Source: Pseudomonadota bacterium
GTDB taxonomy: Bacteria > Pseudomonadota > Alphaproteobacteria > Rhizobiales > Beijerinckiaceae
Length of the DNA: 64,000 nt
Assembly (NCBI GenBank): GCA_021813805.1
Contig: JAKAJL010000018.1
Location: forward strand, 1-64,000
Direction of reading: 5' to 3'
Part shown: one piece after another, positions 1 through 64,000 of the stretch
How positions within the stretch are numbered: the stretch's first letter is position 1
How the letters are laid out: each line of letters starts with the position of its first letter
Position numbers and translations under genes: made by a program
Notes under the pieces: generated by a model
Database searches by the model: none
Told to the model about the DNA's origin: nothing
The model's input: the letters and a program-made list of their open reading frames with translations, nothing else

Positions 1-47
1 ATGATGGCCCACTCGGCATCGGTCAGTTCAAAACGGCGTCGCGTCAT
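1..47 (-). mobile_element. IS5-family transposase, N-terminal fragment cut by window edge
   Basis: Reading leftwards from the ATG at 47 gives MTRRRFELTDAEWAI, the typical opening of IS5/IS427-type transposases (DUF4096 N-terminal region). Only 15 residues lie inside the window, so nothing can be said about the catalytic DDE domain or whether the element is intact. The terminal inverted repeat should lie between 48 and about 125, but without the other end it cannot be defined. Confidence 0.65.
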
Positions 48-125
48 CAAAGCCCCCAAATCATCGGAGGCCTTGAATCATTCTTTCGCCCGTTCGGGAA
101 TCCCGTTTATGAGTTTAGGGCCTAG

Positions 126-533
126 TCTCCGCTACGCAGTGCTGTGAGCCCCGCCGCGGACAAGGTAAATCGCGCCGAATTTCCGGAGCTTGGAATATTC
201 GGTTGTCGCATGACCTATAACGACCCGAGGGAGATGTGGCTGGTCGTGCTTCCGGCGTGCCGGCGTTAAAAGACGCTGCCAATCGGGTTGGAGCGGTCCC
301 TGGCGCTCATCGCGCCCGCTGGACCTTGCCGAGACATTGGAAGGAATATGGCGGCATAAGGCCACCCATCGCCTTCGCATAGCGCATGAATGCCGCTATC
401 CAGGCCGATTGGCGGAGGCACGGGAAGACAACGAAAACGCCTGGCCAAAAAGCCTTCGGTTCAGCAACCGGCGGAGGACTAAGCCGGGCGCATCGCGCAA
501 TTCCCGTGCAACGCAATGCGCTTTCCAATTCGT
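126..533. other. Gene-free stretch beside the IS element
   Basis: No open frame here has a ribosome binding site, family resemblance or convincing codon pattern. The short frames on both strands overlap each other and are rich in Arg, Pro and Ser, as expected for shadow frames in GC-rich DNA. No tRNA-like fold or terminator was recognised. It may be decayed sequence left beside the insertion element at 1-47. Confidence 0.4.
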
Positions 534-1157
534 TTAGGCGACGCGCCTAAAAGTGCTGAACTGGAATTTCTGGGTCGCGCCGCCGGGCGTGCGGTGGTCG
601 TGGCGGCGTTGGTCGAGAAGTTCGAAACCGGGGCCGAGTTCGGCGGCGAGCGAGGCGGCGTCATGGCGCATCACCGGCAGGCCGCTGCATTTTTCCGGGC
701 CGTCGAGGGCGAATGCGCCGAAGATCGCGGCGCCGCCGACGCGCAACGCGCGGCACAGGCGCTCCATATAGGCGGCGCGGTCGGCAGCCTCGGTCAGGAA
801 ATGGAAGGCCGCGCGGTCATGCCATACGTCGTAAGTCCTGGGCGGGGTCCATTCGGTCGCGTCGCCGGCGATCAAGGCCACGCGGACGCCGGCTTCGCCC
901 AGCCGCGCCCGCGTCCTGTCGAGCGCGGTCTGCGAGAGGTCGAGCACGGTCAGGTCGCAAAAGCCCTCGGCCAGCAGATAATCGACCAGGACCGACGCGC
1001 CGCCGCCGATGTCGATCAGAGCGGACTCCTTGCCGGCGCCCGCAAGCCGCAGCAGGTCGAGCGACGGCGCGGGCGTGGCCTGGAACCAGCTCAGCTCGGT
1101 TTCGGCCTTGGCCGAATAGACGCCCTGCCAGTGCCCCCTGCGGTCGAATGAAGTCAT
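534..1157 (-). CDS. Class I SAM-dependent methyltransferase
   Basis: This 207-aa cytoplasmic protein has the SAM-binding motif I ALIDIGGGAS near residue 46, an acidic motif around LTVLDLSQTALDRTRAR, and a motif IV-like stretch YDVWHDRAAFHFL near residue 110. These mark a Rossmann-fold class I methyltransferase of the Methyltransf_25/11 type. The N-terminal GHWQGVYSAKAETELSWFQ resembles a small group of bacterial methyltransferases with thiopurine or unknown substrates. The substrate cannot be told from sequence. It stands alone, with a 65-bp gap to the membrane-protein gene upstream on the same strand. Confidence 0.8.
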   Translation of the reverse strand: MTSFDRRGHWQGVYSAKAETELSWFQATPAPSLDLLRLAGAGKESALIDIGGGASVLVDYLLAEGFCDLTVLDLSQTALDRTRARLGEAGVRVALIAGDATEWTPPRTYDVWHDRAAFHFLTEAADRAAYMERLCRALRVGGAAIFGAFALDGPEKCSGLPVMRHDAASLAAELGPGFELLDQRRHDHRTPGGATQKFQFSTFRRVA

Positions 1158-1222
1158 CTTTCGCCTCCGCGCCGAGTATGGACGTGGGAGGCGGGACGTT
1201 CAATGGCGATCGGACGCCGCCG

Positions 1223-3133
1223 TCACGACGAGGTCCCGCCGCGGCAAGGCAACAGCATGTAAGATGTTGTCCTCAGCCATTGAATCTGGCCATCTCGCTT
1301 GAGAAACTGCGCTTGCGGATCGGGCGCGCGCCAGACCGCGCGCGGCGAGACATTGGGGGGCGGCTTATCGTCGTTGAATAGAGGCCAGACCACCCACGGC
1401 GGCGCGTCGGCGCTGGAGCAAAAGGTGTTCAGTCGCCGCGAGGAAAGCGTCGGCTCGTCATCCGTCGGGCGCTTCTTGAACAGTCGGAGGGCCAGGGCGC
1501 GATCGCTCCGCGCCTTCCAGAGCATGGCGTGATCGCGCGAGAAGACGATTGAAAAGCTCTGGATCATCGCCAGCCAGTTCGGTCGCCCGAGCAGGTACCA
1601 TGTCTCGTCCGAGCCGTCACCCCAGAAGACCTCCCCGGGACGTTGCGCAATGATCGAGACGAATTCGGGAATGCGGCGGCCAGCCTCGATCTCACGGCGG
1701 GATTCGGTTCGAACGTCCCACAGCAGCAGAGCCAGAGCCGCCAAAACGACGCCGAAGCCGATCTTGAACGCGGGACGCGAGGGAAGGACTCCGAAAGCGA
1801 AAAGGCAGCCGATCGCGGCGAGGGGCCAGACGTTCAGGTTTCCCGCGAGCACAAGCTGCCGCAGGGCGCGCAGGGGCTCCGGAGCCGGCCGCGTGATGAC
1901 CAGCGCGTTCCAGAGCGCGGATAACGAGAGAAAAGCGCCGATGGCCAGCGACGCAAGCGCGATCCGGCGGCTGAGCGCGCCGCCGACACGACTTTTTCCG
2001 ATCTCCGCGATGGCCGCGGCGAGGACGAGCGAAACGCCCCACGCGCCGTGCGGTTGCAGCCACGCCAGGGACAAGAAACTCGGCGCGAGCCAGAAAGCCG
2101 GCGGGCGGCCTTTCGACTGAAGCGCCAGCATGGCCATTGCGCCGGGCGCGACTGCGCCAGCGAGCCAGGCGGCGCGCCAGGGCTGAGCCTGGATGACGAG
2201 CAGGCTGGATAATACGTCGGCCGCCAGCACGGAGGCCGCAAGTCCGCCGGCGGCGACCGCCGCCGTCGAGAGGAAAAGCTTGCGCGTATCGCCCTGCAAG
2301 CGCCAGGCGGCGAGCGCCAGCGTGGCCAGATCGACGATCAGGACGGACCAGTCATCGATGGTCCATGACGACGGGAACAGCCCCGGATCGAGCGCTTGCC
2401 GCCATTGGGGATCCATCGGCGTGAACAGGCGGTTGGCGAAGGGCAGTTTGAGGGCGGCCGCAGCAAGAAGCGCGGCGAGGGCGGCCGCGGCGGCCATCCG
2501 CCAGCGCCGGTCTTCCGATCCCTTGAACAGGAAAAGGACGCCGACACCCGCCAGAGCCATGATCGGATGCAAAGCGGCGGCGATCATGAGCAGGACGATC
2601 GCGCGTCCGTCGCGTCCCTTGAGCAGGTTCGCCAGGGCGAAAAGAACGCAGGCTTCCGCGAAGGGCCGGGGAATGGCGAGCGGTTCAGCTGTCCAAATGG
2701 AGAAAGGCGAGTATTGGCTTCGCACCAGCACGGTGAAAAAGACGAGGAGCCATTTCTGCCGGCCTTCCTCCAAAGCTGAAGCCAGACTCGTGAGGCCGGC
2801 GAACCAGATGACAAGGGCAAAAAAGGCGAGGCCCTCCGAGGCCGCCGGCGCGCCGAAGGCGCCGATCAGCCAGCGCAGCACGCTCGGGAAGATCGAGAAA
2901 CGCATCTGGCCGTCGTCGTGGAACATCCAGTCCTGGCCGACGCCGTGCGGTTCGAACGCCGCCATGGCGTGGCCGACATAGAGATAGGCGTCGATGATGT
3001 TGCCTTGGTAAGGATGGAAGATGAGCCAGCAGCCGAACAGACCGGCCACGAGAAACAGGTCGTCAAGGCGGCGGGCCGGATGGGCCGGCGCCTGCGCGAT
3101 GGATTCATGAGCAGGGGGTCCCTCTCGGGTCAT
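1223..3133 (-). CDS. Polytopic membrane protein of unknown function
   Basis: The 636-aa protein has about ten or more hydrophobic segments, from LFLVAGLFGCWLIF near residue 26 to about residue 480, then a soluble C-terminal part of roughly 150 residues containing VFWGDGSDETWYL and several Trp residues. A long loop after the first segment (HPYQGNIIDAYLYVGHAMA) is conserved-looking and polar. This layout recalls GT-C-type membrane glycosyltransferases, but no clear DxD or catalytic motif was recognised, so the function is left open. It starts with an ATGA overlap on a 47-aa ORF (3130-3273), which suggests translational coupling. Confidence 0.75.
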   Translation of the reverse strand: MTREGPPAHESIAQAPAHPARRLDDLFLVAGLFGCWLIFHPYQGNIIDAYLYVGHAMAAFEPHGVGQDWMFHDDGQMRFSIFPSVLRWLIGAFGAPAASEGLAFFALVIWFAGLTSLASALEEGRQKWLLVFFTVLVRSQYSPFSIWTAEPLAIPRPFAEACVLFALANLLKGRDGRAIVLLMIAAALHPIMALAGVGVLFLFKGSEDRRWRMAAAAALAALLAAAALKLPFANRLFTPMDPQWRQALDPGLFPSSWTIDDWSVLIVDLATLALAAWRLQGDTRKLFLSTAAVAAGGLAASVLAADVLSSLLVIQAQPWRAAWLAGAVAPGAMAMLALQSKGRPPAFWLAPSFLSLAWLQPHGAWGVSLVLAAAIAEIGKSRVGGALSRRIALASLAIGAFLSLSALWNALVITRPAPEPLRALRQLVLAGNLNVWPLAAIGCLFAFGVLPSRPAFKIGFGVVLAALALLLWDVRTESRREIEAGRRIPEFVSIIAQRPGEVFWGDGSDETWYLLGRPNWLAMIQSFSIVFSRDHAMLWKARSDRALALRLFKKRPTDDEPTLSSRRLNTFCSSADAPPWVVWPLFNDDKPPPNVSPRAVWRAPDPQAQFLKRDGQIQWLRTTSYMLLPCRGGTSS

Positions 3134-3273
3134 TTCTCATCTCGCGAAGTTTGGGATGACGCCGGTCCCCAAGCGCCGCGGCGCTCATTGAGAGCCTCGG
3201 CGAGGCCGGGCGCGACCTTGGAAAGATCTGTTCCCGACGGCCATGCCTCGTGCACAGCCGCGAGCTTGGTCAT
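3130..3273 (-). CDS. Small 47-aa ORF coupled to the membrane-protein gene
   Basis: On the minus strand an ATG at 3273 is preceded by GCGGAGAG with seven bases of spacing, a good ribosome binding site. The frame encodes 47 residues (begins MTKLAAVHEAWPSG, ends SQTSRDEK). Its TGA overlaps the ATG of the next gene in the arrangement ATGA. Good SD plus stop-start overlap is the usual signature of a real, translationally coupled gene. No family was recognised. The product is soluble, with no signal or membrane segment. It may be a leader that loads ribosomes onto the large membrane-protein message, or a small partner of it. Confidence 0.5.
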   Translation of the reverse strand: MTKLAAVHEAWPSGTDLSKVAPGLAEALNERRGAWGPASSQTSRDEK

Positions 3274-3372
3274 CTGGGAACTCTCCGCGCCGGCGCGGCC
3301 CTGGTTGCGCCGCGGGGGGAGGTTAGGCGACGGCGTTTAAAATTTGCCTACCGGCTTCGATCGGAGAGAGTT

Positions 3373-5250
3373 CTAGCCGGCGTTCGTCGCCTCAAGCTCG
3401 GATGACAGCTCCAGCCATTCCTCTTCCGCCGCGTGCAGGGCGCGTTCGAGGTCCGCGCGCTGCTGGGACAGCCTGGTCGCCTCCGCCGGATTGCGCTCGA
3501 AGGCGCGGGGGTCGGACAGCATGAGATCAACCCGTGCGATCAGGTCGGAGAAGCGCGTCATCTTCTCTTCCGCCGCCTTGACCTTGCGCGCGAGCGGCGC
3601 CGCCTCCCGGCGCGCCTTGGCCGCGTCACGCCGGGCGTCCGTCGGGGCCTCGCGCTTTTTTTCCGCGCCGTTCTTCTGGCTCTTCCGCGCGGACTCGAGA
3701 ACGAACTTGCGGTAGTCCGCCATGTCGCCGTCGAAGGCCTGAACCTTGCCGTCGGCCACCAGCCACAGCCGGTCGGCGCAGGCTTCGAGGAGATATTGGT
3801 CGTGCGAGATCAGGATCACCGCGCCGGAAAATTCGTTGATCGCCTCGGCGAGCGCGGCGCGGCTGTCGATGTCGAGATGGTTTGTGGGCTCGTCGAGGAT
3901 CAACAGGTGCGGGCCGTTGAACGTGGCGAGGCCCATCAACAGCCGCGCCTTTTCGCCGCCGGACAGACTGGCGACCTTGGTGTCGGCCTTCACGTTGGGG
4001 AAGCCGATCTGGGCGGCGCGGGCGCGGATCTTCGAGTCCGGCGAGTCGGGCATGAGACGCTGGACGGCGAGAAAGGGCGTGTCGTCGAGATTGAGATCGT
4101 CGACCTGGTGCTGGGCGAAAAAGCCGGCCTCCAGCTTAGCGGATTTGTTCAAAGTTCCGGAGAGGGGCGAGAGCCTGCCGCCGAGCAGCTTGGCGAAGGT
4201 CGATTTGCCGTTGCCATTGGCGCCGAGCAGGCCGATGCGGTCGTCGTTGGAAAGACTGAGGGAGAGCCCTGACAGCACGACGCGCTCGCCATAGCCGACC
4301 GCGACCTTCTCCATGGCGATGATTGGCGGCGACAAAGGCTTTTCCGGCGAGGGGAAGGCGAAGGGCAGCGCGTCCTCGTCCACAGCCGCCGCGACGCTCT
4401 CCATTTTTTCCAGCATTTTCAGGCGCGACTGCGCCTGACGCGCCTTGGTCGCCTTCGCGCGGAAGCGGTCGACGAAAGCCTGGAGATGGGCGCGGCGCTC
4501 CTCCTGCTTTTTCAGGAATTTGGCCTGGAGCATTTTCGCTTCGGCGCGTTGACGGGCAAAGGAATCGTAATTGCCGCGATAGAGCTGCAACTTCGCGCGG
4601 TCGAGATGGACGATATGGTCGCAAACGTCGTTCAGGAGGTCGCGGTCATGGCTGATGATCACGATGGTCGCCGGATAAGCGCCAAGATATTCGATCAGCC
4701 ATAATGCGCCTTCGAGATCGAGATAATTGGTCGGCTCGTCGAGCAGCAGCAGGTCGGGCCGCGAAAACAGCACCGCCGCCAGGGCGACGCGCATCCGCCA
4801 GCCCCCGGAAAATTCTTTCAGGGCCCGATGCTGCGCCTCCTCGTCGAAGCCGAGGCCGGCAAGGATTTCGGCGGCGCGGGCGGGGGCGGCATGGGCCTCG
4901 ATATCGGCGAGCCGCACATGAATTTCCGCGATGCGATGCGGGTCCCGAGCGGTTTCGGCCTCTTCGAGCAGGGCGCTGCGCTCGCTGTCGGCGGCGAGCA
5001 CGAAATCGATCAGCTTGCCGTCGCCGCCGGGCGCCTCCTGCTCGACGCGGCCGATGCGCGCGCCGCGCGGGAGCTGAATCGTCCCGCTCTCCGCCGCGAT
5101 CTCGTTGCAGATCAGCCTGAACAGAGTGGTCTTGCCGGCACCGTTGCGCCCGACAAAGCCGACATGAGCGCGCTCGGGCAGAGCCAGGCTGGCGGAATCG
5201 AACAAAAGGCGCGGCCCAAGCCGGTAGGTGAGATCGGTGATGGTGAGCAT
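3373..5250 (-). CDS. ABC-F family ATPase
   Basis: The 625-aa soluble protein has two ABC cassettes and no membrane segment. Cassette 1 shows Walker A GRNGAGKTT near residue 32, signature FSGGWRMRVALA and Walker B LLLLDEPTNYLD. The 80-residue arm/linker (residues about 230-310, rich in Lys, Arg, Gln) is followed by cassette 2 with GANGNGKST, signature SLSGGEKARL and LLILDEPTNHLD. A C-terminal coiled coil follows (residues about 540-620), as in Uup and YheS-type members. ABC-F proteins act on ribosomes, resolving stalls. The start at 5250 (MLTITDLTYRLG) matches family N-termini better than the frame's farther start. No drug target can be assigned. Confidence 0.9.
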   Translation of the reverse strand: MLTITDLTYRLGPRLLFDSASLALPERAHVGFVGRNGAGKTTLFRLICNEIAAESGTIQLPRGARIGRVEQEAPGGDGKLIDFVLAADSERSALLEEAETARDPHRIAEIHVRLADIEAHAAPARAAEILAGLGFDEEAQHRALKEFSGGWRMRVALAAVLFSRPDLLLLDEPTNYLDLEGALWLIEYLGAYPATIVIISHDRDLLNDVCDHIVHLDRAKLQLYRGNYDSFARQRAEAKMLQAKFLKKQEERRAHLQAFVDRFRAKATKARQAQSRLKMLEKMESVAAAVDEDALPFAFPSPEKPLSPPIIAMEKVAVGYGERVVLSGLSLSLSNDDRIGLLGANGNGKSTFAKLLGGRLSPLSGTLNKSAKLEAGFFAQHQVDDLNLDDTPFLAVQRLMPDSPDSKIRARAAQIGFPNVKADTKVASLSGGEKARLLMGLATFNGPHLLILDEPTNHLDIDSRAALAEAINEFSGAVILISHDQYLLEACADRLWLVADGKVQAFDGDMADYRKFVLESARKSQKNGAEKKREAPTDARRDAAKARREAAPLARKVKAAEEKMTRFSDLIARVDLMLSDPRAFERNPAEATRLSQQRADLERALHAAEEEWLELSSELEATNAG

Positions 5251-5341
5251 GGATGAACGGGCAAGGTGTCGTTCTCCCGCCACAGGCCGTCCATACGGAC
5301 GATCGTTCTGACGAACGGCCTATGGGGAGAAGGGGGCGGCC

Positions 5342-6181
5342 TCAGCAACTGGTCTTGCCGCATCTGGCCATGGAGTCGATCCGCGATTTCAGCTCGTCAT
5401 AGCCCACTGCGCCGACGATGGCTTCGCCGCCGATCACATAGGCGGGCGTGCCGCTGAGGCCGAGCGCGTCGCCGAGCTTGATATTCTCGGCGAGGCCGTC
5501 GTGAACCGAAGCGTCGGTCATATCCTTCTGGATGCGGGCCATGTCCAGGCCCATGTCCTTGGCGACGGCGAGCGCCTGATCCTTGCCGACATGGCCGCGG
5601 CTGGACAGCAGCTTCTGGTGGAACTCGAAAAATTTCGCGCCCGAAACCTGTTTGCGCACGGCGGCGGCGACCCGCGCCGCCTCGACCGAATCCGGCCCCA
5701 GCACGGGGAAATCCGCCAGCACCACGCGCAGGTCGGGTTCGGTCTTGATCAGATTGTTGAGATCGAGGAGCGCCTTTTTGCAATAGCCGCAATTATAATC
5801 GAAGAATTCGACCAGGGTGACCTTGCCAGACGGATTGCCGGCCACGGCGTTGAAGGGCGAATTGAACAAAGCGTCCTTGTACTTTTCGATGGCCCGGCGG
5901 TGGAGATCAGTCTCCTCCTCCTGCTGTTTCTTTTCGAGTTCGGTGGCGACCTCGCGCAGAATCTCGGGATGTTCGAGCAGGTAGGAATGGACGATCGATT
6001 CGATTTCGGATTTCTGCGCCGCGCTGAATTCGCCCGCGCGCGAGGGCAGGGTGAACGCGCTCAGGCACAGGATCCCGACGAACAGGGCCCCAAGGCTTGG
6101 GACGAGCCTCGGCAAGAGCCTCGGCAAGAGCCTCGGCAAGAGCCTCGGAAAGGGCCTGGGAAAGGGCCTGGGGAAGGGCAT
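5342..6181 (-). CDS. DsbA/DsbG-like periplasmic thiol oxidoreductase (Com1-type)
   Basis: This 279-aa exported thioredoxin-fold protein carries the active site CGYC in FFDYNCGYCKKAL, followed by a DsbA-like helical insertion and the cis-Pro loop GLSGTPAYVIGG. It is the Com1/DsbA family common in alphaproteobacteria, which act in periplasmic disulfide chemistry. An extra Cys pair sits at the extreme C-terminus (ARCGKTSC). The start at 6181 is chosen because GGAG lies six bases upstream. The N-terminus before the hydrophobic signal core (LGALFVGILCLSAFTL) is unusual, being six near-identical four-residue repeats PR(P/L)(F/L/V). The gene is divergent from the aminotransferase at 6270. Confidence 0.88.
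   Translation of the reverse strand: MPFPRPFPRPFPRLLPRLLPRLLPRLVPSLGALFVGILCLSAFTLPSRAGEFSAAQKSEIESIVHSYLLEHPEILREVATELEKKQQEEETDLHRRAIEKYKDALFNSPFNAVAGNPSGKVTLVEFFDYNCGYCKKALLDLNNLIKTEPDLRVVLADFPVLGPDSVEAARVAAAVRKQVSGAKFFEFHQKLLSSRGHVGKDQALAVAKDMGLDMARIQKDMTDASVHDGLAENIKLGDALGLSGTPAYVIGGEAIVGAVGYDELKSRIDSMARCGKTSC
6101..6172. repeat. Six 12-bp tandem repeats inside the dsbA-like signal peptide
   Basis: On the coding (minus) strand six consecutive 12-nt units of the form CCSAGGCYYKTS encode PRPF PRPF PRLL PRLL PRLL PRLV. Units 1-2 are identical to each other and units 3-5 are identical to each other, pointing to recent slippage. Because the unit is a multiple of three, copy changes lengthen or shorten the positively charged signal-peptide n-region without a frameshift. 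Confidence 0.85.
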
Positions 6182-6269
6182 GGACAACTCCAACGGAAAA
6201 ATCTAACCCTCCTTAGCTTATTCAAACGCCGAGGTCGAATTGCGGCGCGGCTTTTTCGCGGAAATTTCC

Positions 6270-7442
6270 ATGAACCGGACGTCGCATGCCTTCAAACCCG
6301 CGCGGCGGGCGGCGATCGCGCCTTTCATCGCCATGGACGTCAAGCGCGAGGCGACGCTGATGGAGCAGGCGGGCGGGACCATCGTCCATATGGAGGTGGG
6401 CGAGCCCTCGGCGCCGCCGCCGCGCCGCGTTCGCGAGGCGGCCATCGCGGCGCTCGGCGGCCAGCCGGTCGGCTATACCGACGCCTTAGGGCTCGCGAGC
6501 CTGCGCGAGCGCATCTCTCGCCACTACCGGGAGACCTATGGCGTCGCGGTCGATCCGGCGCGGGTGGCGGTGACCACCGGCTCGTCGGGCGGTTTCGTCA
6601 TGGCTTTCCTGGCGCTGTTCGATCCGGGCGCGCGGGTGGCGATCCAGAATCCGGGCTATCCGGCCTATCGCAACATTTTCGGCGCGCTCGGCCTCGAAGC
6701 GGTCGATCTGCCGGTCGATTTCGCGAACGGCTTCGCCATCACGGCGGCGGCGGTCGAAAAGGCCGACGAAGCGCGCAAGCTCGACGGCCTGCTGCTGATG
6801 AGCCCGGCCAATCCGACCGGCGCCATGCAGAGCGCGGATTCCTTGCGCGAAATCGCCGAAGTCTGCGACCGCCGCGGCATAAAGTTCATTTCGGACGAGA
6901 TTTATCACGGTCTGACCTATGACCGCCCCGCGCAAACGGCGGCCGCCTTCTCCGACCGAGCAATGATCGTCAATTCCTTCTCCAAATATTATTGCATGAC
7001 CGGCTGGCGGATCGGCTGGCTGGTGGCGCCGCCCGAATTCCCGCGCGTCATCGAGCGCCTCCAGCAGTCGTTGGCCATTTCGGCGCCGACCCTGTCGCAG
7101 ATCGCGGCCCAGGCCGCCTTCGACGCGACAGAGGAACTGGAGGCGGTCAAGGCGGGCTACCGCCGCAACCGCGACCTCCTGCTCGATGGCCTGCCGGCGC
7201 TCGGCCTCGACGAACTCGCGCCCGCCGACGGGGCTTTTTACATCTACGCCGATGTCAGCCGGTTCACCGACGATTCGACGCGATTCTGCCAAGAGTTGCT
7301 GCACCAGGCGGGAATCGCGGCCACGCCGGGCGTCGATTTCGATCCGCGTCGCGGTTCGCGCGCCCTGCGCCTGTCCTATGCCGGGGCGGAAGCCGACATG
7401 ATCGAAGTCCTGAAGCGGCTGAAGGTTTTTTTGCGGCGCTGA
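6270..7442 (+). CDS. Class I/II PLP-dependent aminotransferase
   Basis: The 390-aa fold-type I aminotransferase (AAT I family) contains the PLP-lysine region IVNSFSKYYCMTGWRIGWL (SxxK-type, Lys near residue 238), the NPGYP loop, the MSPANPTG motif and a C-terminal Arg region (ALRLSYAGAE) for the substrate carboxylate. Relatives transfer amino groups from aspartate, alanine or aromatic amino acids to 2-oxo acids. The exact donor is not readable. The start at 6270 follows GCGGAAATTTCC. It stands alone, divergent from the dsbA-like gene. Confidence 0.88.
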   Translation: MNRTSHAFKPARRAAIAPFIAMDVKREATLMEQAGGTIVHMEVGEPSAPPPRRVREAAIAALGGQPVGYTDALGLASLRERISRHYRETYGVAVDPARVAVTTGSSGGFVMAFLALFDPGARVAIQNPGYPAYRNIFGALGLEAVDLPVDFANGFAITAAAVEKADEARKLDGLLLMSPANPTGAMQSADSLREIAEVCDRRGIKFISDEIYHGLTYDRPAQTAAAFSDRAMIVNSFSKYYCMTGWRIGWLVAPPEFPRVIERLQQSLAISAPTLSQIAAQAAFDATEELEAVKAGYRRNRDLLLDGLPALGLDELAPADGAFYIYADVSRFTDDSTRFCQELLHQAGIAATPGVDFDPRRGSRALRLSYAGAEADMIEVLKRLKVFLRR

Positions 7443-7792
7443 GGCGAGAATCCTGTGAATTGCCGGCCGATCTCGCGGTTTCGGAATGGGAATTCCGCGT
7501 GAATCATGGCGAAATTCGAACATCGCCGGTCGCGGGTGTTGACGAATGAACCGGTGCGACCAAATTTTTATATTGGCGCTTTCCGATGTCCGAGCTTGAG
7601 CTTGGCGTCGAAGGCTTGGCGCCGAATTTGCTCGGCGATGAAGGCCGGCTCGATCGGCAAGGGAGGCAGAACAAGGAAGGTTGTAACTTTTCCTGAAATA
7701 TCCGCCGCATGTTTATCATTCATAAACCATTCCGCGTTTCGATTGAATTGCGGAAGTTTCTGACGGCCGCGGCGGACGGAATGGAGGTCTTG
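7443..7792. other. Intergenic region with no supported gene
   Basis: This 350-bp gap separates the aminotransferase from the exported papain-like protein. Short frames on both strands lack ribosome binding sites. The part from 7680 to 7760 is relatively AT-rich and probably carries the promoter of the gene at 7793, but no clean -35/-10 pair was found. No RNA gene was recognised. Confidence 0.4.
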
Positions 7793-8425
7793 ATGAACCG
7801 CCGATCATTCTTGTTCCTGGCGTCCGCGTCTGTCCTCGTCTCCTCGTCCGCTCGCGCGGAGGTCCTGATACCTTTCGCTGAAGCGCCCGGCCGCGCCTTC
7901 GTGCCGCATGCGCAATTCGTCCCCCAGCAATGCAACGACTGGTGCTGGGCGGCCTCCTGCTCGATGATTTTCGGCACGCTCGGCCATCCGACCGACCAGA
8001 AGAAGCTGGTCGATTTCCTTTACAGCGATCTCGCCTGCGCGCCGGCGTGGCAGACCCGCGATCTGACCCGCATTCTCGACAATAGTTGGATCGACGACCG
8101 CGGCGTGCCGTTCCGCTCGCGGGTCGAGGCGGCCTTCGATCAGGAAAACGGCGTCATGGCCATCGACGACACCCTCGTTGTCGGCGAACTGATGCGAAAA
8201 CGCCCGCTGCTTTACGCCAGCAAGGACCATTGCCTGGTGATCGTCCAGGCGGATTTCGTCCTCACCCCGAATGGGCCGCGGATCATCGGCATGGGCGCGC
8301 TCGATCCTGATCCTACGCCAAGCGCCCGGCTGGTTCATTTGCCCTATCGTGCGCTGACCGAAGCAGAGCGCCGTCCTGCCTTTTTGGGCGGCGAAATGAT
8401 GTATCTCGCGGCAGTGCGGATCTGA
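7793..8425 (+). CDS. Exported papain-like cysteine protease family protein
   Basis: The 210-aa protein has a Tat/Sec-like signal (MNRRSFLFLASASVLVSSSARA) cut near residue 22, followed by the motif FVPQQCNDWCWAASC. That is the Q-x(n)-C-WCWAA signature of papain-like cysteine proteases of the C39/C70-like 'papain-like cysteine protease' family. A later His (KDHCLVIV) and a downstream polar residue could complete the active site. The start is set by GGAGG at 7783-7787, five bases before the ATG. It likely acts in the periplasm or outside; the substrate is unknown. It converges on tyrS. Confidence 0.75.
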   Translation: MNRRSFLFLASASVLVSSSARAEVLIPFAEAPGRAFVPHAQFVPQQCNDWCWAASCSMIFGTLGHPTDQKKLVDFLYSDLACAPAWQTRDLTRILDNSWIDDRGVPFRSRVEAAFDQENGVMAIDDTLVVGELMRKRPLLYASKDHCLVIVQADFVLTPNGPRIIGMGALDPDPTPSARLVHLPYRALTEAERRPAFLGGEMMYLAAVRI

Positions 8426-8486
8426 CCCTCCGCCCGGTCCGCACCCCGTCCCGGCCATGCCCATAAGGGGGGAAGGGCGGCGGGAG

Positions 8487-9746
8487 TCACTGCGCCTTCA
8501 GCAGCACGTGCTTCTTCTTGCCGACCGAGAGTTTGGCGACGCCATCGCGCGCGAAATCCTTGGCTGCGAGCACATAACGCTCGTCGGTGATCGCCGCGTC
8601 GTTGAGCTTCAGGCCCCCACCCTTGATCTGGCGGCGCGCCTCGCCGGTCGAGGGCGTCAGGCCGGCCTTGACGAAAGCCGTCAGCACGCCGATCCCTGCC
8701 GCGATCTCGGCTTCCGCGACGGTCACGGTCGGCAGGCTTTCGGCCAGCACGCCTTCCTCGAAAGTCTTGCGCGCGGTATCGGCGGCGGCTTCCGCCGCCG
8801 CGCGGCCGTGCAGCAGGGCGGTGGCCTCGTTGGCCAGAATCTTTTTCGCCTCGTTGATCTCGGCGCCCCGCAGGGCGGAAAGCCGCGCCACTTCGTCGAG
8901 CGGCAGCGTGGTGAAGAGTTTTAGAAACCGCGCGACGTCGGCGTCCTCGGCGTTGCGCCAATATTGCCAGTAATCATAGACCGGCAGCATGTCGGCGTTG
9001 AGCCAGACGGCGCCGGCGGCGGTCTTGCCCATTTTCGCGCCGGAGGCCGTGGTCAACAGCGGCGAGGTGAGGGCGTAAAGCTGGGGCGTTCCCATGCGGC
9101 GCCCAAGGTCGAGGCCGGTGACGATATTGCCCCACTGGTCAGAGCCGCCCATCTGCAGAATGCAGCCGTGGCGCTTGTGAAGCTCCACGAAGTCATAGGC
9201 TTGCAGGCACATATAGTTGAATTCGATGAAGGACAGTTCATGCTCGCGCTCAAGCCGCAGTTTTACGGAATCCATCGCCATCATGCGGTTGACGGAAAAA
9301 TGCCGTCCGACGTCGCGCAGGAAGTCGATGTAATTGAGCCGGCACAGCCATTCCTCGTTGTCGCTCATCAGCGCGTCGGTCTTGCCCGGACCGAACTGCA
9401 AGAATTTCTCGAAGACTTTTCTGATCGAGTCCTTATTGCTCTCGATGGTCTCGACGGTCAGCATCTTCCGGCTTTCGTCCTTGCCGGAGGGGTCGCCGAC
9501 CCTTGTCGTGCCGCCACCCATCAAGGTGATGGGCTTGCCGCCGGTCTTTTGCAGCCAGTGCAGCATCATGATCGGCAGGAGCGAGCCGACATGGAGCGAA
9601 GGCGCGGTGCAGTCGAAGCCGATATAGGCGACAAGTTCGCCGGCCAGCGCTTTTTCGTCGAGACCCGCGACATCGGAACACTGGTGGACAAATCCGCGCG
9701 CGAAAAGGGTGCGGAGAAATTCTGATTTCGGCTGCTGGTCGGTCAT
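8487..9746 (-). CDS. tyrS: Tyrosyl-tRNA synthetase
   Basis: The 419-aa class I synthetase charges tRNA-Tyr with tyrosine in the cytoplasm. The catalytic core has [14 protein letters not shown] (HIGH-type signature, here HVGS) near residue 46, tyrosine-pocket elements YMCLQAYDF and GGSDQWGNI, and the KMSKS-type loop as AKMGKT. A C-terminal S4 RNA-binding domain follows (from about residue 350, [19 protein letters not shown]). Length and order match bacterial TyrRS of the TyrZ-like branch. No T-box or other leader was recognised upstream. Confidence 0.96.
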
Positions 9747-9792
9747 CCTGGCCTCTGCTTTCGCCGAGGTTTAGATTTTTGAAGCTCCATGC

Positions 9793-9900
9793 GCAAGCCG
9801 TTGGCGGAAGCCAGAGCGGCGCGCATAAAAACTTCGCAAGCGGGTGGCGGAAGCCAGAGCGGCGTACTCAACAATGTGCAAGCGGTTGGCGAACGCCGCC
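9793..9900. repeat. Three degenerate 42-43-bp direct repeats upstream of tyrS
   Basis: The word GCAAGCSGKTGGCGGAAGCC starts at 9793 and again at 9836, both followed by AGAGCGGCG. A weaker third copy starts at 9878 (GCAAGCGGTTGGCGAACGCC). The period is 43 then 42 bp. The array lies in the gap between the divergent tyrS and the gene at 9984. Copies differ by several bases, so it is old; function is unknown. Confidence 0.7.
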
Positions 9901-9983
9901 TCGCGAGTTCATTGCCCGCTTCGCAATAATTTGATAGGCAACCGACAGCCTTTATCCAGAGCTTGTGAGTTTGGCTCCCCGAA

Positions 9984-10973
9984 ATGTCCCGTGTTCTTGA
10001 GCGCATTCCCGGCGCCTCATATTTATTGAGGCGCGCCTTTCGTCGTCAATTGCGCCGGAAATTCGGAGAAAAGCCTACGCTGGACGGCGCCGCGGTCGTT
10101 GTTCTCATGCCGGGCTCGCTTCATATTGGATTGCTGGCGTTACAGCACATCAGCCAATATGAGACCATTATCGCCGTCGCCAACGGCATGACAGAACGGG
10201 AGATTGAATTCATTGAGAGGAATACGAATGTTGGCGTGATAAGGCTCCCGGCGACCCTGCGCCACAGCACCGTCATCGACATTCTCGTCGCCGAGCTGAA
10301 ACATCCGTTCTGGATCGTGGATCACGATTGCTATATTCTGGACACGAATATTCTTCATAGCGAACGACGCAAAATGCCCGCTTCCGCCGTGGGCGTGGCC
10401 ATTTACAGCGAGCAACGACGCGCGGACAGTGTCGTCGTGCCTGAAACCTTCCTGATGCTGTTAAATCCCGAAGTCATCCGCGGCATTTATCGTAAATATG
10501 ACGTCAGAGCGGCGCGTCTCAAATGGAGAGATCTGAACCTCCGCGCCAGGAACGCGCTGAAGAAAATAGGGATCGACGAAGCTCGTCTGCCGGAACGGCA
10601 CAAGGATTATCTGGACACTCTGCGCGCCGTAGCCTTTCTGGCGCAAGCCGACGGACAAGGGTTTGTGATGAACCATGGCTATAGCCTCATGTGCCGGTTT
10701 TACCCTGAAGCGATTCACATCGGCAACACGTCTTTCCCGAACTGGCCGCCCGTCAGCCGTTATAATGCCCTGGGGGCCTATTTCTGGAGGCGCTGCCTGG
10801 AAGAGCCGCGGTACGCCGTCTTCGTGGACCAGTACAACAGCCTGTGTCCCACGCTGCCGCGGACCTCGCTCGAAATTCGGAACTATCTGCTCGAAGTCGC
10901 CATGGCGGGAGAGGACGACGCGGCAGCTTTCCTCGACCGGCTGGATGGCCTGATCACGAAATATTCGAGCTGA
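9984..10973 (+). CDS. Unrecognised 329-aa protein, possible glycosyltransferase
   Basis: The soluble protein has no signal peptide. A Rossmann-like start (AAVVVLMPGSLHIGLLALQ), a strand-loop HPFWIVDHDCYILD near residue 110 that resembles the D-x-D nucleotide-sugar site of GT-A enzymes, and aromatic-rich downstream parts suggest a glycosyltransferase, but no family was recognised with certainty. Base composition is less GC-rich than its neighbours (many AT-rich codons such as ATA, TAT, AAA), consistent with acquisition by transfer. It converges on yjbQ with an 11-bp gap. Confidence 0.6.
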   Translation: MSRVLERIPGASYLLRRAFRRQLRRKFGEKPTLDGAAVVVLMPGSLHIGLLALQHISQYETIIAVANGMTEREIEFIERNTNVGVIRLPATLRHSTVIDILVAELKHPFWIVDHDCYILDTNILHSERRKMPASAVGVAIYSEQRRADSVVVPETFLMLLNPEVIRGIYRKYDVRAARLKWRDLNLRARNALKKIGIDEARLPERHKDYLDTLRAVAFLAQADGQGFVMNHGYSLMCRFYPEAIHIGNTSFPNWPPVSRYNALGAYFWRRCLEEPRYAVFVDQYNSLCPTLPRTSLEIRNYLLEVAMAGEDDAAAFLDRLDGLITKYSS

Positions 10974-10983
10974 TCATGCGGCA

Positions 10984-11403
<420 letters not shown>

Positions 11404-11498
11404 CGCGCGCCCTCCCAGGACTTCGCCGAAGGTGGCCGATATTTCGGCCCTCCGCAAGGCTTCGACGGGGGCAGGACCGGGGAAGGCGCGCGCGGGGG

Positions 11499-12338
11499 TC
11501 ACGCCGCCGGCGGCTGGATTTCGTCGGGCTCGCGGGCGCTGGCGATGCGCTCATATTCCGAGCGCACATGGTCGGGGCCGTATTTGCGCTCCAGCCGCCG
11601 CACCGTGAAATGGCCCTTGGCCAGCGACTGGAAATGATCGATGAAGGCGAGATTGATCGCCGCGCCGCCGAGCGCGCCCAGCGCCGGCGTCGCCTGGGCG
11701 AGAAATTTCTGGCTGACGACAAAGCCGAAGCGCGTTCCGATCTGCGCCATCAGCTTGACCAGAGCCGGCGCCGCCTCGTCCACCACGCCCCGGCTGGCGA
11801 CGTAGCGCGCGGCTTCGGAAATCGAGCGCGCGAGCAGGCCGCGAATGGCGAAATAGCCGGAATCGGAGACATTATCGCCCGGTTCGCGACCGTCGAGCGC
11901 GAAAACTTCGAGACAGGCCATGGCGGCCTCGGCGTCACGCAGATCCTCCCCTTCGGCGCGCGCGATATCGGCGATCGAGCGCAGCATCACGGTCGTGGTC
12001 ACCGGCAATTCGATCGGCAGGCTGGCGAGCCCGAGCGCGCCGCCCGCCGCGCCCGAGGCGACGACAAAGAGCTTGTGGGCGCGGTCGCGGTCGCGGACGC
12101 GCTTGCCCGACAGGCTCGCCAGCGCCGCGCGCAGGGCGACCTTCATCGCGGCCATGGCGGCGCCGTCGATGATTTTCGTCGCGCGTTCCGGCGCGAGACG
12201 CTTCAGCGCATTGACCCTGCGCCCCACGGCGTTGGCGAGCCGCAACGCCGGGCCGACATGCTCCAGCCGGCGGACGGCGTCCATCAAGGCGGCGTGGTCT
12301 GCGGCGCTCATCCGCTCGGCGTCGAAATCCGGTCTCAT
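11499..12338 (-). CDS. EcsC family protein
   Basis: The 279-aa protein carries the EcsC domain (Pfam PF12787 type). A central hydrophobic segment [36 protein letters not shown] is followed by CLEVFALDG and [14 protein letters not shown], as in family members. EcsC proteins are poorly understood; in Bacillus one is encoded with an ABC exporter. The gene is probably co-transcribed with yjbQ downstream, since their ends lie within about 100 bp or overlap, depending on the yjbQ start. Confidence 0.85.
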
Positions 12339-12536
12339 TCGCGCTGTCCTTCCGCGCTGTTTGGCGACCGCCGGGAAATGTGGCCGATTTTCGCGGTTTC
12401 AAGCCCCGGATTAACCGTGTCGCGCCCCAGAACCTTAACGCGCGCCGCGACGGTAGTAAATCGTGATGCGCGCCGCGAGAGCCAGATAGGCGTGATGGGC
12501 CAGGAAAATCAAGGATTATGGACGAATGCGGACAAT

Positions 12537-12618
12537 TTGAGCGAAATTGGCGAGGCTTGATTATACTTAATCAGGCGAAAGCAAAAAATGAATGCATTTG
12601 TCTAAAATGCGGCATTTT
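12537..12618 (+). promoter_or_regulatory. Candidate promoter with two palindromes upstream of BTLCP gene
   Basis: A -35-like TTGAGC (12537-12542) and a -10 TATACT (12562-12567) stand 19 bp apart, wider than ideal. The -10 is embedded in the hyphenated palindrome TGATTA-TACT-TAATCA (12558-12573). Further down AAAATGC-G-GCATTTT (12604-12618) is a perfect palindrome with a one-base centre, more like a protein site than an RNA hairpin. Surrounding DNA is clearly AT-rich. All of this is by eye; no regulator is assigned. Confidence 0.35.
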
Positions 12619-12675
12619 TACTTAGATAGATCGCAGAAGGCTGTTGGCATTATTCCCTCAACAACGGGGAATGAC

Positions 12676-13290
12676 ATGCGCCTCTCGAAATTTCTCGCTC
12701 TCGCCTTCGCCCTCCTGGCCATCGCGGTTCCGGCCGGTCCGGCCTCGGCCTTTTCCAGCAGCGACATCGCTTATGCTTCGGTCGGCGGCGAGACCAGCAT
12801 TCCCTATGGCTGGATCGTGTTCTGCGGGCGCTACAAGAGCGAATGCTCCGCCCCGGCGCTGCCGGCTGCGGACGTCAACCTGACCGCAAGCGCGCGCCGC
12901 GAGATCCAGGACGTCAATTCCTTTGTCAATCGCGCCGTCGAGCCGGTTTCGGACATGGACCATTGGGGCATAGTGGACCGCTGGGACTATCCCGTGGATG
13001 GCAAGGGCGACTGCGAGGATTACGCCCTGCTGAAGCGCAAGATGCTGATCGAGCGCGGCTATCCCCGCCAGGCGCTGTTGGTCACCGTGGTGCGGGACCA
13101 GAATAACGAAGGCCACGCCATTCTGACGGTCAAGACCAACCATGGCGAATTCATCCTCGACAATCTGACCGATGAATTGAAGCCCGTGGACAAGATCCCC
13201 TATCGTCTGGTGAAGCGCCAGAGCCAGCAGGACCCGAATGTCTGGGTCGCCCTTGGCCCCACCGCCGCCCCGGTCGTCGCCTTGCGCTGA
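12676..13290 (+). CDS. BTLCP: bacterial transglutaminase-like cysteine peptidase (DUF920)
   Basis: The 204-aa exported protein has a signal peptide (residues 1-24, ending PAGPASA) followed by the transglutaminase-like core. Signatures are RWDYPVDGKGDCEDYALLKR with the catalytic Cys, EGHAILTVKTNHGEFILDN with the His, and an Asp in LDN. This Rhizobiales-typical family is related to LapG proteases but usually lacks a known target. The start at 12676 follows GGGGA; an overlapping ATG at 12671 is out of frame. The gene ends 23 bp before a clear terminator. Confidence 0.9.
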   Translation: MRLSKFLALAFALLAIAVPAGPASAFSSSDIAYASVGGETSIPYGWIVFCGRYKSECSAPALPAADVNLTASARREIQDVNSFVNRAVEPVSDMDHWGIVDRWDYPVDGKGDCEDYALLKRKMLIERGYPRQALLVTVVRDQNNEGHAILTVKTNHGEFILDNLTDELKPVDKIPYRLVKRQSQQDPNVWVALGPTAAPVVALR

Positions 13291-13313
13291 ACAAATCTCA
13301 ATTCCGAACTGCG

Positions 13314-13340
13314 AACCCCGCTCCGGCGGGGTTTTCTTTT
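13314..13340 (+). terminator. Rho-independent terminator after BTLCP gene
   Basis: Perfect 8-bp stem AACCCCGC (13314-13321) / GCGGGGTT (13326-13333) with loop TCCG, followed by TTCTTTT. This is the standard intrinsic terminator form and lies 23 bp after the stop codon at 13290. Confidence 0.9.
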
Positions 13341-13379
13341 GAGATTCTTTCGCGCTCCTGTTATCGCCGGAGGGGCGCC

Positions 13380-13418
13380 GCTTCCTCCCCCTTGTGGGGA
13401 GGGTCGGGGTGGGGGTGA
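13380..13418. repeat. Dispersed GC-rich intergenic repeat
   Basis: The segment with CTCCCCCTTGTGGGGAGGG followed by TCGGGGTGGGGGTG is a partly self-complementary sequence. Forms of this are scattered widely between genes in Hyphomicrobiales and other alphaproteobacteria (recognised from general knowledge, not searched). It separates the terminator at 13314 from queA, and shows that the long open frame upstream of queA is not coding. A weak relative (GATGGGGGAGGGAGGTGG) follows queA near 14573. Confidence 0.6.
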
Positions 13419-13437
13419 ATACGGGAGCGCCAAAAGC

Positions 13438-14559
13438 TTGCGCGTCGATCTGTTCGATTTCGATCTGCCCGAGGGCAGCATCGCCTTGCGGCCCGCCGAG
13501 CCGCGCGACGCGGCGCGGTTGCTGGCGGTGACGCCTGATGGACTGATCGACGCCCACGTGCGCGACCTTCCCGGCTTCCTGCGCCAGGGCGACGTTCTGG
13601 TGGTCAATGACGCCAAGGTCATCCCGGCGCAATTGTTCGGCTGGCGGCTGCGCGGCGAGGCGGTCGCCAGGATCGAGGCCACATTGCACAAGCGCGAGGG
13701 CGCATCGCATTGGCGGGCCTTCGTCCGCCCGGCGAAGAAACTGAAGCTCGGCGAGCGGATCGTGTTCGGCGAGGCGGACGGCCATGTCGAGGATTTCGGA
13801 GGCGCGGCCTGTCTCGCCGGCGCGCTCTGGGCTGAGGTCATCGAGAAGAACGAAGGCGAGGTCCTGCTGTCGTTCAACCTGTCGGGACCAGCGCTCGACG
13901 ACGCGATTTTCGCCCTCGGCCATATGCCCCTGCCGCCCTATATCGCGGCGCGCAGGCCTGAGGACGCGCGCGACGCCGGCGATTACCAAACGCTTTTCGC
14001 CGAAAGGAGCGGGGCGGTCGCGGCGCCGACGGCGGGCCTGCATTTCACGCCCCGGCTGGTCGAGGCGGTCGAAAAAGCCGGCGCGACGATTGAAAAGGTC
14101 ACGCTGCTGGTCGGCGCCGGGACTTTTTTGCCCGTGAAGGCGGACGACACCGCCGACCATGTCATGCACGCCGAATGGGGATCGATCGACGAGGAGGTCG
14201 CGGCGCGGCTGAATGCGGCGCGGACGGCGGGCGGGCGCATCGTCGCCGTCGGCACCACTTCGCTGCGCATTCTCGAAAGCGCGGCGGAGTCTTCCGGCGC
14301 GATCAAGCCTTTTTCCGGCGACACATCGATCTTCATCACGCCGGGCTATCGGTTCCGCGCGGTGGATGCGCTGATGACCAATTTCCACCTGCCGCGCTCG
14401 ACTCTTTTCATGCTGGTTTGCGCCTTTTCCGGGGTGGAGCGCATGAAAGCGGCTTACGCCCATGCAATAGAGGCGGGCTATCGCTTTTATTCCTACGGGG
14501 ACGCCTGCCTGCTGTTGCGCCCTGAGAACGGCGCCATATCGTCGGGAGCCGGCGCCTGA
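13438..14559 (+). CDS. queA: S-adenosylmethionine:tRNA ribosyltransferase-isomerase
   Basis: This 373-aa enzyme transfers and rearranges the ribose of SAM onto 7-aminomethyl-7-deazaguanine in tRNA, giving epoxyqueuosine. QueA hallmarks are [20 protein letters not shown] at the N-terminus, [23 protein letters not shown], the catalytic region [30 protein letters not shown] and [18 protein letters not shown]. The start is taken as TTG at 13438, which opens exactly at the conserved N-terminus. GGGAG lies ten bases upstream. The frame remains open for another 33 codons, but these run through the dispersed repeat at 13380. Confidence 0.95.
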
Positions 14560-14599
14560 CTCCTTCGCCCTCGATGGGGGAGGGAGGTGGAGACGCTGA

Positions 14600-15796
14600 T
14601 CACATGTGATCGGGAGCCGATTCTGGCTTTTCGGCCGCCCATTTCCGCATCAGGCGCTCCCGCGCCGGCGGGTGGATGTTCAACTTCGTCAGGTCGCCGT
14701 TCACATGGCGGACGAGGATCGGGTCCATGATCCGCGCCCACAGCGGCGGGAACAGGACAAGCGCGGACATGCCGGCGTAACCGGTCGGCAATTGTGGCGC
14801 CTCATCGAAATGGCGTAGCGCCTGATAGCAGCGCATCGGATGGGCGTGATGGTCCGAATGGCGCGGCAGGTGGTAAAGCATGATATTGGTGGCGATATGG
14901 CTGGAGTTCCAGCTGTGCTCGGGACCGCAGGGCTCGATGCGGCCATCGCCGCGCTTTTCCCGCAGCAGGCCGTAATGCTGAAGATAATTGACCATTTCCA
15001 GCATGGTCAGGCCGATGAAGCCTTGCAGGAACAGCCAGGGAAGCACAGCCCCTCCGAGCCATAGCGTCAAGGCGCCGAAGAGCAGGGGCGTGATCGCCCA
15101 GGCGGTCAGCACGTCGTTGCGCCAGCTCCATGGCGAAAAACCCTTGCGCCTCAGGCGGTCGCTTTCCAGGGCCCAGGCCTCGTGGACGCCGCCGAAGAAG
15201 GTGCGCGGGAAATAGACGAAAAAAGGCTCGCCCATCCGCGCCGAAGAAAAATCCTCCGGCGTCGCCGCTTTCACATGATGCCCGCCATTATGTTCCATGG
15301 TGAAATGGCCGAACATCGAGGGCGCCAGCACGAATTTCGCCAGCCAGCGCTCGAGCGGCTCGGCCTTGTGGCCGATTTCATGGGCGTTGGTGATCGAAAT
15401 GCCGTTGGCTATGCCGAGCGTCGTCGCCAGACCGAGCGACTCGACTACGGTCAGGCCGCCGTGGATCAGCATCCAGCTCGCCCAGATCAGGCTGGCGTAC
15501 TGGATCGGCATGACGAGGTCCGCGACCCAGCGGTAATAGGTTTCGTTCTCGACCGCCTGGACCTCGCTCAGCTTGTAGCTCGCCTTGTCCACGCCGATGA
15601 CGATGTCGATCACCGCCACGACGCCGTAAACGAAGATCAGTCCGAACCAGTAGAACAGCGACAACCCGGTCGCCTTGACCAGCAGCGCCCCGAAAACCGG
15701 CAAGGCGGGGGGAATGAAGACCAGCAGCCAAAGCCAGCGCTTGGCGCCATACATGGACTGGTCCCGGCTGGGCGGAAAGCTCTCGGCGTGACTCAA
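14600..15796 (-). CDS. alkB: AlkB-type alkane 1-monooxygenase
   Basis: The 398-aa integral membrane di-iron hydroxylase would oxidise n-alkanes to 1-alkanols in the inner membrane, using electrons from rubredoxin. Histidine boxes are HEIGH (139-143), EHNGGHH (168-174) and HSDHH (313-317), together with the AlkB-specific NYLQHYGL (270-277). About six membrane helices are visible. Differences from the Pseudomonas type are Gln for Glu in the NYxEHYGL motif and Gly for Arg in EHNRGHH. The start is TTG with GGAG eight bases upstream. No rubredoxin or reductase gene lies nearby, and no AlkS-like regulator. Confidence 0.88.
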   Translation of the reverse strand: MSHAESFPPSRDQSMYGAKRWLWLLVFIPPALPVFGALLVKATGLSLFYWFGLIFVYGVVAVIDIVIGVDKASYKLSEVQAVENETYYRWVADLVMPIQYASLIWASWMLIHGGLTVVESLGLATTLGIANGISITNAHEIGHKAEPLERWLAKFVLAPSMFGHFTMEHNGGHHVKAATPEDFSSARMGEPFFVYFPRTFFGGVHEAWALESDRLRRKGFSPWSWRNDVLTAWAITPLLFGALTLWLGGAVLPWLFLQGFIGLTMLEMVNYLQHYGLLREKRGDGRIEPCGPEHSWNSSHIATNIMLYHLPRHSDHHAHPMRCYQALRHFDEAPQLPTGYAGMSALVLFPPLWARIMDPILVRHVNGDLTKLNIHPPARERLMRKWAAEKPESAPDHM

Positions 15797-16012
15797 CGTT
15801 TTCGCTCCGCGGAAATCTGAATGACCGTGGGTAAGGCTAGCCGACCCCGCAAACGCGAAAAGTCATGGTTAATACAATCTCGAACATTTTTCCGGCGCGG
15901 GGCGGAGGCGGCGGGGCAATGAAAAATTCTTTCCCAAAATCTTTTCCTTTTCCCGGCCTTTCATTAGGGTCCCGCCCAACGCCAGACCGCCAGACGAAAG
16001 AATCGCCGCCTG

Positions 16013-17563
16013 ATGCCCGAACGCGCCGAATTTTACATCACTACCGCCATTCCTTACGCCAATGGCGCGCCTCATATCGGTCACGCCTATGAACGCATCG
16101 CGACCGACGCCTTCGCGCGCTTCCATCGGCTCGACGGGCGCGACGTGCTGTTCGTCACCGGCATGGACGAGCATGGCCTGAAAATGCAGCAGACGGCGGC
16201 GAGGGAAGGGCTGACCCCCCAGGCGCTGGCGGATCGCACCGCGGCCCAGTTCCAGGTCATGGGCGAGAAGCTGAGCGCCGTCGCCGACGATGTGGTGCGC
16301 ACCACTCAAGCGCGCCACAAGATCTGCGTGCAGGAAATCTGGCGCCGCATGGCGGCGAAGGGCGACATCTATCTCTCGAAATATTCCGGCTGGTATTCAG
16401 TCCGCGACGAAGCCTATTACGACGAAGGCGAACTGACCGAAAACGCGGAAGGCAAGAAATTCGCGCCAACGGGAACGCCGGTCGAGTGGGTCGAGGAGGA
16501 GAGCTACTTCTTCCGGCTTTCGGCCTATGCCGAAAGGCTGCTGGCCCATTACGAGGCCAATCCCGACTTCATCACCCCGGAAAAATACCGCAACGAGATC
16601 ATGGCCTTCGTAAAGCGCGGCCTCAACGACCTGTCCGTCAGCCGCACCACCTTCGACTGGGGCGTTCCCGTGCCGGACGACGAGCGCCATGTCATGTATG
16701 TCTGGGTGGATGCGCTCACGAATTATCTGACGGCCACGGAATGGTTCGAGGGCGGCCCGCGCGCAAAATACTGGCCGGCGGACGCTCATGTCATCGGCAA
16801 GGACATCACGAGGTTCCACGCCATCTTCTGGCCGGCTTTTTTGATGTCGGCCGATGTTCCGCTGCCGAAACAGATCGTCGTCCACGGTTTTCTGTTCAAC
16901 CGTGGTGAGAAAATGTCGAAATCGGTGGGGAATGTCATCGATCCGATGGCGCTCGCCGACCATTACGGGGTGGACGCTTTGCGTTATTTCTTCTTGCGCG
17001 AAGTGCCCTTTGGCCAGGACGGCAATTATTCGCACGAGGCCATCGTCCAACGCATCAATGCGGATCTCGCCAATGATCTCGGCAATCTGGCGCAGCGCTC
17101 GCTGTCGATGATCGCCAAGAATTGCGGGGCAAGAGTTCCCGATCCGGGCGAAACCCTGGCCGCCGATATGGAGATCCTGTCCAAAGCCTATGAGGCGGTG
17201 GACCGCGCTCGCGTCGCCATATACGCCTTTGCGCCGCATCAGGCTTTGAGCGAAATCTGGGCGGTCGTCGCCGACGCCAACCGCTATTTTGCCGCGCAGG
17301 AGCCGTGGAAGCTGGGCAAAACCGACCCCGCGCGGCGTGACGCCGTGCTGTATGCGACGATCGAAGTCCTGCGCGTGGTCGGGATTTTGTGCCAGCCCTT
17401 CATCCCGGCGGCGGCGGGAAAATTGCTCGACCTTCTTGCGGTCCGGTCCGACGAGCGCAATTTCTCCTTCGCGACGCCGGAGCATCGGCTGTTCGCCGGC
17501 GCCGACCTGCCGGCCCCGGCGCCGATCTTTCCGCGTTATGTCGAGCCCGAGGCGGCCAAGTAA
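16013..17563 (+). CDS. metG: Methionyl-tRNA synthetase
   Basis: The 516-aa class I synthetase charges tRNA-Met. It has [16 protein letters not shown] (HIGH) at the N-terminus, [12 protein letters not shown], and the KMSKS loop in [13 protein letters not shown]. It is the short form with one knuckle and no zinc Cys cluster, and lacks the C-terminal dimerisation domain, as usual in alphaproteobacteria. Its stop overlaps the tatD start by one base (TAATG), placing it at the head of a four-gene run metG-tatD-MBL-NDUFAF6-like. Confidence 0.96.
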
Positions 17564-18348
17564 TGCTCATCGACACCCATTGCCATCTCGATTTCCCCGA
17601 ACTGGCCAAAGATCGCGCCGGCGTGCTCGCGCGCGCGAAATCGGCCGGGGTCGGGCGGATGATCACCATTTGCACCGAGATCGAGAAATTTGCCGCCATC
17701 CGCGAAATCGCCGAGAGCGACGAAAACATTTTCTGCTCTGTCGGCGCGCATCCCAACCATGCGCTAGACGAGCGCGAATTTTCGGCCGCTGAAATCGCGG
17801 CCTTGGCGGCGCACGAAAAATGTGTGGCGATAGGGGAGACAGGCCTCGATTATCATTACGACCGCGCCCCGCGCGACTTCGCCCAGCGGGTGTTCCGCGC
17901 CCATGTCGCGGCGGCGCGGGAGACCGGCCTGCCTCTGGTGATCCATACCCGTGACGCCGACGCCGACATGGCGGCGATTCTTGCCGAGGAAATGGCCAAG
18001 GGCGAGTTCAAGGCGCTGCTCCATTGCTTTTCGTCGAGCCGGGCGCTCGCCGAAAAAGGCGTGGAATTGGGGCTTTACGTTTCGTTCTCCGGCATCGTCA
18101 CCTTCAAGAACTCCCACGAATTGCGCGACATCGCCAAAGACCTGCCGCTCGACCGGCTGCTGGTCGAGACCGACGCGCCCTTCCTCGCGCCGACGCCCTA
18201 TCGCGGCAAGACCAACGAACCGGCCTATGTCGCGCAGACGGCCAAGGTCCTGGCCGAGGTCAAGGGCGTCACGGTGGAGGAACTGGCGAGGATCACCACC
18301 GAAAACGCCATGACCCTGTTCTCGAAAATGCCGCCGCTCCCCGCATGA
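17563..18348 (+). CDS. tatD: TatD family metal-dependent hydrolase
   Basis: The 261-aa TIM-barrel protein belongs to the amidohydrolase superfamily, related to TatD/YcfH 3'-5' deoxyribonucleases. Metal ligands are seen in [10 protein letters not shown] (His-x-His), GETGLDYHYD (Glu), LPLVIHTRDAD (His), ALLHCFSSS (His) and VETDAPFLAPTPYRGK (Asp). The start ATG overlaps the metG TAA, giving tight translational linkage. Partner genes metG and an MBL-fold gene are common around tatD in alphaproteobacteria. Confidence 0.93.
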   Translation: MLIDTHCHLDFPELAKDRAGVLARAKSAGVGRMITICTEIEKFAAIREIAESDENIFCSVGAHPNHALDEREFSAAEIAALAAHEKCVAIGETGLDYHYDRAPRDFAQRVFRAHVAAARETGLPLVIHTRDADADMAAILAEEMAKGEFKALLHCFSSSRALAEKGVELGLYVSFSGIVTFKNSHELRDIAKDLPLDRLLVETDAPFLAPTPYRGKTNEPAYVAQTAKVLAEVKGVTVEELARITTENAMTLFSKMPPLPA

Positions 18349-19139
18349 CGCTCGACATCACTATTCTTGGCTGCGGCTCGTCCGCGGGCGTGCCGCGCGT
18401 GGCGCAGGGCTGGGGCCATTGCGACCCCAACAATCCGAAAAACCGCCGCCGCCGCTGCGCGCTGTTGGTGGAAAAGCGCGGGGATCACGAACCCACGCGG
18501 CTGCTGGTGGACGCGGGGGCCGATCTGCGCGAACAATTGATCGCGACCGAGGTCCATCGTCTCGACGCGGTGCTGCTGACCCACGCCCATGCCGACCACA
18601 TTCATGGCCTCGACGATCTTCGGCCCCTGACCATGGCGATGCATCGTCGGATCGACATTTTTCTCGATCCGCCGACCTGGGCCGCGGTGGGCAGACGTTT
18701 CGACTATCTGTTCGAGACGCCGCCGGGCAGCAATTATCCACCGCTGCTGATCCCCCATGTCTTCGACCATGGCTGGAATTTTTCGCACGGCGGTCCGGCG
18801 GGGGAAATCGAGGTTCAGACGTTCCGGCTCAATCATGGCGACATGGACGCCAGCGGCTTCCGCTTCGGGGCCTGCGCCTATACGCCGGATGTCAAATTTG
18901 TCCCGCCCGAAAGCATGGAATTTCTGGAAGATCTCGATTTGTGGATCGTGGACGCCTTGCGCCACAAGCATCATCCGAGCCATCTCTCGGTCGGCGAAAC
19001 CCTGGAGCTGATCGAGCGTTTCAAGCCCAAACGCGCGGTGCTGACCAATCTCCACACCGATCTCGACTACGAGGTTCTGCGCCGGAACCTGCCGGAAAAT
19101 GTCGAGCCCGCCTATGATTTCATGCGGTTGAGCGTGTAG
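18345..19139 (+). CDS. MBL-fold metallohydrolase (PhnP-like)
   Basis: The 264-aa metallo-beta-lactamase-fold protein has LTHAHADHIHGLDDLRP as metal motif HxHxDH, a later metal His in TFRLNHGDMDASG, and LWIVDALRHKHHPSHLS. The opening DITILGCGSSAGVPR and the spacer CDPNNPKNRRRRC (possible structural zinc Cys pair) match the PhnP/RNase Z-like phosphodiesterase subgroup. The natural substrate is likely a cyclic phosphate or nucleotide but is not proven. ATGA overlap with tatD indicates an operon. Confidence 0.88.
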   Translation: MTLDITILGCGSSAGVPRVAQGWGHCDPNNPKNRRRRCALLVEKRGDHEPTRLLVDAGADLREQLIATEVHRLDAVLLTHAHADHIHGLDDLRPLTMAMHRRIDIFLDPPTWAAVGRRFDYLFETPPGSNYPPLLIPHVFDHGWNFSHGGPAGEIEVQTFRLNHGDMDASGFRFGACAYTPDVKFVPPESMEFLEDLDLWIVDALRHKHHPSHLSVGETLELIERFKPKRAVLTNLHTDLDYEVLRRNLPENVEPAYDFMRLSV

Positions 19140-19142
19140 ACC

Positions 19143-19976
19143 TTGAGCGCGAGCGACGACAAACATGCTTTATGCGGCGAGGCCTTGCATGAGCTCGACC
19201 GCGACCGCTGGCTCGCCGCGATGTTCGCGCCGGACGCAGGCCGCCCGCATCTTTTCGCGCTCTATGCCTTCAATGCCGAGGTCGCGCGCATCGGCGACCA
19301 TGTCTCCCAGCCCATTCTGGGCGACATCCGCCTGCAATGGTGGATCGACGTTATCAATGGCGAGCGCGCCGGCGAGGCCCTGGCCAATCCCACAGCTGCG
19401 GCGCTGCTGGAAACGATCGAAAAATTCGACCTGCCGCGCGAAAAACTGCTCGATCTTCTGGAGGCGCGGCGCTTCGATTTTTACGACGACCCGGCGCCCG
19501 ATCAGGCTTTTGTGGACAAATATGGCGAGGAGACTTGCTCGGTTCTTTTCGTTTTTGCCAGCCGCATTCTCGGCGGCGCCGGCGCGCCGGAAGCCTCCGC
19601 CCCGGCGGGCCGCGCTTATGCTCTCGCCGGACTGCTGCGGGCCTTTCCCTGGCAGGTCGCGCGCCGGAAATGTTTTCTGCCGCTCGATTTGCTGGCGCGG
19701 CGCGGCCTGACGCCCGTCGATCTCTTCGCCCTCGCGAAGTCGGACGAAGTCAAGGCCGCCCTGGCCGAACTGCGCGCCCTGGCCAGGAAAGATCTCGCCG
19801 AGGCGAAACGGGCCGTCCTTGCTCTGCCGAAGCCGGAGCGCGAAGCCTTCCGCCTGCTGGCGCTGCCGGAACTTTACCTGCGCAAGATGGAGGACGGGGA
19901 CCACGACCCCTATGTCGGGCCCGACGACGTCGCGCCATGGCGGCGCCAGTGGGCGCTGTGGCGGAATAAAATCTAG
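19143..19976 (+). CDS. NDUFAF6-like squalene/phytoene synthase-fold protein
   Basis: The 277-aa protein has the isoprenoid-synthase head-to-head fold but lacks the catalytic Asp-rich motifs. Where true synthases have DDxxD, this has FNAEVARIGDHVS, followed by IRLQWWIDVI. Later, LLRAFPWQVARRKCFLPLDL closely parallels the eukaryotic complex I assembly factor NDUFAF6 (which has RATPYHGSRRKVFLPMD at the same place). I infer a non-catalytic or assembly role rather than squalene synthesis. Translation appears to start at TTG 19143, four bases after the MBL-fold stop, so it is the last gene of the metG run. Confidence 0.75.
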   Translation: MSASDDKHALCGEALHELDRDRWLAAMFAPDAGRPHLFALYAFNAEVARIGDHVSQPILGDIRLQWWIDVINGERAGEALANPTAAALLETIEKFDLPREKLLDLLEARRFDFYDDPAPDQAFVDKYGEETCSVLFVFASRILGGAGAPEASAPAGRAYALAGLLRAFPWQVARRKCFLPLDLLARRGLTPVDLFALAKSDEVKAALAELRALARKDLAEAKRAVLALPKPEREAFRLLALPELYLRKMEDGDHDPYVGPDDVAPWRRQWALWRNKI

Positions 19977-20354
19977 CGGCCGAAATTTAACGCGATTTCT
20001 GCATCATAGTCCGATGGCCCAATATCGGGCGGGCGTTCAGGCGGAGTCCTCAAACGCTATCGACCCAAATGGGACGCTTGGCAGTCGCAAGACATAGCCC
20101 GTCATTCCTTGGAAGCGGTCATTCCGATCGCATGGCGACGAGCCCGATTTGACCCATTTCGTCACGGATTGGACTTGCCCAAGAGCAAATGGCCGAAAAA
20201 TTCGAGCTAACCCGGCAAAGGCCAGCGCGGTTCGGTTCCGTGACTGCGCGATTGAAGATGCCGGATTTGTGATGGCGGGTCGGGAAACAAGCCACGCGAT
20301 GTACGCGTTGGGGTCAAGGTGTTTTTTGCGACGCTGGCTTGGCGGAGACACCCC
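19977..20354. other. Intergenic region upstream of the LuxR solo
   Basis: This 378-bp region has lower coding character than its flanks. Short frames on both strands have no ribosome binding site. It presumably holds the promoter of the LuxR gene at 20355, but no convincing -35/-10 pair or lux box (dyad ACCTGnnnnnnnnCAGGT) is visible. Confidence 0.35.
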
Positions 20355-21074
20355 ATGGATTTGTCCCGCGCGGAAAAATTCATCAATCGACTGCCAGAAC
20401 TAAGAACGCCGGAGGCGGTCGGCAAAGCATTTTCCGACATGATCCGACCCTTTGGCTTTTTTGGCGCCTCAGGCAGCGAATTGCGGCGCGCGCCGGAGGG
20501 ACGCGTCCGCGATTTCGTCTTCGTCACATGGCCCGCCGAATGGCGCGAGGATTACGAAAATTGCGGCTATCCGCGCCACGATCCGATTCCCTTGCTGGCG
20601 TGGCTGAACTGGCGGCCATTCGATTTGAACGACGCCTTTGCCGACTGCGACAAAACTGAACAGCGCCTCGCCTTTGAGGAATGGGTGACGAAACTCGGCG
20701 TCGCCGACGTCTTCGCCGTGCCTCTCCATTTCCCCGGCGGCGACGTCGGCCTTTGCGTGAGCGTGGCGAGTCGAAAGCTCGAATGTCCGAAGGAGAGACG
20801 CGCGCTTCATTTCGCCTCGATCCATGCGCTCCTGCGCTGCCGGGAGCTTATCCACGCTGGCGGCGACTCCGGCGTGATGAAATGTCCACTGTCGCCCCGC
20901 GAGCTCGAATGCATGCGCTGGGTGCTCCATGGTAAATCGGACACGGATATCGGCCAAATTCTCAATATCTCACCGACAACGGTGCATTATCACATTGAGA
21001 ATGTGAAGACCAAGCTCGATGTCAGAACGCGTCTCCAAGCCGCGAACGTAGCAATATCGCGTGGTTATATTTAA
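20355..21074 (+). CDS. LuxR-family regulator with autoinducer-binding domain (LuxR solo)
   Basis: The 239-aa transcription factor has an N-terminal autoinducer-binding domain (residues about 15-160) showing TWPAEWREDYENCGYPRHDPI, where W, Y and the DP pair match acyl-homoserine-lactone contacts of TraR/LuxR. The C-terminal LuxR HTH (about 172-235) has LSPRELECMRWVLHGKSDTDIG and SPTTVHYHIENVKTKLDV. No luxI synthase gene is present in the window, so it is a solo, able in principle to sense its own cell's or neighbours' signals. ATG 20355 has GGAG seven bases upstream; an in-frame GTG at 20319 would add 12 residues. Confidence 0.85.
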   Translation: MDLSRAEKFINRLPELRTPEAVGKAFSDMIRPFGFFGASGSELRRAPEGRVRDFVFVTWPAEWREDYENCGYPRHDPIPLLAWLNWRPFDLNDAFADCDKTEQRLAFEEWVTKLGVADVFAVPLHFPGGDVGLCVSVASRKLECPKERRALHFASIHALLRCRELIHAGGDSGVMKCPLSPRELECMRWVLHGKSDTDIGQILNISPTTVHYHIENVKTKLDVRTRLQAANVAISRGYI

Positions 21075-21548
21075 AATTGCTGCTAGGTATATCTGCGCCC
21101 TCCAACTAGAGGGCTATCAAAACGATTCCATCTCTCTATGCTCATTAAAAATTTTTTTAACTTATCGAACGACGTGGCCAGTCGCAATCGGTGTGCGCGC
21201 GAAGCTCCGAACGCTGGGGTCAGCGAAGCGGTTCGCTTCGGCTGACTGAAACAAGCGACCGGCTCCGGCTCTTCCAAAATTGAGCACTGTCGTGGAACGA
21301 GTGGAATTTGTCGGCGAGCATTCATCGCGGGCGGATGTCGCCTGGAGAACGCGCCGAGCTTAGTCCGTCCGGAAGTCGCCGATAGGCGCCTGCGCCGTCA
21401 CGGCAAAAGGCCGACATTGCTCAGCTGGCGATGTCCGCCCTTTGAAATGGCAAAGCGTGGGGGCAAGCGCCAAGGCAATGGCATGGGCCTCACGGGGCGC
21501 TCGGTCGTCCGGTATGGGTGAACTCAAGGATACAGGAAGGAGGGTCGT
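21075..21548. other. Non-coding accessory region with one hairpin
   Basis: There is no supported gene in this 470-bp region. A hairpin at 21219-21246 pairs GTCAGCGAAGCG with CGCTTCGGCTGAC (one bulged G, loop GTT). No T run follows, so it is not a standard terminator. AT-rich DNA at 21140-21165 (poly-A/T) follows the LuxR gene. Confidence 0.4.
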
Positions 21549-21575
21549 ATGCCGACGCCGCAAAACTCAACGTGA
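21549..21575 (+). CDS. Possible 8-residue leader peptide
   Basis: A very strong Shine-Dalgarno run AGGAAGGAGGG (21534-21544) stands five bases before an ATG that reads only MPTPQNST and stops, 19 bases before the ATG of the small secreted protein at 21595. Such a strong site in front of so short a frame suggests a leader peptide or a ribosome standby site for the gene behind it. Chance cannot be excluded. Confidence 0.3.
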   Translation: MPTPQNST

Positions 21576-21594
21576 AATTGGATGGGAGAGTTAC

Positions 21595-21879
21595 ATGTTC
21601 CGAAATCACCAACATCGACAGCATCTGTTGAACAAGACCGCCGCAATCGTGACGGTTGCATTCGGTCTTTCTGGAGCAGCGGCCAATGCGGTGCCGATGC
21701 ACAGGACAACGGCCGACCCCCCAGGAGATCCTCCTGGGGATAGAATATTCGGTATTTCGTATCAGGGCGACTGGATCAAGGCGGACGGTGGAAACTGCAA
21801 AGGCCGTAAGGGCGCGGCCGTCACCTTCGGTCTCGCGGACCCGACCGAAAGCGCGGAAGTGGGCGGGAACTGCCGCTAG
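21595..21879 (+). CDS. Small secreted protein of unknown function
   Basis: The 94-aa product has a basic start and hydrophobic core (residues 14-30, TAAIVTVAFGLSGAAANA) typical of a signal peptide cut after ANA. The mature chain of about 64 residues contains DPPGDPPGD, two glycine-rich patches and two Cys (NCKGRK and GGNCR) that could form one disulfide. No family was recognised. GGGAGAG lies four bases before the ATG. The DPPGDPPG codons form a perfect 9-bp inverted repeat (21719-21739), which may fold in the mRNA. It lies in an accessory patch beside the LuxR solo. Confidence 0.55.
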   Translation: MFRNHQHRQHLLNKTAAIVTVAFGLSGAAANAVPMHRTTADPPGDPPGDRIFGISYQGDWIKADGGNCKGRKGAAVTFGLADPTESAEVGGNCR

Positions 21880-22405
21880 TGATTGAATTCCGCCCGGAGG
21901 CGCGCCGGCCGACGCTTAGCGTCGGCCGGAAATGTTATGAAGCCGTTACAATGAACAGGAGGGCGGATCATACAAAATTCCTGCGCGGCGCGGAGTGAGG
22001 CATAATCGTCTGGAGCCTTCTCCGATCCAACTGACGCAATCTGCAGAGGAGATTTCGTCAACGCGATCGGAAAGCGCTTCGATTGGGTGGTTCGCCAGAG
22101 ATTTCCAAGGCGAAGCCGCATTGCGAGCCGTTCCGATCCCGGCGTCATCGGGTTCACAGCCGGCCTCAGGCGCCGGTGTTGGGCATTCTGTCCGGCGTCT
22201 TGAACACCGTGGGGTGATCCACCGTACTGTTCCGCCACTTCGGGGCGGCCGGGAGTGTCTATTTCTGATGCCGCTCGTAGTATTCTTGATCATGCAGCGA
22301 TCGTCTATGACGCCACGAACGGTTGGTTGGAGCCGATTCGCGGCTTTCGGCGAATGGGCGGAATTCGCCAGGCGCCGATCTTCGAATTGCAAATCGTGTC
22401 GATGA
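21880..22405. other. Intergenic region with a strong hairpin at 21905-21929
   Basis: CCGGCCGACGC (21905-21915), loop TTA, then GCGTCGGCCGG (21919-21929) form a perfect 11-bp hairpin 26 bases after the small secreted gene. It lacks a U run, so it may stabilise the 3' end rather than terminate alone. The remaining 480 bp up to the trmFO stop has open frames on both strands, but none with family resemblance or a good start. Confidence 0.55.
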
Positions 22406-23815
22406 TCAGGCGTCCGCTAGCCAGGCGCGAAGATCGGCCTCGGCGCGCGCCGACAGCGCCCGCTTCTTGGCGAGCGCCTTTTCCGGGCCGCGCAGGCGCT
22501 TGCCGTCAGGCGATTTCGGGGTGAAATCGAGCGGCGGGAACAGGCCAAAATTGACGTTCATCGGCTGAAAGCTGCGCGGGCCGGCGTCGATGGTCTCGAT
22601 ATGGCCGCCCGTGATGTGGTTGAGCAATGCGCCGAGCGCCGTGGTCCGGGGCGGTGGGGCCAAAATGTGGCCCAGCCGTTCGGCCGCCGCCATGCGCCCC
22701 GCGATGAGGCCGACCGATGCGCTTTCGACATAGCCCTCGCAACCGGTGATCTGACCCGCGAAGCGCAGGCGGGGCTGAGCCTTCAGCCGCAGGCCGCCGT
22801 CGAGAACTTTGGGCGAATTCAGGAAAGTATTGCGGTGCAAACCGCCGAGGCGCGCGAATTCAGCCTGTTCGAGACCGGGAATTTTCCGGAATGTCTCGAC
22901 TTGCGCGCCATAGAGCAGCTTGGTCTGGAAACCGACCATATTATAAAGCGTTCCCAATGCGTTATCCTGGCGGAGCTGAACAATCGCGTAAGGTTTGACG
23001 GTTGGGTGGTGCGGGTTAGTCAGGCCGACCGGCTTCATCGGCCCGTGGCGCAGGGTCTCGCGGCCGCGCTCGGCCATGACCTCAATCGGCAGGCAGCCGT
23101 CGAAATAGGGCGTTTTTTCGAAGTCCTTGAACTGGGTCTTGGGGCCATCGATCAAGGCGTCGACAAAGGCCTCGTATTGGTCGCGGTCGAGCGGGCAATT
23201 GATGTAGTCGGCGCCGGTTCCGCCGGGCCCGGCCTTGTCGTAACGCGACTGGAGCCAGGCCTTCCCCATGTCGATCGAGTCGCGATGCACGATGGGGGCG
23301 ATGGCGTCGTAAAAGGCCAGTTCCGCCTCGCCTGTCAGCGCGCCGATCGCCTCGGCGAGCGCGGGCGAGGTCAAAGGCCCCGAGGCGACGATTACGTTGT
23401 CCCATTCTGCCGGGGGCAGGCCCGCCACTTCCTCGCGACGGATTTCGACCAGCGGTTCGCTTTCCAGCGCGTGGGTCACGGCGGCGGCGAATGTGTCGCG
23501 GTCCACCGCCAGAGCCCCTCCCGCGGGCACCTTGTGGGCGTCGGCGCAGCGCAGGATCAGCGAGTCGAGCGCGCGCATTTCCCGATGCAGAACCCCGACG
23601 GCGTTGGCTTCCGAATCGTCGGAACGGAAGGAATTGGAGCAGACCAGTTCGGCGCAAAAGCCGGTCTTGTGGGCGTCGGTGGCGCGCTGGGGCCGCATTT
23701 CGTGCAGCACGGCGGGAACGCCGGCGCGCGCGATCTGCCAGGCGGCCTCGGAGCCGGCGAGCCCGCCGCCGATGATGTGGATCGGGGCGGGGGTGGAATT
23801 CTGTCGCTCTGTCAT
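22406..23815 (-). CDS. trmFO: Methylenetetrahydrofolate--tRNA-(uracil-54-C5)-methyltransferase
   Basis: The 469-aa FAD-dependent enzyme makes ribothymidine at U54 of tRNA using methylene-THF and FADH2. N-terminal dinucleotide-binding motif [20 protein letters not shown], then [28 protein letters not shown] (catalytic-region Cys) and later [24 protein letters not shown] (second Cys) are diagnostic of TrmFO as opposed to MnmG. The start at 23815 (MTERQNS) is preferred; the frame opens further to 23833. Confidence 0.95.
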
Positions 23816-23839
23816 CCCGCTTAAGTAGATCAAGTCGCG

Positions 23840-24425
23840 GCGCCAGGGAATGGCGCCGTTCGCGCCGGTCTTGCGTTGTCGGAGTCGCGCGAGCAGTCGC
23901 CCGGCGAACAGGAGGGCCGCGCGGATGAAAAGATAGCCGATGAACAGATTGGCGGCGGCGAAAACCGGGATCGTCAGCGCATGAGCCGCCGCGACGCCGG
24001 ATGATCAGCGGCTCGATCGCCAGCCATGAAAACAGACCCGAGCCCGGGCACAGCCAGCCCCAGTCGGGATGGCCGAGCGCGCCCAGCGCCGCGGCGCTGG
24101 TGAAATTTCCGGCCACTGTCGGCAGATAAAGCGTCGGGACGTCATCAATCGGGCCGCGCCGGCCCCGCCACATATAGCCGGTGCGCCAGAGCGAAAAGGC
24201 GAGATGCCAGCCGTTCCCGCCGGCGGCGGAGGCGCCGGGCCATAAGCCGTGAATAGGGCAGGACGGCGAGGACGATCAGCAAGGTCGAGACGCCGAGCAA
24301 GGGCCGGCGCTCCGCCCTGAACCGGGTGCTCGAACTCCTCGCGCGCCGTGGCGGGATGGGAAATCGCCTGCGCGACATAACCGAGGAGCAGGATTGCCCA
24401 GATCATCGCGGCGAGGGCCAGTCGA
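23840..24425 (-). pseudogene. tehA: Frameshifted tehA-like (TDT/SLAC1 family) transporter remnant
   Basis: Three minus-strand frames join into one TehA-like protein. LALAAMIWAILLLGYVAQ with a following EFEHPV lies at about 24425-24320. RPLLGVSTLLIVLAVLPYSR in a second frame runs to about 24225. LAFSLWRTGYMWRGRR, TLYLPTVAGNFTSAAALGAL and [15 protein letters not shown] in a third frame run to about 24000. These align in order with E. coli TehA (AAWQTAGLWRG, LYLPTVANNF, GVFSWLSLEPVILQR). The first helices and the C-terminal third are missing or unrecognisable; a further hydrophobic stretch ([20 protein letters not shown]) lies in yet another frame before trmFO. At least two frameshifts make it non-functional unless they are sequencing errors. 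Confidence 0.75.
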
Positions 24426-24597
24426 GCGTCTCAGTCATGCCCGCGTCCCGATCCTCTTCCCTTCGATGGCGCCGCCGCGCGCCCGCATATCGCAACCGCG
24501 CCGGGAACTGAAAAAGTCGCCTCAACCCCAGTCGAAACGCGGCTTTCGTTTCCGCCGCCAGGGCTGCTAACCTTGCGGCGCAGGAGCGGAGGTTCCG

Positions 24598-25368
24598 ATG
24601 AAAAATTTTGTTTTCCTTCTCGTCGCGCTCGTTCTCGCCGGGGTCGCCGGCGCGGCGGAGGCCGAACAGAAGCCGATGATTTTCGTCTATGGTCCCGGCG
24701 GACCGGCGCCGGCGGTGAGAGAAGCGGCCGAGGCCTTTGGCGCCGCCAATGACGTCAGCGTGGTCGTCGCTTCCGGGCCGACGACGAACTGGGTGGACAA
24801 GGCGCGCAACGACGCCGATGTCCTTTACACCGGCTCGGAAAACATGGTGCACGAATACGCCAAGGCCATTCCCAACGCCTTCGATCCAAGCACGGCCGAG
24901 CCGCTTTACCTGCGCCCGGTGGTGATCCTCGTGCGCCCAGGTAATCCCAAGGGCATCCACGGCATCAACGATCTGCTCAAGACCGGGGTCAAAATCCTCG
25001 TCGTCGCCCATGGCGGTCAGATCGGATTGTGGGAGGACGTTGTGGGCCGCACGGGCGATATCGAGATGGTTCGGGCCTTCCGCCGCAACATGGTCTTTCC
25101 CGCCGCCACAAGCAGTTCCGTGGCGCTCGCAAGATGGAAGACCGACAAGGACATCGACGCCTGGCTAGTGTGGAACATCTGGAGCGTCGCCAATCCGGGG
25201 GTCGCCGATGTCGTCCCGATCGAAGAACAATACCGCATCTATCGCGACACCGGCGTCCTGCTGACGCGCAAGGGCGCGGCCAATCCCAAGGTCAAGGCTT
25301 TTGTCGATTTCCTCAAAAGCAAGGAAGGCCGCGCGATATTCGTCAAATGGGGCTGGGAAGGGCGCTGA
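24598..25368 (+). CDS. AcfC-like periplasmic binding protein
   Basis: The 256-aa exported protein has a signal peptide (residues 1-22, LLVALVLAGVAGAAEA) and a type 2 periplasmic-binding fold. The openings IFVYGPGGPAPAVREAAEAFG, the middle LYLRPVVILVRPGNPKGIHGINDLL, and GLWEDVVGRTGDIE, DAWLVWNIWSVANP match the accessory colonisation factor AcfC group of ModA-like proteins. The ligand may be an oxyanion such as sulfate, by family analogy. No ABC permease or ATPase lies next to it, so it may work with a transporter elsewhere or act as a sensor. Confidence 0.8.
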   Translation: MKNFVFLLVALVLAGVAGAAEAEQKPMIFVYGPGGPAPAVREAAEAFGAANDVSVVVASGPTTNWVDKARNDADVLYTGSENMVHEYAKAIPNAFDPSTAEPLYLRPVVILVRPGNPKGIHGINDLLKTGVKILVVAHGGQIGLWEDVVGRTGDIEMVRAFRRNMVFPAATSSSVALARWKTDKDIDAWLVWNIWSVANPGVADVVPIEEQYRIYRDTGVLLTRKGAANPKVKAFVDFLKSKEGRAIFVKWGWEGR

Positions 25369-25401
25369 AGGCGCGGAGGATCTATTTTGCCCGGATGAAA
25401 A

Positions 25402-25430
25402 TTGACCAACGAAAATCGTCCGGGTATAAA
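25402..25430 (+). promoter_or_regulatory. Sigma-70 type promoter for a leaderless gene
   Basis: TTGACC (25402-25407) and TATAAA (25425-25430) stand exactly 17 bp apart, a near-consensus housekeeping promoter. The predicted transcription start, 6-8 bases after the -10, falls at 25436-25438, on or beside the ATG at 25438. Confidence 0.6.
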
Positions 25431-25437
25431 TAACCGC

Positions 25438-26031
25438 ATGAACGCGGGCTTTTGCACTATCTTCGTTGGAACCCAGCGCGTGGCCCGCGTTTCTAACGCT
25501 TTCGTTGCTAGCGTCGCGCGCCAGATTCTGGCCGCAGACCCGGGCGCGCGGGTCCTCGTGTTCGACGATGCGACCGGACGGCAGGTCGATCCCGACTTTC
25601 GCGAAAGCCCCGGGAGTCCCGCGCCGGCGGCGGCGGAGGCGCCGCGCGGGCGCGGGCGGCCGAAGCTCGGCGTGGTCGCCAGGGAGGTTACCCTGTTGCC
25701 TCGCCACTGGGATTGGCTGAACGGCCAACCCGGCGGCGCTTCGGTCGCCCTGCGCAAGCTGGTCGAAAATGCCCTGCACGACGACGGCGAGGCCTCGTCG
25801 AGCGGTTGGCGCGCGCCAGAGCGAGACGCGGAATTGATCCGCCGCCGCGAAGCGCGCGAGGCCGCCTATCGCTTCCTGTCGGCGATGGGCGGCGATTTGC
25901 CTGGCTTCGAGGAAGCCGCGCGCGCCTTGTTCGCGGAGGATCGCCCGCGTTTCGCCCGGATCGTCGCCGCCTGGCCCGGCGATGTCGCCGCTTATGCGCG
26001 CTGGCTCGCCTTTGGCGAAGGCGAAGGCTGA
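25438..26031 (+). CDS. DUF2239 family protein
   Basis: The 197-aa soluble protein contains the family core GRGRPKLGVVAREVTLLPRHWDWLNGQPGGASVALRKLV, with further conserved Arg and Trp residues to the C-terminus (FAEDRPRFARIVAAWPGDVAAYARWL). The segment resembles a ribbon-helix-helix/TfoX-type small DNA-binding design but function is unknown. ATG 25438 has no Shine-Dalgarno, and the promoter at 25402-25430 places the transcript start at the ATG, so the mRNA is probably leaderless. A TTG at 25402 in frame would sit within the -35 box and is less likely. Confidence 0.82.
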   Translation: MNAGFCTIFVGTQRVARVSNAFVASVARQILAADPGARVLVFDDATGRQVDPDFRESPGSPAPAAAEAPRGRGRPKLGVVAREVTLLPRHWDWLNGQPGGASVALRKLVENALHDDGEASSSGWRAPERDAELIRRREAREAAYRFLSAMGGDLPGFEEAARALFAEDRPRFARIVAAWPGDVAAYARWLAFGEGEG

Positions 26032-26140
26032 CCCGCCGAAGGCGCTCGCCTTCGACCGCGCGCCGTGCTAACCCGCAAAGCCGCTCGCCTTCGGCGGCGC
26101 GGCGTGATAACCCGCACGACGCAAAGCGCCGGGGAAGCAG

Positions 26141-26839
26141 ATGGCCGATATTTTCCGTGAAGTCGATGAAGACGTCCGCACCGATCAGCTCAAGCGGCTG
26201 TGGTCGAAATATTCGATCGTCGTCGCGGGTCTCGCCTTGGCGATCATCCTCGGAACGACGATCTTCGTCTTCATCCAGCACCAGAAACAGGTTCGCGACG
26301 AAACCGCCGGCGCGGCCTTTCAAGCCGCGCAGGCCCTGGCCGAGGCCAAAAAGCCGGAGGCGGCGGCCGCGGCGTTCGATCATATCGCACGGACGGCGCC
26401 CGCCGGCTATCAGGCGCTGGCGCGGCTGCGCGCGGCCGAGGAACGCGCGGGAAACGACCGCGATGCGGCGGTCAAGGAGCTGGACGCGATCGCCGCCGAC
26501 GGCTCGCTCGATAAATTGCTGCGCGACGTCGCCGCCTTGCGCGCCGGAATCCTGAGGGTCGACGTCGCGGACAAGGCTGAACTGGAACGGCGTTTCGGGG
26601 CGCTGATGGACAGCGCCTTCCGCCACACCGCCCGGGAAATGCTCGGTCTCGCCGCCCTGAAGCGCGGCGATTTCGAGGATGCGGGAAAATGGTTCGACCA
26701 GATCGTGGTCGATCCCGCCGCCCCGACCGATCTGCGCCGGCAGGTCAACGCCTTCCTGTCGCTGGTGCGCGGCGGCGGCAAGTTTTCGCCTGCGCCCGCC
26801 AGCAAGTCGACAGAGAAGCCCGCCGCCTCCGCAAAATAA
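26141..26839 (+). CDS. YfgM-like tetratricopeptide membrane protein
   Basis: The 232-aa protein has a cytoplasmic N-terminus ([20 protein letters not shown]), one membrane helix (residues 26-46, [20 protein letters not shown]) and a periplasmic TPR-like domain (TPR_21) built of Ala-rich helical pairs. Relatives (YfgM) bind the SecYEG translocon and periplasmic chaperones. It stands directly before der with a TAATG overlap, the same neighbourhood as yfgM-bamB-der in enterobacteria, minus bamB. The 109 bp upstream contain two imperfect copies of a 40-bp sequence ending GTGnTAACCCGCA. Confidence 0.85.
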
Positions 26840-28245
26840 TGTCCTTCACCGTCGCGATCATCGGCCGGCCCAATGTCGGCAAGTCCACATTGTTCAACCG
26901 GCTGGTGGGCAAAAAACTGGCTTTGGTCGACGACCAGCCGGGGGTGACGCGCGACCGCCGCGCCGGCGAGGCCCGTCTCGGCGACCTGAATTTTACCGTC
27001 ATCGACACGGCGGGGCTGGAGGGAGGAGGCGTCGAGACGCTTTCGGGGCGGATGCGCGCCCAGACCGAAGCCGCGATCGAAGACGCCGACGCCATTTTCT
27101 TCGTCGTGGACGCGCGGGTCGGGGTGACGCCGGAGGACCGCCATTTCGCCGCTCTGGCGCGGCGCGCCGGCAAGCCGCTGATCCTCATCGCCAACAAGGC
27201 GGAAGGCAAGGCGGGCGAGGCGGGCGCCTATGAATCCTTCGCGCTGGGCCTCGGCGATCCGGTGCCACTGTCCGCCGAACATGGCGAGGGCTTCGCCGAA
27301 CTTTATTCCGCTCTGCTCGCGGCTCTGCCCGATGCGACGGCGCTCGCCGAGGACGAGGCCGAGGAAGGGCGCCGGCTGGTTCTGGCGGACGATGAGGACG
27401 GCAGCGAGCTCGATCCTTCAAAACCGTTGCGCATCGCCGTCGTCGGCCGACCCAACGCCGGCAAATCGACGCTCATCAACCGTCTCCTCGGCGAGGAGCG
27501 CCTGCTGACCGGGCCGGAGGCGGGGGTCACCCGCGACTCGATCGGCGTTGAGCATTTTTGGCCCAAAGGTGCGCGCGAGCTCAAGATTTTTGACACTGCC
27601 GGCTTACGCAAGCGCGCAAAAGTCGAGGGCAAGCTCGAAAAACTTGCCGCCGCGGACGCTTTGCGCGCAGTGAAATTCGCCGAGGTGGTGGTGGTTCTGC
27701 TCGACGCGACCATTCCCTTCGAGAAGCAGGACCTGACCATCGTCGATCTGGTCGCGCGCGAGGGGCGGGCTCCGGTCATCGGGCTCAACAAATGGGACCT
27801 GATCGAGGACAAGGGTCCGAAGCTGATCGAATTGCGCGAGGAGGCCGACCGGCTGCTGCCGCAGACGCGCGGCGTCGCCGTGGTTCCGGTTTCAGGCGCG
27901 ACCGGGCAAGGCGTGGACGCCCTGATCGAGGCGGCGATCAAGGCCCATGAGGTGTGGAACAAGCGCATTTCCACGGCGCGGCTCAACCGCTGGCTCGAAG
28001 GCGCGCTGGAGCAGAACCCGCCGCCGGCGGTGGCGGGACGGCGGATCAAGATCCGCTATGTCACCCAGCCCAAGGCGCGCCCGCCCCATTTCGTGGTCTT
28101 CGGCAACCAGCTCGACGAATTGCCCGCGTCCTATCAGCGCTATCTCGTCAACGGCCTGCGCCAGACCTTCGACTTGCCGGGAACGCCGATACGGGTGACG
28201 CTGAAGCAGGGCGACAATCCTTATGCCGGAAAGAAGCGGCGCTAG
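26839..28245 (+). CDS. der: Ribosome-assembly GTPase Der (EngA)
   Basis: The 468-aa protein carries two tandem GTPase domains, unique to Der, needed for 50S subunit maturation. Domain 1 has [12 protein letters not shown] near residue 9 and DTAGLEGGG; domain 2 has [15 protein letters not shown] near residue 202, [16 protein letters not shown] and [10 protein letters not shown]-terminal KH-like domain follows ([24 protein letters not shown]). Start ATG shares a base with the upstream TAA. Confidence 0.96.
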
Positions 28246-28248
28246 GCG

Positions 28249-29442
28249 ATGACCGAGGCGAAGCGTCGGTCCGTCCTGCGGCGCATGCCGTCTGGAGTCT
28301 GGGTCCTCGGCTTCGTCAGCCTGTTCATGGACATTTCCTCGGAAATGATCCACAGCCTGCTGCCGCTGTTCATGACCGATGTCCTCGGCGCCGGCGCCGT
28401 GGCGGTGGGGCTGGTCGAGGGCGGCGCCGAAGCCGCCGCTCTGATCGTGAAAATCTTTTCCGGCCTGTTGAGCGACTGGTTCGGCAAGCGTAAGGCGCTG
28501 GCCTTGTTTGGCTACGGCCTCAGCGCGCTGACCAAGCCCTTTTTCGCGCTCGCGCCGGGCCTTGGACTCGTCTTCGCCGCGCGCCTCGTAGATCGGATGG
28601 GGAAAGGCCTGCGCGGCGCGCCGCGCGACGCCCTGGTGGCGGATCTGGCGCCGGCCGGCATGCGCGGGGCGGCTTTCGGCTTGCGTCAGGCGCTCGATAC
28701 GGTCGGTGCTTTTCTCGGGCCGTTGCTGGCCATGGCGTTGATGCTGCACACGCGCGACAATTTCCGCGCCGTGTTCTGGGCCGCCGCGATTCCCGCTTTT
28801 CTCTGCGTCGCCTTGCTCGGCTTCGGGCTGCGCGAGCCCCAACATGGGGCGGGCGGAGGCAGGGTCAATCCGATCCGCCGCGAAAGCCTGCGCCGTCTCG
28901 GCGGCGCTTACTGGTGGGTGGTCATCGTCGGCGGGATTTTCGCTCTGGCCCGTTTCAGCGAGGCTTTTTTGGTGCTGCACGCGCAGCAGACGGGAGTCGC
29001 AATCGCTTTTGTCCCGCTGGTCATGGCGGCGATGAGCCTCGTCTATTCCGCGACCGCTTTTCCTTTCGGCCGTCTTGCGGATCGATTCGACCGCCGGCTG
29101 CTCCTCGGCTTCGGCCTTATTCTATTGATCGCCGCCGACATTGCCCTGGCCTTGGCCCATCATTGGAGCCTCGTCCTGGTCGGCCTCGCGCTATGGGGGC
29201 TGCATATGGGCGCGACCCAGGGCCTTCTGGCGGCCATGGTCGCGGATGCCGCGCCGGCGGAATTGCACGGAACCGGCTTCGGCTTCTTCAATCTGGTTCA
29301 GGGAATCGTTGCGCTGCTGGCGAGCGTCCTCGCCGGCGCGCTGTGGCAGAAATTTGGCGCGCCCGCGACTTTTGCCGCCGGCGCCCTGTTCAGCGCCCTG
29401 GCCCTGGCGGCCCTCGCCGCGCGGCCTCAGGCGGGCGGCTGA
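28249..29442 (+). CDS. Major facilitator superfamily transporter
   Basis: The 397-aa protein has about 12 membrane helices. The MFS motif A appears as GLLSDWFGKRKALALFGYG between helices 2 and 3, with a second copy FGRLADRFDRRLLLGFG after helix 8. The start VLGFVSLFMDISSEMIHSLLPLF is typical of a subgroup of drug or sugar-phosphate exporters. DRMGKGLRGAPRDALVAD after helix 4 is also conserved in that subgroup. The substrate is unknown. The gene begins three bases after der and is probably read through from it. Confidence 0.85.
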   Translation: MTEAKRRSVLRRMPSGVWVLGFVSLFMDISSEMIHSLLPLFMTDVLGAGAVAVGLVEGGAEAAALIVKIFSGLLSDWFGKRKALALFGYGLSALTKPFFALAPGLGLVFAARLVDRMGKGLRGAPRDALVADLAPAGMRGAAFGLRQALDTVGAFLGPLLAMALMLHTRDNFRAVFWAAAIPAFLCVALLGFGLREPQHGAGGGRVNPIRRESLRRLGGAYWWVVIVGGIFALARFSEAFLVLHAQQTGVAIAFVPLVMAAMSLVYSATAFPFGRLADRFDRRLLLGFGLILLIAADIALALAHHWSLVLVGLALWGLHMGATQGLLAAMVADAAPAELHGTGFGFFNLVQGIVALLASVLAGALWQKFGAPATFAAGALFSALALAALAARPQAGG

Positions 29443-29466
29443 CAAAAGGGGCGCTGATGCGCCGCG

Positions 29467-30237
29467 TCAGATCGGCCCTTGAAACGCGAGCACCTTGTCG
29501 GTCGGGAAATCGTAGATCTTCCCCGTTTCCTGCCAGTCCGGCCCACAGAGGTCGGCGAGTTTGGGGGCGAATTCCTCGGGGGTCTTGAGGGTCGCCGGGT
29601 CTTCGCCAGGCATGGCGGAGGCGCGCATGCGGGTGCGTAAGGGACCGGGATTGACGCTCATCGCCTTGACGTTGGAAATATTGGCGACGTCGGCGGCGTA
29701 GGAGCGCATCATCGCGTCGAGCGCCGCCTTGGTGATCGCATAGGGGCCCCAGAAGGCCTTGTAATCCGCCCTTTGCGCCACGCCGGAGGACAGAAACACG
29801 ACGCGGCCCGCGTCGGAGGCCCGAAGCAGCGGATCGAGCGAACGCAGCAGCCGGTAATTGGCGGTGACATTGACCGCGATCAGCTTGTCCCATTCGTCCG
29901 GGTCACAATGGGAGACCGGCGTCAGCGGCCCGAGAATTCCGGCGTTGCCGACGAAAATGTCGAGCTTGCCCCAGCGCTCGAAAATCGCCGCGCCGAGACG
30001 ATCGAGCGCTGGATAATCCTTGATGTCGCAAGGAACCAGCGTCGCCTCGGAGCCGAGCGCGCGGATTTCGTCGTCGAGTTCTTCGAGCGAACCTTGGGTG
30101 CGCGCGAGCGCGATGACATGGGCCCCGCGCCGCGCCAGTTCGAGCGCGACGGCGCGGCCGATGCCGCGCGAGGCGCCGGTGACCAGAGCGAGACGGCCGG
30201 CGAGCTTCTTTTCGCCGGGCGCAGACATTTCCGACAT
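29467..30237 (-). CDS. Short-chain dehydrogenase/reductase (SDR)
   Basis: The 256-aa classical SDR has cofactor motif TGASRGIGRA (near residue 20), NAGILGPL, a catalytic Ser in VVFLSSGVAQ and the YAITK motif (here YxxxK with Tyr and Lys) near 170, followed by SVNPGPLRTRMRA. An Arg after the second cofactor strand (LARTQGS) suggests NADP preference. The start at 30237 follows AGGA with seven-base spacing; the frame continues open upstream into non-conserved sequence. It lies 23 bp downstream of purF and may be co-transcribed with it. Confidence 0.9.
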   Translation of the reverse strand: MSEMSAPGEKKLAGRLALVTGASRGIGRAVALELARRGAHVIALARTQGSLEELDDEIRALGSEATLVPCDIKDYPALDRLGAAIFERWGKLDIFVGNAGILGPLTPVSHCDPDEWDKLIAVNVTANYRLLRSLDPLLRASDAGRVVFLSSGVAQRADYKAFWGPYAITKAALDAMMRSYAADVANISNVKAMSVNPGPLRTRMRASAMPGEDPATLKTPEEFAPKLADLCGPDWQETGKIYDFPTDKVLAFQGPI

Positions 30238-30260
30238 GAGCAGTCCTGTGAAAAACGGGC

Positions 30261-31742
30261 TCAGCCGGTTTCGGCGAGCAGCGACAACTGGGCGCGAATA
30301 TCCTTGCCGTTGAGGTCGGTCAAGGTGGTCGGATAATCGCCGGTGAAGCAATGGTCGGTGAATTGCGGGCGCCGCGGATCGCGGGCGACCTGGCCCATGG
30401 CCGTGTAAATGCCCTCGATCGAGAGAAAGGCGAGGGAATCCGCGCCGATCCAGGCGCGCATCTCTTCGAGGGTATGGGTCGCCGCCAGAAGTTTTTCGCG
30501 CTGCGGCGTGTCGATGCCGTAATAATCGGGATGGGTGATCGGCGGCGAGGAAATGCGGAAATGCACCTCGCGCGCGCCGGCGTCGCGCATCATCTGCACG
30601 ATCTTCACCGAAGTGGTGCCGCGCACGATGGAATCGTCGAGCAGGATGATCCTCTTGCCCGCGACCACGGCGCGATTGGCCGAATGTTTCATTCTTACGC
30701 CCAGCTCGCGGATGCTCTGGGTCGGCTGGATGAAGGTGCGGCCGACGTAATGGTTGCGGATGATGCCGAGTTCGAAGGGAATGCCCGAAGCGCGGGAATA
30801 GCCGATTGCCGCCGGCACCCCGGAATCCGGCACCGGGACCACGACATCGGCTTCGATCGGATTCTCAAAGGCGAGCTGCGCGCCCATCGCCTTGCGCACG
30901 TCATAGACCGAACGGCCGTGGACGATCGAATCGGGACGGGCGAAATAAATATATTCGAAGATGCAGGGGCGGGCCTGCTGCGGCGGGAACGGGCGAAGAC
31001 TTTCCAGTCCGTCTTCGGAAATGACTACGATCTCGCCGTTCTCGACGTCGCGGATGAAATGGGCGCCGATAATGTCGAGCGCGCAGGTTTCGGAGGCGAG
31101 AATATAGTGGCCGTCGAGCTGGCCCAGCACCAGCGGGCGAATGCCGAGCGGATCGCGCGCGCCGATCATCTTCTTGTTGCTCAGGGCGACGAAAGCATAG
31201 GCGCCTTCGAGTTGGCGCAGGGCCTCAATGAAGCGGTCGACGATAGCGTGCTTGCGGCTGCGCGCCACGAGGTGCAGCACGACTTCTGTGTCGGAGGTGG
31301 ACTGGTAAATCGCGCCGGCGCGGATCAATTCGCGGCGAATGGTCAAGGCGTTGGTGAGATTGCCGTTATGGGCGACCGCGAAACCGCCGGAATCCAGCTC
31401 GGCGAATAGCGGCTGGACGTTGCGCAGGATGGTTTCGCCGGTGGTCGAATAGCGGACATGGCCGATGGCGCGGTCGCCGGGCAGGCGCTCGATGGTCGAG
31501 GCTTTCGAAAACGTGTCGCCGACCATGCCCATGCGGCGCTCGGAATTGAACCGCTTGCCGTCATAAGTGACGATGCCGGCCGCTTCCTGGCCCCGATGCT
31601 GAAGCGCGTGGAGGCCGAGCGCCGTGATGGCTGCGGCGTCGGGGTGGCCGAAAATGCCGAAAACGCCGCACTCCTCGCGCAATCGGTCGCCGTCCAGATC
31701 GAAATCGGCGAAAATTTCAGGCTCCGCGCCGGATCGGTCCAT
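30261..31742 (-). CDS. purF: Amidophosphoribosyltransferase
   Basis: The 493-aa enzyme catalyses the first step of purine synthesis, PRPP plus glutamine to phosphoribosylamine. An N-terminal segment (about 25 residues) precedes the Ntn-glutaminase nucleophile in ECGVFGIFG, presumably removed as a propeptide. HALQHRGQEAAGI, SDTEVVLHLVAR and the PRPP loop IILLDDSIVRGTTS are the family signatures. Cys residues for an Fe-S cluster seen in Bacillus-type PurF are not obvious near the C-terminus. The gene follows cvpA, the classic cvpA-purF order, with a 158-bp gap containing a perfect 16-bp GC palindrome (31761-31776). Confidence 0.96.
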   Translation of the reverse strand: MDRSGAEPEIFADFDLDGDRLREECGVFGIFGHPDAAAITALGLHALQHRGQEAAGIVTYDGKRFNSERRMGMVGDTFSKASTIERLPGDRAIGHVRYSTTGETILRNVQPLFAELDSGGFAVAHNGNLTNALTIRRELIRAGAIYQSTSDTEVVLHLVARSRKHAIVDRFIEALRQLEGAYAFVALSNKKMIGARDPLGIRPLVLGQLDGHYILASETCALDIIGAHFIRDVENGEIVVISEDGLESLRPFPPQQARPCIFEYIYFARPDSIVHGRSVYDVRKAMGAQLAFENPIEADVVVPVPDSGVPAAIGYSRASGIPFELGIIRNHYVGRTFIQPTQSIRELGVRMKHSANRAVVAGKRIILLDDSIVRGTTSVKIVQMMRDAGAREVHFRISSPPITHPDYYGIDTPQREKLLAATHTLEEMRAWIGADSLAFLSIEGIYTAMGQVARDPRRPQFTDHCFTGDYPTTLTDLNGKDIRAQLSLLAETG

Positions 31743-31900
31743 GCTGCTGGCTCCATCGTTGCGCGGGCGCCCGCGCGAAAGGACGTTTTTCAGCCCCTCT
31801 GGCGAAGAAGCTCAATAAACCTCGAACCGACAAAAGGAAAGCCTTTGTCGAGATTTCCAGCTCCGCGCCGCGCGCCGGCACGAAAATCTCCCGACTTAGC

Positions 31901-32626
31901 TCAGCGGTTGAGGTCGATGATGCCGTCGAGCTTGTGCTTTTCGCCCTGAGTCGGCCCCGAGGCGCCCGAATTGTCGGGACGTGGCGGGGGAGCGGGCGGC
32001 GAGGGGGTCGCGGGCGCGGACTTCGGTTCGGACTCGGGCTCGGGCGGCGGAGCTTCGTCCGTGGCCGCCGGCTTGGCCTTCTTGAATTTTGCGATCAGGC
32101 CGTCGGGATCGTCGGGGAGAAACGACAGCAATTGATCGCTCGCGGCCTTGAGCAGCGGCAGGCTGCGCGCGTTGTCCAGCCATTGCTTGCGGAAGGTGGA
32201 AGCGGAATTAGGCGTTGAACTGGCGGTGTCCGGCGCAAGCCAGTTGAAGAAGATGAAGGCGATGGCGCACAGCAGGAAGCCGCGCACCGCGCCGAAAGCG
32301 AAACCGAGCGTCCGGTCGAGGGCGCCGATTCGTGAATCGAGCACCGCGTCGGAGATGCGGATGGTGAAGATGGAAACGACGATCAGGGCGACCAGGAAGA
32401 TCGCGGCCCCGGCGGCATAGGGTCGGATCGCCGCCTTGCTGATAAAGATCGGCGACGCGGGGTCCGAGAGCTTCGGAAGCAGCAGCGGATAGAAATAGAC
32501 CGCCGCCGCCGCCGCGACACTCCAGGAAAGGATCGCCATGACCTCGCGGGTGAAGCCGCGAACCGTCGCGAGCAGGGCCGAGATCAGGACGACGGCGATC
32601 AGACCCAAGTCAACATAAGACGGCAT
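31901..32626 (-). CDS. cvpA: CvpA family membrane protein
   Basis: The 241-aa inner-membrane protein has four hydrophobic segments (from residues 5, 29, 66 and 110) with the CvpA signature FTREVMAILSWSVAAAAAVYFYP and RTLGFAFGAVRGFLLC. A Pro/Ala-rich C-terminal tail (about 60 residues) is a usual alphaproteobacterial extension. CvpA was named for colicin V production and lies upstream of purF in most proteobacteria; its cellular role is still debated. Confidence 0.92.
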   Translation of the reverse strand: MPSYVDLGLIAVVLISALLATVRGFTREVMAILSWSVAAAAAVYFYPLLLPKLSDPASPIFISKAAIRPYAAGAAIFLVALIVVSIFTIRISDAVLDSRIGALDRTLGFAFGAVRGFLLCAIAFIFFNWLAPDTASSTPNSASTFRKQWLDNARSLPLLKAASDQLLSFLPDDPDGLIAKFKKAKPAATDEAPPPEPESEPKSAPATPSPPAPPPRPDNSGASGPTQGEKHKLDGIIDLNR

Positions 32627-32749
32627 GAGGCGCCTCGATCGGGATGCATTTCGCCCGGATGGACCGGGGCTGGCGGAGGTTTGGCGGGGTTCCGCCTTTA
32701 TTCTGGTCGCCAGCTTATAGCCAATGCGGTCCTCCGCGTCGATAGCCGG

Positions 32750-34171
32750 TTAGCTGGCCGCGCGCGCGGCGCGGGAGGCGGGGGCGGCGCGGCCCAGAGC
32801 GGCGATGTCGGCGATGACCTCGCCGATGTGGCGGATGGGCCGCTGAACGATGCCGGCGACCTTGCCCGACGGTTCGCCGTCCTGGGGGCCGGGGGGCGCG
32901 ACGGCGCGGGAAAAGCCGAGCTTGGCGGCCTCTTTCAGGCGCAGATTGGCGTGCGGGGCCGGGCGGATCGCGCCCGACAGGCCGACCTCGCCGAAAAAGG
33001 CCGTGTCATGGGGCAGGACCGCGCCGGTGAGCGAGGAAACCAGGGCCGCGGCGGCGGCGAGATCGGCGGCCGGCTCGGAAATCTTCACCCCACCCGCGAC
33101 ATTGAGATAAATGTCGTGCTGGCCCAGCCGCGCCCGGCCGTGAGTTTCGAGCACCGCGACCAGCATGGACAGGCGGTTCGGGTCCCAGCCGACGACGGCG
33201 CGGCGGGGCGTGCCGAGCACGCTGGGCGCGACCAGCGCCTGGATCTCGACGAGGACCGGCCGTGTGCCCTCCATGCCCGCGAAAACGGCGGCGCCCGGAG
33301 CCGACCCGTCGCGCCCAGACAGAAAAAGCGCGGAGGGGTTGGCGACTTCCGACAGGCCGGCGCCGGTCATTTCGAACACGCCGATCTCGTCGGTCGGGCC
33401 AAAGCGGTTCTTGACGTTGCGCAGGATGCGGAAATGATGCGCGCCGTCGCCCTCGAAGGAGGCGACCGCATCCACCATATGCTCGACGACGCGCGGGCCG
33501 GCGATCTGGCCGTCCTTGGTGACATGGCCGACGAGGATCACGCAGGCGCCCGAGAGTTTTGCATAGCGAATCAGGGCCTGCGCCGCGCAGCGCACCTGCG
33601 TCACCGTCCCCGGCGTCGCCTCGACGGTCTCGGTCCACATGGTCTGGATGGAGTCGATCACCGCCAGCGCGGGGCGGCGGCCCGTCGACAGCGTGGCGAT
33701 GATGTCCTCAACCGAGGTTTCCGCCGCCAGTTCGACCGGCGCGTCGGTCAGGCCGAGGCGTTCGGCGCGCAGACGCACCTGAGCCGCCGCCTCCTCGCCG
33801 GAAATATAGACCACGCGCTCGCCGCGTCGCGCCAGAGCGGCGCAGGCCTGAATCAGCAAGGTCGATTTGCCGATCCCCGGCTCGCCGCCAATCAGCAGGA
33901 CGGAGCCCGGCACGAAGCCGCCGCCAGTGACGCGGTCAAGCTCCGTCATGCCGGACAATAGGCGGGGCGGAGATTTCGCCTCGCCGGTCAGCCCTTCGAG
34001 CGCAAAGACACGCCCTTTGCGCGCATTGCGCGCGGCGGGCGCGCCGATGCCGGCCGAGGGCGCCTCCTCGACCAGGGTGTTCCATTCGTTGCAGGCTTCG
34101 CATTTGCCCTGCCAGCGCGAGGCGACGGCGCCGCAGCTCTGGCAGATGAAGGACGCGCGCGGTTTGGCCAA
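32750..34171 (-). CDS. radA: DNA repair protein RadA
   Basis: The 473-aa RecA-like DnaB-type helicase aids branch migration in recombination. An N-terminal C4 zinc finger (CQSCGAVASRWQGKCEACN), Walker A GGEPGIGKSTL near residue 96, the RadA-specific KNRFGPTDEIGVFEM and a C-terminal Lon-like domain with VGLSGAIRPAPHANLRLKEA are all present. Length is normal. Confidence 0.95.
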   Translation of the reverse strand: MAKPRASFICQSCGAVASRWQGKCEACNEWNTLVEEAPSAGIGAPAARNARKGRVFALEGLTGEAKSPPRLLSGMTELDRVTGGGFVPGSVLLIGGEPGIGKSTLLIQACAALARRGERVVYISGEEAAAQVRLRAERLGLTDAPVELAAETSVEDIIATLSTGRRPALAVIDSIQTMWTETVEATPGTVTQVRCAAQALIRYAKLSGACVILVGHVTKDGQIAGPRVVEHMVDAVASFEGDGAHHFRILRNVKNRFGPTDEIGVFEMTGAGLSEVANPSALFLSGRDGSAPGAAVFAGMEGTRPVLVEIQALVAPSVLGTPRRAVVGWDPNRLSMLVAVLETHGRARLGQHDIYLNVAGGVKISEPAADLAAAAALVSSLTGAVLPHDTAFFGEVGLSGAIRPAPHANLRLKEAAKLGFSRAVAPPGPQDGEPSGKVAGIVQRPIRHIGEVIADIAALGRAAPASRAARAAS

Positions 34172-34342
34172 GGGGGGGAGAATCCAGATTTACGATGAGA
34201 ACAATTATAGAACATAATCCGCGCGCACTGTCCAGAGCCGGCGTGCGAGACGCTTCGCTTTAAACGGAGGCGCGCAGGTGCTATCTAAACGAGGCAAGGC
34301 AAACTGTTTCGCCGGACCTTGAACCGGTTGAAAGGAAGAAAA

Positions 34343-34720
34343 ATGTCTGGTCGTCCCCTGATGGAGTTGACGGACGCCGCCGCAGAGCGGGTCCGCGGAT
34401 TGGTCGAAAAGTCCGGCGGCAAGGCAGTCGGCCTGCGTGTCGGCGTCAAGAACGGCGGCTGCGCCGGCATGTCCTATACCGTCGAAATGGCGGAAGAGGT
34501 CCGGCCGGGCGAATCGCTGGTCGAGGACAAGGGCGCCAAAGTGCTGATCGATCCCCAGGCTTTGCTGTTCCTGATCGGGGCGCGGATGGACTTCACCACC
34601 ACCAAATTGTCTTCAACCTTCACTTTCAATAATCCGAACGAGACCGCCGCCTGCGGCTGCGGCGAATCGGTGTCGCTGCAGCCAGCCGACGCGAGCTTGC
34701 TTAAGGCCTATTCGGGCTGA
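34343..34720 (+). CDS. sufA: A-type iron-sulfur cluster carrier (HesB/IscA/SufA)
   Basis: The 125-aa A-type carrier holds and passes Fe-S clusters to target proteins. Cys ligands appear in NGGCAGMSY (first Cys) and CGCGES (last two). The stretch GAKVLIDPQALLFLIGARMDF is the family core. The start at 34343 follows AAGGAAG. Which of IscA, SufA or ErpA it is cannot be settled here, because no suf or isc operon lies nearby. Its 3' end overlaps the convergent bioC-like gene by 13 bp. Confidence 0.85.
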   Translation: MSGRPLMELTDAAAERVRGLVEKSGGKAVGLRVGVKNGGCAGMSYTVEMAEEVRPGESLVEDKGAKVLIDPQALLFLIGARMDFTTTKLSSTFTFNNPNETAACGCGESVSLQPADASLLKAYSG

Positions 34721-35454
34721 TCCGCGCTGAGGGTCAGGAAGGCGATCCGGAAACCGATCCTGAAAGGGCCGGGAGAAGCCGCCAGCAGGCGGCGCAGCGC
34801 GCCCGCCCGGTTGGGCCGCGCGCCCGGGCGCGGGGTCCGCGCCCCGGCCTGTTTCAGGCCGCGCAGAAAGGCGCCCGCGTCGGGATAGTCGGCGGAAAAG
34901 TCGGAAAATTCGAGTCTTGCACCAAGGCCCGCGGCGAAATTCTCCGGCGGAAAGTCCCAGATCGCGTCGTCCATGCCCGAGGCGTTCAAGAATTGTCGCC
35001 AGGCGCTCAGACTGCCGGCGACCGGCGTCGCGACACAGAGTTTTCCGTTCCGAGCCAGATGTTGGCGCCATGCCATCAACGCCGCGCGCGGATCGTCGAG
35101 CCAGTGCAGCATCATGCTCGACAGGATCAGGTCATAACTCGGGAGATCGCGGAGATCGCGGGCGTCGCGCGTCAGGGTCGCGACGTTCGGATATTTGGCG
35201 CGCAGTTTCCGCAGCATGGCGGGCGCGGCGTCGAGCGCGGCGATTTTCGCATCCGGCCATTGCGCCAGCGCGAAGCCGGTCACATGGCCGGCGCCCGCGC
35301 CGAGGTCGAGGATGTTGAGCGGCGTCGTTTCGATAGCCGCCGCGGCGCGGAAAACCAGGGCGCGCGCGACCTCGCGCTGGACGGGCGTGACCAAATCGTA
35401 GGTTTCCGCCGCCGCGTCGAAAGCGGCGACGATCGGATTAGGGTCAGAAGTCAT
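34708..35454 (-). CDS. bioC: BioC-like malonyl-ACP O-methyltransferase
   Basis: The 248-aa class I methyltransferase has AAAETYDLVTPVQREVA, the SAM motif ILDLGAGAGHVTG, LDAAPAMLRKLRAKYPN and SSMMLHWLDDPRAALMAWRQHL. These match the BioC family, which caps malonyl-ACP as a methyl ester to begin pimelate synthesis for biotin. The position at the end of a bioF-esterase-methyltransferase operon supports this. It overlaps the esterase gene by 11 bases, so translation is coupled. Confidence 0.83.
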   Translation of the reverse strand: MTSDPNPIVAAFDAAAETYDLVTPVQREVARALVFRAAAAIETTPLNILDLGAGAGHVTGFALAQWPDAKIAALDAAPAMLRKLRAKYPNVATLTRDARDLRDLPSYDLILSSMMLHWLDDPRAALMAWRQHLARNGKLCVATPVAGSLSAWRQFLNASGMDDAIWDFPPENFAAGLGARLEFSDFSADYPDAGAFLRGLKQAGARTPRPGARPNRAGALRRLLAASPGPFRIGFRIAFLTLSADQPE

Positions 35455-36070
35455 GAGCGCGCAGGAAAGCGTTGATCTGTTCGGCGCAGAATTCCGGCGA
35501 CGCCCAGGGCATGCCGTGGCCGCCGGCCTCATGGAGCGCCAGCGTCCCACCCGAAATTTCGGCGAGACGGCGCGAGGCGGCGGGCGGCGCGAGCGCGTCG
35601 TCTAGCGCCCCGAGCACGAGCGTCGGCCTGCCGCCGGCCAAGGGCGTGGCGTCGAAATCGCGCAAAAGGTCGAGCCCATCCATCAGGCGCTGCTTTTGCG
35701 CCTTTCCCGCCGCCGGCGCCAGTCCATGCGTGGCGCGGAAATTGTCGGCGCAGGCTTGCGCGTCGCGCTCCAGCGCCTGCCGCATGGCCCGCAGCGCGGC
35801 GGGCGGAACGCAACCCTCGCCCGAAGCATCGAGGCGGAAGCGGGCGAAGGAATTGATCGCCACGACGCCCGCCCAGTCGCCGCGCTGACGCAGGCCCCAG
35901 AGCAGGCCGGCGGAATGGCTGACGAGAATGTCGCCGTATTGCAGGGCCGGGACGTCCGGCTGACCGAAAAAGCCGAGATCGACTCGTATGTGCCGCGCCG
36001 GGAGCAGCGGCGCCAGCATGTCCCAGATTTCGGGGCCGAGCGCCCAGCCATGGATGAAAACCAGCCTCAT
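35444..36070 (-). CDS. BioG/BioH-like pimeloyl-ACP methyl ester esterase
   Basis: The 208-aa alpha/beta hydrolase would free pimeloyl-ACP from its methyl ester, closing the BioC cycle. Visible: MRLVFIHGWALGPEIWDML at the start, nucleophile elbow VSHSAGLLWG (GxSxG-like, here S-H-S-A-G), an Asp in VLGALDDALAPP and catalytic His in HEAGGHGMPW. It is shorter than BioH (about 256) and lacks most of a lid domain. The function is inferred from fold plus operon position between bioF (ATGA overlap) and the bioC-like gene. It could be called bioG, bioH or a newer variant. Confidence 0.75.
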   Translation of the reverse strand: MRLVFIHGWALGPEIWDMLAPLLPARHIRVDLGFFGQPDVPALQYGDILVSHSAGLLWGLRQRGDWAGVVAINSFARFRLDASGEGCVPPAALRAMRQALERDAQACADNFRATHGLAPAAGKAQKQRLMDGLDLLRDFDATPLAGGRPTLVLGALDDALAPPAASRRLAEISGGTLALHEAGGHGMPWASPEFCAEQINAFLRAHDF

Positions 36071-37260
36071 GCCGCCGCGCCAGCATTTTTCGGCGCGAAT
36101 TCGCCGAGAGCGGCGACGAGCGCATCTAAATCTTCCTCCGTGTGAACGGCGCTGAGGGAAATGCGCAAACGGCTCGACCCTTGCGGCACGGTCGGCGGCC
36201 GGATGGCGGCGACCCAAAAACCGCGGCGCTCCAGTTCCGCGGCAAGCGCGACGGTCTCGGCCTCGCCGCCGACGATGACAGGCACGATCTGGCTGGCGCT
36301 CGCCCCGCAATTCCAGCCTTGGGCCCGAAGCGTCGCGCGAAAGACTTCCGCGCGTGACAGCAGCCGTTCACGTTCGCGAGCCATTTGCGGCACAAGCGCG
36401 AGGGCTGCGTCGATGGCGCCAAGCACGGCCGGGGGGAGGCCGGTGCTATATATGAAACCGCCACAGCGCTGGACTAAAAAATCGCGGATGTCGGCGTCGC
36501 AGGCGAGATAGGAGCCGAAGCCGCCCAGCGCCTTTCCAAAGGTGCCCATGGCGACATCGACCAGCTCCGGGAAATCTTCACAAAGGCCATAGCCGCGCGC
36601 GCCAAAAACGCCGGTGGCGTGGGCCTCATCCACATAGAGCAGGGCGCCGAAATCACGCGCCAGCGCGCCGATGCGGGCGAGATCGGCCAGGTCGCCGTCC
36701 ATACCGAACACGCTTTCGGTGACGATGACGCAATAATCGCCCTTTCTCGCACGGCTACGCAAAAGGCTTTCGAGATGGTCGCAGTCATTGTGGCGGAAAC
36801 GCATCAGCCGGGCGCCCGAAAGAAGCGCGCCTTGCAGGAGCGAATGATGGGCAAGGCGGTCGGCCAGGATGCTCACCGGGCGCCTGGCCATCTCCGGCTC
36901 GGCCAGAGCGGCGAGCGCGGTGAGATTGGTCTGGTAGCCCGCCGCCATGATGAGGGCGGCAGGCTGGTTCTTCGCGGCGGCCATGCGCGCCTCGAGCGCC
37001 GCGAATTCCGGGTTTTCGCCAGTCACCAGCCGCGAGGCGGCGACCCCGGCGCCATATCTTTTGGTATAAGAACAGGCGGCTTCGATCAGGGCGGGGTGCT
37101 GGCTCAAGCCGAGATAATCGTTGCTGGCGAAATTCGTCAGCGCGCGTCCGTCCCGCAAAATGCGGCCTTGCGGCGCAAGCGTGGCCGTTTGCAGCCGGCG
37201 CAGCCGGTTCTGTCCGGTCCGGGCGTCGCAATAAGCGCGATAGATGGGCGTTTTTGCCAT
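36067..37260 (-). CDS. bioF: 8-amino-7-oxononanoate synthase
   Basis: The 397-aa PLP enzyme condenses pimeloyl-ACP with alanine to give KAPA. Signs: NFASNDYLGLSQHP at the N-terminus, GAGVAASRLVTGENPEFAALE, PLP region VDEAHATGVFGARG, and the Schiff-base lysine in MGTFGKALGGFGSYLACD. It heads the operon bioF-esterase-bioC and is divergent from bioB, with a 49-bp gap; no BioR box (TTATnnATAA) or BirA half-sites were recognised there. Confidence 0.94.
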   Translation of the reverse strand: MAKTPIYRAYCDARTGQNRLRRLQTATLAPQGRILRDGRALTNFASNDYLGLSQHPALIEAACSYTKRYGAGVAASRLVTGENPEFAALEARMAAAKNQPAALIMAAGYQTNLTALAALAEPEMARRPVSILADRLAHHSLLQGALLSGARLMRFRHNDCDHLESLLRSRARKGDYCVIVTESVFGMDGDLADLARIGALARDFGALLYVDEAHATGVFGARGYGLCEDFPELVDVAMGTFGKALGGFGSYLACDADIRDFLVQRCGGFIYSTGLPPAVLGAIDAALALVPQMARERERLLSRAEVFRATLRAQGWNCGASASQIVPVIVGGEAETVALAAELERRGFWVAAIRPPTVPQGSSRLRISLSAVHTEEDLDALVAALGEFAPKNAGAAA

Positions 37261-37309
37261 TTGAGGCCATTCTGATAAGACAGCCGGAAACCAAAGTCAC
37301 GGGAATGAC

Positions 37310-38326
37310 ATGACGATCAATCCGCAGATTTCGGCGAAGGCGCCGATCCGCCACGACTGGGCGCAGGAAGAAATCGAAGCGCTTTTCGCCTTGCCGCTGC
37401 TCGAACTCGTGCATCGCGCGCAAAGTGTCCATCGTCAATATCACGACGACAGCATTCAGCTCGCAAGCCTGTTGTCGATCAAGACGGGCGGCTGCGCCGA
37501 GGATTGCGGCTATTGCCCGCAGAGCGCCCATCACGCCAAGACCACCGGACAGGTCAAGGAGACCATGTTCGACGTTGAGGACGTTCTGTACCGCGCCCGT
37601 ATCGCCAAGGAGGCGGGCGCCTCGCGCTTCTGCATGGGCGCGGCCTGGCGCTCGGTGCGCGACGGCAAGGAATTCGATTCGGTGCTCGACATGGTCAAGG
37701 GCGTCCGCGACATGGGCATGGAAGCCTGCGTGACGCTCGGCATGCTGCAGCCGCACCAGGCGCAAAAGCTCGCGGAAGCAGGCCTGACCGCCTACAACCA
37801 CAATCTCGACACCAGCCCGGAATTTTACGGCGAGATCATTTCCACCCGCACCTATCAGGACCGGCTGGAGACTCTTGGCCATGTCCGCGCCGCGGGCATC
37901 GAAATCTGCTGCGGCGGCATCATCGGCATGGGCGAGAAGGAATATGACCGCGCCTCTTTGCTGCGCGTGCTCTCCGCCATGAACCCTCATCCGGAAAGCG
38001 TGCCGGTCAATGCCCTGGTGGCGGTGCGCGGCACGCCAATGGAGGGAAAACCGCCGGTGGACGCCTTCGACATGGTTCGGATGATCGCGGTCGCCCGCAT
38101 CGTCATGCCGAAGTCGCGCGTGCGCCTCTCCGCCGGCCGCGCCGAAATGAGCGCCGAGGCCCAGGCCCTGTGCTTCATGGCCGGCGCCAATTCGATTTTT
38201 TATGGAGAGAAGCTGCTGACCACGGCCAATAACGACGCCGAGGCCGACCGCGCCCTGATCGATCGCTTAGGGTTGAAGGTGCAGGAGATTCAGGAGCGCA
38301 ACGCGCATTACGGTCTTTCTCATTGA
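37310..38326 (+). CDS. bioB: Biotin synthase
   Basis: The 338-aa radical SAM enzyme inserts sulfur into dethiobiotin. The radical motif [14 protein letters not shown] (CxxxCxxC) lies near residue 62; further conserved features are [22 protein letters not shown] and [11 protein letters not shown], with an Arg near the [2Fe-2S] sacrificial cluster ([12 protein letters not shown]). Length is typical. It is divergent from bioF. Confidence 0.96.
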
Positions 38327-38484
38327 TCGCCATATCTCTCAGTCGCTAGGACCCTCGCGTCGGAGGGGCGTCGCTTATCGCGACTGGCGTCCGGGAGGAA
38401 TTCGAGGGCTGCTGAACCCGCTTTGCCGCGCCCTTGTCCCAGGCAGCTGGAGCGGGCGGGGCGTGCGTCGGCCCCGCCGCGCGC

Positions 38485-38937
38485 TCAATGATGACGAAGC
38501 GACGTCGTCTCGCCCGAGGGCAGGCCGGCCATATGGACGTCGCCGCCATAATAGGCCTGGACGACCGCGTGGGTGTCATGATTCGCGCGGAAGGAAGCGA
38601 TCTTGCCGTCGCGAATCCTGAACAGATGCATCCATTCGTCCTCGAACTGCGCGCCCGATCTGCGCATGCGTCCGCGAGATCGTCCGACGACGGTCACGCA
38701 ATCCTTGCCGGCGTAAAACTCCATTGGTGTGAAGCTCTGCACCTCGACATTCTTGGCCAGTTCCGTGAAAAAGCGTCTGGCTCCTTCGATCCCCTTGTGT
38801 TCGCCGCCCCATGGCAGGAGTGCGGGGTCGGCGTTGCTGATCCAGTCGCCGTCGGCAGTCATCTCCTGGAGAAGCTTGTCGATCTGCCCGCTGGTGTACA
38901 GGGCGTATAGGGACTTGACATAGGCGATATTGTCCAT
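38485..38937 (-). CDS. NTF2-like/SnoaL-like protein
   Basis: The 150-aa alpha+beta barrel protein of the nuclear transport factor 2-like group starts YVKSLYALYTSGQIDKLLQEM and shows DWISNADPALLPWGGEHKGIEGARRFF and RDGKIASFRANHDTHAVVQAY, as in SnoaL-type small enzymes or binding proteins. The catalytic role is unknown. The start at 38937 is set by GGAGG eight bases upstream. It is not obviously part of biotin synthesis although it sits between bioB and bioA. Confidence 0.8.
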   Translation of the reverse strand: MDNIAYVKSLYALYTSGQIDKLLQEMTADGDWISNADPALLPWGGEHKGIEGARRFFTELAKNVEVQSFTPMEFYAGKDCVTVVGRSRGRMRRSGAQFEDEWMHLFRIRDGKIASFRANHDTHAVVQAYYGGDVHMAGLPSGETTSLRHH

Positions 38938-39154
38938 GACCTCAGCCTCCATAGCTTCGTGGAAGGCAAATTTCTCTGCGGTCGACGCAAGCGATTTGGC
39001 GCCGTTTTGAGATCTTCGTACTAGCTATACCGTAGCATTACATAGCGCAGCGTTCGCTATTGCGGCGAATACAGGCATCGGAACTTATAGTCTGACGGGA
39101 GGCGCAACAAATCACAAGGACGTGACGCTCGCTGTCGCGAACGAGGACCGGGAG

Positions 39155-40414
39155 TCAGGATTTCGACAGCCATCCCGGCAATGTTTCGCAAATCGCCGAC
39201 GTCAGGGCGGCGAGTTGATCCTCGCGAATGGTAAAGGCCGGCGTCAGATAGACGATGTCGCCGAAGGGGCGGATCCAGAAGCCCTGTTCGGCGAATTTTG
39301 TCCTGAGAGCGGCGTGGACGCCCAGATTTTGGCACTGCACCACGCCGATGGCGCCCCTGACCCGCACGTCGACCACGCCAGGAATTTTTACGCAGGGCGC
39401 CAGGCCTTCGCGCAGAAGGGCCTCATTGCGGGCGACCTGTTCCAGGCGCGGCTCGGTTTCGAACAGGTCGAGCGAGGCGTTGGCCGCGGCGCAGGCGAGG
39501 GGATTGGCCATGAAGGTCGGGCCGTGCATCAGCGCTCTGGCCGGATCGTCGGAGAGAAAAGCCTCGAAGACATGGGGACGGCAAAGAGTCGCCGCGAGGG
39601 AAAGAGCGCCGCCGGTCAGGCCCTTGCCGAGACACATGATATCCGGCGTGATTCCCGCCTGTTCGCAGGCGAAAAAAGTTCCTGTCCGCCCGAAGCCGAC
39701 GAAAATCTCGTCCGCGATCAGCAGCACGCCATGGCGTGAACAAGCGTCCGCCACCCGCCGCAAGGTTTCGGGCGAGAAAAATTTCATTCCGCCCGCGCCC
39801 TGGACCAGAGGCTCGATCAAGACAGCGGCGATGTTTTCTTTTTCGCGCGCCAGAAGATCGTCGAACGCCTTTTCCGAGGCGTCGTCGGTGGGCAGGTCCG
39901 CCAGAAATTGCTTCGGCAGATAGTCCCTGAACAGGCTGTGCATCGATTCGTCCGGATCGCAGACCGACATGCAGGCCATGGTGTCGCCGTGATAGCCGTG
40001 GCGGAACGACACCATTTTTGGGCGGCTCTGGCCCTTGTTGAGCCAATATTGCACGGCGATTTTCATCGCGACTTCGACCGCCACCGAGCCGCTGTCGACA
40101 AAAAAAACGTGGTTCAGGTCGCCCGGCGTCTTTTGCGCCAGTCGCGCCGCCAGTTTCAGCGCCGGCTCGTGGACGAGGCCTCCGAACATCACATGCGGCA
40201 TTCTTTCAAGCTGGTCGCGCAGCGCCGCCAGGATATGGGGATGGTTGTAGCCATGGCAGGCGGTCCACCAGCTGGCGATTCCGTCGATCAATTCCCGCCC
40301 GTCGGCGAGGCGGATCAGGGAGCCTTGGGTGGAGACCGCCTGCAAAGACTGGCGCGCAGTCTTCATCTGGGTGTAAGGCAGCCAGAGATGTTCGAGCAGG
40401 TCGTTCGCGGGCAT
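39155..40414 (-). CDS. bioA: Adenosylmethionine-8-amino-7-oxononanoate aminotransferase
   Basis: The 419-aa class III aminotransferase turns KAPA to DAPA using SAM as amino donor. Seen are HLWLPYTQMKTARQ, ASWWTACHGYNHP, VFFVDSGSVAVEVAMK, RHGYHGDT, the metal/PLP Asp in LIADEIFVGFGRTG and the Schiff-base Lys in MCLGKGLTGG. Three starts fit: 40414, 40432 (ATG) and 40459 (TTG). The first begins closest to the conserved core and shares the palindrome CATG with the bioD start, so the two genes face each other with a two-base overlap at least. Confidence 0.92.
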   Translation of the reverse strand: MPANDLLEHLWLPYTQMKTARQSLQAVSTQGSLIRLADGRELIDGIASWWTACHGYNHPHILAALRDQLERMPHVMFGGLVHEPALKLAARLAQKTPGDLNHVFFVDSGSVAVEVAMKIAVQYWLNKGQSRPKMVSFRHGYHGDTMACMSVCDPDESMHSLFRDYLPKQFLADLPTDDASEKAFDDLLAREKENIAAVLIEPLVQGAGGMKFFSPETLRRVADACSRHGVLLIADEIFVGFGRTGTFFACEQAGITPDIMCLGKGLTGGALSLAATLCRPHVFEAFLSDDPARALMHGPTFMANPLACAAANASLDLFETEPRLEQVARNEALLREGLAPCVKIPGVVDVRVRGAIGVVQCQNLGVHAALRTKFAEQGFWIRPFGDIVYLTPAFTIREDQLAALTSAICETLPGWLSKS

Positions 40415-41093
40415 GTCCAGAAAATTCTTCATCACCTCGACCGGCACCGGAATCGGCAAGACCTATGCCACCACGGCGCTGATCCGGGCCGCGCGGTCGA
40501 AAAGCCTGACGGTCGCCGCCACTAAGCCCGTGATCTCGGGCTTCGACAAGCGGGAAATGGAAACAAGCGACACCGGCCGCCTTCTCTCGGCGCTGGGCGA
40601 GGAACCGACCGAGGAGGCGATCGCCCGCGTATCGCCCTGGCGCTACGCCGCGCCGCTCGCGCCCAGCATGGCGGCGCGCGCCGAGCGGAAAATGCTCGAT
40701 TGCGAGGCGTTGTTTTCATTTACAAACAAAATGTTGCAGGAAAAAGTTGATCTTGCCCTGGTCGAGGGCGTCGGCGGCGTCATGGTCCCGCTCGCCGAGC
40801 GAAAAACCGTTCTCGACTGGATCGTGGCGAGCGGCGCGCCGGTCGTCCTGGTGGTCGGCGACTATCTGGGCGCGATCAGCCATACGCTGACGGCGGTCGA
40901 GGTTTTGCGCATGAAGGGCGTGGAAATCGCCGTCGTCGTCGTCAGCGCGGGCGATGGCGGCCTATTCGCCGGCACGATCGCCGAGCTCCGTTCATGGCTT
41001 GCGCCGGCGAAGGTCCTGGGGCTCGGGCGCGGCGAGGGCGGCGAGCGCCTTTTGGCCGAATTGATCGGGCTGTCGCGCACTTGCGCGCCCTAA
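40413..41093 (+). CDS. bioD: Dethiobiotin synthetase
   Basis: The 226-aa P-loop enzyme closes the ureido ring of DAPA with CO2 and ATP. It starts MSRKFFITSTGTGIGKTYA with the P-loop at 11-17; TKPVISGFD and VEGVGGVMVPL are conserved substrate-site regions. The N-terminus aligns with other BioD proteins, so ATG 40413 is secure despite a weak ribosome site. It overlaps the 5' end of the divergent bioA, meaning that its promoter must lie inside bioA coding sequence. Confidence 0.93.
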   Translation: MSRKFFITSTGTGIGKTYATTALIRAARSKSLTVAATKPVISGFDKREMETSDTGRLLSALGEEPTEEAIARVSPWRYAAPLAPSMAARAERKMLDCEALFSFTNKMLQEKVDLALVEGVGGVMVPLAERKTVLDWIVASGAPVVLVVGDYLGAISHTLTAVEVLRMKGVEIAVVVVSAGDGGLFAGTIAELRSWLAPAKVLGLGRGEGGERLLAELIGLSRTCAP

Positions 41094-41119
41094 ACAAAAT
41101 CCGGTTCCTGAAACGACGA

Positions 41120-41152
41120 ACCGGGACGGCGGCGAAGAGCCGGCGTCCCGGT
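41120..41152. terminator. Hairpin between the convergent bioD and cytochrome genes
   Basis: ACCGGGACGGCGGC (41120-41133), loop GAAGA, then GCCGGCGTCCCGGT (41139-41152) pair with a single G-G mismatch, a 14-bp stem. No poly-T run follows on either strand, so it may act as a bidirectional attenuating stem between converging transcripts. Confidence 0.5.
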
Positions 41153-41176
41153 CCAGATCGGCGCGCGTCGGCGCGA

Positions 41177-41884
41177 TTATCTCAGCGTGCTGACATAGGC
41201 CGCTACGGCCGCGATCTGCTGCTGGTTCAGATTGTGGGCGATGGGCTTCATCAGCGATGACACATCCTCGTCGCTCGCCTTCAAGCCGCGCTCTTTGTCG
41301 AAATTGGTCAGCTTGCGGACGATGTAATCGTTCAACTGGCCCGCGAGGCGCGGGATCTTGTCGTTGCCCATGGCGTCGTCGCCATGGCAGGTGGCGCAGG
41401 CTGGAACGTCGGCGCTCTTGACTCCGTTGTGGAAAATATCCTTGCCCGCGGCGGCGAGCGAGGCGGAGGCCCCACCGAGCGGCGGCGGGTTGAGCTTGTG
41501 GAAGCTGTTGGCCAGGAAATCGACCATTTCCGGGCTCAGGGCCTGAGCGACATGGTTCATAACCACATTCGTCCGGCGCGCCTGGATGAAGGCGTCCAAC
41601 TGGTTCTTGATATATTCGGGCTGCTGCCCGGCAAGGCGCGGAATCGGGAATGCGCCGCGGAAACCCTGGCCATTTACGCCGTGACAGGTTTTGCAATAGG
41701 TGAGTTTCGCTTCCATCTCGCGGTGCGCCGCCGCGCTGACCGGCCGCGGGGCAGGGGCGGATTTCGCGGCCGACGGCGCCGGAGCCGCGCCCTTGTTCTG
41801 ATCCTGCGCATGCGCCGCGACGCCGGCGCCAAGAATGACGGCCGCAGCCGCCACAGCGAGATATTTGCCGCCAATTGCCTGCAT
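41177..41884 (-). CDS. Exported diheme cytochrome c (c4 type)
   Basis: The 235-aa periplasmic protein has a signal peptide (1-26, ending AAHA), a Pro/Ala-rich linker and two cytochrome c domains. Haem sites are CKTCH (64-68) and CATCH (163-167); likely axial Met residues are 109 (NVVMN) and 212 (SLMKP). The paired IPRLAGQQ and IPRLAGQL motifs mark the c4 family, soluble or membrane-loose two-haem electron carriers. A strong SD (AAGGAAGG) precedes ATG 41884. It is a clear paralogue of the cytochrome encoded divergently at 42547. Confidence 0.9.
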   Translation of the reverse strand: MQAIGGKYLAVAAAAVILGAGVAAHAQDQNKGAAPAPSAAKSAPAPRPVSAAAHREMEAKLTYCKTCHGVNGQGFRGAFPIPRLAGQQPEYIKNQLDAFIQARRTNVVMNHVAQALSPEMVDFLANSFHKLNPPPLGGASASLAAAGKDIFHNGVKSADVPACATCHGDDAMGNDKIPRLAGQLNDYIVRKLTNFDKERGLKASDEDVSSLMKPIAHNLNQQQIAAVAAYVSTLR

Positions 41885-42546
41885 GATTCCCCCACCTTCC
41901 TTTGACGTCGCTCGGACGTCGCCACGCTTCCGGCGTTCCGTCCGGTCTTCGATTCCGCTAGCGCCGCCGTCCGCGCATCGGCAATGATCTAGAACAATTC
42001 GCTCCCCGCCGCCGCATTTATTTGCGCAGTTCGACATATCGCATGCAGAGCGGACGCGACCGTGACCTCGACGGCGCCATCATTGGCTACCGTCAACACA
42101 TTATAAACGCAATAGCCAAGGGAACCGCAATAAACGGCCATATGAAAAACATCGACAGAGTATATATCTTTCCTCCACCTCCGCCTTCGCGTGATTTCCT
42201 CTGCTTTCGCCGCATTTGTGATTCTAAAGTTTTTTTGAGAAAGATCGTCACTATAATTTTAAATTTTTTTTTAGAAAGAAACAATCCAAGAACCGTACCG
42301 GCTCTGTCCTCTTTTAGCTGGGGTTTCCGCCACTTATGCGACAAAAATGTCACGCGATTCGGAATTGTGGCCAAATTTCATCTATGTCAATTGCCACATG
42401 CAGGGGAACGGCTAAACATCCGTCAAGAGCTGAGTCGGCGATGGCTGGCCCAGGCTTGTTCCGCCTCGAAGCAAAGCCCGTCCATTTCGCCTGCGCGTAC
42501 TGTAAAAAAGTCGGCAGGGAATGTATAAATAAAGGGGAGTAAAGCC
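41885..42546. promoter_or_regulatory. AT-rich divergent control region of the cytochrome locus
   Basis: This 660-bp region separates two divergent cytochrome genes and is markedly AT-rich at 42160-42310, unlike the GC-rich flanks. A degenerate FNR/FixK-like site TTGACATAGATGAA (minus strand, 42377-42390; consensus TTGAT-N4-ATCAA, one clear mismatch) is present. TATAAAT (42524-42530) and AAGGGGAG (42532-42538) lie just before ATG 42547. Open frames of up to 168 codons here lack any homology sign. Regulation by oxygen or redox is inference. Confidence 0.4.
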
Positions 42547-43197
42547 ATGAAGGCTATTCATGGGCGATACGCGTTGAGTTCCATTGCGCTCGCAGGGGCG
42601 CTCATGGCGTTGGGGTCATCCGGCTCGGCGCTGGCGGGGCCGCGCGAGTCGTCAGGCGGCGTTCAGGCCAAGATCGAATATTGCGAGACGTGTCACGGCG
42701 ATCGCGGGCAGGGCTTTTACGGCTATTACGCCATTCCCCGTCTCGCCGGCCAGCAGACCGGCTATCTCGAGAATCAGCTGCGCGACTTTTCGAGCGGCAT
42801 GCGCCACACGGCGATCATGAGCCCCATCGCGCGCAGCGTGAGCCCGTCGATGTATGGCGCGATCGCAGCCCATTTCCACGCCATGAATTCGGCCCCGCTC
42901 GGGGGTGGCTCAGGCGGCAATGCGGCGCTCGGCCGCGATATTTTCATGAACGGCATTCCGGAATCGAATGTGCCGGCCTGCTGGGCGTGTCATGGCGCGG
43001 ACGCCCATGGCTCGCGGGACATCCCTCGCCTTGCCGGCCAGTTGCCGTCCTATCTCATCAACACTCTTTCGAACTGGTATCAGCAGCGCGGAACAAAATC
43101 GGAGCATGGCTATTCCGCGCTGATGGTTCCGACCACGCATAATCTGACGCGGGCGCAAATGGCCGCGGTCGCCGCCTATGTCAGCGGCTTGCATTAA
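42547..43197 (+). CDS. Exported diheme cytochrome c (c4 type), first gene of Cyc2-like operon
   Basis: The 216-aa periplasmic protein has a signal peptide (1-30, SGSALA), haem sites CETCH (46-50) and CWACH (145-149), and likely Met ligands 91 (IMSP) and 193 (LMVP). Two c4-type IPRLAGQ motifs follow the haems. It matches the divergent paralogue at 41177 along the whole length, so the pair arose by duplication. It lies 60 bp upstream of a third cytochrome and in the same direction as the Cyc2-like gene, suggesting that it accepts or gives electrons at the outer-membrane protein. Confidence 0.9.
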   Translation: MKAIHGRYALSSIALAGALMALGSSGSALAGPRESSGGVQAKIEYCETCHGDRGQGFYGYYAIPRLAGQQTGYLENQLRDFSSGMRHTAIMSPIARSVSPSMYGAIAAHFHAMNSAPLGGGSGGNAALGRDIFMNGIPESNVPACWACHGADAHGSRDIPRLAGQLPSYLINTLSNWYQQRGTKSEHGYSALMVPTTHNLTRAQMAAVAAYVSGLH

Positions 43198-43257
43198 GGC
43201 GTTTCGCTCCGGCTGGCGCCGGGTCCGTTCCGAGATTCACACACGAGAACAAAGGCC

Positions 43258-44025
43258 ATGAAACAAACAGGCTTGACGGTCGCCTCCCTCGCGATCTCCC
43301 TTCTGGCTGCAGGTCCGCTGCATGCGCAGCAAGCGGAAGGGAATTATCTGGCGACGCTTTTCCACGCGACGCCGGCCAGCGTGCCGGACCATAACTGCGT
43401 CATCTGCGGGCCTGCCACCCCGCTTTACTCCCCGCCGCCGGACGCGTCTTATCCGCTGGCGCTGCTGCCGCTTCCCGGGGCGAACGGCCCGCCGGTGAAG
43501 AACTGTACCTTCTGCCATGGCGTGTCGGCGCAGGGGCTTGCTGTTGCGCCGCGCCTGGCGGGACAGCGCGCCGCTTATATCCAGAAGGAGCTTGGCGCTT
43601 TCCGCAATCACTCGCGGGACAACCCCTATTCCGCGCTCTACATGTGGAACGCGGTCCCCAATCTCCATCCCGAGACCGCGCGGGCTCTGGCGGATTATTT
43701 TTCCCGCGAGGCGCCGCAGGCCGCCGCCGACGGCAATCGCGCCTTGGTCGATCAGGGCCGCGTGCTATATCAGCAGGGCGAACCGCAGGCGAATATCGTC
43801 ACCTGCGTGGTCTGCCACGGTCCGGACGCTCAGGGCGTCGGCGCCATTCCCCGTCTCGCTGGCCTTTCGTACAGCTATCTGAAGCGGCGGCTGGAGCAAT
43901 GGAGCCAGGGTTACCATCAGACGGCCAAGCCGATGCCGCAAGTCACGCAGAGCCTCTCGGCTGAGCAGATCGACGCGCTCGCGTCCTATCTGAGCTTCCT
44001 CGACGATCGCGCGGCGAGCCGGTGA
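43258..44025 (+). CDS. Exported diheme cytochrome c with an extra N-terminal Cys pair
   Basis: The 255-aa periplasmic protein has a signal peptide (1-23, LHA), then a region with CVIC (47-50) lacking the haem His, followed by two c4-like domains with CTFCH (83-87) and CVVCH (183-187). Candidate Met ligands are 129 (LYMWN) and 226 (PMPQ). Repeated APRLAGQ/IPRLAGL motifs confirm the c4 family. The CxxC without His may form a disulfide, hold a metal or be a decayed haem site. The next gene, 95 bp on, is the Cyc2-like protein. Confidence 0.88.
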   Translation: MKQTGLTVASLAISLLAAGPLHAQQAEGNYLATLFHATPASVPDHNCVICGPATPLYSPPPDASYPLALLPLPGANGPPVKNCTFCHGVSAQGLAVAPRLAGQRAAYIQKELGAFRNHSRDNPYSALYMWNAVPNLHPETARALADYFSREAPQAAADGNRALVDQGRVLYQQGEPQANIVTCVVCHGPDAQGVGAIPRLAGLSYSYLKRRLEQWSQGYHQTAKPMPQVTQSLSAEQIDALASYLSFLDDRAASR

Positions 44026-44120
44026 CGCCTTCGCCGGGCGCGTCTTTTTGAACCAGGGTCAAGAACAATCCGCCGCCCCGTGAACGAGGCCAATGGCGGG
44101 AAGTGAGGAGGGCCTTTTTG

Positions 44121-45602
44121 ATGGCCGGGATCAACGAATTCAATAAAGCTCTTCGGGCTGGCGCCGTGTTCGGCCTCGGTCTTGCGGGTCTCGTCGGCGC
44201 ATCCGACGACGCCTCGGCCCTGCCGAGTTTCGCGCGTCAGACCGGCCAGAACTGCTCGACCTGTCACACGGCCTTTCCGCAACTGACGCCATATGGCCGC
44301 CGCTTCAAGCTCGGCGGCTATACCGCGGGCGGCGGCATCGACACCCAGTTTCCGCCCATCTCTTTCATGCTGCAATCGACATACACCAATCTCGATAGGG
44401 GCCTGAACGCGCCGGCCGGCTCCACTTCCCAATATGTGCGTCCGCAGCCTCCGGGAACCAACGGCTTTAATGACGCCAACAACTGGGTCGACCTTTCGAC
44501 GCAGGCCAGCATTTTCTGGGGCGGCAAGATTTGGGGCAATCTCGGCGCCTTCGTCCAGGCGACCTATTCTTTGGATTACGGAAGCCAGTTCGCCTGGGAC
44601 AACACCGACGTCCGATATGCCGAGACGAGGCATATCGGTCCGTTCGACGTGGTCTGGGGCCTCGACTTCAACAATAATCCGACGGTGCAGGACCCCTGGA
44701 ACACGACGCCGGCCTGGGGCTTCCCCTTTATCGGCTCGCCCTTCGCCCCCGGCCCCGCCGCCTCGACCATGCTCGAAGGCGCGGATTGGGGCCCCGGCCA
44801 GGTTGTTGGCGCTGGCGGCTATCTCTTCATCAACGACATGCTCTATCTCGAACTGACGGGCTATGGCGGAACCTCGCATGACTTCCAATGGGCGATAACC
44901 GGCGGACCGGCCAGCAACCTGCTCAGCGGCGTCGCGCCTTATTATCGTGTCGCGCTGGAAAAGGACTGGGGCGAACATTCGCTGGAAGTCGGCGCCTATG
45001 GCATGAACGCCAATGTCATCACCGGCGGGAATTCGGGCTTGCCGGCGGGCACCTTCGGATGGCCGACAGACATCGTCACCGACAACGGCTTTGACCTGCA
45101 ATATCAGTGGATCACCGATGTTCATGCGGTGACCCTGCGGGCGAATTACATCCTGGAGCGGCAGCAGCTCACCTCAAGCCTTCTCCAGGGCATCTCGGCC
45201 AACAATGTGGACTATCTGCGCAGCCTGAAAATCGGCGCCGAATATGTCTACAAGAACACCTATGCGTTCACCGCGACCTATTTCAACATCAACGGTACGG
45301 CGGACATGACGCTGTATTCGGCGAACTCCAACTTTTCGCCGAATTCGGAAGGCTGGATGTTCGACATCTCCTATCTGCCCTTCTCTCGCGGCGGCCCGTC
45401 CGTCTGGCCCTGGGCCAATGCGCGCATCGGCCTGAGCTATACGCTCTATACCCGGTTCAACGGCGGAACCAGCAATGTCGATCCGACGGCTGTGGATGCG
45501 GGAGGCGCCAACCTCCTGTGCAACGGCGGCAGCGTCACCCCCTATTGCCGCAGCGCCAGCGACAACAACACCCTGCTGGCCTACGCCTGGTTCATGTGGT
45601 GA
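44121..45602 (+). CDS. Cyc2-like outer-membrane fused cytochrome-porin
   Basis: The 493-aa protein has a signal peptide (1-33, ending ASA), then PSFARQTGQNCSTCH with one haem c site (45-49) and FPQLTPYGRRFKLGGYTAG. A remainder of about 420 residues in alternating aromatic/polar strands rich in Tyr, Trp, Asn and Gly ends with AYAWFMW. A terminal aromatic residue is the usual outer-membrane barrel signal. One short haem plug plus a barrel is the design of Cyc2, the iron-oxidising cytochrome-porin; the motif FARQTG...CxxCH...FP.LTPxGRxFKL is close to that group. ATG 44121 has GAGGAGG upstream; GTG 44103 is less likely. Function in electron transfer across the outer membrane is inference. Confidence 0.75.
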   Translation: MAGINEFNKALRAGAVFGLGLAGLVGASDDASALPSFARQTGQNCSTCHTAFPQLTPYGRRFKLGGYTAGGGIDTQFPPISFMLQSTYTNLDRGLNAPAGSTSQYVRPQPPGTNGFNDANNWVDLSTQASIFWGGKIWGNLGAFVQATYSLDYGSQFAWDNTDVRYAETRHIGPFDVVWGLDFNNNPTVQDPWNTTPAWGFPFIGSPFAPGPAASTMLEGADWGPGQVVGAGGYLFINDMLYLELTGYGGTSHDFQWAITGGPASNLLSGVAPYYRVALEKDWGEHSLEVGAYGMNANVITGGNSGLPAGTFGWPTDIVTDNGFDLQYQWITDVHAVTLRANYILERQQLTSSLLQGISANNVDYLRSLKIGAEYVYKNTYAFTATYFNINGTADMTLYSANSNFSPNSEGWMFDISYLPFSRGGPSVWPWANARIGLSYTLYTRFNGGTSNVDPTAVDAGGANLLCNGGSVTPYCRSASDNNTLLAYAWFMW

Positions 45603-45645
45603 TATTGGGCAAGGGGAGCTTTGACAGAGTAGGCGCGGCGCGGGG

Positions 45646-46731
45646 ATGATTTGGTTTGTCTTCGCGCTGCTGACCGGCGCGGCCGTCGCGGTCCTGTTGT
45701 GGCCGCTCACCGGCCCGCCGCGTGAAACAAGGGAAGACGCCGCTGACGTCGCCTTCTATCGCGCCCAGATCGCTGAAATCGACGCGGAGCTTTCCCGCGG
45801 CGGGGCCGCCTCGGACGAAGCCGAGGCGGCTAAACTTTTGGCTGGGCGGCGATTGCTCGCCGCCGCGGGGCAAGAAACCGCGCCGGGCGACGCGCCTCAC
45901 GCGCGGAAATTCGCCATTCTCCTGATCGCGCTCGGCGCGCCTCTGATCGCGCTGGGGCTCTACGCGAAAGTCGGACGGCCCAATCTGCCCGACATGCCGC
46001 TCGTCTCGCGGCCAAAACCACCGCCCGCGCCGGAAACACGAAAATCGCTCGCCGATCTGGAGGCCTATCTTGCGGCCCACCCCAAGGACGGCAAGGCGCT
46101 CGAACAGATCACGCCGCTCTATCTGGAGGCGCGCCGCTACGATGACGCCGTGAGGACCGGAAAGGCGGCGCTCGACATTCTGGGTGAGTCGCCCGAACGG
46201 CTGGTGAAATATGCCGAGGCTCTGTCCTACGCCAATGACGGCGAGTTTTCGCCCGAAGCGGTGAGCCAGCTCGAGCGCGCGGAAAAACTCGCGCCGAAAT
46301 ATCTGCTGGCGCGCTATTACCTCGGCCTTGCCGCCGCCCAGCGGGGCGAGGTGGACAAGGCGAAGGAAATCTGGACCGCTATGCTGCCCGAACTCAGCCC
46401 GGGCTCGCAGGCGAAAAAGAATGTTCTGGAAAAACTCGCGATGCTCGACGCGCCGGTCGATGGCGCCGCGTCGGGACCGCAACCGAACGCGCCGCCTGCG
46501 GACCAGCAGAAGTCGATCCAGTCCATGGTGGACGCCGCCGCGCAGCGTCTGGCGGCAAAGGGCGGGAGCGTCGAGGAATGGACGCGCCTCATCCGCTCCT
46601 ACACGGTCCTCAATGAGCCCGACAAGGCGCGGGACGCCCTTGACCGGGCGCGCAAGGCGCATTCTGGCGACGCGGCCGCGTTGGCCGAACTCGACGCGCT
46701 GGCGAAAGAGCTGGGGGCGAACGCCAAATGA
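45646..46731 (+). CDS. ccmI: Cytochrome c maturation protein CcmI (CycH)
   Basis: The 361-aa membrane protein has an N-terminal helix (MIWFVFALLTGAAVAVLLWPL), a cytoplasmic loop with a Leu-rich element (VAFYRAQIAEIDAELSRG), a second helix near 90-105 (FAILLIALGAPLIALGLYA), then a periplasmic TPR domain (130-361). This is the CcmI layout; the TPR part holds the C-terminal end of apocytochrome c for haem attachment. It follows the Cyc2-like gene by 43 bp. The usual partners ccmE, ccmF and ccmH do not follow, so it is a separate ccmI serving or co-expressed with this cytochrome set. Confidence 0.85.
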   Translation: MIWFVFALLTGAAVAVLLWPLTGPPRETREDAADVAFYRAQIAEIDAELSRGGAASDEAEAAKLLAGRRLLAAAGQETAPGDAPHARKFAILLIALGAPLIALGLYAKVGRPNLPDMPLVSRPKPPPAPETRKSLADLEAYLAAHPKDGKALEQITPLYLEARRYDDAVRTGKAALDILGESPERLVKYAEALSYANDGEFSPEAVSQLERAEKLAPKYLLARYYLGLAAAQRGEVDKAKEIWTAMLPELSPGSQAKKNVLEKLAMLDAPVDGAASGPQPNAPPADQQKSIQSMVDAAAQRLAAKGGSVEEWTRLIRSYTVLNEPDKARDALDRARKAHSGDAAALAELDALAKELGANAK

Positions 46732-46789
46732 GCGAACGCGCCGCAGGTTGCGAAACCATCCCGCGCTGCCCATGTGACAGGAAACAGCA

Positions 46790-47167
46790 TTGCGGCGGTC
46801 GCTCATGTATGAACGCCTGAAGGATTTGCCGGTTCTCGATTCCTACCCGTCGAAGGCGCCGGCGGCGGCGTGGAACGCCTGGCGGCGCTACTGGAGCCAG
46901 ACACATCGCGAGGCCTGCTTCGGACTGGAAGGCCTACCGCCTCTCTCGCTGCTGCTTGGCGAACGGGAATGGGTTCTGATCGATTCCAACGCCTATGATT
47001 TTCCGGTCTTGAGCTGGTCGGAATTCCAGGACCACGGACGGGGCCTGCACGAACCCGTGCCCTGCGTCGTGCGCCAATACCACCAGGGCGCGTCCCGTTT
47101 CCGCGACAAGGCGCTCGTGCTTATGGTGGAAGAACTCGACTCGCGCATGAAAAAGGGCTTGAGGTGA
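46790..47167 (+). CDS. Small protein of unknown function, upstream partner
   Basis: This 125-aa soluble protein starts at TTG 46790 behind CAGGAAACAGCA (SD AGGA); an ATG at 46805 (MYERLKDLPVL) is a second option with a poorer site. It is rich in Trp and Tyr (AWNAWRRYWSQ, SLLLGEREWVLIDSNAYDFPVLSW) and has no signal or membrane part. No family was recognised. Its stop overlaps the GTG start of the next gene (GTGA), so the two are translated together. It lies 58 bp after ccmI and may be part of the same transcript. Confidence 0.65.
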   Translation: MRRSLMYERLKDLPVLDSYPSKAPAAAWNAWRRYWSQTHREACFGLEGLPPLSLLLGEREWVLIDSNAYDFPVLSWSEFQDHGRGLHEPVPCVVRQYHQGASRFRDKALVLMVEELDSRMKKGLR

Positions 47168-47466
47168 ACCAAGCGAATTATTCCGGCCTCGAAGCGGATC
47201 GGCGCGGCGGCCTCACGGACGCCGGCCGCGTGATCATGGACGCCCAGGTCTTCGGCCTGCTGCCCGAAACGGAGACCGGCGCCGGTTGGACCATGGCCCG
47301 TCTGCAAAATCTGGCCGAACAGGTGAACAGGGCCTGGGTGTCATATGGCGGCCTGCCCAGCCGCCTGCCGGAGGATTTTCGCACGAGGCATGAGCGGATC
47401 TATGGGGCGGCGATAGAACGCGCGCGCGCCATGGGTTGGGACGACGAACTCGGCGACGAGGACTAG
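47164..47466 (+). CDS. Small protein of unknown function, downstream partner
   Basis: The 100-aa soluble protein starts with GTG in a GTGA overlap with the previous gene. It is acidic at the end (DDELGDED) with a predicted helical middle (WTMARLQNLAEQVNRAWVSYGGL). No family or catalytic motif was recognised. Coupling to the Trp-rich neighbour suggests a two-protein unit. Confidence 0.65.
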   Translation: MNQANYSGLEADRRGGLTDAGRVIMDAQVFGLLPETETGAGWTMARLQNLAEQVNRAWVSYGGLPSRLPEDFRTRHERIYGAAIERARAMGWDDELGDED

Positions 47467-47540
47467 AGCCTAATCCCAAAAAGCTGCAGACTTTTTTTGA
47501 TAAGATTATGCAAAAAAACAAAATGCGAGAGCGAAATTGC
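47467..47540. repeat. AT-rich element with AAAAAG-CTGCAG-ACTTTTT dyad
   Basis: AATCCCAAAAAGCTGCAGAC followed by a T7 run and GATAAGATTATGC resembles a family of dispersed intergenic repeats known from Hyphomicrobiales (recall, not a search). The core AAAAAGCTGCAGACTTTTT is almost self-complementary. With its T run it could also work as a weak terminator for the two small genes just upstream. Confidence 0.4.
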
Positions 47541-47655
47541 TGATTCCGCATGAACGGATTTCGATTTAGCCGGACCGGCGGCCCTTCCCGTGAGCCGGGC
47601 CCGGCCTTGGGCGCCGAACTTGGCCTGTCGGGCGGCGGCTGGTAAGAAAACTTTC

Positions 47656-48516
47656 ATGCGTGCGATTCCCGCCAATGATCTGTCGCCTTTCGGGCAATAC
47701 CCGCCGCGCGGCGCCTTGCGTTCGCTGCTGCATTTCACCGGGAACGCGGGCGGAAGCTGGCTTGGACGGCGCATGGCGCTGCTGGTGCGGCGGATCGGAC
47801 TGCGCCGCCTGCGCGCGCGTCCGGTCGATGTGACGGTGGATACTCTCAAAGCGCGCATGCGGCTCTATCCCTTCAACAACGCCTGCGAAAAGCGCCTGTT
47901 GTTCACGCCGCAGTTCTCGGACCGGGAGGAGCGCCAATTTCTCGCCGAGCGAATCGCGCCGGGTATGGTTTTTCTCGACATCGGCGCGGGATGCGGAGCG
48001 GGCAGCCTGTTCGTCGCCTTGCGCGCCGGCCCGCGCGCGAAAATTTTCGCGATCGAGCCACAGCCGATTCTGTTCGAGCGGCTGGTTTACAATCTCGATC
48101 AGAATCCGGCGGCGTCGGTCAAGGCGCTGGCCTGCGCCTTGAGCGATATCGATGGCCGCGCGACACTGTTCAACAATCCGCGCGACCTCGCCCAGACCTC
48201 GATGCGGATCGTGGACGCCGAGGCGGGCGGCTCCTCGTTCAGCGTGGAGGCGAAATCTCTGGCGACGCTGGTCCACGACGAGGGTCTGCGCCGTGTCGAC
48301 GTGATGAAGCTCGACGTCGAGGGCGCCGAGGATCTGGTTCTGGAGGCTTTTCTGACTTCCGAGCCGCAATCCCTGTGGCCGCGCGCGCTGGTGCTGGCTT
48401 ATTCGCCCGCGAAATGGGAGGTCGATTTGCTCGGCCTGCTGGAGAGCCGGGGCTATGTCGCCGTCGCGCGGACCAGGGTCTATGTCATGTATGAACGGAA
48501 AATCGGCCATGGCTGA
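47656..48516 (+). CDS. FkbM family SAM-dependent methyltransferase
   Basis: The 286-aa protein has SAM motif FLDIGAGCGAGSLFVALRAG near residue 98, AIEPQPILFERLVYNLDQN, ALSDIDGRATLFN and the FkbM block VDVMKLDVEGAEDLVLEAF. FkbM members methylate sugar or polyketide hydroxyls; the acceptor is unknown. ATG 47656 has no strong ribosome site, and the frame is open upstream to 47590, so the start is uncertain. It overlaps the CinA-like gene by 8 bases. Confidence 0.83.
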   Translation: MRAIPANDLSPFGQYPPRGALRSLLHFTGNAGGSWLGRRMALLVRRIGLRRLRARPVDVTVDTLKARMRLYPFNNACEKRLLFTPQFSDREERQFLAERIAPGMVFLDIGAGCGAGSLFVALRAGPRAKIFAIEPQPILFERLVYNLDQNPAASVKALACALSDIDGRATLFNNPRDLAQTSMRIVDAEAGGSSFSVEAKSLATLVHDEGLRRVDVMKLDVEGAEDLVLEAFLTSEPQSLWPRALVLAYSPAKWEVDLLGLLESRGYVAVARTRVYVMYERKIGHG

Positions 48517-49240
48517 CCGGCGCGTCACCGCCGCCGTGCTGGTGATCGGCGATGAGATCCTTTCGGGGCGCACGCGCGACACAAACAGCCAGTATATCGC
48601 CCATTTCCTGCTCCAGATCGGCGTCGAGACCCGCGAAATCAGGGTGACGCCAGATGTGGAGGACGAAATCGTCGCCGCGCTCAACGCCCTGCGCGCGCGC
48701 TACGATTATGTCTTCACCACCGGCGGCATCGGCCCCACCCATGACGACATCACCGCCGACGCGGTCGCCAAGGCGTTCGGCGTCGGGATTTCCGAGGACC
48801 CGCGCGCGATCGCCTTGCTGCTGGAGCGGATCAGGCCGGAAGACCTCAACGAGGCGCGCCGGCGCATGGCGCGCATTCCCCACGGCGCCGAACTGGTGGC
48901 CAATCCGTTGTCGAAGGCGCCCGGATTCTGGATCGGCAATGTGATCGTCATGGCTGGGGTGCCGGCGGTGATGCAGGCCATGCTGGACGACGTGGCGCCG
49001 AAACTCGTGCGCGGGGCAACCATCCTGTCGGAAACGATCGACGTCCGCGGCCTGCCGGAAGGCGCTTACGCCGCGGGCCTTGCCGAGATCGCCAAGGCCT
49101 TTCCGCAAGTGTCGATCGGCTCCTATCCTTCGCTGCGCGATGGAAAATTCTACAACCAGGTCATTTTGCGCGGGCGCGACGCGGGCGTTCTGGCGGCGGC
49201 GGCGGAACGAACCCGCGCTATGCTCGGGCGGCTGGGGTGA
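48509..49240 (+). CDS. CinA-like molybdopterin-binding domain protein
   Basis: The 243-aa protein is a MoCF/CinA N-terminal type. It starts TAAVLVIGDEILSGRTRDTNSQYIAHFL, then YVFTTGGIGPTHDDITADAVAKAFG, the MoeA/MogA-type substrate loop. It lacks the CinA C-terminal deamidase domain, so it is the single-domain 'competence/damage-inducible protein A' form, which often has ADP-ribose pyrophosphatase activity in characterised homologues. An eight-base overlap joins it to the FkbM gene. Confidence 0.88.
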   Translation: MADRRVTAAVLVIGDEILSGRTRDTNSQYIAHFLLQIGVETREIRVTPDVEDEIVAALNALRARYDYVFTTGGIGPTHDDITADAVAKAFGVGISEDPRAIALLLERIRPEDLNEARRRMARIPHGAELVANPLSKAPGFWIGNVIVMAGVPAVMQAMLDDVAPKLVRGATILSETIDVRGLPEGAYAAGLAEIAKAFPQVSIGSYPSLRDGKFYNQVILRGRDAGVLAAAAERTRAMLGRLG

Positions 49241-49312
49241 CGCTCGCCTCGAATGTCCGAGCCCGCTGCTGCTGGGCGGCCTGTTGGCGAATGAAGCGAA
49301 GCGCCCGCAGAA

Positions 49313-49879
49313 TCATCCGCGTTTGAGCCCGTCATAGACGACGAGCGTTGGCCTTCCGGCTGGCGGCGAGGGTTTCCTCCCGAAGCGGCGGCCTGGCGTT
49401 TCCAGTTCGGCGTGAAGGATTCGCGTGGACGTCACTTGCAAAGGGCCGAGCGGCGCCTTGATCCAGCGGGCGTGGTCGACCTGGACGATGGAGCCGAGAA
49501 TATTAAGCTTCTTGCGAAACGGCAGCAGCAGCACCTCGAAATGGATCGCCCTTTCGTCGTCCGACATTGCGGCGGCGCCGATCAGAATCGGAAGCTTCAG
49601 CGCCGAAACGGTCTGGATCGTATTCCTGACGTCGTCGCGGTCCCACTCGTTCCAGAGGTCGAAAAAGCGCGTTCCGCACGGGTCGAACGAACAGATTCGG
49701 TTCATCATGGGGCCCGAAAAATCGACAGTGAGCGTGTCCAGCGTCTCGCCCGCGAGAATGAAGACATGCGGCAATATTTCGGCTATCGCGGCATGTTCGA
49801 TGTTTCTGACGCTGGGATTCATCGAGGAACGCACGCCCATCCAATATTGGTAGAGCGCCATCGTACTATTGTGTTTCAT
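49313..49879 (-). CDS. PAS_5-type PAS domain protein
   Basis: The 188-aa soluble single-domain protein opens with ALYQYWMGVRSSMNPSVRNIEHAAIAEILPHVFIL, then RICSFDPCGTRFFDLWNEWDRDDVRNTIQTVSALKLPILIGAA, which is the alphaproteobacterial PAS_5 fold. Such proteins are stand-alone PAS modules that sense or pair with other proteins; no effector domain is attached. A long AT-rich region lies before it. Confidence 0.82.
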   Translation of the reverse strand: MKHNSTMALYQYWMGVRSSMNPSVRNIEHAAIAEILPHVFILAGETLDTLTVDFSGPMMNRICSFDPCGTRFFDLWNEWDRDDVRNTIQTVSALKLPILIGAAAMSDDERAIHFEVLLLPFRKKLNILGSIVQVDHARWIKAPLGPLQVTSTRILHAELETPGRRFGRKPSPPAGRPTLVVYDGLKRG

Positions 49880-50292
49880 GGCGGCCTCCTGTCGACCAGA
49901 TCGGGGCGTGCGAGACGCGCGTTCTTGCGGCTCTGAATTTTCCCGGTCGATCGTTCAATGCCGATGTTAACCTAATGGCATAAGGCGCCGTAACGCTGCT
50001 TCGTGAAAGTACGGAGTCGTATCTTAATAAAGAGTTAAAAGCATGTCTAAAATAAGCATTCGTTCAATATAGGTCTGATCGTTGATAATCGAACATTGTT
50101 CGGGAAGGGCATGATATTACAATCGCGTAAAGCTGTGGATGTAATGAAATTTCGTTAAGGGATCTTTGGAATCAAAATTTTGTGCGGGGCGGACATGGGC
50201 CGCCGAAAGGGCTGCGCTGAGCGGACAGGGCGGGGCCCGCCCAAAATTCCGCCGCAATCCTTGAGGCGAGTTCGCGGTTGAACGGCTCCTCG
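49880..50292. other. AT-rich intergenic region
   Basis: This 410-bp region upstream of the PAS gene and downstream of the GlnQ-type gene drops sharply in GC from 49960 to 50200 (AATAAAGAGTTAAAAGC, CATGATATTACAATC). The GC-rich dyad GGGCGG-GGC-CCGCCC (50228-50242) stands just past the GlnQ-type stop and may help end that transcript. No small gene with a good start was found; a small RNA cannot be excluded. Confidence 0.4.
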
Positions 50293-51030
<738 letters not shown>

Positions 51031-51090
51031 GCGGGGGCCCGGTCGGAGAGAATTCGGCGGACGGAATGATTCGACCAGAATGATTAGACA

Positions 51091-51951
51091 ATGAGCGCGC
51101 AGTTGGAAATCTCGTCCGGTCCAGGTTCCGCCCGCATCGCCTTGCGCGGCGCGGAGCTGAAAAGCTGGCGTGTCGGGGGCAATGAATTGATCTGGCCGGG
51201 CGACGCGAAATTCTGGGCGGACTCAAGCCCGGTCCTCTTTCCCGTGGTCGGCTGGACCCGCAACGGCGTCCTCGTCGGCGGCAGGCGCTATCCTCTCGGC
51301 CTGCATGGCTTTGCGCGCGCCGAGAATTTCCGACTCGTCGAACAGGCGGCGAACCGCGCCCTTTTTCGGCTGCGCGCCAGTGAGCGGACGAAGGCGCTCT
51401 ATCCGTTCGATTTCTGTCTCGATGTAGAATATATTTGTGAAAACAACATATTGTCGATATTACTTGAAATCACGAATGAGGGCAGGGGGGCCATGCCTTT
51501 CGCCTGCGGCCTTCATCCCGGCTTCAACTGGCCGCTGCCCGGCGGGCGTGGCGGGCATGTCGTGCGCTTCGACGCCAGGGAGAGCGCCGACGTTCCGGCG
51601 ATCGCGCCGGGCGGGCTGTTTTCCGCGCGGCGCCGGCCCGTTCCGCTGCGCGGCCGCGAACTGGCCCTGACGCCGGAGCTGTTCGAGGAGGCGCTGTGCT
51701 TTCTCGACGCGCATAGCGCCGGGCTCGAATTCGCGGCGCCGAATGGCCCGAGCCTGCGCATGGAGTTGACGAACTTTCCCCATATCGCGCTCTGGTCGCG
51801 TCCGGGAGCGCCTTTTCTCTGTCTCGAAGCCTGGACCGGTCATGGCGACCCCGAGGATTTCGACGGCGACATTTTCGCCAAGCCGTCGATGCGGGTTCTG
51901 GCCCCGGGCGAAAAGGCCCGCAGCGCCGCCCGATTTCTCTGGCGGCCCTGA
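51091..51951 (+). CDS. Aldose 1-epimerase family protein
   Basis: The 286-aa beta-sandwich protein is of the galactose mutarotase superfamily. Motifs are [52 protein letters not shown] (His likely catalytic), [12 protein letters not shown] (His/Pro) and [14 protein letters not shown] near the end (a Glu is catalytic in the family). This is the YphB/LacX-like subgroup with broad hexose specificity. It is divergent from the GlnQ-type gene by 60 bp. Confidence 0.87.
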
Positions 51952-51962
51952 GAAATTGGATT

Positions 51963-52220
51963 TCAGCGCGCGCATAACCTGCTTGGGGAATGCGAGTCCG
52001 CGCCAGCCATGTTTTCGTAAAATCCCTTTGCGGCAAACAGGATAGCGTCGTGCGTCAATGGCGTGATCGAGACTTTGCCCTTGCGTCTGACAAACAGCTT
52101 GAGCGCGGGGTCCTGGGTTGCCTGGGCGGAAATGCAGTCGCGGGAGCAGACTCGCGCGAATCGCCTTTCGAGCTGGCGAGCCAGATGCGCGACCTTGCGC
52201 CATGCGGCGATTTTTTCGAT
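51963..52220 (-). pseudogene. Possible relic of a small gene without a start codon
   Basis: Minus-strand frame of 85 codons between stops (TAA 52221-52223 and TGA 51963-51965) reads IEKIAAWRKVAHLARQLERR, two Cys in CSRDC, DPALKLFVRRKGKVS and a well-behaved C-terminus. It looks protein-like, with an amphipathic helix, but has no ATG, GTG or TTG before codon 54 or so. An upstream frame MARRKPQFRQVEVNAGF ends at the TAA, so a stop mutation may have split one short gene. No family was recognised; other frames in the 52-52.4 kb gap look random. Confidence 0.25.
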
Positions 52221-52440
52221 TTACGAGTTGAAACCGGCATTCACCTCGACCTGCCGGAATTGCGGTTTCCGCCTCGCCATGAACCATGGGCGGACTTCGG
52301 CGACCTGAATCAATGAATCCTCGCCCGGACGCGCCCATGGGCGGACCCGGCCAGCCCGTCGCAACAGCCGCCCTTTTGGGAAGCGGGCGTCGAGCGCATG
52401 CCCCGCAGGGCCTCATCGGATATTTTCGCGCGACTTCCTG

Positions 52441-53682
52441 TCACGCCTCGCTCCTGACTTCGATGGTCAAATGGGACAGAGAACGAAATTTCCGGAGTTT
52501 TTCGCGATAGAAGACTTCGGTGCGTTCGCTCGCTGTGACGACTGAGAGAATGGCCCCGAGATGACCGGGGCCAAGCCGCCAGAGATGCAGGTCTGCGAGC
52601 CGGTCGCCGTCGTTTTCAATCACGGCGCGCAGGGTTTCTGTCGTCGCCCGGTCCGGGTTCATGTCGAGAAGGATGGCGCCGGTGTCGCGAACCAACGTGA
52701 ACGCCCAGGACGCGATGACGATGGCGCCGACCATGCCGGCGAGCGGGTCCATCCACAGCCAGCCGAAAGTCTTGGCCAGGATCAGGCCAACGATCACCAA
52801 AACAGAAACCGCCGCGTCGGCGAGGACATGAACCAGTGCGGCGCGGAAATTGTTGTCGTGAAGCGCCGCGCCCTGAGCGTGATGATGTTCCTCGAATTTT
52901 TCCGCATAGCCTGCGCCGTTCAGCGTGACGTTCACGGCGAATTCATGCGGTTCGGGGATTTCGTCGACCGATTCGAGAAAACCGCCGCGATCGACGAAGG
53001 CGAAGCTCTGGCGGGCGCCGTCGAGGCGGATGGTTTCGAGGCCGGCGGAAGCGAGCGGGACGGCCGAACGCAAGCGGAAGCGCGGCGGAACGCCATTCTC
53101 GAAAATTTCCAGCGTCACGTCGCCGTCCGGCGTCGCGATCCGGCGGATTTCATCGTGATGGCCATGGGCGCTGTGGCCGTGACCGTGGGCGTGAGCGTGG
53201 CCATGATGGTGGTGGCCGTGATCGTCGCCGCTCAGCAGCCAGGCGCTGGCGATATTGACGCCAAGGCCGAGGACGGCGATCGGGATGGCCTCGGCGAAAT
53301 GGATCGGAACCGGCGCGAACAGACGCTGGATCGACTCGTAACCGATGAGAATGGCGATCATGGCGAGGATGATGGCGCTGGTGAAGCCGGCGAGATCGCC
53401 CAGCTTGCCCGTGCCGAAGGTGAAGCGCGGATCGTCGGCGTAGCGGCGGGCGTAGCTGTAGGCGAGCGCCGCCAGCAGCAGGGCGCCGACGTGAGTGGAC
53501 ATATGGACGCCGTCGGCGATGAGCGCCACCGATCCAAACAGCCAGCCGCCCACGATTTCGGCGACCATCATCATCGTGCAGAGCCAGATGACCGCCCAGG
53601 TCTTCCGCTCGGCCTTGTCGTGCCCCGCGCCGAGGAACAAATGGCTGTGAAAAGCGGATGCGTCGGTCACGATAGGCCTCAC
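52441..53682 (-). CDS. dmeF: DmeF-type cation diffusion facilitator with an inserted domain
   Basis: The 413-aa CDF transporter would export Co2+ and Ni2+. Six membrane helices include the metal sites ALIADGVHMSTH (near 54-64, HxxxD-like) and LVHVLADAAVSV (near 283). The cytoplasmic loop has a His-rich stretch ([20 protein letters not shown], 153-172). Unlike most DmeF proteins (about 310-330 aa), about 90 residues follow (178-270, beta-rich, DGDVTLEIFENGVPPRFRL, ending EEHHHAQ) before helix 5. The C-terminal ferredoxin-like domain is present. The gene is read with dmeR (ATGA overlap). Confidence 0.9.
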   Translation of the reverse strand: MRPIVTDASAFHSHLFLGAGHDKAERKTWAVIWLCTMMMVAEIVGGWLFGSVALIADGVHMSTHVGALLLAALAYSYARRYADDPRFTFGTGKLGDLAGFTSAIILAMIAILIGYESIQRLFAPVPIHFAEAIPIAVLGLGVNIASAWLLSGDDHGHHHHGHAHAHGHGHSAHGHHDEIRRIATPDGDVTLEIFENGVPPRFRLRSAVPLASAGLETIRLDGARQSFAFVDRGGFLESVDEIPEPHEFAVNVTLNGAGYAEKFEEHHHAQGAALHDNNFRAALVHVLADAAVSVLVIVGLILAKTFGWLWMDPLAGMVGAIVIASWAFTLVRDTGAILLDMNPDRATTETLRAVIENDGDRLADLHLWRLGPGHLGAILSVVTASERTEVFYREKLRKFRSLSHLTIEVRSEA

Positions 53683-53957
53683 TTCAGATAGGCTCGAACG
53701 AGGTCGAGCAATTGCTCGGCCGCTTCCTTGTCGAGGGCGCCGGGATGTCTTGCCTCATCGACGAGGTGGCTCCTGACGTGATCCTCGACGACCTCCGCCA
53801 TGAGTCCAGCCATGGCGCCGCGCGCCGCGGCGATCAAATGCATGACCTTTTCGCAGCCGGCTTCGCCCTCAAGGGCGCGTTCGATCGCTTCGACTTGACC
53901 GCGAAGGCGGCGGACACGGGCCAGAAGCTTCTGTTTCTCATGAATGGTATGGCTCAT
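53679..53957 (-). CDS. dmeR: RcnR/CsoR-family metal-sensing repressor DmeR
   Basis: The 92-aa all-helical repressor starts with His and Cys ligands: MSHTIHEKQKLLARVRRLRGQVEAIERALE and CEKVMHLIAAARGAM, then the HVRSHL segment. His3, His6, Cys35-type and His60-type residues match Ni/Co-sensing RcnR/DmeR rather than Cu-sensing CsoR. It overlaps dmeF by four bases (ATGA), the known dmeRF arrangement, in which metal binding relieves repression of the transporter. Confidence 0.9.
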   Translation of the reverse strand: MSHTIHEKQKLLARVRRLRGQVEAIERALEGEAGCEKVMHLIAAARGAMAGLMAEVVEDHVRSHLVDEARHPGALDKEAAEQLLDLVRAYLK

Positions 53958-53965
53958 AGCCCGCG

Positions 53966-53989
53966 TATAACATACCCCCTAACCCTATT
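53966..53989 (-). promoter_or_regulatory. Predicted DmeR operator
   Basis: GTAT-AAC-ATAC (53966-53976) flows into TACCCCCTA (53974-53982) and CCCTAT, nine bases upstream of the dmeR start codon. A C-tract flanked by A/T inverted repeats is what RcnR-type repressors (type 2 sites) recognise. Position on top of the promoter fits self-repression. Confidence 0.5.
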
Positions 53990-54142
53990 CAAACAGGCCG
54001 GGCGCGCTTGGAATTTCCGGCCTTCGCCGCGTGACTGACGCACCGACCGAAGCCCGAAATACAATCGTGACCTCGTGCGATCGGGGGTTAACAAGCGGGC
54101 CAAGCTCTGCCAAAAGCGGGGCGAAGCTCATGAGGGCGCGAC

Positions 54143-55048
54143 ATGACCCAGACGATCGTGAAACCTTCCGCCAAAAAGGCGCTGCTGATCGACGGCAAGG
54201 CCGCCTCTTCCGCGGTGCTCGAGCGCGTGGCCCGCGAGGCGGCGGGTTGTAAGGCCAAGCCGGGCCTCGCGGTCGTGCTGGTGGGCGAGGACCCGGCGAG
54301 CCAGGTCTATGTGAAATCCAAGGGCAAGGCGGCCCATTCCTGCGGTTTTCATTCGGTGCAGCACGACCTGCCGGCGACGACCTCCGAAGCCGAACTGATC
54401 CGTCTGGTTCGGGCGCTCAACGCCGATCCGGCCATTCACGGCATTCTGGTGCAATTGCCGCTGCCGGCGGGGATCGATTCGACGAAAGTGCTTGAGACCA
54501 TCGCGCCGGAAAAGGACGTGGACGGTTTTCACCCCGTGAATGTCGGCCTGCTGGCGACGGGCATGATCGAACGCGCGCTGGTTCCCTGCACCCCGGCCGG
54601 GGCCATGCTGCTGATCGAGGAGGCGGCCAGGGCGCTTGGTCGCGACATTTCCGGCGCCGAGGCGGTGATCGTGGGGCGTTCCAACATCGTCGGCAAGCCG
54701 ATGGCGCAATTGCTGCTGTCGAAGAACGCCACCGTCACTATCGCCCATTCGCGCACCCGCGACCTGCCGTCGGTCGCGCGGCGGGCCGATATTCTGGTCG
54801 CGGCGGTCGGGCGTCCCGAAATGATCCGGGGCGACTGGATCAAGCCTGGCGCGCTGGTGATCGACGTCGGCATCAATCGCGTCGCGAGCGCCGAGCCCGG
54901 CAAGACGCGGCTGGTTGGCGATGTGGCGCTCGACGAGGCGCTCGATGTCGCGGGCGCCGTCACGCCTGTGCCGGGCGGCGTCGGGCCGATGACCATCGCC
55001 ATGTTGATGTCCAACACTTTACGCGCGGCGAAGCTGGCCGGGGCGTAA
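54143..55048 (+). CDS. folD: Methylene-THF dehydrogenase/cyclohydrolase
   Basis: The 301-aa bifunctional folate enzyme interconverts methylene-, methenyl- and formyl-THF with [18 protein letters not shown] contains the catalytic Tyr and Lys; [45 protein letters not shown] and [13 protein letters not shown] are all family signatures. Length is normal. Confidence 0.95.
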
Positions 55049-55066
55049 TTTTTCCTGTTCGTCCCA

Positions 55067-55170
55067 AGCGGGATTTCCGAAACGTGGTCGCCGGTCTTCG
55101 GACAAAAATCCCGCTAAATCAAAAAACCTAAGCAGCAATTCGTTGGCGCGCCAATGAATTGCTGCTTAGG
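55067..55170. repeat. Two back-to-back palindromes between folD and acyl-CoA synthetase gene
   Basis: Element 1 pairs AGCGGGATTTCCGA (from 55067) with TCGGA...AAATCCCGCT (to 55115), a 10-bp outer stem and a 5-bp inner stem. Element 2 (55127-55170) is a 44-bp near-perfect palindrome: CCTAAGCAGCAATTC and its exact complement enclose TTGGCGCGCCAA, itself palindromic; only one G-T pair breaks symmetry. An A6 run precedes it, so on the minus strand it looks like a terminator with a T run. On the plus strand it has none. Confidence 0.85.
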
Positions 55171-55239
55171 GCTAGGGTGACCTGGGCGCGCGATGCGCTA
55201 AAGTCGCGCCGAGAAATTGCCTGTCCGTGGGAGGAAATG

Positions 55240-56877
55240 ATGGGGAATGGTTATCTGACCGGTCTTGACCGCAACCGCGCCAATTACGGGCAACTGACCC
55301 CGATCGGTTTTCTCTTCCGCGCGGCCGAGGTCTATCCCCACAAACTCTCCGTCGTTTACAACGATCTGCGCTACACCTGGGCGCAGACGGCGGAGCGCTG
55401 CAGGCGGCTGGCCTCCGCTTTGCAGAAACGCGGCGTCGGCAAGAACGACACCGTGGCGGTCATGCTGCCCAATGTCCCGCCCATGTTCGACGTCCATTTC
55501 GGCGTTCCCATGGCCGGCGCGGTGCTGAACACGCTCAACACGCGGCTCGACGCCGAGGCCATCGCCTTCATGCTCGATCACGGCGAGGCGAAAGTTCTTC
55601 TCGTCGATCGGGAATATTCCAAGGTCATCGCCAAGGCGCTCGAACTGATGAAAGGCGCAAAACCGCTGGTGATCGACGTGGACGACCCCAGCTATGCCGG
55701 TGGCAGTTTCCTGGGCGAGATCGAATATGAGGCCTTTCTGGCGCAAGGCGATCCGGCTTTCGAGCCCGCTCCGCTCGACGACGAATGGGACGCCATTTCG
55801 CTCAACTATACGTCGGGCACGACGGGCAACCCCAAGGGCGTGGTCTATCACCACCGCGGCGCCCATCTGAACGCCATCAACAATATATTGAGCTGGGGCA
55901 TGCCGCCGCATTCGGTCTATCTCTGGACCCTGCCGATGTTCCATTGCAACGGCTGGTGCTTCCCCTGGACCATGGCGGCCAACGCCGGGGTCAATATCTG
56001 CCTGCGCCGCGTCGAGGCCAAGGCGATCTTCTCCCTGATCCGCGAGCATCGGGTCACCCATTATTGCGGCGCGCCGATCGTCCATTCCATGTTGATCAAC
56101 GCCGACCCGGCCGATCAGGCCCTCCTTGATCACAGGGTTGACGCGCTCGTCGCGGGCGCGGCGCCGCCGATCGCGATCATCGAGGGCATGGAAAGGATCG
56201 GCGTTTCGATCACCCACGTCTATGGCTTGACCGAAACCTATGGTCCGGCCACGGTCTGCGCCAAGCAGGGCGAATGGGACAGCGAGCCGCTGGAGGCGCG
56301 CGCGGAACTCAACGGCCGCCAGGGCGTGCGCTCGCTGCTGCTGGACGGCGTCGACGTCTTCGACATGCAGCATTTCCAGCCGGTGCCGCACGACGGTCAG
56401 ACCATGGGCGAGATCGTGTTCCGCGGCAATATCGTGATGAAGGGCTATCTGAAGAACGAGCGGGCGACGCAGGAAGCCTTCGCCGGCGGCTGGTACCGCA
56501 GCGGCGATCTCGCGGTGATTCAGCCTGATGGCTATATCAAGATCAAGGACCGCTCCAAGGACATCATCATTTCCGGCGGCGAGAACATTTCCTCGCTCGA
56601 GGTCGAGGACGTGCTCTACAAGCACAAGGACGTGCTTGCGGCGGCGGTGGTGGCGACGCCGGACGAAAAATGGGGTGAGGTTCCCTGCGCCTTCGTCGAG
56701 TTGCGCGAGGGCGCCAATCCGACCCAGGCGGACTTGCAGGAACATTGCCGCGCCCATCTCGCCCGCTTCAAAGTGCCGAAAATTTTCATCTTCGGGCCGC
56801 TGCCCAAGACCTCGACCGGAAAGATTCAGAAATTCCTGCTGCGCGAAAAGGCGCGCTCGACGGACGCGATCGGCTGA
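55240..56877 (+). CDS. Acyl-CoA synthetase (AMP-forming)
   Basis: The 545-aa ANL-superfamily ligase activates a carboxylic acid with ATP and CoA. ATP motif YTSGTTGNPKGVVYHHRG near residue 185; GLTETYGPATVC (motif 4) near 330; YRSGDLAVIQPDGYIKIKDRSKDIIISGGENIS (hinge and A8), and catalytic Lys in LPKTSTGKIQKFLL. It is closest by design to the medium-chain/3-methylmercaptopropionyl group (DmdB and relatives), but the acid is not predictable. The start at 55240 has GGGAGG five bases upstream; ATG 55237 is too close. Confidence 0.9.
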   Translation: MGNGYLTGLDRNRANYGQLTPIGFLFRAAEVYPHKLSVVYNDLRYTWAQTAERCRRLASALQKRGVGKNDTVAVMLPNVPPMFDVHFGVPMAGAVLNTLNTRLDAEAIAFMLDHGEAKVLLVDREYSKVIAKALELMKGAKPLVIDVDDPSYAGGSFLGEIEYEAFLAQGDPAFEPAPLDDEWDAISLNYTSGTTGNPKGVVYHHRGAHLNAINNILSWGMPPHSVYLWTLPMFHCNGWCFPWTMAANAGVNICLRRVEAKAIFSLIREHRVTHYCGAPIVHSMLINADPADQALLDHRVDALVAGAAPPIAIIEGMERIGVSITHVYGLTETYGPATVCAKQGEWDSEPLEARAELNGRQGVRSLLLDGVDVFDMQHFQPVPHDGQTMGEIVFRGNIVMKGYLKNERATQEAFAGGWYRSGDLAVIQPDGYIKIKDRSKDIIISGGENISSLEVEDVLYKHKDVLAAAVVATPDEKWGEVPCAFVELREGANPTQADLQEHCRAHLARFKVPKIFIFGPLPKTSTGKIQKFLLREKARSTDAIG

Positions 56878-56979
56878 GGAACGTCAGATTTAAGGGTCAT
56901 CTGACAAAAGCGTGGCCTTTCCGCGCCGCAATATTATGATTGGACGAAAATCGCCCCATCGCGGCGCGGAGGCTCCTTC

Positions 56980-57204
56980 ATGAAGATCACCATCGACATC
57001 GACTGCACGCCCGCCGAGGCGCGGGCCTTCATGGGCCTGCCGGATTTCGAGCCGATGCAGAAGCGGGCAATGGAAGAGCTGGAAAAGCGCATGATGGACT
57101 CGCTGGAGCGTTATTCGCCCGAGGCGCTGCTGAAAATGTGGCTCCAGCCGGCGACCATGGATTTGAACTGGCTCCAGGATCTGATGCGCCAGGGGCGGAA
57201 ATAG
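56980..57204 (+). CDS. Small conserved alphaproteobacterial protein (DUF6489-like)
   Basis: The 74-aa soluble acidic protein starts MKITIDIDCTPAEARAFMGLPDFEPMQKRAMEE and ends TMDLNWLQDLMRQ. This small family is common in alphaproteobacteria and is often found near fatty acid/phasin-type genes; function unknown. A GGAGG-like site (GGAGGCTCCTTC) precedes the ATG. Confidence 0.78.
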   Translation: MKITIDIDCTPAEARAFMGLPDFEPMQKRAMEELEKRMMDSLERYSPEALLKMWLQPATMDLNWLQDLMRQGRK

Positions 57205-57479
57205 CGCCACCGTTCCGCCATCAAGCCCACGGGCCTTGAGGCGACGCCGACAAGGCGCGTCACACCCGTCCGCCGGCCCGGGGACGGTTTGGCCCGCCCG
57301 CCCCAAAGACCTCAGAAATCCCCCCGCGCGGGTCTCGCCGAGCGCAACCTTTAGCGCGCTCCGAGGTTGTTATGGCGCGGATTGTCGCAACGGCTCGCGG
57401 TCATGACGGGCGCGGGAGCGGCGATGCGCGTCATTGAAATTGGGATTTTCCGATCGATCCATCGTCAAGGAGGTTCATA

Positions 57480-58130
57480 ATGGCCGGCTCAGTCACGGAC
57501 GAACTCCTCGCCAATAATCAGGACTACGCCAACGGGAAGGCGACACATCGTTCCGCCTATCCCGGGCGGCAGCCCATCCAGCCGTCGCGCCGCGTGGCTG
57601 TCATCGCCTGCATGGACGCGCGCCTCGACGTGGAGGATCTGCTTGGTCTGCAAACCGGCGAGGCGCATATCATCCGCAACGCCGGCGGCGTCGTCACCGA
57701 AGACGCCATTCGCTGCCTTCTGATTTCGCATCATCTCCTCAACACGAGGGAATTCATCCTCGTCCACCACACCCGCTGTGGGATGCTCGCCTTCACCGAC
57801 GACCTGCTCAAGGCGGGCCTGGAGGGCGATCCGGCCGCGAGCAAGCTGCTTTGTCAGGCGACCGGCCGTGATTTCGTCAGTCCTTGCAAGTGTTCCGAAA
57901 GCCCCGCGCATTTTCGCGCCTTCCGTGGCGCCCTCGAGCCGTTGGACGCGCCGCGTAGCGGTCAAAGCACGGAGCGGCTGCAATGGGACGTGCGCCGCGG
58001 GATGTCGGCAATTCTCAACCACCCCTGGATGCCCACCAGCGGGCCGGACGCCGTCAGCGTCCGGGGCTTCATCTACGACGTCGACACCGGCAAACTGGAA
58101 GAAGTCAGCTACCCGGGCGCGATCGGATGA
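57480..58130 (+). CDS. Beta-class carbonic anhydrase
   Basis: The 216-aa cytoplasmic zinc enzyme hydrates CO2 to bicarbonate. Zinc and catalytic residues are in ACMDARLD (Cys44, Asp46, Arg48) and VHHTRCGM (His97, Cys100), as in mycobacterial Rv1284-type enzymes. [17 protein letters not shown] is conserved. An extra Cys pair in SPCKCSES (about 139-141) may be structural. A strong AAGGAGG is located just before the ATG. Confidence 0.88.
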
Positions 58131-58236
58131 GCATCGCGTGACTTTGATCGGTCACGGCGGCGCAGGACCGCGGCCCTGCGCATCCACGACGCGGGACGCC
58201 ATGATGCCTTTGGCCCGGGCGGTCGTGCTCTCACTC

Positions 58237-59577
58237 TCATTGGCTGGCGCTGAGAAGTTGTCCCGCCTTGAGATAGCGGCCGGGGTCGACCGGCGCGCCG
58301 TCCACTCGGACCTCGTAATGCAGATGCGGACCGGTCGAACGTCCGGTCGAGCCGATGGCGCCGATGTCCTGTCCTTCCGTCACCCATTGCCCCGCCGCGA
58401 CGTCGATCCGCGACAAATGCCCATAACGGGTGCTCAAGCCCGCGCCATGGTCGATCTCGACCATGTTGCCATAGCCCCCGGTCGCGCTGGCGACAGTCAC
58501 ACGCCCGGCGGCCGTGGCGCGAACCGCCTCGCCATATTCGCCATGGAGATCCATGCCGGTGTGAAGGGCGGGCCGGCCGAGAAAGGGATCGACGCGATAG
58601 CCGAAGGGCGAGGTGACCTCGATCGGGCCGGGCAGCGGCTTGCGAAGGGGCGCGAAGGGCAGGGCGCCGCGCAGGCCGTCCATCAGGTCGATCGTGCGGC
58701 TGAGGCTGGCGTAAGCGCGCGCGAAATCGCCGCGAGCGCCGGGAAGATCGGCTGGCACGAAGGGGCCGCCCACGCCCTCGGCGGCGGAATATTCGCCATG
58801 CTGGATCATGCGCTCGACGGAAAGGCCCGCTTCGGCGAAAGCTTCGCGCAAGCGTTCGGCTTTTTCCGCGGCGGGGGCCTTGAGGGCGTTCAGCATGACG
58901 ATCTGGCGGCGTTCGACCCGGTCGAAACGCGACGCCAAAGTCTTGAGGCGCTGTTCGGGCGAAGGGGGATCGTCGTTTTCGGACAGGCCGGGGCCGGCGG
59001 CGGCGCCGTCGGTCGTCCGCAGTTCGAGACCCTCGGGAACGGGCTTGAAGCCTCCATCGGCGACAGACGGTTTGGGCGCAAGCGTCAGGACGGACGCGGC
59101 CTGCGTCGCCGAGGGCCGCGTCGCCGCGACCGAGGTGATGTCGGGGTCGACCCTGGCGGCGAGCGAAGCGAGCAAGGCGGAGCGCGATTCGAGTTCGGCC
59201 TGACGCACCGCCAACTGGGCCACCTTGCCCTCGAACTTGTCCTGGTTGAGCATCTGTCGCGACGCCAGCGCATCAACCTGGGCGCGCAAGGCCGCGATGC
59301 GGCCCTCATAGGCGAACTGCATACTGGCCTGGCGCCGCATGAGCGAAGCCAGCATGTCGTCACGGAACATGAAATAGCCGCCGATCGCGAGGCAGCCCAG
59401 CAGCAGCAGCGGCCCTGCGCCGAACAGGGCGGCGGCGAGCGCAGGCGACAGGTGGAACTGACGTGTGAACCGATGGAAAGCCAGATGAAGCGTCAGGCCC
59501 GGCCTGGGCGGCTTCGCGGAAACAGCAGCACGCATATTCCACCATCCGAAAAGGCGCGCCGGTAAGCTGGTCTTCAT
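58237..59577 (-). CDS. M23-family peptidoglycan endopeptidase
   Basis: The 446-aa protein has one N-terminal membrane helix (about residues 50-72, AALFGAGPLLLLGCLAIGGYF), a long coiled-coil-like stalk (residues 80-270, many heptad Leu/Ala/Arg) and a C-terminal LytM/M23 domain with HTGMDLHG, GYGNMVEIDHG, TRYGHLSRIDV and HLHYEV. These hold the zinc His and Asp residues, so the domain looks active. It resembles EnvC/ShyA-type cell-wall enzymes, presumably periplasmic. The start at 59577 (MKTSLPARLFGWW) is a guess among in-frame options. Confidence 0.88.
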   Translation of the reverse strand: MKTSLPARLFGWWNMRAAVSAKPPRPGLTLHLAFHRFTRQFHLSPALAAALFGAGPLLLLGCLAIGGYFMFRDDMLASLMRRQASMQFAYEGRIAALRAQVDALASRQMLNQDKFEGKVAQLAVRQAELESRSALLASLAARVDPDITSVAATRPSATQAASVLTLAPKPSVADGGFKPVPEGLELRTTDGAAAGPGLSENDDPPSPEQRLKTLASRFDRVERRQIVMLNALKAPAAEKAERLREAFAEAGLSVERMIQHGEYSAAEGVGGPFVPADLPGARGDFARAYASLSRTIDLMDGLRGALPFAPLRKPLPGPIEVTSPFGYRVDPFLGRPALHTGMDLHGEYGEAVRATAAGRVTVASATGGYGNMVEIDHGAGLSTRYGHLSRIDVAAGQWVTEGQDIGAIGSTGRSTGPHLHYEVRVDGAPVDPGRYLKAGQLLSASQ

Positions 59578-59758
59578 TGGCGCGGCCGGTTTCGGATCAA
59601 GGTAAACGGGCGTGGTTAATGTTTGGAAAATTCGCCGTGCCGAGGCTCCAACTTTCTCGTCGGGCGATCCGCGTGAACCTGTTGCCGTCAAAAGCCATTT
59701 CGCCGGGAACCGCTTTCCGGCTTGGGAAATCGATCCCGGCGGAACGCGGAAAGCCGAT

Positions 59759-60229
59759 TCACAGGGACTTGGCCGCCGCGAGGACCTCTTCGGCGTGGCC
59801 GGGAACCTTCACCTTGCGCCAGACATGAGCGATCCTGCCGTTGGGGCCGATCAGGAAGGTCGATCGCTCGACGCCCATATAGGTCCGGCCATACATGCTC
59901 TTCTCGACCCAGACGCCATAGGCTTCGAGAACCTGCTTCGATTCGTCGGCCAGGAGCGGAAAGGTCAATTCATATTTGTCGCGAAACCTGTCGTGCTGCT
60001 TGACCGGATCGGGCGAGACGCCGACGATGGCCGCGCCGGCTGCGGCGAAATCGTTGGCCAGCCGTTTGAAGTCCTGCGCCTCCATGGTGCAGCCCGAAGT
60101 GTCGTCCTTGGGATAGAAATAGAGGACGAGCTTCTTGCCCTTGAAGTCGCCGAGCGACATCTGTCCGCCGCCGTCGCGCGGCAAGGTGAAATCCGGGGCG
60201 GCGTCGCCCGCCTGAGCAAGTCTTGTCAT
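59759..60229 (-). CDS. bcp: Peroxiredoxin, BCP/PrxQ type
   Basis: The 156-aa thiol peroxidase reduces hydroperoxides. The peroxidatic Cys is in LVLYFYPKDDTSGCTMEAQDF near residue 45; the resolving Cys found five residues later in most BCPs is absent, so it appears to be a 1-Cys form. ATG 60229 has AGGAGG five bases upstream. It is convergent to nothing and co-directional with the M23 gene. Confidence 0.92.
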   Translation of the reverse strand: MTRLAQAGDAAPDFTLPRDGGGQMSLGDFKGKKLVLYFYPKDDTSGCTMEAQDFKRLANDFAAAGAAIVGVSPDPVKQHDRFRDKYELTFPLLADESKQVLEAYGVWVEKSMYGRTYMGVERSTFLIGPNGRIAHVWRKVKVPGHAEEVLAAAKSL

Positions 60230-60463
60230 GATGCCTCCTGTCGTGGGACGCGTCTGCGGTGAAACGACTCCCCGATGCCGCCAATTCTGCTTAATTCGGT
60301 CGCAAATGTCTGCCTTTTTCGATGTGGCGCCTGCGAGCAAAGGGCCTTACCTTCAGTCGGAGGGATGGGGATTCTACTATAGAATGCCGATTCGGCGCAG
60401 GCCTCCGGACGCGGGCGCGGACAGGCGACCCAGAAGGCTTCCGAAGCGGGGCGTCGAGCGCCC

Positions 60464-63400
60464 GTGGCGGATGTGCAACGAGAAAAATCGGCAAGGAAAG
60501 CGGTCCTATTGGTCGAGTCGAGAGAGCCGGATCTTTCCGCGGAGCCGCCGCCGCCTTTGCGGCCGTCCCGGCGATTTCGCCGGACGCGCCGGGCCGCCAG
60601 CGCGGGTCTTTCCTTCGGCCTGATGGCGGCGCTGGTGCTGCTGGCGGCCGGCGTCGTGGGCCTGGGCCTTGGTCGCGTCAATCTTGACGTCTTCAAGCCT
60701 GTCGTGGTGTCGGCGCTCCAGGACCGGCTCGGCCCCAGTTACCTCCTGACGATCGGCGCTCTGGGGATCGAGCGCGAACCGCACGGCCTGGCCCTCGCGG
60801 TGGAGAATGTCGCGATCAGACGCGCCGATGGCCGGCGCGTTGTTTCCGCTCCCAAGGCCGATCTGATCTTCGACCCGCTGTCGCTGCTCGCCGGACGGAT
60901 CAAGCCGTCGCGGGTCGATATCGATGGGCTGGACGTCATTTTGCGCGTGCTGCCCGACGGCTCGATCGATCTCACGGCCGACGGCGAATCGGCCGCCGCC
61001 GCTCCGCAACCCGCCCAGCAACCCTCTCAGCAAGCCGCCACTTTGGCGAACGGACCGAGCGTGGAGCCGCCGACCAGCGCGCCGGCGCCCGGAACCCGCG
61101 CCAAAGTGATGCGGCAGGCCGCCAATGCGATCAATCGGATTTTCGACATCGCCCAGGGCCGCGACAGCCCGATCGCCGCGCTCGATCATTTCGGGATCGA
61201 GAACGGACGGCTGATCGTCGACGACCGCGTGGCCGGGCAGAAGCGCGGCTTCGAGGGTTTCGAATTCGCCCTCGACCGCAGGATCGAGGACGGGCGCGGC
61301 GTCGCCCAGATCGAAATGTCGGCCAAGGGTCCGAGCGGGCGCTGGTCGGTCGCCGGCGTCGCGCGTGGGGCGCGCGAGCAGGCGCATGAACTGGCCATTC
61401 AGGGCGACGGCTTCTCGATCGACGAAATCGCTCTGATGGCCGGCAAGACGAATCTGCCGATCGATTCCGACATTCCTCTTTCCTTCAAGGCCGCCGCCTC
61501 GTTCGAGGGAGATGGCCATGTGCTCGACGCCGACGCCCGCCTCGCGCTCGGCCAGGGCTTCTGGCGCTTCGACGATCCCGAGTTCGCGCCGGTTTTCCTC
61601 GACGAATTTTTCGCCGCCGCCCATTGGGACGCCGCCAGCCACCGCGCGCTGGTGGATCGGGCGCAGATCTATTCCGGCGATTCGCGCTGCTTCCTGAGGG
61701 GCGTCGTCACCCCGCCGGAGCATGAGGCGGCGCCATGGAGCCTCATGTTCAAACAGGCCGAGCCCTGCGTCATCGGCCCGGACCGCAAGGGCGAGAAGTC
61801 GATCACGATCGCCTCGATCAAGGGCGATCTCGCGCTCGACCTCCTGAACAAGACGCTAACCGTCAACCGGGTCGAGATCGTCGGCCCGGAAGTGGCGGCG
61901 GCGGCGCAGGGAACGATTGACTGGGCCAACGGGCCTCATATCCGGTTGGGCCTCTCCGCCGGCAAGATGACGGCGGCCGGCGCGCTTGCCGTCTGGCCCA
62001 ACGCCTTCGGCGCGCCGCTGCGCGGATGGATGGGCGACCACCTCATCCGCGGAACGCTGGAAAGCTTCCGCATGGCGATCGATCTCGACGATCTCGACCT
62101 GCGGATGATGCGCGCCCAACACGCGCCGATGGATGACCGCATTTCGATGGATTACGCCTTCCGCGACGCGGCCTTCACCTTCCTCGACGGCGCGCCGCCG
62201 GTTCAGGGCGTCGCGGCAAAAGGCCATTCGAGCGGCCGCTCGGCGCGCATCGACGCGACGACCGGCTTTATCGAAGCTCGCGACGGCCACCGGATCGACC
62301 TGTCGAACGGTGTTTATTCGACGCCGGATTTCGAAGCCAGGCCGATCGCCCTGATCATCAGCGCCCACGCCCAGGGCGGCGTCGACACATTGGGCGAGGT
62401 GCTCTCGACGCCCGGCTTCGCCTCGGTGGCGAGCCTGCCGCTCGACCCCCGGACCGTCAGGGGCCAGGTCTCGGGCGATTTTACCTTCCGCACCAAGCTG
62501 CCGCCGGTTTACGACCCGAGTCTCGCCAGCATCGAGGTCAACGCCACGGTCGCCAATTTCGCCGCCGATCATCTGGTGGGCAAGGCCGGCCTCGACCAGG
62601 GCGCGCTCGCCGTGACTCTCGCGGACGGGATCATCCATGTGGTCGGGACCGGAAGGATGTTCGGCGCGCCGGCGACGCTGGAGGTCACCCGCGACCACAG
62701 CCAGCCGCCGCAGGGCGTCATTTCCTTCCCGATGGACGAAGCGGCCCGCGCCAAGGCGGGGCTGAATTTCGGCGCGACCGTCGCCGGGCCGGTGGCCGTC
62801 AGAATCGCCGGCGAAGTCGGCGCGGCGCCGCCCAAGGCCCAGGTCGATCTCGATTTCCTCAAGGCGGGCCTGAACGATCCGGTTCCCGGCCTTTTCAAGC
62901 CGGCGGGACGTCCGGCGAAAGCGAGCTTTGTTTATGCCGAGGACGCGCATGGCGCGTCGACCCTGGACAATTTCGTTTATGACGGCTCGGGCCAGAGCGC
63001 GAAGGGCGTTCTGCAACTGGCGCCCGACGGGAGTCTGGCCGCAGCCAGGCTGTCAGGCGTGAAACTCTCCCCCGGAGACGATCTGCGAATCGATATCCAG
63101 AGAACGGGCGACGTGATGAAAATCGCGGCGCGCGGGGCTTCGCTGGACGCGCGGCCGTTCCTGCGCAACCTCACCAGCAGCGGACCAAGCAGCGGCCGGT
63201 CGACCGATTTCGATCTCGATCTCAAAACCACGCTATTGACGGGCGCAAACCGCCAGATCATCTCGAACGCCGAATTCCAGCTGGCGCGCAAGGCGAGCGG
63301 ACAGTTCCAGGCCCTGAGCCTGTCGGGAAAGATCGGCGCCGACGCCGTGAAGGGCGCGCTCACCCGTCCCGACGGCGGAGCGCCGCTTTTCACCCTGACC

Positions 63401-63967
63401 ACGACAGACGGCGGCGCCCTGCTCGCCTTTTTCGACTTTTACAGCCACATGCAGGGCGGCGACCTGCGCGCCCAGTTGCGGCTCGCCGACAGTTCCTTCA
63501 CCGGCGTGATCGATATCAGCAATTTCGTCCTGCGCGGCGAACCCGCCTTAAAAAGTTTCGCCAATTCTGCTGACGCAGGGAAAATCGTCAACAAGGTCAA
63601 GCTCGACCCCAATTCGGTGGCCTTCGTACGCCTGCATGCCGAACTTCAGAAATCGGATGGCAGGCTCTCTGTCAGCGACGGCGTGATCGCCAATTCCAAT
63701 ATCGGCTCGACGCTGGAGGGCTGGATCGATTTCGGCAACGACACGCTCGACCTTTCGGGCACATTCGTGCCGGCCTATGGCGTCAATAACCTTTTTGGCA
63801 AACTTCCCGTCCTCGGCCTCGTGCTCGGCGGCGGCCAGCAGGAGGGGCTGATCGGCGTGAATTTCCGCGTTGCCGGCTCCGCTGCCGCGCCCACCCTTTC
63901 GATCAATCCGCTGTCCGCTATCGCTCCAGGATTCTTGAGGAAGATTTTCGGCATATTGCCGAATTGA
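60464..63967 (+). CDS. Giant AsmA/YhdP-like envelope protein
   Basis: The 1167-aa protein has one N-terminal membrane helix (residues 48-70, AGLSFGLMAALVLLAAGVVGLG), preceded by a basic cytoplasmic tail, and a very long beta-rich periplasmic body. The C-terminal AsmA-like part holds TLEGWIDFGNDTLDLSGTFVPAYGVNNLFGKLPVLGLVLGGGQQEGLIGVNFRVAGS, then a short helix to LPN. These DUF3971/AsmA_2-type proteins (YhdP group) form hydrophobic grooves spanning the periplasm and are thought to carry lipids to the outer membrane. It starts with GTG 60464. A disordered Gln/Pro-rich stretch lies near residues 170-205. Confidence 0.88.
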   Translation: MADVQREKSARKAVLLVESREPDLSAEPPPPLRPSRRFRRTRRAASAGLSFGLMAALVLLAAGVVGLGLGRVNLDVFKPVVVSALQDRLGPSYLLTIGALGIEREPHGLALAVENVAIRRADGRRVVSAPKADLIFDPLSLLAGRIKPSRVDIDGLDVILRVLPDGSIDLTADGESAAAAPQPAQQPSQQAATLANGPSVEPPTSAPAPGTRAKVMRQAANAINRIFDIAQGRDSPIAALDHFGIENGRLIVDDRVAGQKRGFEGFEFALDRRIEDGRGVAQIEMSAKGPSGRWSVAGVARGAREQAHELAIQGDGFSIDEIALMAGKTNLPIDSDIPLSFKAAASFEGDGHVLDADARLALGQGFWRFDDPEFAPVFLDEFFAAAHWDAASHRALVDRAQIYSGDSRCFLRGVVTPPEHEAAPWSLMFKQAEPCVIGPDRKGEKSITIASIKGDLALDLLNKTLTVNRVEIVGPEVAAAAQGTIDWANGPHIRLGLSAGKMTAAGALAVWPNAFGAPLRGWMGDHLIRGTLESFRMAIDLDDLDLRMMRAQHAPMDDRISMDYAFRDAAFTFLDGAPPVQGVAAKGHSSGRSARIDATTGFIEARDGHRIDLSNGVYSTPDFEARPIALIISAHAQGGVDTLGEVLSTPGFASVASLPLDPRTVRGQVSGDFTFRTKLPPVYDPSLASIEVNATVANFAADHLVGKAGLDQGALAVTLADGIIHVVGTGRMFGAPATLEVTRDHSQPPQGVISFPMDEAARAKAGLNFGATVAGPVAVRIAGEVGAAPPKAQVDLDFLKAGLNDPVPGLFKPAGRPAKASFVYAEDAHGASTLDNFVYDGSGQSAKGVLQLAPDGSLAAARLSGVKLSPGDDLRIDIQRTGDVMKIAARGASLDARPFLRNLTSSGPSSGRSTDFDLDLKTTLLTGANRQIISNAEFQLARKASGQFQALSLSGKIGADAVKGALTRPDGGAPLFTLTTTDGGALLAFFDFYSHMQGGDLRAQLRLADSSFTGVIDISNFVLRGEPALKSFANSADAGKIVNKVKLDPNSVAFVRLHAELQKSDGRLSVSDGVIANSNIGSTLEGWIDFGNDTLDLSGTFVPAYGVNNLFGKLPVLGLVLGGGQQEGLIGVNFRVAGSAAAPTLSINPLSAIAPGFLRKIFGILPN

Positions 63968-64000
63968 GGGCGGACGAAAATCAATTTAACGATTGGTGTT

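Follow-up and report, generated by a model that had tools for sequence, protein, structure and literature searches.

Organization of the Cassette

We asked whether the genes between positions 41177 and 46731 of the window (the whole 64,000-nucleotide stretch of DNA analyzed) encode a route by which electrons cross the outer membrane, as proposed in the initial annotation, which described a Cyc2-like cytochrome-porin with three c4 cytochromes and its own ccmI. Re-verification reproduced the cyc2 reading frame (493 aa, a single CxxCH at residues 45–49, a terminal Trp), the 43 bp gap between cyc2 and ccmI (45602 to 45646), and the two CxxCH motifs in each of the two co-directional upstream genes (42547–43197 and 43258–44025) and in the divergent gene. 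The ATG of this divergent gene lies at 41884, giving it an extent of 41177–41884. The features of the cassette are as follows:

cytA, 41177..41884, minus strand: periplasmic diheme c4-type cytochrome; CKTCH and CATCH; Pfam Cytochrom_C 7e-16; 1h1o 1.8e-26
Divergent intergenic region, 41885..42546, no strand: about 660 bp; length constant within 3 bp in four genomes (DNA alignment)
cytB, 42547..43197, plus strand: periplasmic diheme c4-type cytochrome; CETCH and CWACH; Pfam Cytochrom_C 1e-12; 1h1o 2.6e-24
cytC, 43258..44025, plus strand: periplasmic diheme c4-type cytochrome; CTFCH and CVVCH; Pfam Cytochrom_C 4e-16; 1h1o 5.1e-30
cyc2, 44121..45602, plus strand: predicted cytochrome-porin; Cyc2 consensus motif, AlphaFold2, Foldseek and profile match
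ccmI-2, 45646..46731, plus strand: cassette-linked CcmI paralogue; TIGR03142 72.6 bits; PF23914 45.9 bits

The cyc2 Product Is a Member of the Cyc2 Family

Cyc2 proteins carry the consensus AXPXFAR[Q/K][T/Y]-CXXCH-PXL, the first part of which is said to be unique to Cyc2 (Keffer 2021, PMC8406198). The window protein reads ALPSFARQT-GQN-CSTCH directly ahead of the heme site and CSTCH-TAF-PQL across it, with the PXL just past the heme site, and its single CxxCH and 493 aa agree with the one heme site and the length of at least 365 aa expected of the family. By eye, the hydrophobic N-terminus appears to be a signal peptide of residues ~1–33 that ends in ASA (a helix at 2–25 in the model), followed by a heme segment at ~34–78 with CSTCH at 45–49; the C-terminal residue is aromatic.

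An AlphaFold2 model of the protein (pLDDT 82.2, pTM 0.83) placed 16 strands of at least 9 residues between residues 80 and 492, after the N-terminal heme segment, in line with the 14–18-strand barrel foreseen in the initial annotation. The best Foldseek matches of the model were outer-membrane porins and AlgE, and included OprP (2o4v) and OprO (4rjw), the two templates named by Keffer 2021 (PMC8406198) for the Cyc2 porin. The similarity was loose, with TM-scores by query length of 0.25–0.45 and an rmsd of at least 6.8 among the 50 matches listed. As a single sequence the protein had no match in Pfam, NCBIfam or the PDB, so that no characterized family unrelated to electron transfer emerged as its closest relative, and a profile search of the PDB returned only two non-significant matches (best E 0.036). 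A profile of 59 cyc2 relatives did align over 326 columns with 11 Cyc2-like proteins of family f209 (E 1.1e-24), a family that made up 65 of the 88 matching genomes in a phylum draw of 398. We take f209 to be Mariprofundaceae, on the basis of sequence and genome traits. Conservation of the heme site in the alignment of relatives is partly a product of selection, as the loci were fetched and the proteins excised with patterns around that site. The N-terminal motif, the one heme site, the length above 365 aa and the predicted 16-strand porin-like domain confirm, at the level of sequence and model, that the product of 44121–45602 is a Cyc2 family member, predicted to be exported and to contain a porin-like domain.

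Three c4-Type Cytochromes Are Co-Conserved with Cyc2

The assignment of the three neighboring cytochromes to the c4 type held up, in that CytA, CytB and CytC each show the two c-heme domains that a c4 is expected to hold in about 180 residues, and homology to a solved c4, with 1h1o as the best PDB relative of all three. We take 1h1o to be the c4 of Acidithiobacillus ferrooxidans (CYC41/Cyc1). Abergel 2003 is reference 73 of Keffer 2021 (PMC8406198). In trees, cytA grouped with diheme genes that adjoin cyc2 in relatives, cytB fell in a 19-row orthologue clade (support 100/98), and cytC, the most divergent member of the trio, belonged to an orthologue clade of 24 rows to which each locus contributes one member (support 98/97). 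Orthologues of all three c4 genes adjoin cyc2 in loci from Methylocapsa, Bradyrhizobium and Xanthobacteraceae.

At E<=1e-20, matches to the cytC type came from 6 of 60 genomes, our own included; all six contain Cyc2, and every match lies inside the cassette. None of the 49 genomes lacking Cyc2 had a match at this threshold. The cytC type was absent from 5 of the 11 Cyc2-bearing genomes, and the c4 trio is therefore not obligatory. Judged from these sequence comparisons, the c4 partners are co-conserved with Cyc2.

Gene Order Is Kept within the Genus and Includes a Second ccmI

The four-gene order recurs in other genomes of the same genus. The complete block, cytA diverging from cytB-cytC-cyc2-ccmI, is kept in 4 of 11 same-genus genomes (our own, G006, G010 and G007), although in G007 the contig stops within ccmI. 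The genomes G001 and G005 keep cytA and cytB-cytC-cyc2 with ccmI on the opposite side. Because the block order is kept across same-genus genomes, the cassette represents more than a chance association. A DNA alignment of four genomes revealed short conserved blocks in the intergenic region at ~41983–42001 and ~42017–42025, which are possibly a promoter or operator. An Irr/ICE-like box in the divergent promoter was considered and rejected: 17 sites were counted in 86 sequences compared with ~14 per mononucleotide shuffle, with a counting restriction able to miss sites, which is not an enrichment, and the window had none.

CcmI is an apocytochrome chaperone of cytochrome c maturation. The identification of the last gene as ccmI was supported by its match to NCBIfam TIGR03142 (72.6 bits compared with a cut-off of 29.3), which covers the N-terminal domain, and by a TPR domain (PF23914, 45.9 bits compared with 42). 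Contig C25 carries the other ccmI copy of the genome, as part of a ccmI-ccmE-ccmF operon. A second ccmI with the cassette, beyond the operon copy, was present in 5 of 5 c4-trio genomes examined, and three congeners that lack the trio each carry a single full ccmI copy. This cassette-attached second ccmI is what is new at the locus.

We scanned the five cassette genes and ten flanking genes against Pfam, one of the ten flanking genes having no match. The scan identified the biotin genes beside the cassette, a neighborhood that the initial annotation had called unusual. Among the stretches fetched for relatives, that of G007, the closest relative, is alone in having biotin genes next to the cassette; the neighborhood looks incidental, and a functional link to biotin was dropped.

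The Host Genome and the Distribution of Cyc2

The host genome belongs to the GTDB genus Rhodoblastus. It encodes two RuBisCOs, one with a small subunit and CbbQ and the second near phosphoribulokinase, and carries [NiFe] hydrogenases. A photosynthetic reaction centre was not found in the host genome, nor was HiPIP, including by tblastn with a HiPIP protein; HiPIP was likewise not found in three genomes of the host's subclade. A PioAB system as an alternative conduit was set aside, with no match to MtrB_PioB (PF11854, E<=0.001) in any of 12 genomes searched, our own included.

The genus offers natural controls. A reaction centre is present and a Cyc2 match absent in G004, whereas our own genome, G002, G003, G006 and G007 have Cyc2 and no reaction-centre match. 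The cultured R. acidophilus DSM 142 (G001) has cyc2, the three c4 genes and a photosynthetic reaction centre, and PioB was not found in it; Cyc2-based photoferrotrophy is therefore directly testable in a purple bacterium.

The initial annotation had called such a set unusual in an alphaproteobacterium, a claim that did not survive: Cyc2 matches occurred in 13 of 385 class-wide genomes and in 11 of 60 relatives, our own being counted in both. Cyc2 relatives are encoded at no fewer than 537 loci over many lineages, and passages of PMC10654088 link AfCyc2 to Hyphomicrobiales homologues in a similarity network. Because relatives are this numerous and the cluster type is known in Bradyrhizobium, the presence of Cyc2 here is not unusual and the system is of a known type. 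Our literature search, mainly outside subscription journals, returned no paper naming both Rhodoblastus and Cyc2. The cassette extends what looks like a complete Cyc2 electron-uptake set to this genus, here in a non-photosynthetic organism related to purple bacteria.

A Model for Electron Uptake and Its Alternatives

We consider it probable that the cassette encodes a Cyc2-type outer-membrane electron-uptake route, and Fe(II) oxidation is its likely function. The computed support consists of the family motif, the barrel-like fold, the c4 partners, the conservation of the set, the RuBisCO and phosphoribulokinase genes, and the failure to find a reaction centre or PioB/MtrB. Cyc2 would form a 16-strand porin of the outer membrane, its single c-heme lying at the periplasmic end. 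Dissolved Fe(II) would enter the barrel from outside and give an electron to this heme, from which it would pass to the three periplasmic c4-type diheme cytochromes, these occupying the position of Cyc1 and CycA of Acidithiobacillus. Part of the electrons would then run downhill to a terminal oxidase, and part would travel uphill by way of bc1 and complex I to power the fixation of CO2 by both RuBisCO systems. Loading of heme into the cassette cytochromes may be aided by the second CcmI.

The same components could work outward, with the c4 cytochromes passing electrons through Cyc2 to Fe(III) or another external acceptor, and the sequence contains nothing that fixes the direction. Passages of PMC10715153 discuss a part for Cyc2/Cyc1 isoforms when acidithiobacilli reduce ferric iron, and report Cyc2 homologues in Acidocella, as well as Fe(III) reduction by Acidiphilium species and Acidocella aromatica; A. 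aromatica and Acidiphilium rubrum are among 80 named Cyc2 loci. However, the biochemically tested Cyc2 proteins, one for each of clusters 1, 2 and 3, all oxidize Fe(II) (Keffer 2021, PMC8406198), and the RuBisCO and phosphoribulokinase of the host need a donor. Hydrogen could serve as that donor, though, since the [NiFe] hydrogenases would allow autotrophy with no need for Fe(II). We regard the outward direction as unlikely.

A Cyc2-like cytochrome-porin might instead act on something other than iron, such as a different metal, a solid electrode or an organic shuttle in its reduced form; it might also detoxify a metal with no gain of energy. Keffer 2021 (PMC8406198) cautions that Cyc2 function is less certain far from characterized members and, like passages of He 2017 (PMC5566968), allows other roles for the many holders not known as iron oxidizers; the scatter of the family over many lineages is consistent with this. 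The Pfam scan of the five cassette genes and the ten surrounding ones, one of these ten being without a match, nevertheless revealed no partner specific to a different metal or substrate, and a substrate other than iron seems improbable. It is very hard to credit that the protein is an ordinary porin with a chance CxxCH, its c4 neighbors being unrelated carriers of aerobic respiration: although c4 cytochromes are common electron carriers and the barrel alone matches ordinary porins, the full Cyc2 motif is present, the cytC type is confined to Cyc2-bearing genomes among the 60 searched, and c4 orthologues are repeatedly found next to cyc2 across several families.

Beyond electron uptake through Cyc2, we suggest tentatively that a non-phototrophic, autotrophic Rhodoblastus lineage may oxidize iron by a Cyc2 variant that dispenses with a HiPIP link and relies solely on the three c4 cytochromes, with a CcmI paralogue of its own specialized for maturing the c4 cytochromes or the cytochrome-porin, and ccmI having perhaps been recruited twice beside the cassette within the genus.

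Comparison with Known Systems

The window protein shares with A. ferrooxidans Cyc2, Mariprofundus Cyc2PV-1 and Leptospirillum Cyt572 the same motif, one c-heme site, a length of more than 365 aa and a predicted 16-strand porin; unlike these, it is known from sequence and a model. For Cyc2PV-1, Keffer 2021 (PMC8406198) measured anaerobic Fe(II) oxidation and a redox potential of 208 mV. PioAB and MtoAB resemble the role proposed here for Cyc2 in being outer-membrane electron-uptake conduits, but they pair a porin with a decaheme cytochrome, whereas the window encodes a single-heme fusion. The rus operon of Acidithiobacillus, with the order cyc2-cyc1-cup-coxBACD-rus in passages of PMC10654088, is similar in that cyc2 adjoins c4 genes, and the best PDB relative of all three window cytochromes is 1h1o. 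It differs in having one c4 gene rather than three, and none of cup, cox or rusticyanin was found among the 15 genes scanned.

A further parallel is in Bradyrhizobium, where passages of He 2017 (PMC5566968), drawing on Percak-Dennett 2017, describe a cyc2 cluster with HiPIP and three periplasmic cytochromes c that include homologues of Cyc1 and CycA1. Orthologues of the three c4 genes of the window surround cyc2 in the Bradyrhizobium loci that we fetched, and we infer that they are the cytochromes meant there. The window differs in that cytB-cytC lie upstream of cyc2, HiPIP was not found in the genome, and a second ccmI is attached. The cassette is a real, new instance of a cluster type already reported in Bradyrhizobium.

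Cyc2-like cytochrome-porin and its linked cytochromes

The initial annotation had read five genes of the window as a candidate outer-membrane electron conduit. Computational analysis shows all five to be present and linked:

41177-41884, minus strand: cytA, dihaem cytochrome, divergent from the other four genes
42547-43197, same direction as cytC, cyc2 and ccmI: cytB, dihaem cytochrome
43258-44025, same direction as cytB, cyc2 and ccmI: cytC, dihaem cytochrome
44121-45602, same direction as cytB, cytC and ccmI: cyc2, cytochrome-porin
45646-46731, same direction as cytB, cytC and cyc2: ccmI

Pfam recognizes cytochrome c domains in the products of cytA, cytB and cytC, each of which has two CxxCH sites. 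In a search of solved structures all three matched cytochromes c4, with 1h1o as the top match (cytA 1.8e-26, cytB 2.6e-24, cytC 5.1e-30); we take 1h1o to be the A. ferrooxidans c4 (CYC41, called Cyc1). For CYC41, Keffer et al. 2021 (PMC8406198) refer to Abergel 2003. Biotin genes lie 5' of the cassette and unrelated genes 3', and neither a cox subunit nor a cupredoxin was found among ten flanking proteins scanned. CytC carries an additional N-terminal stretch ahead of its first haem site, with a CVIC pair not followed by His; this stretch is also present in the closest relative (G007) and absent from G006 and G010.

As a single sequence, the 493-aa cytochrome-porin gave no match in Pfam, NCBIfam or PDB, and its family profile returned two PDB hits, neither significant. 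Keffer et al. 2021 (PMC8406198) recognize Cyc2 by AXPXFAR[Q/K][T/Y] before CXXCH, PXL after it, a length >365 aa and a porin domain; in the motif region the window protein reads ALPSFARQTGQNCSTCHTAFPQL. When 59 proteins are aligned, C45, C48 and H49 do not vary, a result that is partly circular because loci and proteins were picked by patterns around the haem site. The barrel anticipated by the initial annotation was recovered by structure prediction: the AlphaFold2 model based on this alignment (pLDDT 82.2, pTM 0.83) places 16 strands of at least 9 residues, between residues 80 and 492, behind a helical haem segment. With a cut-off of E<=0.001, Foldseek matched the model to 125 PDB chains; among the 50 listed are chitoporin, AlgE, OmpF, OprP and OprO, of which the last two are named as templates by Keffer et al. 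(PMC8406198). TM-scores by query length of 0.25-0.45 among these 50 chains indicate that the predicted fold matches the porin class, and not closely.

A profile of relatives aligned with 11 proteins of family f209, presumably Mariprofundaceae, over 326 columns (E 1.1e-24). In a phylum draw 88 of 398 genomes matched, most by the N-terminus only; 65 of the 88 belong to f209, a count among matching genomes and not a rate within that family. In a published similarity network, homologues from Hyphomicrobiales are connected with the Cyc2 of A. ferrooxidans (PMC10654088).

Cyc2-like genes also occur in several Bacteroidota among the matches listed. In a Bacteroidetes MAG, the ORF that comes after cyc2 and one small haem ORF is 169 aa long and has five CxxCH sites (L112:9801-10307). 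In a Methylococcales MAG (L083:9498-10460) a Cyc2-like ORF precedes one of 321 aa that has ten CxxCH sites; the pair is possibly a single-haem porin with a decahaem partner.

Conservation of the cassette

Cyc2 was found in 11 of 60 genomes (own included) and, counting the genus alone, in 8 of 11. The cytC type (E<=1e-20) occurs in six of the 60, all with Cyc2 and always within the cassette; at this threshold it was found in none of the 49 genomes without Cyc2. The five Cyc2 genomes lacking it are G002, G003, G011, G026 and G033. Gene order, which the initial annotation had proposed to compare among relatives, is the same in the window's genome, G006, G010 and G007, and is kept in R. acidophilus DSM 142 (G001) and G005 with ccmI on the opposite side.

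Among the 80 named cyc2 loci (the best 80 of 537 confirmed), three c4-like dihaem ORFs were counted in 19 fetched stretches, two in 1, one in 15 and none in 45, many stretches ending at contig ends. Of the 92 dihaem proteins, 86 were placed in a tree after two duplicate loci had been dropped; it groups the cytC type in a 24-row clade with one row per locus (support 98/97) and the cytB type in a 19-row clade (100/98). Two other clades hold most of the cytA types, and at some Xanthobacteraceae and Hyphomicrobium-like loci the tree does not separate A from B. When loci with at least two c4 genes are marked on the Cyc2 tree (87 rows, of which 55 carry no label), two label changes suffice, compared with a shuffle mean of 9.9; these loci are clustered, yet do not form one clade apart from single-c4 loci.

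Within the 660-bp divergent intergenic region, short blocks at 41983-42001 and 42017-42025 are conserved in four genomes and possibly represent a promoter or operator. In Rhodoblastus sp. 17X3 a similar element, TTAGAACAATTCTA, occupies the stretch from HiPIP to cyc2 (L038:7688). Matches to the Irr box were not enriched.

A second ccmI

Besides the ccmI of the cassette, the window's genome carries a second copy adjoining ccmE and ccmF. Across eight genus members (G000-G007), two copies occur in all five genomes with the c4 trio (G000, G001, G005, G006, G007) and one in the trio-less G002, G003 and G004 (the G002 copy being two adjoining pieces, and G004 having an extra weak 49-residue match). 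The cassette copy is also present in G010, a genome outside the copy search. No cassette-like ccmI was seen in named loci outside the genus (tblastn, E<=1e-3; flanks <=8 kb; best 80 of 537 loci). Since cassette copies occupy two places in a tree of nine ccmI, a single origin appearing in 8% of bootstrap trees, ccmI may have been recruited twice beside the same cassette. The matches in R. acidophilus (L018:2442-3257) and G005 (L019:12294-13103) span only about 270 aa, and these copies stand apart from those of the window type (45646-46731). In mainly open-access literature, no title among the matches listed concerned a cyc2-linked ccmI.

Host and proposed electron route

The window's genome (assembly completeness 98%) is a member of the GTDB genus Rhodoblastus. 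It has [NiFe] hydrogenase genes and two genes for the RuBisCO large subunit, of which one is accompanied by those for a small subunit and CbbQ and the other lies near phosphoribulokinase. No match was found in it to a reaction centre, to MtrB/PioB or to HiPIP (PF01355, E<=0.001; HiPIP protein query, E<=0.01). On these grounds the host appears to be a chemolithoautotroph that might draw electrons from Fe(II) and hydrogen. Reaction centre and HiPIP were likewise not found in cassette-bearing G006 and G007, the searches covering these two and not G010.

For the conduit we infer donor, direction and carrier order as follows. Electrons from Fe(II) would enter through Cyc2 at the outer membrane, the three c4 cytochromes would convey them across the periplasm, and some would then go to an oxidase while others flow in reverse to CO2 fixation. 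It is possible that the conduit instead runs outward, to Fe(III) (PMC10715153).

R. acidophilus DSM 142 (L018/L040) and G005 (L019) combine a reaction centre with Cyc2 and three c4 genes; PioB was not found in either. Both have a weak HiPIP match near cyc2 and better ones elsewhere in the genome. These two purple bacteria are therefore candidate photoferrotrophs of a Cyc2-based kind. In G004 a reaction centre is present and Cyc2 gave no match. We found no paper, in mainly open-access literature, treating Rhodoblastus together with Cyc2.

Comparison with published cyc2 clusters

A further difference concerns HiPIP: no match was found in the window's genome, whereas 21 of the 80 named loci have one near cyc2 in the fetched stretch (e.g. 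L038:7212-7475, L046:7253-7489). Two loci (L052, L062) carry HiPIP as two tandem copies, and the two HiPIPs read by eye, one in L016 and one in L046, have a twin-arginine-like leader. According to He et al. 2017 (PMC5566968), citing Percak-Dennett 2017, one cyc2 of Bradyrhizobium is clustered with a HiPIP and three periplasmic cytochromes c. Given this cluster and the three c4 orthologue types beside cyc2, the window's cassette most likely represents, in Rhodoblastus, a type of cluster that has already been published.
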